Positions 1 to 64,000 of a stretch of DNA of 64,000 nt are shown in pieces. Within the stretch, counting starts at the first letter, position 1. Each line of letters begins with the position of its first letter. This DNA comes from Polytrichum commune (taxonomy: Eukaryota; Streptophyta; Polytrichopsida; Polytrichales; Polytrichaceae): NCBI GenBank assembly GCA_950295325.1, contig OX485808.1, positions 21,224,527-21,288,526 of the forward strand. Direction: 5' to 3'. The translations under genes and the position numbers were made by a program. The notes beneath the pieces were generated by a model. It was not told where the DNA came from. It saw only the letters and a list, made by a program, of their open reading frames with translations, and made no database searches.

Positions 1-180
1 TTAAACACTTTCAATCCATTGCTGATTTTTATTATAATAATCCAAACCAATACATGTCATTTATTGACATCCTTATACATGTGGTTACAACCAACACTTG
101 CACAACTACTCACATTCCACAACACCAACAAGTTCAAGTAGGTGCATAACCTCATTATACATATATGTAGGTGTCATAAT
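1..180. repeat. Partial duplicate of the 3' end of the SWIM-finger pseudogene
   Basis: This stretch matches positions about 577-765 with scattered substitutions and small indels. The shared landmarks are the run ATTATAATAAT (31-41 and 607-617), CATGTCATTTATTGACAT, and AGTTCAAGTA (131-140 and 717-726). In the second location the sequence is the end of the minus-strand SWIM gene and its downstream flank, so 1-180 is a copy of that gene end. A further shared block, TGTGAA-CA-TCAAACCGCTCACGG, lies at 181-205 and 511-535. The remainder of 181-576 holds no gene I can recognise. Confidence 0.7.
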
Positions 181-681
181 TGTGAACCACTCAAACCGCT
201 CACGGGCTGAGTTAAGGCCCACAATCTACAAAATCAAGGAAATTAGATATTAGAAATAGTCAATATGTACGTAGCTACTAGGTTTTGAGACATCCGCCTG
301 TAGATGCGAGTTGTGTAAGAGACTGGTATTAGGTCTGGATCAACCCGGGTTTGAATCCGGTTGGTTACATTGACTGGTGCTATCCCAAATTGAGCTAATG
401 ATAAAGTAGGAATAATCTATAGGTGGATACCAAGAAGAGGTTACTACGCGGATGTGTGTAGAATCTTCTCGATTATTTTTTATTTTTAGAAACTTGTTAT
501 TATTTATCCGTGTGAATCAATCAAACCGCTCACGGTTGGATCGTAGTCTAAATAGAATTGAAGTTACTGAATGATTTGAAATATTTTCAGTCCACATCTA
601 ATTTTTATTATAATAATCTAAACCAAAACATGTCATTTATTGACATTCAAATATATGTTGCTTAATAGAACACTTGCAATA

Positions 682-2480
682 CTACTCACATTCTACAATA
701 TCAGAAAGTTCAAGTAGTCGCATGACCTCATTATAGGTATATGTAGGTGCATGAATGAACTTGTCACTCTCGTAATCCACCTTGCACAAAAATCTAAACA
801 CATAATAAAGATGTTTACAATATACCCATTTTCCTTTTTTTCTCGATGCATGAGATGACATTTTCGTGAAATCCAGGCATGTGCAATGCGAGATGTCGCC
901 AATTGTGACATGGTAGGTGATATCATGCTTGAAGACAATGTTGATTGTCACTCCAAAGCCCGGATATGGAATGGCAGTGACCCCAACCTCATAGTAATCT
1001 TCCATGAGTCCGGTGCTCTCCCATTTGTTTTTGTGATCCACCAGCGGTGCTGTTGGATTACGACGCACTGTCTTCCCAAACCTGAATGTAGGGTGGACGT
1101 CCGCGTTTGGTAGCATACAAAAATACGAGCGAGGGTTGGGAAGAGTTGCGATTGTTGAAAACCTACGACGAGGGGACAATGCCTCCCTTTGCTGTAGTTG
1201 AAATTCAACATCTTCAAGTACCAGAACCTCCTCTCTCGATAGATTGATACCTATCTTCACCGGCCACGTGTTGGGTACTATAGGCCAATCCAACAAATAT
1301 TTCTTCTTACTGCCACTCACACAACGCTTGATATCGTAAAGGCAAAACCAAAATTCATACTCCACATTGTTGGGAGAGCAAAATTCCTTCCTGAGCCCTT
1401 TGTATGTTGGAGCATGTGTGCCATGTTTCTCAATCCCGACTTTGGTATTGCACATAGTCCCTGTAATGGCCTGTAGTGCCCAACATCGTTTGGCTGAGTT
1501 GGGTGGCAATCTTGTAATGTGCCACTTAGAAGCAAGACAATCAGTCTCTAACACAGATGTGGTATGAGCCACACCATGAATTACAGAATTCACTGATTCC
1601 TCTATGCGTTGACGAGTTGCTCGGGTGTTGGGACGAGGAATGAAATAGTTCACTTTGTCGGGTCGATGAGAGTCACAATCAACACCCGGTGATAGGTTGA
1701 GTTTGGTGGATCCAAAGAACTCTGACCCTTTCAATGTACAATATCTAGTGTTGACGTCTTATGCCCCTAGATAAGACTTCATGGCATCAGCCAACATTTT
1801 TGGATCTCCACACCTGGCAGCCGCTTTGAGTTTCAAGGATGCCGAATCAAGACCTTCACCATCAAACCCCCTTTCAACCATGTCCGGTAATTTGCAATTT
1901 GCATGAAGGCACGGATCATGTCATCCACTGTAGCTTTATATAAACAAGTCATCTTGTTGCCGGACTATTGGAGTCATTTTTTGTGTACAGTCTCTGTAAG
2001 GTTGCATGTTAGCATTTCCGCATGTTGTTCTATTGTCATATCCTATGAACAACACACACATATGAGAATAATAAAAATATAAGATATATATAATAATGGA
2101 AGAAAAATGAATGACATTGAATAATGAATTTTGATATGTACTTACAAATAGCATATGACCACCCCATTGTTTGTAACGAAAGTGCCAAAAATCCAACCAC
2201 TCTGAAAGACTAAGGATGCCTTCTTCCGAGGCAGATCCAGATGACAACCACCAAGAACGAATCACATGATACTTAGTCTCGGCATCGTCCATTGTTTTCA
2301 CGTCTTTGTAATCCTTGCATATTTGCTTGTATTGAAACTACAAGGATGGTTTGATATATTTTTGGGTCACCTTATCCAAGCTCGTAGACCAATGGAAAAG
2401 ACATGTACGCTCACATGCAACCATGGAGAAATACACCACACAATATGAAAAAGAAGAACTATCTTCTGAGGCGCAGATGC
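682..2480 (-). pseudogene. Decayed MULE-like transposase with SWIM zinc finger
   Basis: Read right to left. The upstream part (about 2480-2310) carries a CLFHWSTSLDK-like segment, resembling the C-x2-HW stretch of MULE-type transposase domains. An open exon follows at 2301-2153, containing WWLSSGS and FWHFRYKQWGGH, and ends at a GTAAGT donor. The next exon resumes after an AG near 2046. A frameshift lies in the G-run near 1868 and an in-frame TAA near 1760. The last 350 codons (1734-682) are open but have no good ATG. They end with a SWIM finger: CTC, a long spacer, then CKH (about residues 285-310). Family knowledge: SWIM fingers are common at the C-terminus of MULE/FAR1-type transposases. 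The catalytic core is not recognisable here. The identification rests on the finger and the HW segment only. Confidence 0.55.
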
Positions 2481-2879
2481 AGGTAGATTGTACGAACGAA
2501 ATCGTAAGAAAATAACTTTAAAATCAAAATAAATTAGGAGGTATGTAATGTATACTATATTGTGCATGCCGAGAATACGATTCCAACGGTATATAGCATG
2601 AACAAAATGATTTTGTTTTGCATGTTTTAGAACCAAAAAACAATTAGAGCATCTTAGATTCTTCTAAAATCTTCCAAAAATGAAGATTTTATGCAGGAAA
2701 TCTAACTATATTAATTTCAATAGACTTTGACGATTTATGTAAAATTGATATCATTTCCAAAAATTCTGAAAACTTTTGGAATGAATGGCAAGGCTATAAT
2801 CTATGCACTTGATTTTTTTCGGAAATAAATTAGAATATTTGAAAACGTTATAGCAACTCTGGAAAGTGACTCAAATCAA

Positions 2880-3420
2880 GGTGTATTTCTCTTCCAAATG
2901 GGTAGCCGTTAACGGCCATTCTTTTTATGATGCCAACTTCTGTATTCTAGTTTAGGGTGGCCGTCAACAACCACCCTTTGTATCATGCTAACTTCTATTT
3001 TCTAGTTTAGTGTATCCCTTATTGGGTTTCAGTCTTCATTTAACAACATAATTTCTTTGAAATAAAATCACATATATACATATATTTCTTATGTTTGTTT
3101 CATCTAAAAGTGTGGCCGTTAACGGCCACCCTTGGTTGCATCTCAGATTTATTGGTATATGTGTTTCTTTTTTCATGTATACACTCATTTCCACCCTTAT
3201 TGAAATTTCATATTCTTTTCTATATATGTTTCTTTCTTCATGTATACACTCATTTCTTTCATTATTTTTCCTCCAACAAGGATGGCCGTTAACGGCCAGC
3301 CTTATTGAAATTTTATTTTATTTTTTATATGTGTTTCTTTCGTCATATATACATTTATTTCCTTAATGTTTTGTCCTCCAACAAGGGTGGCCGTTAACGG
3401 CCATCCTTATTGAAATTTCA
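2880..3420. repeat. Array of TGGCCGTTAACGGCCA palindromes in a degenerate tandem repeat
   Basis: A 16-18 bp palindrome recurs at 2903-2918 (one mismatch), 2955-2975 (degenerate), 3112-3129 (perfect, GTGGCCGTTAACGGCCAC), 3283-3298 and 3388-3403. The last two lie exactly 105 bp apart in a repeat unit that also contains CCTCCAACAAGG before, and CCTTATTGAAATTT after, the palindrome. A partial unit without the palindrome sits near 3190-3250 (CCACCCTTATTGAAATTTC). The palindrome has GTTAAC (HpaI-type) at its centre. The array lies between a minus-strand gene (ending upstream at about 2.5 kb) and a plus-strand gene starting at 3579. Confidence 0.85.
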
Positions 3421-3578
3421 AATTTTTTTGCATATGTGGTTTTCTCTTATATATACTCTCACTTTCATAAAAGTTTTTGTATATTATTTTAGTTTGCATA
3501 TGTGATTTCTTTCATATGTATATATTTCTTTTAATTTATTTTTATCTTTCATATGGATGATATTTTTGTGCTTTAGAT

Positions 3579-5240
3579 ATGGAAGTTGTACCTCTTTGTG
3601 AAGATCAATTGGAATCGCAATTGCATACATTTTTTAAGAAAGAAACTGTCAACACATTTTCCCGTCTTGAACGGTTGAGGTATCAACCAAGAGCAAAATC
3701 AAAATTCAACATTCCACTATGTCGAATGGTTGCATTGCCTGTTGTTAGGTCTTTTTTGAAAAATAACATTATGAACATAGCTGCATATTTTTTTGCTTGT
3801 GGTTATATGGAGGGCAATGGAATTTTTTTCGTGGCCTTGGAAAACAATGAGGGGAAAATAATAGATGTTACCGATAATATTATTAAATTATGGAGTGAAA
3901 ATTGGGTACGAACAAATGATGCATTTGAAAAAATATTGCAAACTGATGAGGACGTCAAAGTTTTGTCTGGCAAAATGTTCATCGTGTGGAATAGAATCCA
4001 CCGTTTGCAAGCATGGTTGCCCATTATTAATCAAGATCATACACATGATCATGCTTGACATTATGTTGTTGAAAGTATTATTTTGGATGTCAAGGGAGAT
4101 ATTGCTACCATGTTGGCAGCTTTACATGAAGTGGTAATTCCTTCATTCTTCTCTTTTTATTTGTTCGGTTGATTTGGTTTTCTTTTAAGTTTATTTTTTT
4201 ATTATATGTTTTTTTCCTTAGCTTATCATTGGTTGTTTTATTTTGTCATGAGAAACCAAAAATTCCATGTTTGTACGAATCTTGTTCATAAGCTTTTCCG
4301 CATTCAAAGCATTGCTGGACAACCACTTTCATATTTTAAAAAAGTTGTCTCCAAAGAAGATCTTACTGCCGCTGATGCCAAACAAAAATCCAAATATAGG
4401 ACTTGGTTCCCTTTGACTGTTGAGGCTCTTAATGAATTTCTATATTAGGTTATTTTTCTAAAGTATTAGTTTTTCACATATTTTTTTTTCTTATATATAT
4501 ATTTTTTGAATTTTTTTTTCTACAAATATATGTTTTATTACATCTTATTTTTATTGTGTGTGATTTATCATACTATTATATGTTTTTTTCCTTGGTGTAG
4601 CTAGAGTTGGGAGATGTTGCTGCTACTGCTCAAAGAAAATATTATGAAAAATACCCTGATTCTACACATTGGACTTCAAGTGCAGTGGATGAATTTGTTT
4701 CCGAAGCTGTGGAGAGGGTGAGATTGACTTCCCATTTGGAACTAAAGAAACAACTTCCCATTGTAGATCCTAGACATTCTCCTATAATCTTAGAGCAGGT
4801 GAAGTCTCATTATGAAACTCACGATGAGAATCCTGAGATGACTCAAGAAAAACTTTGGATGTTAGCAACTTCGGCAATGGATACATCTATGAAGATTAAG
4901 TGGCTTGAGAGGTGGAACAATTCACCTACTCTTCGTGAGGCTCTCAAGTTTCCGAAACCAAAATTCAATGATATAGAGTTTCCTAAGTGACTTGATAAAG
5001 CTACTTGGTGGGCTCAGGTGATAATTTTTTGTCTATATTTTTTGAAAAAATTTATTTTTTCAATCATTCAATTTTTCTAATCTTTATTTTGTATTTGGTA
5101 GTTGGCTATTGAGACCGAGAAGCTCTTTGATGCTACTGTGGCTAATATACATGTGTGTATCAACTATCTTCCAGATGGTATGGATCCTTTGCCCACTATT
5201 TTTTATTTTTGATATTTGATTTCCAAGAACTTCAACAATT
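3579..5240 (+). pseudogene. Multi-exon gene of unknown family with in-frame stops
   Basis: The first exon, from ATG 3579 to a donor at 4134, is 185 codons with one in-frame TGA at 4056-4058. A second coding block ends at TAG 4446-4448, directly before a GT. The third exon, 4601-5017, begins after a CCTTGGTGTAG acceptor and encodes a charged helical protein with a TGA at 4988-4990; it ends at CAG/GTGATA. A fourth begins at 5102 after TTTGGTAG. Exons 1, 3 and 4 keep the same phase across their junctions, so the model is coherent even though each of the three main exons holds one stop. The start of exon 2 is unclear. I recognise no domain. It may be an accessory gene of a transposon or a decayed host gene. 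Confidence 0.5.
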
Positions 5241-5817
5241 TAAACCTACTACCCAATTTATATCTACAATTCACTTTTGTTGTTCTTTATATTTTGGACT
5301 TCGTAAATGTCACCCTCATGATGGTGTTATGATGTATTCAAATTTTACATTGATGTGTATTATAGTGAGACATTCTAACATGCTACACTTGTTTTCAACA
5401 TGAGTTTGCTTACACATTGTCTCCAATTACATTATTATTATCTCAACAGTTGAATGTATATTAGTTCATTTTTTATACAAAATTGTTATAGCAACATTCT
5501 CATTTGTTGTTCATTTGGACTATAGACCCTTACATGTAATTCCACAATCATAGGCCACCAACGGATTTACAAACCATAACCGGGAAAAAATTGAAGGCTC
5601 ACAGGTTCACACTCGCATGCTCACATACTAGCAACCCCGAGTCGTGTACATATTGGTATTTTTCATTGCTCACTACTTGCAATCTAGCATTCATATTGTT
5701 TGTCCTCCCCAATCTTCTTATTATTGAACCCTAAAAAATTGTTTCTTTAGGCCACGGTTATAGGATACTAGGGTTCCTATTACCAAATATTTTGTTTTCT
5801 TCACCGCTCACAAATTA
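5241..5817. other. No gene seen
   Basis: AT-rich flank between the decayed gene and the 14-bp satellite. Short open frames only, none with recognisable content. Confidence 0.6.
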
Positions 5818-6147
5818 CCGCTCATCGCTCACCGCTCATCGCTCACCGCTCATCGCTCACCGCTCATCGCTCACCGCTCATCGCTCACCGCTCATCGCTC
5901 ACCGCTCATCGCTCACCGCTCATCGCTCACCGCTCATCGCTCACCGCTCATCGCTCACCGCTCATCGCTCACCGCTCATCGCTCACCGCTCATCGCTCAC
6001 CGCTCATCGCTCACCGCTCATCGCTCACCGCTCATCGCTCACCGCTCATCGCTCACCGCTCATCGCTCACCGCTCATCGCTCACCGCTCATCGCTCACCG
6101 CTCATCGCTCACCGCTCATCGCTCACCGCTCATCGCTCACCGCTCAC
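5818..6147. repeat. 14-bp tandem repeat (about 23.5 copies)
   Basis: The unit CCGCTCATCGCTCA is repeated head to tail with almost no variation over 330 bp. It is itself two related 7-mers (CGCTCAT and CGCTCAC). Because 14 is not a multiple of 3, a long open frame here reads as a 14-residue repeat (SSLTAHRSPLIAHR) and is an artefact of the repeat. The array ends abruptly beside an imperfect inverted repeat, GATAGCAC ... GTGCTATC, at 6150-6174. Confidence 0.97.
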
Positions 6148-7025
6148 AAGATAGCACTCCCCGGGGTGCTATCTACAACATTTGGCGGACCTGCAGTTCC
6201 CGAAACTGGAGGGGTAGGCGCAATTGGCTGGGTATTATGTGCTACAGTGGAAACTGGAGAACAACGAATGTTCTCAGCTCTGGGGGTGCTATCTACAACA
6301 GGGATTGACTGAGGGGTGCTCAATGTGCATTCGGGTGGGACAACAGCAGGATCACTGGCGGTTGGCTGAGGGTTGGCGGCAGAAGGAGAGACAGGAGGAA
6401 TTAAGCATCGAGGGGGTAGAGGACATCTAATCGGCGTTCCAGTTACTAGTCCTGAATTGCTCTCTGAACGCAGAACTCTACCGCTCACTAATGGATTCTC
6501 ATGCAACAATGGGCTGGTGGGAGATAGATAGAAGTTGATGTGCACACCACCTGAGGGAGAAAGTGGTGGTGTGCACACCGTGTCTGGCACAGTCTTCACA
6601 CCACAGGTTTCGTCATTTCTAACCTCTTTTTCTGCCACAGGTTTGCTGGCTTGAGCTCCATCATCTGCTGCCGCCTTCAATGCATCCACCATAGCCAGAG
6701 CTTCGGCTACCGCATTCTTCACCGTCGCTCTTATTCCATGTCCCCGCCCACCTCCCCGCCCACCTACTACTGACGAAATCGCCTTTCCATTGCGCAATAC
6801 CTTCAGCGGGGATTCCTTAAATTTTTTCCTTCTCCGGGGTAAAGGACTTCCAGATCCGGAGGCATCTTGAATGTGATCTTGACTCTTGAAATTGCGCGCT
6901 ACACTGTCATCTGGACCTTTGGCGGGGGCGGACTTGGGCCCTTGAATTCTCTTCGCGTTGATGTGGGGTGCGGTGTCCGACTCCACCAACTTCTGCTTTC
7001 GTTTTCCAGGTTTGGTAAGCGCCAT
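6144..7025 (-). CDS. Hypothetical low-complexity basic protein, 293 aa
   Basis: Open from ATG at 7025 to a stop next to the 14-bp satellite. The N-terminal half is rich in Lys and Arg (KPGKRKQK near residue 6; PRRRKKFK near 64-71) with a GGRGGGRG stretch near 90. The C-terminal half is rich in Pro, Ser and Thr and contains two VVDSTP copies, reflecting a repeated GGGGTGCTATCTACAACA in the DNA (about 6159 and 6283). No conserved domain is recognised. The basic clusters could serve as nuclear localisation signals, but that is inference. It may be an exon of a larger gene or a transposon accessory ORF. It lies upstream of, and divergent from, the CACTA transposase. Confidence 0.35.
   Translation of the reverse strand: MALTKPGKRKQKLVESDTAPHINAKRIQGPKSAPAKGPDDSVARNFKSQDHIQDASGSGSPLPRRRKKFKESPLKVLRNGKAISSVVGGRGGGRGHGIRATVKNAVAEALAMVDALKAAADDGAQASKPVAEKEVRNDETCGVKTVPDTVCTPPLSPSGGVHINFYLSPTSPLLHENPLVSGRVLRSESNSGLVTGTPIRCPLPPRCLIPPVSPSAANPQPTASDPAVVPPECTLSTPQSIPVVDSTPRAENIRCSPVSTVAHNTQPIAPTPPVSGTAGPPNVVDSTPGSAIL
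6540..6576. repeat. Perfect 12-bp inverted repeat
   Basis: GTGCACACCACC at 6540-6551 is matched by GGTGGTGTGCAC at 6565-6576, with a 13-bp loop. It lies inside the hypothetical ORF and could form a stable hairpin in DNA or RNA. Confidence 0.85.
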
Positions 7026-7099
7026 CTAAGAAGACATTATGTTCCACAAAATGCGCAGTTAGAGCGGTAGAAACCAACAACAAAAAACATGTAAACAAT

Positions 7100-7770
7100 A
7101 CAGTACTAGAGTTTCAGAACTTTACATTTTTTAGGGTGGTTGACCTTCAACGATCTGTTGCCGATGTGAATGAGCGCCTGCCTTTTCTCCGGACGTGTGA
7201 GCTGCTATACAATGGCGCAATGCCTTGCGATCCTGTCAATGTCGCTAGGAGCGTAAAACAAAAAAGACGAATGCAAGAAGGCAACGAAGCAGAATTGGGA
7301 GAAGACGCCAGGGTTTAGGGTTTTGCAAATTCCACGCTGGCTCACGGTGGGAGGGTTTTACACTGAGGTGGCAACAATTTTGTTAACATGTCAGATTTTA
7401 GTTCCGAGGTGGCAGACGTATGTTCAGAGGTGGCAGGGTTGAAAAGTCCTAGTTGGCAAAACTCTGTTTTGTGGATGGGTCACCTGTGTGACGTGGCAAT
7501 TTTGAAAAATGAGGTGGTAGGGGTGGTGTGATGTGGAGGGGTCAATTCCGTCCGACGGCAGAGTTTAATGGGGACGTACAGATTTACATGATTGGCCCCA
7601 GTTGAGGAGGTTGATGATCACTCATTTGATTTGGTAGAGTACTCATGTGATTGCAAAATCATATGGCCTATGTGGTCAAATATAGATTGTAGATGACATT
7701 GGGACATTTACATCTAAACTAATACAATGTCTTAAAAAATGTATGGTTAGGGCTCCACGTCTGATTAAGC
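7100..7770. other. Non-coding flank with repeated GAGGTGGCA motif
   Basis: No convincing gene. The motif GAGGTGGCA or a close variant recurs near 7363, 7402, 7427 and 7513, and a TTTAGGGTTT telo-box-like sequence lies near 7315. The stretch could be promoter DNA for either neighbour. No TATA box was chosen. Confidence 0.4.
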
Positions 7771-7771
7771 A

Positions 7772-10700
7772 ATATGCCTCGGCGGAAAAAAGGTTGTTGA
7801 TTTTGAAACTGTGAACCTTGTTGACCAAGTGGTGTTAGACCCCTTTCCACAACTTAATGTACGGAGAACCAGGCGTAGAAATACCATAGGAGCAGAGAGT
7901 GATGGACAATTGGGAGAGGGAATTGAACTAGATTTTCACAATATATGCCCTTGCATGTCATGTGCGGAATTTCCAAGACCCACGGTTAGACTCATGTCCG
8001 TGATTGGAAGACATTTGATGACGCGGCCAATAGCACCAAAATATGAGGTACATTGCATACACCTGGTTGTTTTTTCCTTATCCTTTAATTATTTCCTTCA
8101 ATACATGATTTCCTATGTCCCTATAATTGCATGGTACTCATTAGGAATGCATCATTACATGGAGATGGTCCTTCCTGGCATAGTTGTCTTACTTTCTATA
8201 TTTTTCAAAGTATACAAATTTCCACATTATGTGATGGGGCCCATTAAGGGTTAGGTACTAACCAACCAGAAAATTCATGGCTCAGGCTTTCTATAGAGCA
8301 GGGTTGGGTGAGGTTGGAGAATTGGGTGGAGGACCTAATTTTATAGAGGCTCCAGAAACTTGCCCCACATTTGATGACGTGGCCAATGTGAATACATCAA
8401 AAGGGTTGGATGAGGGTGAACACCCTGACATAGTCATGGCTGATTTTATTCTGGACCACTTTGGCACTGCACCAAGACCACGTAACTCTGAATCACCAAC
8501 ACACGAGGGAGAAGGGATAACCAACTTGGAAAAGGAGGCCTCAACACCCATATTTAATGGAGCGTCCACAAACCGATTAGCGTTCATAATGATATTCCTC
8601 AAAATTCAAGCCAAACATCTAGGCATGACGAATGTTTGTTTGGATGATGTTTTACAAGCTATTAATGACCATGTGATCAACAAAAACCTTGAGTCCAGAA
8701 TACCACGAACCCGGGTGGAAGCAAGGCGTGTGGTGTCCGAAATTGGGCTGGATTACAGTACAATTGACGCATGTCCATGTGATTACTTTCTGTATTATGG
8801 CGCAATTGACTCAACATTGAACGCTTGCCCCAAGTGTAACAGATCACGGTACAAGGAAGGACTTGTAAGCAAGAAAGTACCAAGAAAGGTAAGTTTTAAA
8901 CCCAACAGTGTGCTTTATGGGTTTTTAACACTAACCCTAAACTTTAGAATATCACATAGCAGTTGTAATTTTGTCTTACGTGGTGTTTGAAAACTAAGTC
9001 AATTGCTTTCCTACATGTGTGAAAATAGAGGATGCACTACTTTCCAATGACGCCAAGGATACAATCGATATATCGTAGCCCTTCACTCGCGCGATTGATG
9101 ACGCACCACTATGACCATGCTAGCAAGGATGGTGTAATGAGGATCCCATCTGATAGCAAAGCATGGAAGCACATGACAGAAAAATATCCCCTACAGTTAG
9201 GGAACAAGTTGGGGAATGTTTTCCTAGGGTTTGCAACCGACGGGGTAAACCCGTGGGGCAACAATGGCACGAGCCATTCCACATGGCCCATCATGTTGGT
9301 GAATCTTAACATTCCACCATGGCTAGCTATTAAGGCAAGCCACATAATTTTGAGTGCCATTATACCAGGTACTATATTTGATAATGCAGCCATTGCCCTT
9401 TTTACCTGCAAGTGTATCAGTGGTTAGCGGCGAAGTCTAATCTAAATTGGAGTGAGGACAATCTTGCTAAAATAAGGTCTGATGATATTCACTGGTTTTA
9501 GGGTTTAAACATCTTGTATCTCTAATTGAAGCATGTGGTCTGTATCCAATGAAGGGAAGAAAAAGGTGAAGGACTTTAATGTGTATCTCCGGCCACTCAT
9601 CGATGAAATGAAAAATCTATGGGAGCATGGAGCAAGAGTGACTGATATGTCTATTGCAAATGAGGCAGAGCGTTCATATGTAGCAAGAGCGGTGTTGATG
9701 TGGACCATGCACGATTATCCTGGTTACAGTATCGCATCATCACTGCAAATGCAAGGCTATTATGCATGCCCCCCATGCGGTGTCGTGGAGAGAGGGGTCC
9801 GCTTTAGGAAAGCACGGGGCTTCTGGCTGCAACTGGTTTCGCTCGCCGGACCGTCGAATCTTCAATTGTCCTCAAAACTTCCTCAATCTTTCAAATCTTT
9901 ACAAAACAAATCTATCAATAAGTCTTACTCTCTCAAAGGATTGTTGCCAACAAAGACTTGTCCGTCTTTTTGTGGACGGTCGAAGTCTCAGCTCTTTCTA
10001 TGCAAGAGCTAGCAAACTTCCCTCCACTCAAACTAGCACAACTTTGTTTTCGCTCACTCTCCTTCAAGCATGTAAACACTCAAGATAAAACAATCACATG
10101 AAAACTCAATTGCATATTTTATTTCAAGTTTTCTTCTCCAAAAAACACACACAACAACCCTCGAGCTTTCAACAACAAAAAACTTGTCTCTCCCCACTCT
10201 CTTCTCCTCAACCACATATATGAGATAAGGCCTCAAATCCTCCTCTTATCCTCATCATGTGATTTCTAATTATCCATTGGTCTAAAGATAAACTAAGGAT
10301 AAAACTAGAAATAAGGCTAAAAGGGTAATAAGAATAAACTAAGAGTAAAAAAGATAGATAAAAATAAAAAAGATAAACTAAAAGTTACTAAGAATAACTA
10401 TGAGTAACAAAAAGGTAATCTAATTCTACTCCCTTTTACTTTCCTCCTTCATCTCCAAGTGAAGGAATCACCATGAAATACAAAATACGTACACATGTAA
10501 ATAATGTACGTATTTACATTACGACAGCGGTCCAGAAGAAGTTCCATCATATGGCACAGTGCATCTAGGGAAGACCATATACCATGGTCACCGCAAGTTC
10601 TTAGCTAGAGGTCACAAGTGGAGACATCAACGATATAAGAAAAAATTCAATGGTAAAATGGAACCAAGTCTAGGGCCACCAGAGAGGTGGAGTGGTTGGC

Positions 10701-12937
10701 AATGGCTTGCGCAATGGGAAAAAGTAGAAGAAGGGACATTACCAATGGAGAAAAGCGGCATGAAGGGGTGTTCTATATTTTTTGAGCTGGAGTATTGGGC
10801 GGTAAGAAATTAGGAGTGTGTAAAAACATTAAAAATTCTAGAAATGCTTGGGATGTCAAATGGTTAAATAAGCTATGGTTATTTTACGCGGTATGATGAA
10901 AATTTACTAATATTTTATTTTTGAATTTTGCGCAGGAGCACCTCATACCTCATCTCTTAGATCCCATGCACATTGAGAAGAATGTGTGTTCCGCTTTGTT
11001 CAAAACTATTACTAATGCAAAGGGCACAAAAGGAAATTCAGTGGAGCAAAGGCTGGAGATGGGCGCCATGGGCATCATGCCACATTTACATGTAAAGCGG
11101 TCTGGAAGGGATGCAAAAGGCAATTCCATTTACACCTCAGCCGCTGCTCCGTGGGTGTTATCTAAAGCTGACTTTGAGGAGGTAATTGATATTTTGAAAA
11201 ATATTAAAACACCTCGTGGATATGGGTCTTCCTTCCAGTATAAGTTCCCTGAGAACATAATATCTGGAATGAAGACACATGATTACCACAATTTGTTGCA
11301 CGATTTATTGCCTATAGCAATTAGAGGTTTTTTGACAAAAGAGATTAGAGAAATCATCTACCGACTTGGGGAATTTTCCGGTGGTTGAGTTCCAAAGAGA
11401 TATTGAAGGCAATAGTGCCTAGCATGGTGGATGAAGCAGCAAAGCTAGTATGTCTGATGGAGCAACATTTACCACCTAGTTTTTTTGACATTCAACCACA
11501 TCTGATCGTGCATCTACCTGGGGAGGTGGAATTAGCCTGTCCCATCCATTATCGGTGAATGTACTATTTAGAGCGATACATGAAAGTCATGAAAGGTTGG
11601 GTGAGACAAATGGCACGCCTAGAGGGATCTATGGCTGAAGGATATGTCCTTTTTGAAGGAATGCACTACCTCACAGAATACACAACCCGATTATCTCCGG
11701 AGTCACCACAACTATGGCATTTAGGGGATGATCCCAAACTTACAGGGTCGTTATTGCCTAAATGGCATAAAATACGAAGGTTGGATCGAGACCCTCTTGG
11801 GCGGGCATTTCTACACCAAGTCCACAATTTTGTTCTTGGAAATGACCCAGCGATGGCCCACTGGAGAGCTACATACGACGGCCAAGAGCAGGAGAATCTT
11901 CATGAATTCAAGGAGTGGGTATTGGCTCAAATCCAAGCACTCATAGGCATGGGAATTAATATATCTGACCGTGAATACCATCTAGCTCTAGGGCCTCATC
12001 AGAAGGTGCGATTTTTCACCCATATGTGGGTTGAGGGTAAATTTTTCCGCATACAAGCAAGGGAAACTATGAACAAGAGTACACAAGACTCTGGTAAGTT
12101 TCTATGTTTTATCCTGACGTTTGTTATTTAATTTTTTTTATTAGGGATTTAATAATTTGTCTCAAACAATGGCTTTTGTGGCTTTTTTTTATAGGAATTA
12201 GTGCACATTTCCATGACAATACTTCAAATGGTGAGGAGGGTACATCAACACAATATTTTGGGCGCATAGAGAATATAGTTCAAATTCATTTCACCTCTTT
12301 CCAAGTAACCCTACTGAAGGGAAAGTGGTTTGATAGCAAGTCAACCCGCAGGGCATCTCCAAATTTAGTACAGGATGAATGTGGTTTCCTACGTGTGAAG
12401 ACCAGAACTACCCTGCCTTCACACTTACCAACACATGAACCGTTCATGTACCTAGAAGATTGCGAGCAAGTTTTTTTCATCGAAGATAGAATCAACAAGG
12501 GTTGGAGTCTAATTAAAGTAATGGAGCCAAGATCAACCCCTGTCGTTTATAAAGGTGGGCCAGTTGTAGGTGGTAGCAGAGATGGTGAAATTGACAGTGA
12601 AGATGTTGAGGGTTTAGTACCAGAAGATGTTACTGGCGTATCCAACTACGACAGAGAGAATGAGCTTGTAAGTGCTGATTTTGTGAATGAGGAACTAGAG
12701 TCAAATGAAGAAGTCAATGATGACGATCAAGAATCAGAGTTAGAGGGGGAGCAATACGAATATGAATTGGATGTCAATGTTTTAGCATCGCAGGAGCCAC
12801 AAAGAATAGAATCACTGAAGCATAGATCTGTTGTTCGTAGATATATTGGAGAACAATTAATATCGGAGGAGACCATATCAAGGACCGAGTCTGAAAGTGG
12901 AAATGAGGAATATATAGGGGAGTCAGGCAGTGACTAG
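7772..12937 (+). pseudogene. TNP2-like CACTA transposase, interrupted and broken
   Basis: Recognisable parts in order: an N-terminal transposase-associated region with CPCMSC (about 7950); a helical segment and zinc-like CPKC plus KKVPRK (8640-8890); an intron from 8889 to about 9028; YFPMTPR and DGVNPWG, the TNP2 core (9035-9370); LRPLIDEMKNLW and YYACPPCG (9580-9780); then HGHRKFLARGHKW (10590-10620); DPMHIEKNV (10964-10990), the conserved acidic motif; DUF4218-like YLERYMKVMKGWVR (11563-11605) and EGYVLFEG; and a DUF4216-like C-terminus (12200-12560) followed by an acidic tail. Breaks: an A-run frameshift near 7790, a solo LTR at 9781-10526, a frameshift near 11380, and TGA at 11556-11558 where the family has Trp before MYYLERY. 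Not functional. Confidence 0.85.
9781..10526. mobile_element. Solo LTR (746 bp) inserted in the CACTA transposase
   Basis: The insert begins TGTCGT and ends ACGACA, giving the TG...CA termini and a perfect 6-bp terminal inverted repeat of an LTR. It is flanked by GCGG on both sides (9777-9780 and 10527-10530), a 4-bp (possibly originally 5-bp) target duplication. Removing the insert with one duplicate rejoins the transposase reading frame exactly at the CPPCG/PEEV junction, so both borders are well fixed. No internal retrotransposon genes are present, so it is a solo LTR left by LTR-LTR recombination, or a very small non-autonomous element. The LTR strand cannot be set from this alone. Confidence 0.9.
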
Positions 12938-13580
12938 CCGCACTGTTACTTCTGGAAGTTGAAAAAGTTTCTACCACTTAGGTAGAATACAACTATGTTT
13001 GGATAGTTGGATGTTTGGATAGTTTGGATAGTTGGGTGCCCAACATCATTGGGAACACCATCCAGATTTTTTTTATTAATGAAATACAATTTCCCATATG
13101 TTATTGGGAAGTTGCTAACTCTATGTTTTTTTAATAGGAATTGCTATTATTGGAAAATGCACCCATAAGTACGGGGACTACATTTTGGAAATTTTTTGCA
13201 CACTTCAGTTTAGAAGCTTTTATGTTTATTGCGAAACAAAAAGCCAATAGAAGAAATTAGAAATCAACACACTTATTCTAAATGAGGAGGTTCCGTTACA
13301 ACTGCCGTAAACACTATTTACTACGCTGGTCAAAACCGTAGCCCCTACTGTGCAAGAGCAAGGTAACTTCCTTAATTAAGAGCTGTTGTAGAGGATAACC
13401 TTCAACCGCTGCAGCGCGGGAATGCTGGGAACGGAGGCAGACCATTAGAACTCGCAGACGTTGCTTGAAAACTTCGTAGACCGCCCCAACCCCCGTGACA
13501 ACAACGTTTGCTCAATCCAGCGGGGCTATAGTCCGAACGCTGCTAGAAAACGTTGCTATACCCCCTTAATTCTAGTAGTG

Positions 13581-16500
13581 TACATGGCCAACGGGACTTG
13601 AAATGGAGAGCGGGGATGACTCTTCATGAATCAACAAATTTCAAGAAAGGTAAACCAAGCATGAGTAACTAAGTCAACTTTAGGGGTCTGAATGGTCCAC
13701 ATGATCCTAGAATTTGTCTTATGATAGAGGAGTTTGTTAAACATTGCCACCTCACACCCCATCAAACTTTGCAAGGACATCATCATAGATAGTCTCCCTC
13801 TTCAAACTCTTATGGGCAATTCTCCATGGCATGGACTTCTTGTAGTAACGTGTGGGGGCTTTTTGCTTGTTAAAACAAATGAAACATGTTTACAAGCATG
13901 TATGTGAGCCTTATGTGGCCTCTCTTCTTAATCGAATACTTCAAAAAAAACATGTGTTACATTGAGATTGGACCACATGCTCAACATATATTGATCACCT
14001 ATTCTAAGTTCATTAATTTAATACAATTGGGAGGGCCTATGTCATGGGCCTATATGTCAACCAATTGTGAAAGAAAATAAATTTTCTTTGACCTCTTACA
14101 ATTTTTGCATCAAGTTGCGATTCTCAAACTTAAAACAACAGTCTTTCTCATTTACAATTGCTAAGTAGATGAGACAATTTGTGATCCAATTGGAAGCCAG
14201 AGTTAGAAGTGACAACAGTAGGGCCACATACCTTACTTTTTGTGGTACCCAATGGCCCCCCCAAGCGTTTTAAGGGCATGCAGAGGCACTTCTTTGGATG
14301 AATTCTTCATGGTAACTGTTCTTTTGTAGCCAGTTCTACTGCACTCTATGTAAAATGTGGCAAGGTAGAATGACTTGTTGTTAGACTATCAACACATTAT
14401 ATGCCTCTGTTTGTCCTGTATTTGTCCTCCTTCTAGATCACTGCGTAATATCTAGAATATCAGGGTCCTCTACAATGGGGTACAAGGTTGGCTGGCAGAG
14501 GGCTTTTTCAAGCTTCAACTGGTCAGATTGTTGTTGCAGTCCCATCTTCTGACCTACTTAGATCGTGCCAGTTTATCAAATTCCCGAGTTGCCCCATTGA
14601 GCACATAGTAAAAGCAGCAGGAAAGGCATCCTGAAAAGACTCGAAGAAAGCAAAACTTTCAAAGGGAAAACGTGGATGAGTCTACTGAGCAACCCACAAA
14701 CCTGGAGCACCTTTCATCTTTGAGATTCAGGCTTCAGTTCTCCATGGCATTCATGTGATGAGGGAGGCACTTTCAGGCTGTGCGGCCATGACTGAAGTGT
14801 CAAGTGATAAATAGGTAAAAACAACTTCAAATTTCCCAATGACCACTTCTGGAATGAGTTATAGTTTAAGAGTCTCTGTGAAATTTGAAGATGAGGACCT
14901 AATGGGAACTATCAATGCCCATGACTCATAACTAGCCTGAGTTGTACACATGATGAACCTGAGTAAGTCCTAGAATTTAACATGCAAAAGTTACAACTCT
15001 AATTACCTATAATCTAGATCTAGACCTTGTCAAGTTACTCTAATCTTAACACTTTTACTAGGTATATTCAAAATGGTTATACTAGGACTCACTACAAGGA
15101 TCACGTTGTCAAGTCACTAACAAATCGACCAATTTTGAAGGTGGAAATGGTGCATATCACTAGTACATTTTTACAGTATCATGTAATATATTACATTGGG
15201 ATGGAATAAGTGGTTGCACACACTTAGAATGCAACATAATCTAAATAAGTTTGTATACAATCTTACATAAGAATTCCTACGTCTAACTACTAGGCGTGCT
15301 GCAACACAAGGTGGGGTTTACCTAGGCATATACGACTACGTTAATGGGGTCAACCAAGAGTTTTGAATTCATGACCTCACCACTCCCAAGCAACTAGTTC
15401 AACCACCAAGTTCACTCATGACATATGCGCACATTCAGTTTAAATTACTGGGGGTGGCAACAACTGGAATATATTGCAAGGGTCCTCAAATAATAAGACC
15501 ATTTGAGGGTTGATAATGGCTCTATAATATTGTATAATAAAGGTGTTATAGAAGACTTCAAAACATGAGCTAAACTAAAATACTATAACGCTTGTATAAT
15601 CTACTATAATACTTCATTTCTATCATAAGATTTTATTATAATTATCAATAAGATGAAAATAAATCCTAGGGTCTAGACTAGGACCCCTAATATAAAATAG
15701 ATTATTAGACAACTTAAAGGCATTAGCTATACATATAACAATTTTTTTATTTACATAAAAATGATGTCATTGGATTCATCTTGACTTCCTCTTTATCGTC
15801 ATATAAAATTGCAAAGTTAATAATCATATTGATATCATTATAAAGTGATATACAATTTAATAAAGTTGTATTCTAATTTTGGCTACTGCCACCCCATGTT
15901 TATTAACTGACTTATTGATCACTTTGAAATAGACATTCGTAAGGTGAGATGTTGAGGGGGTCACAAAAATATGAACCCGTCTGGACCCGAAACAAAGAGT
16001 GGGGGATCTCTTTAGTGTGCACAAATGGAACTACAAAACCCCCAAAAGGGTGAATAACCTAAACATGCAAATGTTGGAGTTGAGATGCAAAAGTTCTAAG
16101 AAGTCAACTTAAACATTTCCTTTGAATAATCACATAGGCTCTCCCAATCCTGTTCATTATTGGATCCGAGATGATGCTCATATTTTAAGCACATAGTCCA
16201 ATCTAATCATAACATGTGTCTGTTTGGTGTGCATTCTTAACTACAAGCTTTGCCATATAAAAAAAAAGCTCAATTACAGGGGTCCATTCAAGAAGAGCGA
16301 CCACATGTTAAGGCCCAACTAATTTTGATACCCCACCAGTGCACGTTTCACATCGGATTCACAAAATCCGAGTATGAGGTAGACTGCCACGTGCATCTGC
16401 AGTTGGTTAACTTGCTGATGAAATGAAACATGTGAGGGTTTTCGGAAAAGATGTCTCATCATGGAGGTGAGAAGCCCACTTGTGTGCTCCAAAACGCCCG

Positions 16501-18430
16501 ACCTGGGAGCATGGTCTCCGCTCTCCCTAGCTACTAGCTAGGCTCCTCTCCAAAACTGCACACAATTGGTACCCTGAATGCTAAGAGGAAATGAAATCTT
16601 TGTCCCTACATCGTGGTTACTTATACCAAGACGGAGTTCCCATTCTGGTGGGGACATCACTAGCAACATACGAAATGTAAGTCATGGGACACTTGGGTTT
16701 GAAGAGTGCATTTAAAAAGGAGGGGATCTTGTGTGCTGCAGAAACACATATTGGTCTACAAATCCCAATCTATTCTGTTGTTGTTGTTGTTGTTAAAAAG
16801 ATTAGTTATAGACATGTACACTAGACACCACAATACATACGGGAACATTCAACTTTTCTTAAAGCCATGGGGGTTTTGACCTTATATTAAAGATGTGTTT
16901 AAAGGATACTAGTTTGGAGACTTGAGAAGGAGTGGCTTTGGCAAGAAGGTTATGAAAGATAGTTTGGGTCACTATGTCTATATAGTTGGAACAAGGAATG
17001 TGGTCACTGGTAGTTGTCAAATTGTTTTAGAGGCATATACATTCATAAACTCACCATAGCATCAATAGGATCAAGGGAATAAATCTTCGTGACTAGATCA
17101 TATTCCATCGTCATATTTGACAAATTGACATAATTGAATTTGCATTTACCCACTTACAATTTGTTTGGTCATAGTGGAATTTGAGGTGTCCTAGAGCAGG
17201 GGACAAATAATACTTCATGAATTCAAATGTCGACATGGTGGGTCCTTTTTCAAATGCTGCTTCTTGTATTTTTTGGAGGTTGATGGGTTGCCTACATAAA
17301 TCCCATTTCATGCTAAATTTCCCTCTGCATTAGTTGGACCTGCCAATCCACCACATACTACTATTAGCCCCTTGGAAAATTGAAGTTGGGGTGGTGTTCT
17401 TGCCCTTTGCTATGTTTTTTTTTGACAACTTTAGTTGTTGAAGAAATTATAGTTGAATAGAAATTCCTTGAAATAACATTTGGTTGAGGGCCCGGTCACA
17501 TGTGATTTTATAGTGCACTTGAGGGCCTATGACCACACCATATGATTTTGGAAGTGCCTTGAGATAGCCATTGGGCACTTCTTTTGGACTCTTGCAATTT
17601 CATGGTCATAGCTCTTGGCTCGTGTGTGAAGTGGCCCTAAATTATGATATCCAATGCCAACTTCTAAATTGGATGACTTTTAGTCAATTAAGGCAATCTC
17701 TCATCCAATCCAAATACATTCATTGAACGACACATAAATTCTTCTTCCGTCCAAATATTACATACCCTACTTTATTAATAAAAATGAATTACCACCTATA
17801 CTTTTCACCTACCCTACTCTAGATGTAGTATTGTATGGGTTCTTTTGTTCAAGCTATAGTTATTCCACAATTTATATAAATTTTTCTCAATAGAATTAAA
17901 AACCCCCTCTTTTTAATAAATTTTTGACAGTGACCTCCCTATGGTTAGACACACCTACTTAGGTTCCTTTTCTTAATCAAAAGCCTTTATTTGAAGGATA
18001 TGTGGTCAAATTTGGCTCCACAAATGGATAACAAAATGATATGTGTTTAAGGAGATTAGACTACATTCTGAGACTAATATGACAATCATTCTAGACTCAA
18101 TGGTTAGCAAACCGGGGGAGGGGGGGGGGGACTTGTATGACCACTTAATGAGCAGTGTCAAGTATCCTCAATTTGATAATGAGTTAGAAAATGTAACATT
18201 TAAGAACCAGTGTCGGGGGCGATTTTTGGACACAAATGGTCAAAATCCCAGTGTTTCCAAGTGCAACCGGTTACATGCTACGATTTTCCTTTATTAATTA
18301 GAGATATCATATAATATTCCACAGGGTTCTCAAAAATGATGGGTAATTTTCCTGAAGTCTTGAACTTGAACCTGTGCATACAGTATATATGTATATACAC
18401 GTAATTAAGTAGTGGTCGGTTCTCCGCATG
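13581..18430. other. No recognisable gene over 4.8 kb
   Basis: AT-rich DNA with many stops in all frames. The longest open frames are under 70 codons and match nothing I know. Simple tracts include (TTG)n near 16776-16796 and a G-run at 18115-18130. Probably ancient repeat debris. Confidence 0.6.
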
Positions 18431-18529
18431 CGTTCATTGTTTAACAATGATTCAACCCATCGAGCTTACCAACTTATGTGCTCTTAAAACGCCCGACCTA
18501 GAAACACCAAGCCTACCCCTGCCCCTACG

Positions 18530-18810
18530 CCCACCCCACCACCCCCCTAGCTCCGGGGCACACGGAGGCGGGCGGGCGGGCGATGCATGGGAGCGGGCGC
18601 GCGGGCGGGCGGGCGGGCGGGCAGTGAGCGAGCGAGCAATGGGCTGCCTCCTTTCACTCGCGCTGTCGGACCTCGGGCGCCGCGCCCTCCCATCCCCTGC
18701 CCTGCCCTCCCCTGGCCTGCTCATCGCTTGCTGCCTGCGGCCATCGCGTCCCTTGCTGGTGTCGGCTTCACCCGAGCCCCGCCCGCCCGCTCGCTCGCTC
18801 ATCCCGTGCT
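18530..18810. repeat. GC-rich low-complexity block (GGGC/GCCC)
   Basis: A sharp rise in GC with GGGCGGGCGGGC runs (about 18570-18622) and GCCCGCCCGC (18780-18792). Several long frames open on both strands only because stops are rare in such DNA. It lies at the start of the GC-rich region upstream of the BZR gene and may be a CpG-rich promoter area; that is inference. Confidence 0.6.
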
Positions 18811-18944
18811 GCAGCAGCCCCTCATGATCCACCCCACCCCACCCCACCCCCGCTCGATCGCTCCTCCGTTCATGCACGCACCGCCATGCCAATCACCCAC
18901 TGCTGCTCCTCATGTCTGGCAACCCTGCGCCTCTAACCCAGGTC

Positions 18945-20050
18945 GGTAAGTGACTCAATTCCTGCTGCACAAAACGCGGGTGCACCATCATCGCATCGCT
19001 GGGGAGACTCGCCACTGGACCTCACTAGTTGGGTTGGAGGAGGAGGAGGAGGAGGAGGAGGAGGAGGAGGAGGAGACGACGACGACAAGTGAGCGTGTGT
19101 GTATTGGTGGGCTCCTGCAACTTTGGAGCAGGAGCAACAGGAGGCGCACTACAATAGGGCCGATCACCTGCACCGACCGGCCTGCCCTTCTCCTCATGTT
19201 TTACGGCTGTAAACGAACTCGGTAATTGCTCGGCGCTGCAAACGGGTGAGGTCCATCGGGAGACTTGGTGCATCATCGATAGCCACTCATGCACCGGCTT
19301 ATCACTTGGGGAGGTCATTAGTTCTGCGTTCAAGCATAAAGAGAATAAGAAGAAGAGGAAGGAGAAGAAGATAAGGAAGCGTCTACTGTGCCGATTGTTG
19401 TAACCTTGCAACTTTGGAGAAAGCTGCCTGGCCTTCCTTCCTTCGTTCCTGCTCCAACTCAAGGCTCTGGCCCGCCCGCCTGCCTGCGCTCGACTGATCC
19501 CATTATTCATGCATGGAGGCGGCAGCAGGAGGCACGAAGCCTGCTCCTGCTCATGTTTTGCAAGCTGGCAGCCGGATGTAAGGAAACTTGGTAATTGCTG
19601 CTGCATCAAAAGGGTGTATCATTATCCGTTGGGAGACTTGCTCTATCATTGTCACTGCACCTGGAGCTCACTAGTCCTGCGTTCCAAGATAAGAGGATAA
19701 GAAGATAAGGAAGCGTGTGTGCGCGTTAGATGGTGGTAGTTGTGTGTGTGTATCGCGGGACCCGGGAGAAGCTGATTGTTGTAACGTTGCAAGTTTGGAG
19801 AAGTCTGGCTTGCCGGCGGGCGGCTATAAGCTAAGACGGTAATTGCTGCTACTCACCAGTGCATCATCGATTGAGAGTGAGTGCATCGCCACTGCATGCA
19901 CCTGCTCATCTGGAGCTCACTATTTTTGTGCTCAAGGGTAAGAAGAAGATAAAGCAAGCGTGTAACCGACTGTTGGAAACTTGCAACTTCGGAGAAGAGC
20001 TGCCTTTCCTTGCGTTCCTTCTGCAGCAGCAGCAGCTGCTCATCAGGGGC
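18945..20050. repeat. Imperfect tandem array, four units of about 200-380 bp
   Basis: Four diverged units share an ordered set of landmarks: GGTAATTGCTGCTGC-like, GGGAGACTTG-TGCATCATCG-like, CTGGAGCTCACTAGT-like, AAGATAAGGAAGCGTGTG-like and TTGCAACTTTGGAG-like. The last appears at 19116-19128, 19406-19419, 19787-19800 and 19981-19994. A (GGA)n microsatellite (19036-19075) sits inside the first unit. The array lies about 1.7 kb upstream of the BZR start codon and could include its 5' leader or promoter. The open frames in it are not conserved between units, so I do not call genes. Confidence 0.7.
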
Positions 20051-20059
20051 TGGGCTAGG

Positions 20060-21780
20060 GTGGTCCGCTGACGTGGTGGAGACTAAGCATCACCGTCCTC
20101 ACTACGGTAGCCACCAGAAGAGGAGGTCTGATTGCTTCGCCGTGGTCTCTGGTGGTGGGAGGGTGGCATCAGTAATTGGAGTTACCTTACCTTAACTTGC
20201 AGCAGAAGGTTTGTAATTGAGGCAGGAGTGTTTGGAAATAGATATCGGACCGACGGCGTGAAAGGGGTTGGCTAATATTGCGTGCTCACGAGGATCTGTC
20301 TCCTCACGCCCGGCTGTGAGCAGAGGTCGGGCGTCAGAGTTGGGACTATTAGTTGGTACATGACCCGCGTGCGAGTCTTTCGAGGTGACAGAGTTAGACT
20401 GTATTGCGGATATTACCAGTTCATGAAGAGTGCGGAGGTGGCGTGTTAAGTGCATGTGGGAAGATTATCATCGCTTGATCGCTGCAGAGAACCGGAGCTT
20501 TCATCAAGAGGGCTTGTTTGCACCCACACAGGGAGCTCGCTGGAAACGATGGCAGGATATTTTGGCAGGCGTAAAGAATGCTCTTAATGGGAGACGCATT
20601 CCTGAGGAGCAATAGGTATAACTGGAACCACCAAAGGTGTCGCTCATGTTGGTTGCTGCTGCTGGTTTACGGCCTCGGCAACTTTGATATGGGTGCTGGG
20701 GAGCTTTGATACGACATACTGTACGCACATCTCTACTCTCGGATGCTTAATCAGGCTTCAGTCTCTGCGAGGACGACGTAGGAGGCTCGAGCCGTCTGTC
20801 GTCTGGTGAAACTCCAGTTTTGAGAGCCCTCCTTTGGGAAGGAACTTGGGAGAGTTGCGCAAACTGCAGCAAAGACAATGTTACAGGCTACCCCAACATC
20901 AAAAAAAAGTGGAGTGGAGCTCTCATGAGTAACAGACTCTGACTCCAGAACCTTTGAAAAGAAAAGCGTAACTTTTCGAATGTGTGGCTGTAATATTAAG
21001 CAATGCAACTGACTTGAGCACGGGGTTTTGCGAAGACAACGCCTGATGCATCCCCAGACGTAGTTCAGGATAAAATATCAATCGTGTCGACCAGTCTTGA
21101 TGTCGGCCTCCACAACTCAAATCCTCTTCTCAGAAGCCTTACAACGCACTTAGTACCCCCTCTGTGTGCGGCCTGCCGTGTTCTTTGACGACTTCTCAGA
21201 CTGCCCCGTAGAAGCTCGGGATGGCAACACGTGTGCACGCCAAATGTGTTAGCGAGGTTTATAACTAGGTGACCTTTACCTCCGGCGACCCCAGCTGAGT
21301 GTATGATGCACGCTTTGTATTTCTGAGGCACGCTGCCACAGTCACCGGCGAACATAGAGACAAGCTTCCAAGCTCTTTATAAGATACCGCAAAGCTACAC
21401 TGCTAGTCTTGTGCCTCTCGGAAATCTCCGTGACTGTCAACTCAACCCGACACCTGTCTGTCTGACCCTCAATAGTCTACTGTAGCTTTAAATTTGCAGA
21501 ACGTGGATGCCGCCTTCGAACATTTCCCAGGTTTGATGTAAGGATGATGATGATATATGTCCAGACCCAAGCACTGGCACTTTGCATCATACCCAAAGGT
21601 GTTCCCGGATCCTTTTCTCAAACACAGTGACTTACCTTGACAAGTGCTGAAACTGAAATTGCAGCAATATCCACTAGATAACCACGTAGATAGAGTCCAA
21701 CATTGCCATTATCGTGTTTTTGGAAAACAGTCGGTCCAAAGACGAGAGGGGGGAGAGAGAGATCTGCAGAGCAAAGCAAC
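20060..21780. other. Upstream region of the BZR gene
   Basis: No coding region is supported. Open frames of 60-95 codons occur on both strands but lack recognisable content. The stretch probably holds promoter and 5' leader of the BZR gene; no TATA box or leader intron could be fixed by eye. A GGGGGGAGAGAGAGATC purine tract (about 21750-21766) lies just before the start codon. Confidence 0.4.
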
Positions 21781-24700
21781 ATGCAGCAGCTTGACAGCGA
21801 TCCGGGGCTTCAACAAGGGGACAGCCATGAGCTCCGCAAGTGCACAGTGAGAGGTTGCATCAAAGCAACCTCCGGACCGTGGATAGTTCGCAGGCCACCG
21901 GGCAAGGGCCAGACGACGCCGCCGGCAGTGTTGAGGATGCCGTCGAGCCGAGAGCGGGAGAATAACAAAAGGAGAGAGAGGCGACGGCGCGCGGTTGCAG
22001 CGAAGATCTTCGCTGGGTTACGTGCACATGGAAACTATTGTCTCCCGAAACATGCCGATCACAATGAGGTGCTCAAGGCCTTGTGTGCTGAGGCTGGATG
22101 GCAAGTCGAGGAAGATGGTACCATTTTTCGGAAGGTGGGTACTTCAAAATTGCGGGGTATTGATGATCTGTTGAAGCGCTCATGATGATGATTCTGAATC
22201 ATGTCTAATCATGCGAAAGTAGCAATTTTTCATTCTATTCAAAGTGATGAGCAAACGGCAAAGTGGGTTCTGTTTTTTGTGTGTGAGCGCTGCGTGTCTC
22301 ATCATGGATTCTCTGGAATCCCACTAATTTTCTGTGCTCAACCGATCATGATCACCTTCATGAGGAAGCAAATCACTATCTGTTCAGAACCTGCGTGATA
22401 TTGAATCTAACTGATACTCAAAGTTTCAACCTGATGAGTATGATAAACATGATCATGACTTGCTCATGATGCGCTTTTGCACGGCTTCAATGTGATGAGA
22501 AGTGTTGTTTCAAAATTTTTGTCAAGTCTTGTTGCAGCTTGGAAAACAGCAAGAGATTCGCTGAATCATCTGAACAGGGACGTAGCTGCACAGATCATTG
22601 AGAATGTCCTTATCATGTGGTAGTCTGCTTCACTTTGATTTCACTGTAGGTGGCACAAATAGAAGTTTCTGCTATCGTCAGTGGCCATAATACATATGGT
22701 GTTGAATCCTGATGTCGAAACCCTAAGTTTGTCAGAACGCAGCGATCAACTTGTCAAGCGGTTCACCCTCTGGCTCGTTACAGTTATCTTCAAACCAGGT
22801 TGACTCGAAGGAAGGAAGGGCTTAGGGACACCCTTTCAACCGCGGCAGTGCTCTTAGTAGATAATTAATTTGTAGCCAATAAGTTTGCGGCACTTCAGGA
22901 ATCCGTATGTGGACACATTTATTTATAACAGAATTTCAGGGTGCTGAAGAATACAACCCTGACTGCATCGTCAGACACACCTACCCAGAAACATATCATA
23001 CTTATCTTACTAATGCCATGGATTCGGATCCTTTGTTGCAGGGAACCCAGCAGCCTCCGAGGCAGCAGGCCATGAACGCAATGATCATCACTCCTGAAGG
23101 CACACCGTCTGGTGACAGGTCTTTCAAATCAGACACTAGTCCCTCTACCTCGTGCAGCCAGGCTGGTCAGGCCAGCGATGAGGCTGGATGCACGGCCAGG
23201 AGCCGTGGCGAGATGCTCTCCACTGGGAGAATGAGTAATTGCCACTTCGAAGATCATACAGCTGCACAACTGCATCCTCCCAAGACCAGCATGACTGGAA
23301 TTGTAGTAAGTACCGCATCATTAATCAGTCTGATAGTTCTTGCGTTAAAGTTAGTTACACATTTAAAAAGTTAATTTGCTGCTGCGTTCTAAGCCATAAA
23401 AGTGCTTCCTGGTTTATCTGATACCGAACTGTACTGTCTACGTATGATTTGAGTGGGTCTCAACCAATGTAAGACTGCCATGTGTTTCTAATCTAGAAGG
23501 TGTCTTTACCATTGTTAGAGGTTCATATATACTAACTATCCAGCTGATTCACTGGCTGCAGCTCTCTGATCCCAAAGTACAAAATTCAGGAGAATTTGAA
23601 GCTGCGTGCAACAAGTCAGGCTTGCGGTATTATGGGTCTCATGAGGATGTCTCTGCTGGTAACAAATGTCTTGACTCGTTCACCCTGACGTGTTGATCTT
23701 CAGTTTGCTACTCACATACATCCTTCAGGAATAGGAGATGCATGACGTCTTAGAGTGAATTTATCTGATAGTTAAATGGAGGATGGAAGATCCATAGTCA
23801 GAGGTACGTGAAGTGACAGTCTAAGTAGAAAATGTCCTTGTAATTCCAGAGTTGAGTTTACGGAGGTTTGGTCTGAACCAGCACAAGAAAGGATGTACAT
23901 TGACCATGCACAGGGCCCTGAAATTCATCACCTCTGTCCCTCCATCTAGGAGATAGGTACATGGTATCACTGGTGATAATGAGACATCTACCAGCGTCTT
24001 AGAAATATTGGGACTGAGGTAGAAAGCTTGAGGCCCCCTGTGATATGCCTGAGGTAACGGGTCACGAAGAGATCAATGTAGAGTTACTGCTCTGGAACAA
24101 CTACGCCGAGGACTCACTCTACCAACCAGAATTCGTTTTGAAAATTACATGTTTCTTTTACATCTAGTATGATGGTAAGGTACGTATACTTAATACCGAC
24201 ACCAAGCCTAAAACCAACACTACGCACTACTTTTCTGCAGCTCCTGAATGTATGGAAGTGGTACATGGTGTTAGTTTTTGGTTCGGTATTGAGTTTTTGG
24301 TTTGAAACATTCTCAGGTCGATCTAGTTCACCGTTTATATTGGTCAGTTCCTTAGAAAGCAACTCTTGACATTAGCTTTCCTACTTGGCAGGTGTGATCT
24401 CTCGACTTGAGAAGGAAGCCAAGACGCGGAGGAGGAACAACATTTCTGCAAGTGAATATGACCACCCTAACTTATACACCACCACCTCCCAAGTCTACCA
24501 GCGATCATCGACACCAGTAGCAGCAGGGTTCCAACAGCATCAGATGCATGAAGGAGGAAACAATATTTCCACTTTGCCTAATTTAGTGCAACTGGGTAGA
24601 TCAGCTCATCCCCTGAGGAGCAGGAGCCAGCAGGTCATGGCTGCAGCTGCAGCAGTGCCAGCAGAGAAACACTGCGCCAGTTTGTTCCCGGAAGCTACAG

Positions 24701-25062
24701 AATCTTTGCACCAAATTTGTGAACGACCTGACCCGGGGGATTTTTCCACCCTCACACATGATCAGCAACAAGAGTATCCAGAAGATGCACTTGTATTCTT
24801 GGGGAGATCTGCAGGTTGCAATACAGCTGATCGAATTAGTACGGGCTCTAGTTCAACTCGGTTGAGCTTGCGTCCGACGTCAAGTTCACTCAACCTATAT
24901 GACGAGGCCGATCAACAACAGCACGAGCTGAAATCTGCAGCAGGTTCACATGGGAAGTTTAGGAAGGAAAATATTGCTGATGGCTTGACCTTAACCCTAC
25001 GCACGAATTCCGCGTTGCAAGCGCATCATGTAGGGTTAGAACATGAACATCATGCCGTTTGA
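21781..25062 (+). CDS. BES1/BZR1-family transcription factor (495 aa, four exons)
   Basis: Exons by splice signals: 21781-22134, 22940-23305, 23562-23658 and 24392-25062 (stop TGA). All junction phases agree. Exon 1 carries the family's N-terminal bHLH-like DNA-binding domain at residues about 56-118: [15 protein letters not shown], then [27 protein letters not shown] and FRK at the exon end. That is the conserved place of intron 1 in this family. Near the C-terminus LTLTLR (about 471-476) resembles the family's LxLxL EAR repression motif. In the family these proteins act in the nucleus, bind E-box or BRRE promoter sites and carry brassinosteroid or related output under GSK3-kinase control. 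Oddities: four exons rather than the usual two, a divergent middle, and domain changes such as CLPKHADH. An upstream in-frame ATG at 21703 is possible. The 21781 start avoids a long non-conserved leader. Confidence 0.85.
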
Positions 25063-25821
25063 TGGTTGCATGCATGTGCCATGATTCCACCACCACTGGT
25101 GCTCCGAGCCTCCCTTCAGTCCAACTCTCTACTCCATGCAATTACGATGATTATCTCTGCACTTAAGTTTGATAGTTATATGAATATCCTTTATTGGTGC
25201 AGCTTCAATGTGCTGCAAGTTATATCTAGTAGCTGTAGTCGTAGTAGTCAGAATTGATGAAACTTGAAGAATGTCATATGAAAACGAGCTGCTGCTGTTT
25301 TCAGTGTGACTACTAGTCTGCTGAATCTACATATATGTCATCATCATATAATTCTGCTTCAATTTCGAACACACGAATGAGCTGATGTTGCATCTTCACT
25401 CAACCTGTATGATGACGCTGATCAACAACATGAGCTGAGAGCTGCAATTGGGTAGTTCGTGAAGGAGATTGCTTGGTGGTTTGACGTTGACCCTACGTAC
25501 TAACAATTCGGCCTTGCAAGCGCGTGATCATGTACGTAGTTTGATAAAACCGTTGCTGCTCCAAGCCTCCCTTCAGTGCAGTTGTCTAATCCATGCAAAC
25601 ATGTTGATCCCTGCACTCAAGTTTGATTTATAGCTAAATGACATCCTTCATTGATGGAGGTTCGATGTGCTGCAAGTTATAACTAGTAGTGTTGGTGGTG
25701 GTACTAGTCAGATTTGATCAAAATTGAAGAACGTCATTTGAAATGAGCTGCTGGCGCTGTGATCAGAGTGACTAGTCTACTGAATCTTTACATGTCATCA
25801 TCATATAATTCTACTGCAATT
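24885..25821. repeat. Tandem duplication of the BZR 3' end
   Basis: Copy A is 24885-25368 (the last 59 codons plus downstream flank). Copy B is about 25395-25821. Shared blocks include TTCACTCAACCT-TATGA, GATCAACAACA, CTCCAAGCCTCCCTTCAGT or CTCCGAGCCTCCCTTCAGT, GTGCTGCAAGTTATA and CATCATCATATAATTCT. In copy B the EAR-coding part has changed and stops interrupt the frame, so it is a non-coding relic. Copies differ by many substitutions and indels, so the event is not recent. Confidence 0.85.
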
Positions 25822-25829
25822 GCCATGAT

Positions 25830-26451
25830 TTTTAGGTCTTTTTCGTCATACAGATCATCCAGGATCGCTATGAATAGGGTATGCATACTTATTACTACTG
25901 TTATAAGATCATCATACCACAACAAGCAGATTCATAAGCAGTGTCAAACATGGAATTATCTTACGTTCATGAATGTGTGGCGATGATCTTATCAGTTTTT
26001 TGTTTCGCTAAACTTGGCCCAGCTGGATGCTTGCAGTCGCTTTGAGTTAGTAGTACTGTTGCAGTCATGGGTGCAACTTAACTTCTGTGTAACGCCTGGT
26101 AATTAATCACAGAACAGTAATGGAAGATTTCATTGGTTACTTAAGAGCGAAATCTCAGGGCTTTGTCGGCCTTTCCAACACTCTGTTTATGTAACATTCT
26201 GGAGAAACTGGTACACATGACAATGGCCGCTCACCTAACTCAGATTTGAATACCAGCTGAATGTAGGACGGCTAGGTATTCTAGAATACTACCGGTTTTT
26301 GTGCAGGTTGTAGACCTTGGAATTGATGACCTTTTAAGACCAGTATGTTTGAAATAAAGGTTTTATTTTGATTTTTACTTGTTTACATCATCACCTTTCT
26401 TCTGTAGCTACACTAAATATCTGATTTAGCAAGGCATTAAATAATGAGCCC
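25830..26451. other. No gene seen
   Basis: Flank between the duplicated BZR end and the copia LTR. No coding potential recognised. Confidence 0.5.
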
Positions 26452-26972
26452 TGTTGAGTAGAGTGGCCTAATTGAACTAAGACTTAAATAAGTAAGGATA
26501 TATGCGTGAGTTTTGGACTAATTCATGTGAAAGAACCATTGTAATTAACTTCTAAAATACAAGAGGATGTGGCTCGTATCGATTGTTTTTACAGTGAATG
26601 CATCAAGAGTTTCTACTGTTGCATGTTATGGTACATGTAGAATCACTAATTGTATGTTTGTATCCACACTTAGTAACCAAAATTCTGCCTCACAACGCTG
26701 TATTACTGAAATCTTGTTGCTACTACAATCCTTGCTTTATTTTCTAATGGGCCATTTAGATTAGATAGGACATAGACCCCACTTATATAGGACAACTTGA
26801 AGTCACTTTTGCTTGTGGGGCTTAACACCGTAGAAAATTTAGGATACACTTGTCACATTTAGCATTGCCCTCCAAGTTGTGGTCAACCGGCACCTTCAGT
26901 ATTTATATTCATATATTCAACTTAGATTTTACTAAAATAAACAGTCATTACAGTATAGACTAAATTTTTACA
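26452..26972 (+). mobile_element. Probable 5' LTR of a Ty1/copia element
   Basis: The right border is firm because a tRNA-iMet primer binding site starts at 26973 directly after ...TTTTTACA. The left border is my best guess: TGTTGAG at 26452 gives a TGT...ACA element of 521 bp, a normal copia LTR length. A TATATA motif near 26786 fits an internal LTR promoter. No second LTR copy is evident downstream, so the pair test could not be done. Confidence 0.5.
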
Positions 26973-26984
26973 TGGTATCAGAGC
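26973..26984 (+). other. Primer binding site for initiator tRNA-Met
   Basis: TGGTATCAGAGC is the standard plant copia primer binding site, complementary to the 3' end of initiator tRNA-Met. It starts minus-strand DNA synthesis in reverse transcription and fixes the end of the 5' LTR. Confidence 0.9.
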
Positions 26985-27253
26985 AAAGGTAGCACGGTTA
27001 AGTATCTTTCCTTCATTATCGACATGGGAGAGGAGTCAATTGCAGTTATAGAGGTGTGCATGTCCACATTATAGAATGAGAGGAAGTCACATATACATCT
27101 TGCTAGCTTGAATTTCCACTTGTAGACGTATGGGAGTTCGTAGAAAGACTAGCTGATGAACCATTACTTGGATGAATTTCTGTAGAACTGCCCGATCCAA
27201 GAGACTCAAACCTTCTTAGAAAGCTGAAAAAGTGAGCCCTCTCCATCATACGA

Positions 27254-28102
27254 TTGTCAGTAAGAGACAATACAGTTCCATTCATCATCAAAATCTTCTG
27301 CCCGAGAGAATCCTGGGAGTACTTACGAACAAAATACGATGTCAAAAACAATGCAAGAAAGCTAGCAATCCGAGCCAGCTTCTCCAAATTGCAGATGGAG
27401 GAAGGGATAACTGTGGGAGAATTCATCACCGAAGTACAAATGCTGCCCAATTCTCTCAGCAACATTGGAGAACATCCATCAAACATCATGATAGTCGTAC
27501 AGGCCCTCAAACCTCTCCCACCAAGCTTTGACAGCTTTGTTACAAACATCTCGGGCTCGCAAGACATGCCCAGCTTCGACGACCTCACTAGCCAACTTGA
27601 GCTATGGGAGGCGAGGACGAATAACAAGTCCAAGCAGTCAGATGAAGAAGCCTTGGTGGTCCAGTTCCAGAAGATGTTCCGAAGTCGCAGACACTTACAA
27701 GAAAACAAACAACAAAGGTTTTGCCCCAAGGACAAGCAAAAATACTGTGGCCGTTGCGGCAAATGGGGGCACTGGGCAAAGGACTGCAACAAATCTGCAC
27801 CTGTACCACCAGCGGCACCAGGTCAAAGCCATCAAATAAACACGATTGAATACGAAAACCAAGACAGTTATAAAGTCTTGTCATCAGAACAAGCCGACAA
27901 CAAGCTCGAAGCAATCCTCAATTCTTTCATGGCACATAACAAAGGCAAGAAGAACGAACCTGTTTCACTGGAGGAGGAAGACGACGACGACGCCATAGCC
28001 ATGATATCTGAGATTGCATTGACAGTTCCCCCTCCAATGATAGTACATGGATACTTGATATTGAAGCAATCAAGCACGTCACAGGGAACCCAGAGTTGCT
28101 GA
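27254..28102 (+). pseudogene. Copia Gag and start of protease
   Basis: A 282-codon open stretch lacking a proper N-terminus. It holds the UBN2-type Gag core (NNARKLAIRASF, MEEGITVGEFITEV, LPPSFDSFV) and a CCHC zinc knuckle, CGRCGKWGHWAKDC, near residue 165, which binds RNA in the particle. Downstream, in a neighbouring frame near 28040-28085, the protease start reads WILDIEAIKHVTGNPELL. The family has DSGA at this point, so the catalytic Asp-Ser-Gly triplet has been lost to DIEA. Pre-integrase sequence (NLLSVGKLTDSG, KLYYL) continues at 28232-28477 until a stop after LWH. Confidence 0.85.
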
Positions 28103-28483
28103 GCCAACTTCGACAAGGCAACAACGCAATCTTGGTGCGCATATCGGACGCTCAAATCCAATACAAGGAAAAGGAAGTCTAACATACAACTACGGGATGG
28201 AAAAAGGAGAACATTTTCAAAAATCCTCTACGTGCCAGATATGACTCGGAATCTGCTATCTGTAGGAAAACTCACAGATAGCGGTCTACTCGCATCCTTT
28301 GACGTTGAGTGGTGTCTCGTAGTCACAAAAGATACTGAACCGTTAGTAGTCGCGAGCGGTTTCAGGGATAACAATTCCAAACTCTATTACCTCTTGTTGA
28401 CGGATGCACCCAGCATCAACACCAATGATATCCTCCTTACTGAATTGATCGACCAGGTGAAGTTATGGCATATATGATCAATT

Positions 28484-30250
28484 AGGACACCTATAAGGGT
28501 ACAAGAACCTTCATCAAATGTCTCATAACGATTCGGTAACATGATCATGCACCAAAATTGTCATTGATAGCTACTATTTGTGAGAGTTGCCAAAAGGGGT
28601 GACAAAGTTGAAAATCTTTTCTAAAACAGAGTAGCTCTCAGGTCAAGCAAGAAGAGTGATCCACTGATACCTCTGCGGGCCTATCATCCCGATCATCAAT
28701 GTGTTTTTTCAATGTTTATGATTTTTTTCTCACAAAACTCAAAAAGTTAGTATGCAGTTATGAACCACTTTCACTTAAACCTATGCAGGGAATTAAAGTT
28801 GTTAACTTGACTGTGTTTGCGCCCTGAGGGCCTCTCAAAGTTCCAAGAGTTCAAAACCACACTAGAGAAGTAGACATGCTAGAAGATAGCCATATTATGA
28901 ATGAATAGGGGAGGCGAGTACCTTTGAAGAATTCAAAGATTTTTGTGTGCAAAATGGTATCACTAGAGAGTTCACCACCGCACTTACATTGGAATGAAAT
29001 GGTGGCTTTAAAAGGAAGAACTATATTGTTCTCAACAGGGCTAGAAACATGGCCAAAAACATGGCTCAACAATCCAAATTATTGGCTAGCCTCTAGGCGG
29101 AAATCATCAACATTGCCAACCTTCTAGTAAACAAGTCTCCTATAAGAGCTAACGATGGATGTACTAGAACATGTGTTCAATAGTAACAAGCCTAACCTTT
29201 CATTTTTACATATTTTTGGATGTGACTCTTTCATCTTTATTCCAAAGGAAGAACGAAAATCAAAGTCGCTTCCCAGAGCCAACAACCTTGTATTTTTTGG
29301 ATATGAAAACCAATCAAAAGCAATTTAATGCTACAATCTACAACAAGAAAAATCAACATTTCTATAAATGTCATTTTCAATGAACAATAATTCAATGAAG
29401 CCAATGAAGATACATGAGGAAAACCCATCACATTCTAGGACATCAATTTCTTCACCAACAAACATGAATCACTGATCCTATATAGTGACGTCACACACAC
29501 TCTACCACTACAAGAATCAATGGGTCCCCCTATGGAGAATACACTGCAGAATCCACTCACAGACACACAACTCAATAACAAATTCCACAGCAAATGTCAT
29601 TACCAGAAATTAGATGCTCCACAAGATAGAAAAACCATCTACATTGCCTATTTAAATTTGCTAGTGTAACCGAAGCCATTGAATCCAACAAGTACAAACA
29701 AGCTAAGAATTTTTCTTAATGGCAGATAGCCATGCAAGCCGAGTTCAACTCATTCATCAAGAGTGAGATATAGAAGTTGATCAACCCTCTGCTAGGACAC
29801 AAATCCATAACAACAAAGTGAGTATTCAAAATGAAGCAAGGAAAAGATGGCACACCCCCAGTCAACGAAGCAAAGGTTGGTAGCGTGGGGTTTTGAACAA
29901 CAACAAGGCATTGACTACGAAAAAACCTTTGCATCTGTTATCAAGTGGAATATTCTATGCTTCATAATAAACAAAATTGCTAGCAAACAATGAAAAATCC
30001 TACAACTTGATGTCAAAATTGCCTTCCTTTGTACCTTGCTCAAGAAGATGGTGGTCATGGAGCATCCCCAAGAATTCGAAGTCAAAGGATACAAAAACAA
30101 GGTTTATCTCCTAAACAAAACGCTATATGGATTAAAGCACGGAGTAAGAGCTTGAAATAACACGATTAATTATCTTATCATCTCACTTGGACTCAAGAAA
30201 AACTTCGTTCACGGAACATGTACTATAAAATTGATAGAGAAATACATCTT
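28484..30250 (+). pseudogene. Copia integrase and reverse transcriptase remnants
   Basis: No long open frame survives, but conserved pieces can be followed by switching frames: the integrase zinc-binding and core fragments (28590-29030), the post-integrase FGCDSF/IPKEERK region (29200-29290), then RT fragments (29730-30250) with AEFNSFIKSE near 29740, DVKIAF and LYGLKHG. The RT active-site YVDD is seen only as a shifted, altered trace near 30260. The sequence has at least half a dozen stops and shifts. Confidence 0.75.
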
Positions 30251-30299
30251 TGCTATCGTTATACGTAGATAACATACTAATCACGGCTAGAGATTCGCA

Positions 30300-31240
30300 A
30301 CACTCATGTATTCTCATTAGTGAGTGTTTATACATTTTTGTGGATGAAATGAATTACTTTAGGCACTATCTTACGCTATCGGTTCTTTGTAATAAGGGTT
30401 CTAAAACTACTAAGCTTTAGTAACTAATAATCCGATTTAAATCTAATATTTATGACAAAAATACGAAGAAAGATATACATAAACACTAAGCCTCATATGT
30501 GAGCAAGTGAATGCATCATGAATTGCCAACCCATCACTACTAGTTTAAATATTTTTAATAGACTAGCATGTTATTTTATTAAACCATTTAAGGTTCATTA
30601 TTATTTCACGCAACCATCTTCGTATGAACAATACGTGAATAATTCGGCCTTCCTACTTTCTATCTTTGCTCTTTTCCAACTTTCCTGGTGGTTATCTACT
30701 TTTTATTTTTTTCTTCTATTTTCACCTTTGTTGCCTTCTTTATATCTATTCACCTTACACTCATATTTCTTCAAATTTGTGTCTTTGCTTATAGATTTAC
30801 ATCAATTCTCAGATTTGCTTCGAGTTTTTAAAGTCTATCATTTTGTGTGTGAGTATTTGAACAATCACATCCATCCAAAAGTTTTAATTGTGCATTCATA
30901 TGAAACCTTATTTCCAGCTTGTACATTTTGGGTTGACATTGATAAGAATACATCTCATGAAACACAATATATAAAAGTTTAGTAAGTCTTAGAGTGGGAG
31001 GCAGTAAATCATTTTATCCCACAAATTCATCAATTCAATTTGAAGTGCTTCTCATTGAGTAGTTTAAAAATTAAGAATTATTTTATGAGTTGTTACAAAT
31101 TTGTTACACGCACTTGTGATTTGAACTTGCTTCTCAAGAAGCATGTAGAATACATTGTTTCTTGGTAATATTTGTTGAAAACATGTCAACCCAGTACCTA
31201 ACTATGAATATAAATTTAGGACAAAATAAGTAAGAAATGT
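30300..31240. other. AT-rich, no gene supported
   Basis: One 154-codon open frame (30518-30982, plus) is hydrophobic and Phe/Leu-rich because the DNA is a TTT/CTT-rich tract. It has no recognised motif and I do not call it a gene. Confidence 0.5.
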
Positions 31241-31244
31241 TTTA

Positions 31245-31470
31245 TGTAATTGTGAGGACCCAATACTTAAAATTTATTCTTCCACTGAATGAATGGGAAG
31301 CATCAACCGTTAGTTACAAATGAACCGGTTGAAGTTTAAGAATTTAGGAATAACCAATCATTTTAGATTATGTAGAACAATATACCTCAAAGTGATAAAT
31401 AAGAACAAAAAGATCACAACATATAACCGATTGGACTCAGTATTACTAGGATTTGACCGATTATATCCAA
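31245..31470. repeat. Dispersed repeat, copy 1
   Basis: Shares TTAGTTACAAATGAACCGGT and TGAAGTTT, then weaker matches (ATCATTTAGA, AATATACCTCAAA, GGTTGGACT or GATTGGACT), with 35215-35390. The copies are clearly related but diverged. Family unknown. Confidence 0.75.
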
Positions 31471-31539
31471 AAAAACCTTCGGAGATTACTTTCAAAAAAA
31501 CTGACTATATCTTATATTCAAATACAAATCTAAATTAGA

Positions 31540-33184
31540 TATTTTACGTTATATGTCCGAGACTTGATGCAGATTGCACTTGCTTTTGGACCATTAGATC
31601 TTCAGGTGGTAGATGATTTTTTTAAATATTTTTAAATATTTTCATCCTTCTACTATGAATAATTTTTTTGAAGTCATCTAAACGATCTAGTAAAATGCAA
31701 GCAATCCTACAAGGTTGCATTCCGCAAGTACATTTTGCCTATTGTAACTAACGATGATTAAATTTTTTTACATAAGGCGATTGGATAACTACAGAGTAAG
31801 CTATAATTTTGACGATATCCTATCTTGAACAAATTACAAAATGAAAGGTGTGATACCTAAGCTGTAGACTTATTCATATATAAATTAAATATATAACATT
31901 ACATATATTAATTAAATTAAATACTATATAATTCTTAAATATGTTATTGACATATAATTTATCCTTAACAAAACATAATTTTCATTTAATTGTAATATTT
32001 ATATGAGTAAAAATTTAACATTACGAATATGTTTAATCGATTGACATCAAATTCCAACACAAAAATAAAACATAAATTGAATGCTGACCATGGAAGTGAT
32101 TGAAAGAGAAAACCTTAAATTCTATAAGAAACTTAATATAGTGATCACCTTGGATAAATGAAAAAATCATCGGCGAATGAGATGTAGAAACATAATGTTC
32201 ATAACCCTAGAACCTAAATGTAAGCATTATGCATATAGATTTTATCATATATATATAAAAAATTAAAAAATATTTAATTTAATATTTAATCTAGGTAAAA
32301 ATTTGAAATTACAAACCTATTATTAAAAATTTGAAAATTTTGAAAATTTGAAAACACACATAGGCCTCAAATTTGGAAATATATTAAAAAAAAATAAAGA
32401 TGAATCTTGGAAAAAACTTAAATCCTAAATTACTAAGGTTTGTAATGGTAGTAATGAGATTCTAATACTTAAAGTTGAACTCTAATATATAATTTTATAA
32501 TAAAATATGATAAGAAATGAATATTTAATTTTAAAATTTAAAGTTATATTACAAGATGGTATAATATGAAATTACTCATTTGGAGTTAATGATATAACCA
32601 CCATATTAATCGTTTTAAAAACCTAGGAATAGACTTTAAAAATATTCAGAGCTATTGTAAATTTGAAAATTAGCATAGATCAATGAAATAATAAAATGAT
32701 ATTATCAATATTATTGGAATATAAGATTATTACAACACTGTAATAATGATAATAATAATATTATTATTATTATGTAAAAATGATGATACATAGTTTTTTT
32801 TAGGATTTATTTATCAAAACTAAAATATAAGGTATCTTAAAAATCCAACAATATATTAAATTATTTATGACCTATAAAATAAGTTGAAATGAAAATTTAT
32901 GTAATAATATTAAAATAAGATATCTAAGACAAAATGATCAATAAGTGAAATAAAAATAAAATATTGTATTATAAATATTGTATTATTATTATTAGGCTAT
33001 ATAATATGATGTGTAAATAAATGATATATTAATTGAAATTAGACTTGTAGGATACGATTGTGATGGGATAAATCCCAAAAGCCATAAATGTTTTACTATA
33101 GCTTATCCAATTTATTGTAATATTTTATCATCATCATATATTGTATTATATCTAAAATCAAAGTGTATATTTTTTCTTTCAAAA

Positions 33185-33227
<43 letters not shown>

Positions 33228-33250
33228 AGTACAAAATAATAATAGTCCAT
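31540..33250. other. Very AT-rich non-coding block
   Basis: Long runs of A/T with ATTATTATT tracts near 32755-32772, and a (CT)n microsatellite at 33189-33224. No coding signal. Confidence 0.7.
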
Positions 33251-35214
33251 ACTTTGAATTAATTTTTTGAGTTAACCAATTACCATAAGGTGATGTGAGT
33301 GTATTAGTTTCACATATTACAAATGTTTGTGCAATCAGACATGTGCAAAATAAATGAATTGTGAGCCATAAAAAACATGGCTATGATGATATATTATACC
33401 TACTTACCACATGTTGTACCCGTTGGCAACTTGCGAAATTTATCAAAATAACCACGTGGAATCCAAAACCACATCATGGCCTTGACGACAACTCGCTAAA
33501 CCCTAGAAAATAGACTTAGAGCATCCAGAACCACATCATGGTCCCTTGCCAACTAACCGATTTTTTTTATGGATTGATCCGATTTTTATTAGCAGATGAT
33601 TTTACTTGCGTGTCACGAATCCCCAGCCTACTAATCACATAGAATGAGGGGAGGTGCACAACGACCAACATTACAATCGCAGGTAAAAATGCTCAAGCCT
33701 CTTTTAATCTAGGGTTTGATTCTTTTTTGAATTCGTTACAAGAAACTCTGGATGTTCAAGGTAGCGAGCTTGGTGATGGTGGTGATTTCCTATTTGCGAA
33801 CAATGTCAATTTGTGTCCGGCCGTAGCTTAGTTTAGGACTCGGTTTTGTCCAAAATCGAAACTCAATACCATTGTCATTGCTTGTCTAGAGGACAATCTA
33901 GACTTGTCTGTATCCATCTTAAAAGTACACAAACTAGCAAATTCTCTCAACTCACAGGGTGGATGCCCTCTCCAGGCCATGCGTTCAAAAGTCTTATATC
34001 TCCAAAGTTGGCGGCATGCAAGCCAAAAGAACATGTATGGGATTTAGAGGTTTAGCTCGCAGAACCCGTGCATGTGCTCATGTGCCTCCTAGAAGCAAAG
34101 TTACATCCTCCACTATTCGTAGCTACTACTCATAGCTCCAACCAATAGTTCACCTTGTGATGGCAATGGCAGTGTTAGAAGACCTTAATGTCAGGGCAAG
34201 AGGCCTCATTTGTCTCAAACATTTGGTATAGGGGAGCCTAACCTTGAGGAGTTAGGTTTAGGGGAAGGTTTGTCCATACCTTAGTTTAAGGCGCTTGAAA
34301 ATATTGTTGAAGTTGTAGGATTAAACCATGAAAGCTTCCGGGGAATTCCATTGGGAACTTAGGGAACCTTCTAAGAACCTCCTAAATCCCACACAAATGC
34401 TCTCATACGATGGGGTGAACTATCGACCCCTTCATCTTGCAAACCCAAATTTTCATCTGCCAATATTTCATCCGTCAAAAGTTTGTTTTCGGATTGCCCG
34501 AGCGGTTTCATAGACCATAGAATGGGGCTTTGTGAAAGGATGCCTTGGATGTGGTTTGCCCACGACCACACACCCTCCATTCACAGTGCCTCAGTGACAT
34601 GGCGAACTGCCACACGAAACCTCATTTCCTAAAGTGAACTTCATGGTTTGCTAGACCAAAGTCTTGGCCAATATTTCAGAAAGTACATATATTATAGTGT
34701 GTTTTTTCCCACCTTCTAAGGGCCGCTTCACACTATGGCCGTCCAAGTCGAGAGGCCGTGGGATTGAATGGCCAAACTTTGTTGAGAGTCCAAAGAAGTC
34801 GGTTGAAAATAGCCAATAAAATATAGGAATTGGAGCCTTCGGTGGGGTATCGTGTGAAGCCTCCGAAGGCCAAGCCCAAAGTCCAAAGGAAGAAGATAAC
34901 ATCAACTAGTGATAACATCAACTGTATGATTGAAATTTGGATGAAAAGTCACTTCGTAAGTGAGAGTAATTTCAACATTGTCAATCTATAATGCCCAAAA
35001 TTATCTAGAGGGATCGACAAATAATCTTAGGTTTAAATTCAGTGTTAGTGATACTACACATGCAATCTACACTTAGTATTGAGCAAGACAAGTAGAAATG
35101 GTGACACTAAAAACATTATTTAGTGTGACTCATGATCTTTAAAGCTAAATTTAAAATCAATGTCAGTTGAAACATTAATCCATGGACAACATATCATTTC
35201 AAGGCTTTTTTTTA
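33251..35214. other. No recognisable gene
   Basis: Short open frames of 60-85 codons on both strands, none with a known motif or good context. Confidence 0.5.
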
Positions 35215-35390
35215 ATGTTGAATGAATAAGAGGTACATTCTTACAACAAACGGGGGGAACCGACTATTAGTTACAAATGAACCGGTTGAAGTTTGGGACT
35301 TTAAATAAATTACCGATCATTTAGAAGAATCTATGAAATATACCTCAAATTCGTGAAGAAAGTCCACACCGGTTGGACTTGGAAGGTCTC
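35215..35390. repeat. Dispersed repeat, copy 2
   Basis: Partner of 31245-31470, sharing the ACAAATGAACCGGTTGAAGT core and flanking similarity. A (CT)n tract at 35388-35407 follows. Confidence 0.75.
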
Positions 35391-35409
35391 TCTCTCTCTC
35401 TCTCTCTAC

Positions 35410-38400
35410 TTAGTTCTTGGCAGGCCATTAAAAGACTATAACACTTTATATAAATGACCCTATATAAGGTTCCACCTTAGGGGCCCAGCAAAGGGAGGTT
35501 TAAAAAAACTTAGCCGTAGATCCAGAACTTGCATCTAAGGTCACAAAAGTTTACCTAATCGTATAATAAGAGGAAGCCAACCTCAGTACTTCCTTTCCAA
35601 GAGTAAACCACATTAGCAGTTTACTCTAAGTAACTTCTGGGATTAGGGTAAACGTGACGTGAGTTTGTAGGAAGTGGAAGTGACTAACTTCAAGCTTTGA
35701 ACGTCAAAGATAGCAAATGGCTAAAGAACAGGTAAAATACTCATTGAAAGTATTGAGTATTGTGTATGATGGGGATACTAAATGTTTGATTATGCCGTAT
35801 AAGTTTGTGTGACATAGATAACAATTGGGTTCTGCTGTAATTCACCTCGTGTACGTTACTAACCCTCTCCGTGGATTTGGTTGGTGGCATGGGCACAGGT
35901 GAGGCAGACCCTTCACAAATATGACGGCCACATTAGGTTTTGTATACCATCTGATTGCAAAATAGTGTGTGTAGATGAAGGTTACATATAATATATGCAA
36001 TGACCAGTTTTAGTCTACATTGCAAGTTATTGAGCATTTGATTGGTGTTACCATTTTAACATTTGATTTATTGGAGCTCAGTTGTAAGGAGACTATGATA
36101 GGGTTTACATTGGAAAACCTTAGTATTATGGAATACTCCAAGGTTTTACTTGTAACAGAAATCTTTGTAAGAAGCTCCAAAGTGTTATGTTTTAGCATTT
36201 GCATTGCAATGGGATGGGGGAATGATCCCACCCACCCTCCCATGTTTTGATAGATACATAGATATATGGAAGAATGGTATGGCCTCTTGCCAAGAGGATG
36301 TTATGTGAAAAAGAACTATGCTTGAAAGTAAGCTTAGCTTCTCTCAAGAAATGCCCAACTCTATATATATATATATATGTGGGCAATGCTCTTACCTTTT
36401 GGAGCTTCTCTTTGCTCTTGTGACGGTGGTGTGACTTGTGATGCTTACAACATTGCCTCTTGAGTGGTAAGCTTAATGGATATAAAGCGTGAGCAATTTC
36501 AGATAAGGATGACAGCTTCCTTGTGTCAAGGTCTCGAGTGCACGCATGCGTCCCACATTCCAAATTGCTAGGGAAGATTTTGGAAATTAAGGCACTGCCC
36601 ACCCACATGATACCGTAATAAAGTACTCTCTGGCTCGACATAGAATACTATTTTTGTAATAATGTTTGCCACGTGTCGTATCCTCATTGGTCAAGAGCAG
36701 TTTAATCCAACTTGGAAATGAGTGTTTGACACACAAAAGTGTTCAACCATATGACACTCTATGGTATGTACCCTCCAACTTCATTTTCACTCGTAATTGG
36801 TGTATCACACTCATATTTGTTTATTTCTTGCATTCAAATGATTTTAAATCGAGTTAGACATGCCTACTTCGGTTATCAATCTTAATCTTACGCCTATGTT
36901 TGAGTGGTGTGTAGTCAGATGAAGCTCATAGAACGTATACCAAAAAGATGCATGTTAAGAAGAGACTAGACTACGTGCTCAATAACTGATGATGTTCTAG
37001 GTTCCATAGTCAACATGATTTGGGGTAGGGGGTGGCTATATGATCATTTAATATGCATAACTTTCTTCAATTTGAGAATGAAAAAAATACTTGTATGAGC
37101 TCCATAAACTACGAGGAGTGTGTTTCATATCCTAGGAGTGGTGGGCTAGTTGGGAAAAGGAACCATTTTAGACCCATCTAACCTTACAACAAGGACACCA
37201 AACCCCGTTAATAAAGTTGTGCTCAAAGGTCAAGGATGGGCCAAAGACCATTTACCAAAGGATCGAGATCACAGTAACTTACCCCGTATTCTTTGCTTTG
37301 GCACTTTCGGGTGTTGAAATGCTATTTCCAAGTGGGACTTTGCAATGTCCCCACTATTTCTCATAATGAGATGTGGCAATTTTATATGAGATAAATAGTT
37401 AGATTATGTTTATATTAGCAACATGCTTGTTGCACATGCAACAACAACAAACCAACCCATTGTGTGGTCGGGCTTGGATTTGTGAGGGAGATTGGAAGCT
37501 CGTGTTGGATTTCTTGCAAGATTTGCATGCAATGTTGAAGCAAAACAAAGGAGGATGGTCGAAAAGATGGTTGCAAAATGGTCATCATGATAGAGTTATT
37601 TGTAAGGTAAAGGAGATGAAGCCACATTGGGTTTAGTCCTAAACCTCGAGTTTATGAGAATGAACACAAAAGTCACCCAAGTTTTCTTAAGGCTTAAATT
37701 ACCCTACACAAAGAATTGGTGTCGGACTATTAAAATCTAGCGTTCTAGCTCGTTCTACTATGGTGGGTGGGCCAAGCTAGCCTTACACATACTAATCCAA
37801 GATTCAAGACATCGGATCTTATTCATATATTCTATTTGAGATCCTAAAAATCTCTCAAAGTTTGAGAGGTGAAAAGAGAAGGTCCCAAAAGTTTCACCCA
37901 AGTTTCAAAAGAGGCTCCAATACATGACAAGCAAACGAGCTTTTACATAAAAAGTTTCTCAAAGAAGGATCAAACCCATGGTCTCGTCCGTCTTTGAGGG
38001 ACTGTACATATAACTCTACTATCTAACACTATTCTTGGATGAAAATGTGGCCATCAACTTCACAACGTGTAATTAATAGCATAGATTAACATCAATATAT
38101 ATTCTTCATTTCTAATTCAAATCTCAAAGACTATAATACCAATTTTAATCCCTGAATGTCTGAGACCATAGTTGGATCCCTCAGTGCACAAAAACATGTA
38201 TTTGAACTACACATGGTTGTTTCCACATTTAGCTAATTATGTCAATAACATCCCTACATGTGTTGCAGTTCACTTATAATTGTGTATATAAGGTCTTGCA
38301 CTAATTTGCGTTGGACCTCAAAGTACTTATAGATTGAACACGCTAAGAAACAAAACCAAAAAATAGATACATCCTCAATACACTACATCGAGTTGGTGGA

Positions 38401-38590
38401 CATGACATGATTTGGTGGGCAATTTGGGGAACACATATTTGTGTGCCCAACCATTATGCCAAAAAAGCACATGGTTTCATATAAAAGTATGTGGTCGCTT
38501 ATCTTAATTTGAAGGCTTATATATGAATCGTATACGGGACGGTTTGTGGTTTACGATAGACATTATAAAAGAATGTTTGTTACAATGAGA
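35410..38590. other. No recognisable gene
   Basis: Mixed AT-rich DNA with a (TA)n tract at 36363-36378. A 149-codon minus-strand frame at 36192-36641 overlaps that tract and lacks any motif, so it is not called. Confidence 0.5.
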
Positions 38591-38605
38591 TTGGATTGGT
38601 CCAAG

Positions 38606-38787
38606 CCATTTGAGATGAAACATATACCATAACATTATTAAGATCTACAACAATGTTGTGTGGGACTGACAATATTAAGTGGAATATTCTCCCATATTTT
38701 GTTTGAATGTGGGAATATTATGTAGAATATTGTCAGTCCCACAAAACAATGTTATGGATATGAATAATGTTGTGACAATCTTATAGG
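38606..38787. mobile_element. Foldback/MITE-like element (182 bp)
   Basis: The core is a perfect 18-bp inverted repeat, TGTGGGACTGACAATATT (38659-38676) against AATATTGTCAGTCCCACA (38726-38743). It is extended outward by imperfect pairing (CATAACATTATT against AATAATGTTGTG) so that most of the segment folds on itself. GGTCCAAG flanks it directly at 38598-38605 and 38788-38795, a possible 8-bp target duplication. The outermost ends match only partly, so the superfamily is uncertain. Confidence 0.65.
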
Positions 38788-39711
38788 GGTCCAAGTTCTT
38801 TTTAGGTTGGATGAGTGTTGGATGAATGAGAGCATGCTCCTATTCGACTATTCCCTCTCTGCTTGCAATGCTATAGGTGGAGTGGTGCAACTAAGAATCT
38901 AAAGATCACCCATGTATATCCAGAGGTCCAAGCTTTTATTAATGGTACATAAACTACATAGAATACATGTCGTTTGAATGCAACCGTACATGTCATACAT
39001 CCAACAAAAATGCCCTAAAATTGTAGTAGGTTATAAGGAGATTAGAGGTTAATGTTCTAGAATATTTTGATATTGCTATCAACTTCAAAGACCCCAAATG
39101 CGTATATTGAGACACGTATATTGAAGTGTATTCCCCCTAAATTTGGGGGAGGAGAGGGGTAGGTTTATAGAATGGATGGATGAGAAGTATACTTGTATGC
39201 GACAATTCCCACTCATTCCGGTGCATAACAATAAATTAACACCCGTAGTCAAATGTTCTCTAGTTTTTCCGTACTACTTCACAATTGTCACATGATGTCC
39301 GGATGCACTGTGTTGTTTGTTGCGTCAAATACGAAGTGATCATAGCCATCTTTCGTGTTCGTGTTGAAAGTTATGAGAATCTCAACATCACACCAACTAG
39401 TAAATCAAGCAAGCACCATTCTCGGTTTATGTCGAGTTAGAAAATCATGCTAGTAAAGTTGAGATTTGTTCCGGTTGTTCCAATAGACACCAAGGGTCTA
39501 GAATGTGAGATACTTTTGCGGATCATGAGCCGATGGCACATTTCAAAAATGTTACACTAATAACTACACGGATCGTCTCGATTAGTGAGGGCTGGCTAAT
39601 AGTGCAGCTGGGAAATTAGTGATGGTGGTACTAAATTTCTCTATGCAGCTATAGAAACTAGCATCGTCAAAAGATCTAGGATTTTGGGAGTCCAAAGTGT
39701 TTTTGCCATTT

Positions 39712-39898
39712 GGTCCGAGATGACCTTAAACTACCGGATGATGGTGGAGAGATACCCAAATCTCAAGGAAGAGGTTGGCGGTTCGAATCCCGGCTGTGAA
39801 ATCTCCTTTCTACTTGACAAAAAACTTGCCAGGTGGTCAAATGTTTCATGTGCTTTGGCACAGGCATGTCGGCCTTCTGTCTAAAAAAATAAAAAATA
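39712..39898 (+). mobile_element. tRNA-derived SINE (187 bp) with 14-bp target duplication
   Basis: Flanked by a perfect direct repeat, TGTTTTTGCCATTT, at 39698-39711 and 39899-39912. The body starts GGTCCGAGATGACC (A-box-like) and has a perfect polymerase III B box, GGTTCGAATCC, at 39780-39790. It ends in an A-rich tail, AAAAAAATAAAAAATA. Tail, internal promoter and long target duplication together define a SINE copied by an LINE enzyme. The perfect duplication implies a fairly young insertion. Confidence 0.92.
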
Positions 39899-39912
39899 TG
39901 TTTTTGCCATTT

Positions 39913-41120
39913 TTGGCCATGTGTTGATGAATAGCAATGTTACCGTATCATTTTACAACACCTTAGGTTGTTTTTTTTGTTGTTGCACCATCGAGAATGA
40001 TTCTCAAAGTTGCAACCTCGAGCTTCAAAGCACCTCATAGTATGCACTAATTTTCTTGAAATGTATGGTAAATGAGCATGTAGTTGTAAATTTAGTGTCA
40101 CTCAATCAAAAATTTCGCCTCACTAATTTTGAGATTTGACAAAGTAGTGTGTGTTTCGGGAATTAATACCACACATATTAATTGTTCTAAGAATGTAGTT
40201 TCTAGCATAACGAATTGAGATCACAACCCTAAATGAATGTTAAGTTAATATGATTATGTATGGAAAATCCAAAAAAACATGTTGAACCCACTTGACAACA
40301 TGTGCCAAAACTTGTTAATGTTATTATCTTCGTATCCAACATCGTATAAGTAAGTAATATAGTAATCAACCCATAAACGCTTGAGAGTTGCAACTCAAAT
40401 AAATTAAATTCTCAGATAAACCAAACACACTTAAAGCAATGGTGCCCAAATTCCAAGTTTACCCTTGAAGGGAGATAAATCTTGTAGCCTAGCTATTGCC
40501 CCCCTCCCATTTCTCAAAAGGAATGACAAGGGTTCTTGAGAGGTCTTGTGAGCATATTCAATGAAGACATGGCCCAAAATGTATCACTTATGTCATCCAA
40601 AGTGAAGGCCAACATGGAATGGTTGCATGCCTTTCATTCGTTCGTATGCAACAAATCCTTACCAAAATGGAGTGTCAAATGAGAGTAAGGTAGATGACAT
40701 TGTGCCTAATTTGATTGCTTATTTTATCAGACACCTATATTTTGTGGTGGAAAAATTGTTATTTCTGGTAACATATCTTCCATTTTTGCACTGTATTCAG
40801 AAGCTACCTGAATATATTGTAAATCTCTAACATCTCAATGATGGCATCTTTTGATTTCCATGATACCACATTCAGAACGTTCTTTTTTGAGTCCTCTTTG
40901 GAATGAACGGTTCCGGTCTGAAATAATTTTTTGGAAATCTTAGTAGTAATCCAAAATCCAGTAGATCCAGTTGAAACCCACGAGACCCATGAGTCCCACG
41001 AGACCCATATGAGTCCCACGCGACCCGTGAGATGCAGCAGATCAGCAGAATGCCAGATGGGACACCGGATGACACAGGTTTCTAGATCAGGACACCTGTC
41101 CTTCATGCATGGTTATCAAG
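39913..41120. other. No gene seen; upstream flank of the peptide gene
   Basis: No coding sequence. Near 40977-41030 there is a short repeat of GAGACCCATGAGTCCCAC-like units (about four copies) of unknown meaning. Confidence 0.5.
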
Positions 41121-41124
41121 TAGC

Positions 41125-41131
41125 TATATAT
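41125..41131 (+). promoter_or_regulatory. Probable TATA box of the peptide gene
   Basis: TATATAT lies 95-101 bp before the ATG at 41226, which would leave a 5' leader of about 65-75 nt. This is a sensible plant promoter distance. Prediction only. Confidence 0.45.
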
Positions 41132-41225
41132 GTTGCTACCTTGTATCACTGTTTTGTGTGTTTTCAATTTGCGGACGGTTCTTCCAAACACTGCTCGAGC
41201 GAGAAGACTGTGACGTACACAAAGC

Positions 41226-41534
41226 ATGAAGCTCAGCAAGCAAGTCGCGGGACTAGGCCTGCTCCTGGTCCTGCTGCTCACGCTGTCGCCGGCTCCAGTT
41301 CTGGGATGCGTGGGGAGAAATGAACCCTGTGGACCAGGTTACTGGTGCTGCGATTGTTTCAAAGGTTATGCACTGACTTGTATGCCATACAATGATTGGA
41401 CATGGAGGTGTGCTGCATCCGAAACAAGTTATTGCTCTCGACTTGATGCGACGGAGGTGATGCTGAAGGCAGTTGGTTTGCCCCGGAAGATGTCCATGAA
41501 CAAGCCACAAGAGCCGATTGTTGGTCCTGCATGA
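41226..41534 (+). CDS. Secreted eight-cysteine small protein (102 aa)
   Basis: Single exon from ATG 41226 to TGA. Residues 1-27 are a textbook signal peptide: a short basic start (MKLSKQ), a leucine-rich core and a PAPVLG cleavage region. The mature part has eight cysteines at 28, 35, 41, 42, 44, 52, 62 and 70, spacing C-x6-C-x5-CC-x-C-x7-C-x9-C-x7-C, followed by a cysteine-free tail of 32 residues. The CC pair with flanking spacing recalls knottin or other disulfide-rich peptide folds. The protein is expected to be exported and disulfide-bonded. I do not recognise the family; defence or signalling roles are typical of such peptides but unproven here. Codon use and start context look normal, and there are no breaks. 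Confidence 0.7.
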   Translation: MKLSKQVAGLGLLLVLLLTLSPAPVLGCVGRNEPCGPGYWCCDCFKGYALTCMPYNDWTWRCAASETSYCSRLDATEVMLKAVGLPRKMSMNKPQEPIVGPA

Positions 41535-42558
41535 AACTACAGAACAGGGTGAGTTTGACATATGTTGTATGTCCAGAATCGGCGTTAGGAGCTGCGACTT
41601 CAACAGCAATATCATTTTTCTGTGTGTCTGTCCATATCATTGAGGTGTGGTCATATCATTGAGTTTGTCACTCGGGGTATTTGTGCAAGAGTATGGCAGT
41701 CTGAACGATTTCCAGAAGAGCCAGCTTAGTTTTGTTTTACCGGTTTCGTTCCTGATCAGGTTCTGCATCAAGCTCGTTGTTCATCTTTCACGAACGAGCA
41801 AGAACAGATGGCATTTGTACTACTCTAGATTACGAATGTGGTGTACTACTGTACTAGTAGACGTGCAGACTATCATGAAAAAGGTAGATGCCTATTTATC
41901 TAACAAAATAGATGGCCGGAACTTTCTGTACTACTGGTGACGGCAACTTATAAGAAATTATGACTTTCAATGTGACTCATCTGGGAGAGATTGAATGTGT
42001 TTAACCTTTCAAAGAGTTTATGGAGGCGTATCTCTCGACCACTTGTTTAGCACTCATTATAAGGTAGTGGCCTATGAACAATACACTTGCCCTGCTATCG
42101 TGAGGCCTACTATCGCGAGGTTTAATTGTTCAAACTTGCTTGCATGATTGAACTTGAATTGTCGATCGTATTGGTGACTATAATTATACCTCAATCGAGG
42201 CAAGCACGCACCCAATGAATTTGCCCAACTCCACCTCTGTGAAGATTTGATTGAAAGGGACACCATGGAAATTGGCAGTGAGGGAGGGAAGCATCCGTAA
42301 AGAGCATTGCGCACTAGAAGTTGCAAAGCATACACGCAAATGTGCATCGTGGACGAAACTTTCTGCAAACAGGTACATTCGGGTGGAATTTGGCATTTCA
42401 CATGGCCAGGCTGCTTAAAATGGATCTTTGTAGGCAGTCATTCCAATCCAATGTAGTTTTAATATATGTTGTCGTTTTAATATAGAAAAGATGAAGAATG
42501 GTCACAAAATAAATCTGTTGGATAAATTATGTGTACTCGCAATTAGAAATTACTGGTT
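41535..42558. other. No gene seen
   Basis: Downstream flank of the peptide gene and DNA without coding signal. The open frames on both strands (60-110 codons) have no motif. Confidence 0.5.
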
Positions 42559-42566
42559 GTGCACCT

Positions 42567-42865
42567 CAGGGCATAAATTTGAAGGGTTGCTTGTATTTCA
42601 TAGGAAGGGTAACTCAAAGTTTTCCCTTTCAAAATGAAGGGTTACCTCAAAAATTGCCGTTCATTTTGAAGGGTTACCTTTTTTTTATGAAGGGTTTTTG
42701 AAAGTAACCCTTTCAAAATGAAGGGTTACTTTTTTTTTGCCATTCATTTTGAAGGGTTTATAGAAAGTTAACCCTTCCTTTTTGAAGGGTTACAAAATAT
42801 TTTGAAGGGAAAGTGAAGGGCTAGACCCCAAAATAAGGGTAATAGCCCTTCAAATTTACTCCTTG
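42567..42865. mobile_element. hAT-type MITE (299 bp)
   Basis: Flanked by a perfect 8-bp direct repeat, GTGCACCT (42559-42566 and 42866-42873), the hAT target length. Terminal inverted repeats are CAGGGCATAAATTTGAAGGG on the left and, read inverted, CAAGGAGTAAATTTGAAGGG on the right (17 of 20 match), with the hAT-like CA-GG start. The interior is filled with GAAGGGTTA motifs in both orientations (about ten), so the whole element can fold on itself. There is no coding capacity. Confidence 0.92.
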
Positions 42866-42873
42866 GTGCACCT

Positions 42874-43395
42874 AATCTCTTCCGCCTCACATGGCCCTCC
42901 AAATTCTGCATCCTCCGTGTCCTCACTGCTGCTTGTCGCCTTGTTCAAATGATTTCTTATCCACTTTCAGCTGAGACTGTCACAGGGAAGGTAGGGGTTT
43001 TTACCTGATTCAGCAAGTGGGGAATACTCTTATCTTTCCCACATAATAAATACTAGGAAACGGTGAAATGCGTTTACCATGTGGAATAGTGTTGCTTAGC
43101 TTAGAAAGGAACTTGGAAACATATCTTCAAGAAACTACGAGTATCCCTCCAAGTGCAGAGTAACCCTAGTTTCGCAAAACAAAGGATGATTTTCAAAAAC
43201 CAAAAGTTAGAAGAAAGAGAAAAGTGGTCATCCCACTCCTTCGACCACCTGGATTGATGACAAACTTGTTTCATGCCCACATTGAACCTACACTACACTA
43301 CACTACACTACTCCCTGCTAATAAAACCCTAAAAACAGAGAAACACGAGAAAAAACCTTCCCAGCCGAAGAGAAATAATCCGAACTTCCTCCTGG
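42874..43395. other. No gene; contains a short CACTA pentamer run
   Basis: CACTA is repeated four times at 43290-43311. This is 90 bp beyond the end of the minus-strand transposase and could be a CACTA-like terminus, but I found no matching inverted copy near 47-49 kb. Confidence 0.35.
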
Positions 43396-46300
43396 TCACG
43401 AAACGATCCTATAATGTATTCTGTCTCGAGGTTGAAGATCGTCCATTGCATAAGCAACACTGTATTGTTGTCCAATGTGTGCAGGACATGTCACTTTCAT
43501 GAACTTGCACAAAAGCATTTCCACAGGACGAATGGAAGTGTAACTGTATGGAAACATACGATTGTTCAACACAACATTCATGCCAGTGATTTCATCAATG
43601 AGATCTACCAGACGGCCATCAACCTCATCTTGCAAATGAAGGTAATAGTCTGCAGAGAAGAAAACTCGGATCTCTCCACCAAATTCGTGAGTAAAAAACC
43701 TTCTGATTCTGGCCTTATATGGTGTAGCAACATCAGGATCCTGCTTTACAATAACGTCACATCTAGGCCTGTATAGCTTTCCTTGCAACAATATGTATTT
43801 CACCTCCTTCATCAAAGGGCTCCATTCACTTTTATTCTAGTCACCAAGGATCCCCTTCTCCTGCAAATATACAGTAACATATTCTTCAAATTCCACAGGC
43901 ATCTTTTCCAGTTTAGTATCTTTTCTTCGCACTAGGATCCCTTTCGAGGCTGATGTCATAGTACATGCATTAGGGTCAATCCTCTGTATAATACTCCAAA
44001 TATCATTTGCCCTCTCAATAGTAGGAACTTGAATGACACACTTTGAGTGCCATGAAGGGCATGAAATGTCATTGTCTGCATTTGGGCAAATGCCCTCTGG
44101 AATGATCAAATACTTGTGGACACACAACATGCTCCTCTGTTGTGTTGAAAGACCATCTCCATCAACCTGAAGTTGTTTCCTAACAGTGGTAAAAATCTGC
44201 CTTGAATAAAACTGAATGTATGTCACTTCCATCTCTTTGTTATTGGTAGATATTTTGTGGTACTTGGACACTAGGCGCTTGTATGAATAACACCAATATA
44301 GCTCACTTGGTCCAAAACGTAATATATCATCAATAATGTGAGCTGCTCCTGTAAATGCAAATGCACTTGATTAGCTAAAGACATGCTTCCATTACAAAAC
44401 CATCCATTTCAGAAAAAGTGGTTCCTAGGTAAACATGATTCAAATAATATGAAAGAAACATTAAAAATATTGTAGGGGTCCTTACCAGCAACATGTTCCA
44501 AAGGAGCCCCATTTGGCCCATCTAGCTCCTCTGACAATACACGCCAAGAATGGAGCATCCTCTTAACAACCAGAGTGTCTCTCACTGTCCAACCATTTAC
44601 TCTAGTATAGTTGAAGAAGTAGTGACTAATGTCCACTAAAAGAAGCCCTAGTTGCTGCCTTTCATAAGAAATTTGCCCTTGAACCAAATTTAGAACATGA
44701 GGAAGAATCCATTGGATGAATAATTGGTTTTCTTCAGCCATATATGATGTGTGCAGGTCCACAGGGCTATTTGGCCATCTCCCCTGTCTCAACTCGTAAG
44801 GCCGTGCATTTGAAACCATAGAACACAGTTGCTTCACTTCTTCCATATTGACTCCAACCTCTATTAGTTCCAAAAATAGCTTTGAAATATAATTCTTGAA
44901 GAGGTTCAAGCTAGTAATATGCATAACATCAAAAACCAAGTCCAAACTAATGTCGAAATCGTAAAGGTGAAACAACCTCCAAAGTACAGATTCCCCTGAC
45001 ACACCACCTTCCTGCAGTATAGCTTCTTTTACTTGTTCGCTTGGTGCTCGTTTCCATCTTGTTATAGTGGCACACAACTCATCACTAGAGCGCCTTGGTG
45101 GGGGCTCAATGAATTGTTGTCGATTATTTCCATACACATAATGTCCGTTCAAAAGGGAGGAATGGCATACACACCTTCAACATGGTGCTTTTCCAGATGC
45201 CTTCAACATTCCAATCTTCGTTTGTGCAGGATGATTGCCAGTCACCATCATCAGCATCACCCTCAAAACAACAAGACCCCTATCAGTACAAAGATGCATG
45301 CTTATAACCTGAGGAGGGTATGCAAAGTTAGCACTGAACCCTGTTACAAACAAAGATTCCAACTCTTCCACTAAAGGCTGCAAAAACAAAGTCTTTGCTT
45401 CTTTGATCCGTATAAGAAAAACCTCTTCTACTGAGTGTAGTGGAATGAATAGAACAGGAAGGATGTTGAGGCTGCCCATTTTGCCACTGTTCAAAACTTG
45501 CACTTCTACCACCCAGCAACTCCTCATAGTATGGCGTGTGGGTTGAAAGCCATCCCAATGGGCCACTATACCAATGTTTCTGGGATCTCCCTGTAATAGA
45601 TCAAGAATTTAATGCAAATTAATGAAACACCAATATTAAAGCTCAAAGTAGATAGAACTAAAAAGGTAAAAAATAAAGGTAATTGAAGAAAACCAAAGTA
45701 CGTACCTGACACATGGATTTTGGTGCAACAATTGAATGTCGACATTTCCTGCACAAAAACTTATAAGCTTGGAGGTTTTCATCCCAGCTTCTTGGATCTA
45801 ATAGCTCATCACACTTTCTTGGAAATGCTTTATGGCTTGTTTTGCAATTGGGTTGAGGACAAATTATTGGAAGCTCCCATTCTTTACTAGGATTCCAGAA
45901 ATCTTGGTTTATCCTTACTTTCATGCCATCCCAGAAATTCTTGATAGGATTCACAACATCCTCTACACTCTTCCCCATCCATGTACCATTATTCCTCCAC
46001 ATTTCTAAAATCTCATGGCAGAACATTTTTGACTGCATAATCAATGATAACTGAGGCCCAATTGGTAAGTAATCAAATGCCTTCATTTTTTTCCTTGGTA
46101 GTCTGCATTTTGGACACTTTTCAGAACATAATGGGCAATCTCGTTTGTTGACCCCATGGAGCTCACACTGAAGAATTCGGCCAGATCTGTAGCAATCCTC
46201 ATCACTTGGTCTCAAAACCACCCCTTCATGAGCATATTCCACTGTCCCAACACACAACCTCCATCTTTCTGGAGTCACCATTCCAAGTTGTGAATACATA

Positions 46301-46962
46301 TCCATCAATTTCTTCCAAGACTTCGGAACTGAATAGCCTTCTAAGGTCCCATCCCATCCCACTGGTAACTGTGACATGAGAAGTCCAAGAGGTTGGTGAT
46401 CTAAATTTACTTGAGCTTCTGCAACTTGCCCAGTGGAGGTAAATCCTCCTAAAAACTGCTTCATTAGAAAATCTTGTAAGCCAATGCCTGCACCTTGAGC
46501 ATCACAAACTGATTGAACATATATAATTTGGTTTAATATGGCCTATTCCAGTGTCCTTGCCTCCCTGCCCTCACCTTCATCAAGTGCTTGCCTGCCCTCA
46601 CCATCACCAGGTGTTTGCCTGCCCTCACCTTCACTAGGTGCTTGCCTGCCCTCACCATCATAGTATGCCTCGCTGCCCTCACCATCACATTCTGCTAAGG
46701 CAATATCCGAGTTTTCATCAACGTCCATATCCAGTGCTGAGCGATCCTGTTCTTCATATTCAACCACCTCCAACTTTGTTCCTTCAAACTCCTTCAGAAG
46801 TAAAAGTTCAGCATCATCTTGCCTTTGCAAGTGATCTCTTGCAGTTGACATCATAACTAGCCTTCCTCCCATGTTCACACAAATTTTGCATGGACATTGA
46901 ATCCTTCGATCCCTGCGTTCAGACATTGCTTTTCCTAATTTCGGTTGTGCACTTGCCCCCAC
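43396..46962 (-). pseudogene. CACTA/Plavaka-like DDE transposase with three in-frame stops
   Basis: Exons right to left: 46962-45706, 45590-44486 and 44348-43396, with normal GT-AG introns (45705-45591 and 44485-44349). Reading frame is continuous across each exon, broken only by TAG 46543-46545, TGA 45177-45179 and TAG 43837-43839. Parts: N-terminal CPCKIC (near residue 25) and acidic GEGRQA repeats; a cysteine-rich segment CPLCSEKCPKC; AHWDGFQPT, TGDHPAQ and FDVMHITSLNLFKN, which I take as the three acidic catalytic motifs; then SELYWCYSYKR, comparable to the DUF4218 region, and a C-terminal part with LYRPRCDV. The exact family is uncertain between TNP2 and Plavaka/KDZ relatives. No ends with inverted repeats were found. 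Confidence 0.7.
46555..46690. repeat. 30-bp coding tandem repeat (GEGRQA-type)
   Basis: About five units of 30 bp encode, on the minus strand, ten-residue repeats such as GEGRQAPSE and GEGRQTPGD. They form an acidic, probably disordered N-terminal region of the transposase. Units differ by a few bases. Confidence 0.85.
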
Positions 46963-48690
46963 CCACCTGGTTCGCTAAGTAAACACTAAGAAATTGTCAC
47001 TAAGAACACATGTGCGCATATGCTAACCACAGGTTCTTCAGGTGCATCCTGATAACAACAAACAACCCAAATGGTAAAGCACATCATGACCATCGTCATC
47101 CAGATTATGTCACAAATATCCTACTCACCTACAGTGTCCTAACAGCTCAAGAACTGCAGAAAGTATTGAGCCACTATCAAGTGCTATAATCTTGTGTTGT
47201 ATTGGACACAACGCAAGAATGCACCATCACATAAGCAAGAAACATATTTTGCATGTACTCTAGCACGAAGATCAAACCTTAGAGTCATAGTCCCATTTCT
47301 CGCCATAGCCGTGCTCTCGCTCTTCAGCGTTAGAGCTCATTGCTGGAGGAGACGACGAATTCCGTAATTCGTGTCATCCAGACGACGATATTCATCTTAC
47401 AAGCCAGAAAATGGAGCACAGATAGAACACTTCAGCATATCTGCATATTTTCTACGAGTCTGTTCAAGTATTCCCTACCTAACCCTGCACAGCACGGAGA
47501 TTATGCACAGCCAACGTCACCTTAAGCATTTCAAGTGCACCTCTGAACAATAATGAAGAGCTTTGAGGAATAATCCAATCTGACACCTACGTCCTCACTT
47601 TAGAACAAATCTGTCTCTCCAGTCTATATAATGTGGAGATAGGATAACATCTATCGCCAATTAGTTCCCCATGTTTCCTTATGAAATGAAAACATAAAAA
47701 AAAAGCTTCAACAGATGCCACGGTCAAGTTCCTCTACCTTACTTCTCCCATTCCGCCCTCGCTGTGCCCACACATGAACAGACATCGAACAAAATTTTGC
47801 CTATGGGCCCCAGTTGAACCTCCTCACACCCTGATGAAGCAGCAATATGAAAAGAGCATCAGGATGATGAGAGAGAGGATGATGATGTTTCCGCTTTTCC
47901 CCATTTCGTTTACTTATTACCCATGGAATGGAATGTATGGATGTAAAGGATGGATGGATGGATGGATGTAAAGTATGGATGTATGAATGGATGGATGGAG
48001 GGATGGAGGGATTTCGAGAGGAGGAAGAGAGCAGCGGCGCCATTTTTGTTTTCGTTCTGTCTTTGGTGGTGAGCTATGATGATCCACACACCAGTAAAAT
48101 GCCAGTTCTGCTTCTGAAAACCGTGAATGAGAACTGGTCAAGTCTGAGCTCTATCTGTCACTACTATCGAAAATGAGGTGTGTTATGTTGGCGGTGATGA
48201 CAAGAAAATTTCGTCAAGCTCAAACAGACTTGATATGGGGATAACGTCTGTGATGATAAACTTTAAGGCTTGTTTCTCAAACATTCGCAGTGGCCGCCTA
48301 AAGCTTTCGCCCTGCCGGGCTTGAGAGCTAATGCAGCTTCCAAACCTTCCTTGGATATCTGCGACGTTGGCAGTGAGAAATGATAGGATGTGTATGCGAG
48401 GCTAGGATTACACAAGTATCCGCGCTTCTGAGGGAAGACCCTGTGAAGCACAGAAATACATAATGGTTGAATTTCTTGACATGAGCCTCGTAGACATTGT
48501 CATTCAGTTGTGTTTGTATTAAACGTTCGATATTGGAGTAAATGTGACTCTTGTTCATTTGAGACTTGGAGCGGGAACGGGATAACAACGGAGCGTGTTC
48601 TGTTTCGCCCTACGCTTCATTCTGGTGAATGTTTTGGAGCGGAAGCGGGAGCTGCACTGGAGGTTGTTATTCGGGAGCGGTGACTTTGTT
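46963..48690. other. Non-coding interval with a GGAT microsatellite
   Basis: Contains (GGAT)n-rich sequence at 47930-48010 and repeated GGGAGCGG-like words near 48565-48680. No supported gene. It separates the divergent transposase (minus) from the 49-kb gene (plus) and could hold promoters of both. Confidence 0.45.
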
Positions 48691-49155
48691 CATTGGATAA
48701 GGTAAGTTTGATATCATTTGATATGGTGGTGGAATACTGGAGTTCTAGATTGGAGAAGTACTTGGTTGAATTGGATGTGCGGTTGTGTTGTTTTTTTGGA
48801 AGATTAGGAAGAATTCGGAAGAATTTCAGGAGTGGACGGAAGAGTACCTGCGTAGGAGAATTTCGGGACTGGACGGAGTGTTGCTGTGGAGTTTGTTGTT
48901 TTCTTGCCGCGGCCAGGAAGGTGAGTGTTATGAGCTGTCGTAGTCGTTGCGGTCTTTGATTGCATTTAGTGTGATGTTTCGTTTTGTTTGTGACGAGTTT
49001 TTTGACAATGTTGTTTGTTTTTTTTAGCGCTGTTTGGTATTGCTCACTTATTAGTTGACTCTAGTGCAAGCATTTCCTTCTATGAATTGTCGTTTTTTAA
49101 GGTGTAATTGACTCCTCAGTGGATTGATGTTTACAGGTGAGACAAAAACAGGAAA

Positions 49156-50943
49156 ATGAAGCCAATAGAGTGTGATGCCTCTACTGGAAAAAACGAATAT
49201 GAGAAGCTCCGAGATTCCATAATGAGGAGAAACGCTATAGTCTTGAAGAGTTTAGGATTGCCGTCATTTGAGAGCAAAACCCCCGCAGGTTCTGTAGTTG
49301 CCAAACTCCCGGCAAGTACAGCACCTAAGCTGGCTTCAAGTTTCGTCGTGAAACTGCCCTCAAGTGCATCAAGTAAGCATGATTTGGTTGAAATTCCTAC
49401 TTACAACCAAATATTTTGTCCTCCACCACAACGCTACAAAGAGCCTGGCAAGTTGTATGGAAAGGAAGTCCTCAGAAAGTATTTCTACAGCCAGTACCTG
49501 ACCTTGATGACCAATCGACGCATTATGAAAGGATGGTTGGTGGATAGAGTAAGCCTGATTTGGTTGAAATTCCTACTTACAACCAAATATTTTGTCCTCC
49601 ACCACAACGCTACAAAGAGCCTGGCAAGTTGTATGGAAAGGAAGTCCTCAGAAAGTATTTCTACAGCCAGTACCTGACCTTGATGACCAATCGACGCATT
49701 ATGAAAGGATGGTTGGTGGATAGAGGATTGTTTGACAATCCTCCCAACCTCAAAGATGCAGGAGCCAACATTGAATTAAAAAAATTCATTGAAGAAAGGC
49801 AATCAGAGCTAGCTGCTTTGAATTTTGGATCCACTACTTATAAGTGGCAACCAAAAGAGATGTATGAGACAATTAAAGAAATGTTGCACTATGCTAGAAG
49901 AAAGATGAACTCAAGTGCAAATGATGTTGTTCAAGATGCAAACAATGCAGATGGTGGTGTTCAAGAGGTATGAGCTCTTTTTTAAATATTTATATTCAAA
50001 TTATCAAAGACTCATGTATCTTATACTACTCATTCATTATCATTTTATTGTTGCAACACTACTATCTAATTTAATTCAATTGGAGACTTGTGAATGCAGG
50101 TTGAAATTGCAGTTGACTTGGTTGACCAAGATGATGGTGAAACCCAGGAAACTGTACTGGAGCCAGTACCTGACCTTGATGACAGTGGCCTCACAAACAA
50201 TATGGCTCCACCTGCTGCTTGCAAAGGTTTGTCTACAGGCGTCTATGTCAAAGAGACATCCATGATTCTAGAGTTGTTTTTATTTTTGTGGTTTGAGTTT
50301 TTGGACTCATTAGTGCTACTGCATCTGTATTGCAGTCCTGCTTGACTGACGCTTTTTCATTATTGTGCCAGGGTTTCGCATTGACAAAGTAGGCCTCAGT
50401 CCGAATGGAGCGTGTGATTTTGTTTCTGGCCCAGCCATTGAGGTATGCAATTCTCCACCAGTTACATGAGATGAGTTACAAGCCAACTGTGAAAACTTTT
50501 CTTCTAAGTAGGTGGTTGAAAACGTCTGCAGACTTTCACATTGCCAGATTGTTGAAGTAGTGAATGAATCTTGAGCCTTTGAACGCATGTGTGCAAATCG
50601 TACAGGTTATGGACAGTGGCCTCACAAACAATACGGCTGCACCTGCAGCCATGCTACAAGAAAAAGCTGAAACTCGACGTGAGTTATTCACTGTTGAGAT
50701 ATTCACCGTTGAATATTTTATTGTTGAGATATGTTTTCTTTTAATAACGTGGGTCTCTTTCTTGCAGTGAGACATCAGAATGCAAAGAGAGACAGGGCTT
50801 GCGATAACAGACCACCACTACCTACTCGATGTGTATTGCCATTGGCCTGTGTAGAGAAAATTGTAATGGAGACAGTAGGATTCACTGATGTTGATGATAT
50901 GTACTCCAAGATCAGGACATTTATGTTGGAGGAGAACAAATAG
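49156..50943 (+). pseudogene. Five-exon gene of unknown function, broken by a 176-bp duplication
   Basis: Exons: 49156-49967, 50100-50226, 50372-50442, 50606-50678 and 50768-50943 (stop TAG). All GT-AG junctions keep phase. Within exon 1 a 176-bp tandem duplication (49372-49547 and 49548-49723) shifts the frame. Without it the gene would encode 360 aa with no break. Features: a Ser/Ala-rich N-terminus, a conserved-looking centre (YNQIFCPPPQRY, KEVLRKYFYSQYL, MKGWLVDRGLF), a helical stretch, and a linker in which DSGLTNN occurs twice (exons 2 and 4). No known domain is recognised. Role unknown: it could be a host gene, or an accessory gene of the neighbouring divergent transposon. Confidence 0.65.
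49372..49723. repeat. Near-perfect 176-bp tandem duplication
   Basis: Copies 49372-49547 and 49548-49723 start AGTAAGC and differ, as far as I can see, only at A/C after AGTAAGC. The first copy is in frame with the upstream ATG, the second with everything downstream. Such identity points to a recent event or an assembly error. Confidence 0.95.
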
Positions 50944-51760
50944 GCCAAGAAGAAGATTTTTGAAAACATCAAAAGTATGACTGAGGAAGAGGCCATCAGG
51001 AGTGTTGGAAAGTTTTTAATGCAGGGACGAACTTGAAGGTGATCTCTAACATCACTTGAAATAATTGTATAGATGTTGAACTACCATTTTCTGTCCTGTG
51101 AATGCTGGAATTTGTGTTCTTAGTGATACCATGTGTTCGCTTGTGATATGTGGCACACGTGTATACTCTGGATAAATCTAGTTGCTAAATACGATTGCAA
51201 TTGCTGAGTTTTCAAACAGCAGTTTTCTTGTCTCAACCGTGCTAATCGCAGATCGTCAATCGCGAACTTTCTTGTCCCGTATCGTACTCTGAAGTGCTCA
51301 TGTATTACTAAGTCTATGTTCTTCAGAGTCCGCATATATAATACATGATGATGTATTTGGCAGTGTTGAATTTCCCTGTGTTCGACTTCCCTGTACTGAT
51401 GAATTTCTCTCTGCGTTTGACGCAGGGCATCGACTTCATCTATCATTTGAATCAATCGTAAAGCACATTCCATGTGCACTGCAATTGGTGTTTGAAGATG
51501 CAGGGCTTGTTCCGTATCAAGAAGCCGGGCTACTTCCAAGTGATGAATCTTGAGTGAAACATTCAGGCTTTAGGGAGGTCTTAGTTTGGGTAGGACACTG
51601 TAGGTACCTTCTTTGTGATTAGAATGGTTTTTGTAGTGCAGATCTTAGTTTGTTGTTTCTAATCTGTAGGGTGGTTCTAGCAGAGACTGAGAGTAGGATG
51701 ACGACTTCATACGTGTGCTTTACCATTTGCTTTCAGCTTCACATTCACATTTTTGCTAAA
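50944..51760. other. 3' flank; one minus-strand open frame not called
   Basis: Contains the probable 3' UTR of the preceding gene. A 139-codon minus-strand frame (51120-51539) is rich in His, Arg and Gln and could form helices, but it has no motif or promoter context and may be chance. Confidence 0.35.
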
Positions 51761-51761
51761 T

Positions 51762-52014
51762 TGATTTTTCTCCACATGGTTTTCAATTGAGTTTTTTCCA
51801 CATTGTGTTCAATTCATGTTTTTCCACATGCAATTCAACTGATGTTTCTCCACATGCAATTCAATTGATGTTTCTCCACATGCAATTCAATTGAGGCTTC
51901 TCCAGTAGGTTTTCAATTGTTGTTTTCCCTCATGGTAATCAATTGCAATTTCTCCACATGGTTTTTAGTTGAGGTTTTTGCACATGGTTTTTAGTTGAGG
52001 TTTCTCACATGGTG
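51762..52014. repeat. 26-bp minisatellite, about ten units
   Basis: Units of the type TTTCTCCACATGCAATTCAATTGATG repeat with a strict 26-bp period: the CCACAT word or its variant occurs at 51772, 51798, 51824, 51850, 51876, 51902, 51928, 51954, 51980 and about 52005. Outer units are more diverged than central ones. The CAATTG core recurs in the central units. Confidence 0.93.
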
Positions 52015-52236
52015 TTCTACCTTTACTTTCCTATTCAGCAAGGTGGTAATGGTCCAATTTTTACCACATGCTCATATTCCCACATCAATACAAAGAAGGT
52101 GGGAAAGAAAAAGGAAATGTTATTTCTATTCCCTTCTGGGAAAGTCTACTACCTCCCTTGTGTGTGGCTGTGGTCCCCTAGACGAGACTTTAGCAGGAAT
52201 GCCTGAGCTGGAACTTAAGCCTGCATCATTAGCCCT

Positions 52237-53148
52237 GCGCACATGGTGAAGGTCCGCTTGTCCGTGCGCCAGGCTGACTGCCACGTGCGTGGCGTCCCGC
52301 AGTTGGCCGGCGGGACGACGTCAGACATACCCGGAAACTCGGCGGGGGTGGCGGCCCGCAAGCGGACCGCCTGGCGGACGGGTCCCGCCTTGCGGCATCC
52401 GCCTCCGCCTCATTAATGAATACTAAATAGGATTTGATACACTTCATACAAACACATACACTCAATAACAATAACCATGTGAAAGTACACTAAATATGAA
52501 CTATGGTAATATGTGGGAGTTACATGTTTTAATTTAGTTCTATTAGGGACATGAAAAATACTAACTACGATAAAAGAAGAATCCCAACATATCTTATAGC
52601 AAATGTTCCAACATTGATTACTAACGAATTGAGGATTAGTGTTAAGCAAGATACGGTGGTAGCAACATGAAATGTAAACAAACATTCACAATCCTATTTA
52701 ATATAGTGCCAACACATGGTACATGTCACATGTACCTTACATTGAACATTCACAAATTAAATTGCTCTTAATTTTTGTAAGAATTGTTGTGAAAAGATTT
52801 GTGAGGCACATCTTCAATATATTAACAAGAAGTGAGGACAAGTGAAGCTCAAGAGGAGACAAAAGATAGGTCAAACTTCATTTTTTTTTCAAAATGGTTC
52901 TCTTTTGGGCATGTATTAAAAAAATCAATAAGTTCATTTTTTGGTGCATGGTCATTCTTCTTGGTCCACATTTGGTTTACACGTAGTAAAAAATCTAGTG
53001 GCGGAGGGAGGCGAAGCCTACAACCCCGGGACTGGGGCGGAGGTCCGCTTCGCCGCCCTCGCCGGCGGAGGGTGGACAGGGTCTGTTCCTGGCGGATGAG
53101 ATTCATCCGCCCCGCCTGGCGGAGCGGCGCACAAGCGCTCATGTGCGC
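52237..53148. mobile_element. Candidate non-autonomous element with GC-rich inverted ends (about 912 bp)
   Basis: The ends are GCGCACATG (52237-52245) and CATGTGCGC (53140-53148). A second inverted match lies just inside, CTTGT-CGTGCGCC against GGCGCACAAGCGC. GC-rich arms (52237-52400 and 52995-53148) enclose an AT-rich 590-bp centre with no ORF. A clear target duplication was not found, so the assignment as a transposon is tentative. Confidence 0.45.
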
Positions 53149-54544
53149 GGCACCATTGCTTCACTCTCTTCGGCTGTTACATAGCTTGGCGTTATGCCTG
53201 AACCCTCATCTATCGCACTGATCAAGCAATCCACTAAATAAATCTTGTGTTCAATCCCCTGCTCACCACCCTCACCGATGGCTTTCAGTCGTGATTCGTA
53301 CACTAGGTATAGGTAATCCATTGCATGCAAATCGGCGGCGGCCCCAGGGTGGACCCCGAAAACATGCTTGCCATGCTTGTGAAATAACTTACATACACAT
53401 CATACATCCATCACAAAGGGCATAAACTGCTCATTGGTTTTTTTAGGAATTTCAATAAGTAGTAAGGTAGAGGGTGCTTAAACCAACACTTTAAGCTATT
53501 GCACATACATATGGCTATGTGGTTGATATATAAAATATATATTCATATTAGTTGTGAACCCTTTGAGTGGTCCACCACTCTGCGGGATCACTTTTAGTTA
53601 GAATGTTAGCATTAAAAGTTAGAATTGATAGGGAATTTAGGAAAAATTAGTTCATTTAGCATTTAGCCTAGAAGAAGGAAGGTCAAAATGAAACTAAGTA
53701 GTGCTAGAAGATAGCAAAGTAGAAAAAATGTGCTAGCTAGTAAAAACAACTAGCTAAGCAAATATTAGTAGATGCTAGTTATTAAGCAAATGTTAGTAGA
53801 TGCTAGCTAAGCAAGTGTTAGTTTATTAGTTAGTGTGAGGCACACAAGACTATTAGAGGTGTTTTACGTAAGAAGATAAAATCGGCGTGAAGAATTTTGA
53901 AGACAAAAAAGAAAGAGAGCAAGGGGGATACTTGCCCACTTGCCCCCTTGCCAACTCGATGGCGGAAAAATTAGAAAGATTTCTAAAGGTTTTTTGTCGG
54001 AGCCACCTCGGCGAGAGGGTGGCAACCTCAACCGGGAAAACCCCCGAGCCAAAATTTCGGGAAAGGGTTTGAAAAATGGATCCGGTGGAGGAGGGGTCCA
54101 ACCCTTTTGTGAGAGGGTTTAAAAACCCCTCCTTCCACCTTGTAGCTCTCTCTCTTTCTCTAGTTTTTGGGCGAAGCCCTGCTTCAATGTAGTTAGGAAA
54201 AAATCCTTTAGCATGTATTCTCAATGGTCTAAAAGAAAGGCTTGAGAACCTCCTCTACTCTCTCTCTCCTAGTTAGGTTGTGTGTTTATTAACACACCAA
54301 CAAAATTATTCCTTCTTTTGTAGAGGTAGGTTGGATGGTAGAGTTTTGAGTAGAGGCATTATAGACCTCATCTGCCAATGCCCTGAAGGCTTAGTTCAAA
54401 AGCTAGAACAACATACTTATCATTTTTCTCTTAGAGAGATTTCATATAGCCATCCATAGCCGTTTCCCATTTGTGATTTGGTTGAGATGACAATTAGTTA
54501 TGGATTTTCAAAGATGGAGTAGAAAAACTGGGTGGTCTTGTGGG
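53149..54544. other. Unclassified repeat-like DNA
   Basis: Contains local repeats such as TTAGTAGATGCTAG (two copies, 53765-53803), CT-rich tracts near 54147 and 54258, and low-complexity AAAACCC segments. It resembles LTR sequence in style, but no borders or genes were found. Confidence 0.35.
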
Positions 54545-55015
54545 TAGCGGCTGCTGGATCAGACCTGCGAGCCCAATAGGAATTTTAATTCCAAGAAATT
54601 ATATTTTTCCCAAGTAGAACTTTTGTGTAGCTTTCCAAAATGGCTTAGAACATTTGATTTGAGCATGATTTGAATTAGATATGAATTGTGCAAGATGGGA
54701 CACATAGTTTGAGAACTTTTGGTTGACTGCTGCATTACAGAGGACCTGCTGGGTTCACTTCGGCTTACCTTTCTAATCACATATTTTTATCAAATACATA
54801 TTTTTAATATCTCTCCAGGGTCATATAGAACGTTTGATTTGACTAAGATTTGAATTAGATATGAATTGTTGAAGGCGAGATACATAGTTTAAGCCTTCTT
54901 GATTGACTGCTGTGTTACAAGGAGTCCGCTGAATTTCTATTAGCTTAACCTGCTGATGTCATAATTTTTTCTAGTTAGAGCTTGTTCATAGCTTTCCAAT
55001 GGTATAAGGAAAGCC
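54545..55015. repeat. Diverged tandem repeat, about 180-bp unit
   Basis: The block around TTTGATTTGA, GATTTGAATTAGATATGAATTG and GACTGCTG-TTACA occurs at 54651-54772 and again 180 bp later at 54831-54952. A third partial unit follows to about 55015. Confidence 0.8.
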
Positions 55016-57020
55016 TAGATCCAAGTAGTAGGGAATGTGCTATGAATTTTTGAAGTTAGAAGGTAGATAGGTGGGTTGGAAGGGTCGGTTGAATCGACCT
55101 CACACTTCCAACCCTCATAACTTTTGCATTTCTTATCCGATTAGAGTGATTTTTAGATCATTGGAAAGATAATTTGGTGCACTAAGTATAAATATTATGC
55201 TTAGGATTAAATTACAGGGCAGAATAACACTTTATATTTTAATTGTTAACTAAGGTACGCTTACTACCAAACTAGTTACAAAGAAGGAGGCAAGGTCGAC
55301 GCTCGGAAAGTGGAGCAAGGAAGGAGGTAGCGGCTCGGCCTACATCAAGCCCAAATCAACCGAGGAAAATTGAGGTAAATTAACTAACCTTAAGCCTTCC
55401 ATTTAGGATTGGAGGGAGCACGGCTAAGGTACGCATCTCTAAACCCACTCACCTATCTCGTAAGGTCAAGTGGCTTGACCACTTGACCGCCAAGGGAGTA
55501 CCCAATTCCATTGTTTTCGGGGCCCTTGGTATGTTTTGTGGTAGTAGCTTCATTTATTAGCAAGTTTCGTGTGTGGTAAGTCGGATTAATCACCGACACG
55601 ACCACTCTGAATGTTGTTGGTGGAAAGGTGGGGTTAATGACCCGCGAATCCACTATTATGTTGTTGGCCCCATAGATTGGGAGTAATGGCCCCAATTTAT
55701 GAAGATTGCGCAACAGGTTGAACCTACAGGTCGCCCGTCACCCTGGTCCCATTGAGTTGCATTTCGTGGTCTATCCAGTGTAAACACATTTAACAATCAA
55801 AACATACAAAATAAATCGTAAACCCTTGTTGGCAAGAGACCCGAGGTAAGGGGTGATGCCTAATATGTTAATGTAGTAAGTTAGGACGTGCAAACAAAAG
55901 TAAGTAATTAAGAAGGAATTTGTGTGAAGGGTGGAACTTAGGCCAAGTTCCCCCGCTTAGAAAACTAAATAGAACTAAATAAAGAAATAGGAAGAATTGA
56001 ATGGTCCATCAAATTGTCGTTATTCCGTTCGTTGAGTTAGGGTGGTATGAGTCACACCCGGTTGGGTGTATCAGAACCATCCCAATTCACAAATTAGGAT
56101 TGCCTTGGTTTCAAGGCTGGTGCGTCTGCGCGTAGAATAGGTTGTAGGTTAAGGTTAGAACTAGATATGAAATTGGTTAGTGGAGTTTAAAGCCACACTA
56201 GTAAAAAACTAAGGCCTAACCTCCGGAGGTACTACGACGCATATTTAATCTCCCTTAAAAATCTAACTACTCACGTTATACACCTATCATCCGGGTTCGG
56301 CTTGGGCGCCTGCAAATGCAGGCCACCTTCACCGAAGGGCTTGTGTGATACTTTTAGGCTCCCTCGAAAGGGGGTGGCCCAAAAGTACCACATTAGTCTT
56401 TGGTCTAAACATAGGTATCAAGAAAGAAAAAAATATGTTTAGTCTTAATTGAATATTTGATGAATATTCAAAGTCAAAACTACTAGCTTCCTTATACCAA
56501 TCCATAGGTCCCGTGTATGGCAACCTCGCATATGATGAGGACCCCCACCTTCATTGCCTAGAACCAACACAACATAGCTGGGTACTAGACCCAAACTACA
56601 TCAAAGCCCAAGTAGTAATGGTATGCAAAGCCACACGGCTACCTCCATGATCCCTCCCGGTTCGCTTGCAAAACCATCACCTTGCATCCCAGGAACCGAC
56701 CCCCTTTGCATCCCGGGAAATGACCCTTTTGTGCTTTGTGGGCCTACCTCCTTGGCATTGTGAATAGAATGACTAGAATAGGCATTGACAAGCCACCCTA
56801 ATCCCACCTTGAACCAACCCGAGATAGAGTGGAGCCCGTTACATACCCTACATGAAGGTCATGGAGGCCGCTATGAGGGCATCGCCAGCCCTGTCCCTTC
56901 AACGGCAACTACCGTGAATAGGTAGCCCGGGCTCGGGCCAACGGGCTCGGCACCCAGCCCGCTATGCACCGGGTCCCGCTAAAGGGACTCCCGCTCTCAG
57001 CATAATTTTTGACTTTGCCA
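55016..57020. other. Unclassified repeat DNA, no gene
   Basis: No open frame with a recognised product. It holds a perfect inverted repeat, GGTCAAGTGG / CCACTTGACC, at 55464-55488, and GC-rich self-complementary words near 56930-56995 (GGGTCCC then GGGAC). The right part immediately precedes the Harbinger ORF1 and may contain its promoter and terminal repeat, which I could not fix. Confidence 0.4.
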
Positions 57021-57051
57021 AGAGACCTTGTCCTCCCGCTACGAGGCCACC

Positions 57052-58203
57052 ATGGCACACCAAATGGCGGGAAAGCCACGCAAGGGAAGAAATTTCAGTG
57101 CCGATGAGGAGAGAAGCTTGTGTAGGAGTTTTCTTGCTGTTTCGCAAGACCCAATTTGTGGCAATGGTCAACGCAATTCTGCATTCTGGGATCGCATCAC
57201 CGCTCATTTCAATCATAACAAACCACGCTCAAATCCTGTGAGACCAGCTGGGTCGCTAGAGACAAAATGGGGTCAAATCAAACACGATGTGGGCAAATTT
57301 TGTGGGGCGTACAAGCAAGTGTTTGATTGCAGAGAGTCCGGCGCCTCCCTTGACGATGTTGTTGACAAATCGCTCCAATTTTATCGGGATAGGCATCCCA
57401 AGCACCAAGAATTTGCTTACTTGCATTGTTGGCATGTTTTGAAGGAGATTCCGAGGTGGTGGGATTCCCCTGTGGATGTGCAAAGGCGATCAGCGGAGAT
57501 TAGCCCTAGAGGGCAAAGCATGGGGAAGTGGAAATCTCCTTCTCCTCCGACAATTGTTGGTGAGGTTGGCACCTCAGATGAACGAAGTGCCGAAGAAGAT
57601 GAGGTCGTTGTGGCAGATGAACCTGTTGCGGGGAGGTTTGTCGCCGCGAGTCCCACTGGGTTTCCCCCCCGTCCCACCAGGCCGTAGGGGTCGAAGTCGG
57701 CGAAGGTGGATTTGTTGCAGCAGAAGAAACGGGAGAAGGTATTGGCCGCTCAAGCCCGAGCTACTGAAACTATGGCTGAAGCAAGCCTTCGCAAGGCTAA
57801 TGCACTGCAGGACCAATGTGCATTGTCCCTTTTCACCATGCCCTTGGAAGAGGGCATCACCGAGGAGGCTAGAAGGTATTTCACCCTCCGTCGGCAGGAG
57901 GAGATTGAAAGACTGGAGCGCCGAATGAGAGTGGAGAGGCGTGCTGCGGAGCTAGAGGAGCTTGAACATTCGAAGCTCATCAAGGACCGCAACCTGGAGT
58001 CGAACTCGCGAAGGAATCGCGTTGCAGTCCCTGTGGTGCCCTTCGACACCACTGCACCACCCTGGGCACCCTCTCCGACCAATTTGGATTCAAGCGCTAG
58101 AGTTGCGGATGATACTCCTCGCAATTTGCCCGTCTTCACAGGTGAATGCCGAAACCCTGGGGTTGACATTCTTGGGAGTAGGGTTTCCTGTTGTTTGGTT
58201 TGA
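57052..58203 (+). pseudogene. PIF/Harbinger ORF1, Myb/SANT-like DNA-binding protein with internal TAG
   Basis: ATG 57052 has a good context (CCACCATGG). The N-terminal domain (residues about 10-140) has FSADEERSLCRSFL, FWDRI--HFN, SLETKWGQIKHDV and the RDRHP--F-YLHCWHVLK stretch of plant Harbinger-type Myb/SANT proteins. A disordered linker follows, then a coiled-coil-like region (LLQQKKREKVLAAQARATE, RRQEEIERLERRMRVERRA). One in-frame TAG at 57685-57687 separates the two halves, which are in the same frame. A possible further exon lies at about 58268-58470. In the family this protein joins the transposase for nuclear import and DNA binding. The TAG probably disables it. Confidence 0.75.
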
Positions 58204-58711
58204 TTACGGGTTTAGTTTTAGGGTGCTGGGATTGTTGGTTGTGGGTTTAGGGCGTTTTTGGGTTTAGGAATTCGCCGAATGCTGGGAATCCATTGTCGGA
58301 CCTGGTCACCGCTACCTCGGAGACGATTCAAGTCTGTGAAGCTGTGATGCTGGAGGCAACACTCTTTCGTGGACTCCCAGAAACAGATATTCCACACCCT
58401 TATCAACAACGCCACGCATAAATGCAACCCTCTCCTGCTGTTGAAGCACAACGTCGAATTCGTGAAGAGCAGGTGAATTTCCTGGAGCTGAGTAGGTGGC
58501 TACAACTGCTCATTACGAGTTTTTGGGCTTCGAAATGTCTCTTTTATAATGTTCAATGCTTGAACTGGATGCTTTTGGCACCTTGTTAGTTGGAGACAGC
58601 CATGAAGGCGATGTGAACAATTGGTCATGTATGTGCTCATCTGTACTGTGTGGTAGGGTTCAGCTTTCTTTGATTAGAGATGACTCAACATAATCGTGGT
58701 TGGTATGTCAG

Positions 58712-59172
58712 GATGCGTGCACACGCAAGAAGGGCAAGAAGAACAAGTCCAAATTTTCGAAGAAGAAGGCACCTTCACGTACCGATTCCAGCATTCCCAT
58801 TTTCAGCCTTGAGGACATCGAGGAGGGCATGGAGGGTACGTCAACCTCTTCGTAGCAAATCCACTCACCTCTCTTTGCTCTCAACTACGTGATCTGTTCT
58901 TTAGGGTTCTTCTTGGTTTAGAATACATTGATATTGTTAAGTGTTTGAGCTGAATTTTGTCTGCTTGGTTTACAGGTCTAGAAGACGAGAAGGCATCACT
59001 TGTGTCCACCAAGAACTTCGAAAAGAGGTTTGGTCAGTCACCAGTATTTGTTGCCTCCACACTGCTTGAAAATGGAGGTGTCCATCACTCCGCCAGCCCA
59101 GGGTCGCTCCTCAAGGAAGCTATTCATGTCATCAGCTGTGGTTACGAAGACAAGACAGAATGGGGAAAAGAG
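58712..59172 (+). pseudogene. Captured cellulose synthase (CesA) fragment, two exons
   Basis: Exon a (58712-58835) begins after CAG and encodes a Lys-rich stretch then SIPIFSLEDIEEGMEG. Exon b (58976-59172) follows a TTTACAG acceptor in matching phase and encodes [20 protein letters not shown], then [19 protein letters not shown]. This is the conserved region of CesA just before the GWIYGS block of the catalytic domain. After a GTTAGT donor, a GW remnant near 59314 may be the start of the next exon, but it soon stops. The catalytic D,D,D,QxxRW residues and all membrane segments are absent. Splice sites are intact, so the piece was copied as genomic DNA, not through mRNA. Confidence 0.85.
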
Positions 59173-59500
59173 GTTAGTAAGACCAAACTTGCAACTCAAA
59201 GCATATCTTTACACATCCTCAGCCTGATATTGCTTTGGGGTAGCAATTGTGTCCCACATCGTGCCCAATGTTTGTGGTCGTTGTGTCTGATGTAATTTCC
59301 TGTGATGTGGCAGGTTGGATGGATGGTTTCCAGATTGAGGTCGTCTCAAATGCTTGGTGAGACTGGCGTATATCAACACAACAATTTACCCCTTGACATC
59401 TTGGTGGAGAACATCTCAATCAGGTGACAAACACAACACACCAGAATACAAAACCACTTTGTGGATTAGTCTTTCTTGCTTGCTTGCTTGTATTCAGTAA

Positions 59501-60366
59501 GTGCAGCCCGTATTGGGAATGCATACCTATATGGAGGTAGATGAGTCCTTCGTATGGAGTCTCTTACATTCGGTGCAGTCGACACAAGTTCGTGACATGA
59601 ACAATGCATTTGATTAAGGATGTCACGGAATAATGTGGTGTAAGATTGTAGCGTGCACATCCATTGTACATGTGGATTGGTGGAACCCTTATTGGGGAAT
59701 GCATACCTATGTGGAGCTACAACCTTCATATGGACTATGTTTTATTCGGAGTATTCGACATAAGCTCGTGACATAAGCAATGCATTTGAATAAGTATGTC
59801 ACTGAAAAATGTAGTGTAGGATTGTAGCGTGCACATCGATTGTACATGTGGACGTTCCTGAGTCGGTGCGGCCCTTATTGGAAATGCGCACTTATATGGA
59901 GTTATAACCTGCATATGGACTCTCTTATGCTTGGAGCTCGTGACATAACCAATGCGTTTGAATAAGGATTCACGGAAAATGGTAGTGCAGGATCCTAGCG
60001 GGCGCATAGATTATACATGTGGATTGGTGCAGCCCTTATTCGAAATGCATACCTAAATGGAGTTATAGCCTTCATATGGACCCTCTTATGCTTGGAGCTC
60101 GTGACTTAAGCTCATGATATAGCCAATGCATTTGAACAAGGACGTCATGGAATAATGTAGTGCAGGATTGTAGTGGGCATATTGATTGTGCATTTGGACG
60201 TTCCTGAGTTGGTGCAGCCCTTGTTGTATAGCCTTCATATGGACTATTTTATACTCGGAGGATCGACACAGACACATGACATAAGCAATGCATTTGAATA
60301 AGGATGTCACGGAAATGTTGTGCAGGATTGTAGCTTGTACAACGATTATACTTGTGGACGTTCCTA
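59501..60366. repeat. Diverged minisatellite, five units of about 155-185 bp
   Basis: Units start near 59501, 59681, 59866, 60027 and 60212. Each has a GTGCAGCCCTTATT word, then GAAATGCATACCTA-ATGGAG, CTTCATATGGAC, GACATAAGCAATGCATTTGA, AAGGATGTCACGGAA and GTGCAGGATTGTAGCG. It sits between the CesA and KAS I fragments. Confidence 0.9.
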
Positions 60367-60602
60367 ACACAGTTAATGAGAGGTGGTGGCAACTTGGCAC
60401 AATCTGATTAGAGTTGAAATTTCTACACAGCCAGCAATGCTAGAGCTTCATATTACTGTTCTCTGTAATTGGAATAGTGCTTCAAATATTTGGTCAAATC
60501 TGTGTGTAGTGAGTTGGCATCAGTTGTATACATTAGAAACCTGGAGAATGTGGGGAAAGCCTTCAATCTAAAGGTAGCTCTCTTGTGTCAATATATATGC
60601 AG

Positions 60603-61180
60603 GTCGACAAGCAAAGGGTTGGGGTTCTTATTGGTACTGGCATGGGTGGGCTTACGGTATTCTCAGATGGTGTCCAAGCCCTAGTGGAGAAAGGCTACAA
60701 AAGAATTACACCATTTTTTATTCCTTACGCCATCACCAACATGGGTTCAACCCTGTTGGCTATTGACCTGGGGCTCATGGGGCCGAACTATTCGATCTCC
60801 ACAGCATGTGCAACCTCCAACTATTGTTTCTACGCTGTAGCAAATCATATTCGGAGAGGAGAGTCAGATATAATGATTGCCGGAGGCACGGAGGCAGCAA
60901 TTCTCCCTATTGGCCTCGGTGAGGGTTTTGTCATGGGTGAGGGTGCTGGTGTTTTGGTGAGTTACAAAGCACACTCATATTTATCTGTATCATATTGCAA
61001 GAAATTCTAGTTGCTTGTATTGCCAGCCAGAGTGGTTGATGTATATCTTCTTTTAAGGGACATCAGTGAGTACTTGAGATTGCCCACTCACTTTTAAAGC
61101 ACTAACTGATCTCCAGGTGATGGAAAGTCTGGAGCATGCATTGAAAAGAGGAGCACCAATTAGCACAGGGCTGGGCTGAA
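60603..61180 (+). pseudogene. Captured 3-oxoacyl-ACP synthase I (KAS I) fragment
   Basis: Exon 60603-60956 follows an ATGCAG acceptor and encodes VGVLIGTGMGGLTVFSDG, TPFFIPYAITNMGS, the active-site region STACATSNYCF (nucleophilic Cys) and MIAGGTEAAILPIGLG. It then jumps directly to EGFVMGEGAGVL. About 30 residues present in the plant enzyme between these blocks are missing. The next exon (61117 on) continues in phase with VMESLEHALKRGAPI and then ends at a stop. The two catalytic histidines would lie further on and are absent. The family condenses malonyl-ACP with acyl-ACP in plastid fatty acid synthesis; this fragment cannot. The intron is kept, so it was captured from genomic DNA. Confidence 0.88.
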
Positions 61181-61809
61181 TGGCTTTGAAGGTAAGATTG
61201 CTGCTGAACTCCTAAGCGTGTCAACTAAGTGGCATCATAGACGTTCCATACTTTTCATTTTCATTTTCAAACATGCTCAACAGGGATGATATTTCAATAA
61301 TTATGTTGAACAAGGTAGAAGTTGAGATTGATATCATTAGCCTTTACAGGACATTCCCAACGTGTGACAATCTTGTGTGTAGAACTGCATCAAAAACTAA
61401 CATCATGATTGTCCTTGCAGTTCCTAGGTGGGGTGAGGCAGATACCAATGGTAATTAGCCTTTACAGGATATTGACTTGCTACTGCGAAGCGAGAAGACT
61501 GTGGTGCCCAAACTTGACACATGGTATGTGTAGTTTATGTAGAAGCAATTTGCTTTGTATTGTTGTTGTTCGGTATTTGCTTGCCATCTCATTTCAGTGA
61601 ATGCTACGCCAAACTCCCTCACAATTGTCTCCAGAAATGCGCATTTTTTGTCCCAGCCGATCTGTGGTCGATTAGTACTAACTAGCATTGGTTGTTTAAT
61701 TGCAGATTGCTCCACGTACGGACAGAATGCTCTACGCAGGAAGGCATACTCCTGGAACACTCGTCGCTTCTTATGGTGTTTGACATTCGTGTAACTTGCA
61801 TGTGATTGC

Positions 61810-62155
61810 AGGAGATCAAGAGGACTCGAACTGGGGTGACACATCGGCAATCCCGGACACCCAAGTGGCTGCAGGGGAGTCACAACGCGACGAGACGATC
61901 GGTGGCAGCGAAGACAGAAGACTTGAAGGACCTAGTCAGTGTAGAACTTTTAGAGCAGGGTTAAGTGTAGAAGTGCCACAAACTGATTATGTGTGCTCCC
62001 AGCCTAGTGCATTTGGACATACAAATGTTATGTATGGTTTGCATAGTGTAGGTTTAAGTCAAAATCAAGGTGCGTTTAGTGAGAATCACATGATGGGTTA
62101 CAGAAATGGTGGGACTAGCCTAAACCTCAATGCCCAATTTTTTTCACAATAAAGA
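61810..62155 (+). CDS. Hypothetical terminal exon beside the captured fragments
   Basis: An open stretch after a GATTGCAG acceptor near 61808, rich in Gly, Ser, Asn and Gln (YGLHSVG, MMGYRNGG, LNLNAQFFSQ), ends at TAA 62153-62155. It is on the same strand as ORF1 and both captured fragments and lies directly before the end of the convergent transposase. It could be the last exon of ORF1 or of a chimeric transcript. No domain is recognised. Confidence 0.35.
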
Positions 62156-62202
62156 GAGTCTCTTATTATCAGAATTCAAATTTGCAGCCCTATGGTGTAA
62201 AT

Positions 62203-63345
62203 CTAAGTCTGCAGCCCTCCTTTCACCATCCACAAGTGTTCAATGAGATCATTGCGCAAAGCAAAGTGTGCCTCAACATTCTCAAGTTCCCTAGTGCCTG
62301 ATCGCAACTCTCGAAATGATAGCGGATGCCTCACCCGCTCAACCGGAAGGCCCCAATCACCAAAAGCCTCTAGTGACAATCCTTGCTCATCTTCTATGAT
62401 CATGTTGTGCAAGATTATACATGCGATCATGATATCTTCAATTATGACAAGATCCCATTGTCGGACGGGGTTTTTCAAAATTTCAAACCTCGCTTGCAAT
62501 ACGCCAAAGGCACGCTCGACATCCTTTCGGGCACCTTCTTGGCACTTAGTGAAGTGCTCTTTCATCTCCCCAATTGGCTCATGGATCGGTTGCACGAAGC
62601 ACGCCCACGGCGGGTAAATGCCATCTGCAAGAAGGTAGAATCGAGGGTAGACATGTCCATTGACTTGGAAGCTGAGATCGCGGCCTTCTCCTCGAAGTAG
62701 GTTGGAAACAAGAGGTGATCTATCTAGAACATTGATATCATTATTTCCCCCGGGGAGTCCAAAGAATGCATGCCATATCCACAAGCTTTGATCAGCTATG
62801 GCCTCGAGGATAATAGAGCAGTTCTTGTCCTTGTCCTGGAATTGCCCTTGCCACGCAACCGGGCAATTCTTCCAAATCCAGTGCATACAATCAATGCTCC
62901 CAAACATACCGGGGAAGCCATGGGCCTCATTGATGGCCATTTGGCGCTCAAAATCTTGACGTGTGGGCTGCCTCAAGTAAGTGGACTCAAAACATACCCG
63001 CACTGCCTTTACAAACCGGTGCATGCTCTCATGGGCTGTGGACTCCCCCAATCTACAATACTCATCGCACGCGTCTGCAGGCAATCCATACGCAAGCATC
63101 CTCAATGTTGCGGTGCATTTTTGCAATGTGCTCAATCCCAACCTACCAACTGCATCAACACCTTGGACAAACCATGGATCACATGTCGCCACTGCATCCA
63201 TAATGGAAACGACAATTCCCGTCTCATTCTAAATTGCCTACGGAAATGAGTCAGACCATAGGTGGGATTCTCCGCAAAGTAATCCTGATACAAGAGGTTA
63301 TGGTATGCTTCTGTCGCGCACCTCTCCATGAGGAGTGCCCGAAAC
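62203..63345 (-). pseudogene. PIF/Harbinger DDE transposase, one frameshift
   Basis: The N-terminal piece (about 63345-63205) has YFAENPTY and HFRRQFRM, typical of plant Harbinger transposases. The main piece (63201-62203, 332 codons) begins in another frame and continues with LSTLQKCTATLRMLAYG, the first catalytic Asp in GSIDCMHW, GGNNDINVLDRSPL, the second Asp in LLADGIYP, and the Glu in DVERAFGVLQARF. One 1-nt shift near 63205-63215 (just after FRMRREL) separates them; the rest of the catalytic core is intact. Its 3' end faces ORF1 and the captured fragments. It is not active as it stands unless the shift is a sequencing error. Confidence 0.92.
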
Positions 63346-63429
63346 ACCATGGGCACAAGGGGGACCCCGGAGTGACACCCGGGACTTGTGGCGCTGTTGG
63401 TGAGAGGGCCCAAGTGATCCTAGTGTGGG

Positions 63430-64000
63430 TGAGGGCCCCGGGCGTTGGGAACGCCTCCCACCCACGAAGACTAGGAGGCACAAGGGTAAGGCCATGAGCT
63501 ATGCGTAGCTCATGGCGTGGTGATTCTAGAATGCTCAAGAACACCTCAATCGGAGGTGTGAGCTAGGAGTTATGGCCATTTGAGTGGGGCGCTGTCCCGG
63601 GACAGCGCCCTGGTACAGCAGTGCCTGGGAGTGATTCCCGGGACTGCAAAGGTTCAAACAGGCATAACGTCCTCAATACTTGTCCGAATGGGGCAAGTGA
63701 GGAGTCCATCGGCATCTACGTGAAGCGTAGATGAAGATGGAGTGGTTGGTTGTTATGATCAGACATCATACAAGGAAGTTATGATGGTCTGAAGCTGCTA
63801 GGGGGTTCTAGGCCCAGCAGCTAAAGGAAAATGTCCACTTGGCCCCAACTCTTGGTAGAGAGACAAGAGGTTGGTTGACGGTGGGGTAGGGGCCCCGCGT
63901 GAAGTCCTAGAGGCTTATATGGGTGAGGTGGTGTGGCCTCACCCACCCGAGGCCGAACGGCACGGCCTCCATGGGCTTTGGCCCATTGTGAGGCCATAGT
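63430..64000. repeat. Cluster of hairpin-forming inverted repeats
   Basis: Consecutive inverted repeats: GGCGTT/AACGCC (63441-63455), GCCATGAGCTA/TAGCTCATGGC (63491-63516), ACACCTC/GAGGTGT (63541-63559), the 24-bp perfect palindrome centred at 63598/63599 (half-site GGGCGCTGTCCC), CATCTACG/CGTAGATG (63713-63733), an imperfect TCAGACATCAT/ATGATGGTCTGA pair near 63759-63795, AGCTGCT/AGCAGCT (63793-63822), and GGCCTC-ATGGGC/GCCCAT-GAGGCC (63964-63995). No ORF. It may be the structured leader or LTR of an element running off the window. Confidence 0.8.

Follow-up and report, generated by a model that had tools for sequence, protein, structure and literature searches.

Genes and features of the element

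The window, a 64,000-nucleotide stretch of the Polytrichum commune genome (GCA_950295325.1, contig OX485808.1, positions 21,224,527 to 21,288,526), holds a single PIF/Harbinger element, whose ends match and are flanked by a 3-bp duplication, TGA (Table 1). Its right end lies outside the window, 83 kb downstream (C6:21371604), because an LTR-type repeat (duplication GCTTC) split the element at 63311; the right 0.6 kb thus separated corresponds to C6:21370994-21371605. The right end was not found in the 16 kb downstream, and an element ending at 63345 can be rejected, since the end has been located 83 kb away. The short terminal inverted repeats (TIRs, 22 bp) and TWA target-site duplications (TSDs) typical of PIF/Harbinger elements, which the preliminary description had proposed to look for, are both present among the copies, the latter as TAA in L001, L002 and L007 and as TTA in the copy at C5:39.38; the window copy is flanked by TGA, not TWA.

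Table 1. Features of the window copy (window coordinates unless a contig is named)
Feature	Position	Strand	Details
TSD TGA, left copy	56874..56876	.	
Left TIR, 22 bp	56877..56898	.	partner TIR ends C6:21371604
ORF1 exon 1	57052..58141	+	weak NAM-associated match; in-frame TAG 57685-57687
Predicted ORF1 intron, 3670 bp	58142..61811	+	GT 58142-58143, AG 61810-61811
Piece A, UBX-domain gene	58337..58717	+	donor C1:16283429-16283903 (L014); sense
Piece B1, cellulose synthase (CesA) exons and introns	58714..59324	+	donor C7:35199360-35199970 (L010), 95%; sense
Piece B2, CesA	59334..59402	+	donor resumes after ~200 bp lost; 93%
Piece C1, beta-ketoacyl-ACP synthase: exon end, repeat-rich intron, next exon	59400..60928	+	donor C2:40000833-40002379 (L011); sense
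176-bp tandem repeat, ~5 copies, in synthase intron	59501..60358	+	matching repeats in donor
Piece C2, synthase continued	60919..61161	+	~70 donor bases lost at 10-bp overlap
Piece D, probable ubiquitin carboxyl-terminal hydrolase (UCH) gene	61163..61575	+	donor C2:6135227-6135794 minus strand (L012), 84-88%, three blocks; sense
Piece E, 66 bp near CIA30 gene	61608..61673	+	donor C7:32738697-32738762 (L013), 97%; gene membership unproven
ORF1 exon 2	61812..62152	+	113 codons incl. shared glycine codon; stop TAA 62150-62152
Transposase (Plant_tran/DDE_Tnp_4)	62203..63228	-	frame broken near 63228; upstream part, in other frame, to 63311
LTR-type repeat start (TG...CA, 5-bp duplication GCTTC)	63312..64000	.	
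TSD TGA, right copy	after right TIR at C6:21371604		...GATGCCC, then TGAGGTGG

The transposase fragment matches the DDE families characteristic of PIF/Harbinger elements (Pfam Plant_tran, E 8.3e-87; DDE_Tnp_4, E 8.9e-13). For ORF1, the best Pfam match is NAM-associated (E 1.6e-4, below the cut-off), DUF6818 scores E 0.088, and a Myb/SANT match was not obtained from Pfam. The ends of the predicted ORF1 intron are conserved, with GT in 10/10 copies examined and AG in 9/9 (both located with the motif in these counts). Exon 2 is fully open in six of nine copies and carries a premature stop in L004, L006 and L015; differences between the window copy and L005 are distributed over the codon positions as 19/20/35. 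Every captured piece of the window copy falls within the predicted intron, and the placement of the cargo there is, on these sequence comparisons, well supported.

Captured pieces and their donors

Searches of the host genome located donors for the cargo in five host loci. Four are genes, for a UBX-domain protein, CesA, a ketoacyl synthase and probably a ubiquitin protease, and the fifth is a 66-bp stretch close to a CIA30 gene. The preliminary description had recognised two captured genes, CesA and the synthase, between ORF1 and the transposase, on the plus strand, with introns kept and in the orientation of ORF1. Pfam, PDB and the genomic donors confirm all of this except the number, which rises to five. 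The span given for the two was 58.5-62.1 kb, but the CesA piece starts at 58714 and the last synthase base is 61161; two further loci supplied 61163-61575 and 61608-61673, and 61812-62152 reads as ORF1 exon 2.

The CesA piece is identified by Pfam (E 2.9e-22), by PDB matches that are cellulose synthases and by its donor at C7:35199360 (95%, E 7e-281). The synthase piece, which may be of the plastid KAS I type named in the preliminary description, matches the Pfam beta-ketoacyl synthase family (E 5e-25), has FabF-type proteins as its best PDB matches, and finds its donor at C2:40000833-40002684 (91%, E 0 for the main block); for C1, identity to the donor is 91%, or 94% with gaps set aside. Both donors have further exons beyond the captured part. 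Donor introns are retained in the cargo, and capture must therefore have been from DNA. We infer that the donor of piece D and the adjoining UCH exons form one gene.

Between adjoining pieces there is either an overlap of 0-10 bp or a short filler of up to 32 bp, as read by eye; 61576-61607 and 61674-61773 gave no donor match. When all candidates from a search with the window cargo were scored, the D-E combination recurred only in two sister copies on C5, and the other matches were single donors. For ten donors, across copies, a gene direction could be assigned, and in every case it agrees with that of ORF1 (p = 0.002, for a pattern noticed post hoc, with the direction of five of the ten assigned weakly, by low domain scores or by ORFs alone, and that of the UCH piece taken from neighbouring exons).

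Sister copies

Seven long copies share this left TIR, and all have ORF1 with cargo downstream of it. Five are two-ended; the two on C2 lack the right end, and one of these was read at its ends only, its cargo being known from search matches. The cargo of the six sisters derives in part from other genes than that of the window copy. Over 7.7 kb including the cargo, L002 shows 99.07% identity to L007. The two lie at different sites, each with TAA on both sides, and show the cargo moving with the ends, as the preliminary description had envisaged. The window copy and the two C5 copies have D, E and the first 50 bp of piece A in common and differ in what lies between these pieces. In L002 and L006 the cargo is nested, with a coatomer delta piece within a B3-gene piece, itself within a phytocyanin-like piece, and the junction between B3 and coatomer is common to both. 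In PDB searches the phytocyanin-like gene drew one weak match (mavicyanin, E 0.0012), its other exon gave no support, and the B3 piece matched weakly (LEC2, E 0.057). Among four more distant relatives (L003, L004, L005 and L015), none matches any known donor locus.

The C-D junction of the window copy and the junction between D and a hydrolase piece, F, in L001 coincide within 2-3 bases. A TIR-like 10-mer, ACAGGGCTGG, beside this common junction is not convincing, because 20 junctions were listed, two of them the same one, and 2 of 400 random cargo positions score at least 9. Different histories for the two halves of the window copy were likewise rejected: raw identity to L001 is 94.6% on the left and 98.5% on the right, and 98.4-98.8% on both sides with gaps set aside. 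The idea that F is older than the split between the window copy and L001 was also dropped, since its gap-free identity to the donor (98.4-98.6%) is similar to that across the split.

All five copies with both ends contain transposase sequence, and in L002 and C5:39.38 its 437-aa frame is open; only about the last 190 bp are left in the two right-truncated C2 copies. In the window copy ORF1 and the transposase are both broken and, judged by these frames, it is now dead. In L001 ORF1 is frameshifted and the transposase frame is split. An ORF1 frameshift is common to L002, L006 and L007, which therefore probably moved in trans. In the copy at C5:39.36-39.38, ORF1 exon 1 is uninterrupted and exon 2 is open; the case for an autonomous copy tolerating cargo depends on this one, which has a 16-kb insert inside its cargo.

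Origin of the cargo

The TIRs, the TSDs, the donors, the mosaic, the common and differing cargo, and one cargo-bearing element at two sites are observed. They are very probably the outcome of a PIF/Harbinger element with a cargo-tolerant ORF1 intron, into which host gene pieces would have entered as DNA, introns included, over several steps, to be trimmed later by deletions and mobilised by the TIRs together with the element. Entry may have occurred by copy-in repair of breaks, or by interrupted gap repair with template switching. Routes of this kind have been suggested as the source of Pack-type elements and of filler DNA in plants. ORF1 could survive the cargo because the predicted intron would be spliced out, and antisense pieces might be disfavoured, perhaps through cryptic stops or poly(A) signals brought into the transcript. 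The coincident C-D and F-D junctions count against this explanation, as random capture does not predict them. A stronger version, in which the intron would be a one-way collector where sense pieces alone persist, with chimeric ORF1-host mRNAs arising recurrently or RNA that dampens silencing by mimicking the host, appears rather unlikely.

Could another transposon have delivered the fragments into a plain Harbinger? Several gene fragments are common in Helitrons and MULEs, and stepwise capture has been published for maize Helitrons (PMC3288121). A Helitron or Pack-MULE as separate carrier is nevertheless most improbable, given fragments of five loci whose internal borders join two donors, different sets at the same place in sister copies, and outer borders (58336/61673) without a hairpin-plus-CTRR end and with a longest shared word of 6 bp. 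A simple scan (stem of at least 6) found no Helitron 3' hairpin with CTRR in 61561-61830 (+) or 58251-58420 (-). Element copies without fragments together with borders of another transposon around the fragments, or an absence of shared ends, had been named in the preliminary description as counter-evidence; instead, the six nearest sisters all carry cargo, and no such border was seen around it when the junctions were read by eye.

That several copies are dead, and that the overlaps and fillers at the junctions resemble end-joining or template switching, would suit host break repair patching gene pieces into old copies after insertion, unrelated to transposition. This is unlikely, for cargo is common to different sites (L002 and L007; A, D and E in the window and C5 copies), and much of it is therefore older than the movement. 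That the array functions as a chimeric gene, or yields small RNAs against CesA and the synthase, is also very unlikely: the sense orientation, retained splice sites and position behind the ORF1 start could be read in this way, but ORF1 contains a stop, about 70 bp are missing from the synthase exon, and the pieces are partial.

On the preferred reading, capture within an ORF1 intron, the sense bias and the intron position yield a testable idea of why some transposon families hoard genes, namely that they possess an insert-tolerant intron. The locus belongs to a compact natural series that comprises seven long copies, relatives without this cargo, eleven donor loci and a related target site that is unoccupied; it allows the succession of captures, nestings and losses to be read.

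Comparison with known systems

Helitrons differ from the present element in being rolling-circle transposons without TIRs or TSDs. Maize Helitrons resemble it in the serial acquisition of several gene fragments (PMC3288121). Turmoil-1 of C. elegans combines, as here, a Harbinger transposase with two captured host coding pieces, but the capture is in the terminal repeats and the host is an animal (PMC2572040).

Capture inside a transposase-bearing Harbinger, with common TIRs and TSDs flanking both Harbinger genes, stands as first described. Calling it unusual for Harbinger was too strong, because capture by transposase-bearing PIF elements is known from grapevine Pifvine-3 (PMC2528002), and non-autonomous Pack-PIFs are known in maize and rice (PMC8903248). 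Our literature search found no earlier report of intron-located cargo or sense bias in capture, and these two features may be new.

Pack-PIFs share with the present element the PIF TIRs, the TTA/TAA duplications and captured coding DNA between the TIRs, and sequence from more than one locus is frequent in maize Pack-TYPE elements generally; fusion of neighbouring copies is the capture route proposed for them (PMC8903248). Pack-TYPE elements are, however, non-autonomous by definition, whereas the present copies contain transposase. The published pipeline calls any transposase match autonomous and would therefore leave the present elements uncounted (PMC8903248); pipelines that define Pack-type elements by an absent transposase overlook such elements.

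A close parallel is Pifvine-3, in which transposase-bearing PIF elements contain host exons and introns, sometimes common to several copies (PMC2528002). The extra DNA there is a long 5' region of up to 3.5 kb, and the capture section of that report mentions neither an intron of ORF1 as the site, nor a mosaic from several donors, nor a rule of orientation (PMC2528002).

Structure and cargo of the window element

The preliminary description had placed gene fragments with introns between ORF1 and the transposase, the two genes of a PIF/Harbinger element. These fragments are real and well supported. The window corresponds to C6:21224527-21288526 of the host genome, whose genes mark it as that of a plant. 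Donor loci of the fragments were located in this genome (408 Mb searched, including seven large contigs of 42-78 Mb), and the terminal inverted repeats (TIRs) of the element were found. The expected pieces of a cellulose synthase (CesA) and a beta-ketoacyl-ACP synthase gene are present, but the cargo is not limited to two genes: genome searches and local alignment to donors traced it to five loci, pieces A to E deriving from contigs 1, 7, 2, 2 and 7, respectively. The pieces retain the introns of their donors, including a tandem-repeat intron common to the cargo and the synthase donor. As the CesA and synthase donors have more exons beyond the captured part, the transfer was from gene to element. 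In the donor of piece D, UCH matches (E 7e-10 and 9e-11) lie in adjacent exons on the same strand, and we infer that piece D and these exons form one gene.

Features of the window element (window positions unless a contig is given)
Feature	Position	Remarks
Left TIR	56877	GGGCATCGCCAGCCCTGTCCCT; TGA directly before
ORF1 exon 1, end	58141	followed by GT
Cargo, pieces A-E	58337-61673	
A, UBX-domain gene		UBX E 0.0011, narrowly missing the cut-off
B, CesA		95% to donor; ~200 bp missing internally
C, beta-ketoacyl-ACP synthase		91% to donor; ~70 bp missing
D, probable ubiquitin carboxyl-terminal hydrolase gene		84-88% to donor
E		66 bp; near CIA30 gene
C/D junction	61159-61163	F/D junction of L001 at C5:3.745 Mb
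ORF1 exon 2	past AG at 61811, stop at 62152	frame continues from exon 1
Break in element	63311/63312	
Insert	63312-64000; C6:21287838-21370993	
Element resumes	C6:21370994	final 0.6 kb; 96% to L001
Right TIR	C6:21371604	TGA directly after

The element is broken by a repeat with a TG start; the far side of the inserted DNA ends in CA, and GCTTC is found on both flanks. The resumption point implies ~83 kb of inserted DNA, which exceeds one ordinary retrotransposon and thus probably represents nested or clustered insertions. With a single stop in ORF1 exon 1 and a disrupted transposase frame, the window copy looks dead as judged from its sequence. The Plant_tran and NAM-associated matches suggest a possible link to the Pong branch.

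Position and direction of the captured pieces

In a motif-based comparison, the splice GT is present in 10/10 copies and the AG in 9/9 (the distant relative L003 is without the AG region). Of these nine copies, six (the window copy, L001, L002, L007, C5:39.38 and L005) have a fully open exon 2, and L004, L006 and L015 have an early stop in it. Differences between the window copy and L005 number 19, 20 and 35 at codon positions 1, 2 and 3. Together, splice sites, exon 2 frame and codon-position pattern argue that all captured pieces lie inside a predicted ORF1 intron.

Counting each donor once, gene direction was assignable for ten: UBX, CesA, synthase, UCH, hydrolase, B3, coatomer delta, phytocyanin-like, the C5:24.77-Mb gene and the ribosomal protein. 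All ten are in ORF1 sense (two-sided binomial p = 0.00195, for a small sample and a bias spotted post hoc), with weak direction evidence for five (UBX, hydrolase, B3, phytocyanin-like and C5:24.77, the last from a 321-aa ORF only) and with UCH assigned from neighbouring exons. Piece E was excluded from the count; it would be sense if part of the CIA30 gene.

Sister copies and order of events

The exact TIR pattern, which misses diverged ends, matches at 29 places, 9 in seven long copies and 20 at 14 further sites. Six of these sites have both ends matched and are 336-367 bp long and MITE-like (two sites read). The elements at the 14 sites (L038, L039 and 12 others) are MITE-like, built from both ends of this Harbinger family. 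Cargo is present in every one of the seven long copies, of which five retain both ends; the right end is absent from the two C2 copies.

L001 (C5:3.74 Mb) and C5:39.38, the copy with the best-preserved ORFs, share with the window copy the first 50 bp of A as well as pieces D and E, and carry an alpha/beta-hydrolase-like piece, F, where the latter has CesA and synthase. C5:39.38 (C5:39.364-39.381 Mb; L023, L024) also contains a 16.3-kb insert inside its cargo, with tandem repeats of 78-bp and 158-bp spacings. The C5:39.38 copy itself is inserted at a TTA in a member of the repeat family responsible for splitting the window element (L008/L009), so that window 63312-63923 has a related unoccupied site, GGCTTATATGGG.

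On C7, L002 and L007 (99.07% identity over 7.7 kb) occupy separate sites with TAA duplications. Three genes contributed pieces to their cargo, namely one for a B3 transcription factor, one for coatomer delta (PDB E 2e-9) and one that is phytocyanin-like; two more loci are represented by short ends. L006 and its inverted twin carry related pieces, trimmed differently, and a Ribosomal_S2-family gene piece, presumably ribosomal protein SA. The same nesting is seen in L002 and L006, with coatomer sequence enclosed by the B3 piece and this in turn by the phytocyanin-like piece; the common B3/coatomer junction indicates stepwise capture with differing later deletions. L006 (C2:23.225 Mb) and its twin (C2:23.178 Mb; L036, L037) are right-truncated, inverted to each other, ~41 kb apart and 99.9-100% identical where compared, including flanks, and represent either an inverted segmental duplication or an assembly artefact. 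None of the four distant relatives (L003, L004, L005, L015) matches a known donor locus, the only loci compared.

With gaps set aside, the window copy is 98.4% (left) and 98.6% (right) identical to L001. Identity to the donor is 95.7% for piece B (98.5% in the main exon), 94.3% for the main block of piece C (95.3-96.9% in exon-rich parts) and 98.4-98.6% for piece F. Measured likewise, the cargo of L002 shows 98.7-99.4% identity to its donors, and L002 and L007 show 99.5% to each other. Such timing is rough, because the donors are under selection. On the simplest reading of these identities, CesA and synthase were already in the common ancestor of the window and L001/C5 lineages, and in the latter the hydrolase piece would have replaced them, along with most of A, roughly when the lineages separated. 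The C/D and F/D junctions coincide within 2-3 bases. This point adjoins a 10-bp match to the TIR.

Relation to known systems

Any function of the chimeric array is hypothetical, and for the dead window copy it is unlikely. Among titles and abstract starts, with subscription papers mostly outside the search, no report was found of ORF1-intron cargo or of a sense-only rule in PIF/Harbinger elements. Gene capture is described for Helitrons (PMC3288121), non-autonomous Pack-PIFs of maize and rice (PMC8903248), and a C. elegans Harbinger with two captured pieces (PMC2572040); work on CACTA elements (PMC8978399) was also considered. Grapevine PIF elements (PMC2528002), like the present element, have a transposase together with host exons and introns. 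The present element is a real and well-supported, instructive variant of the known transduplication by PIF elements.
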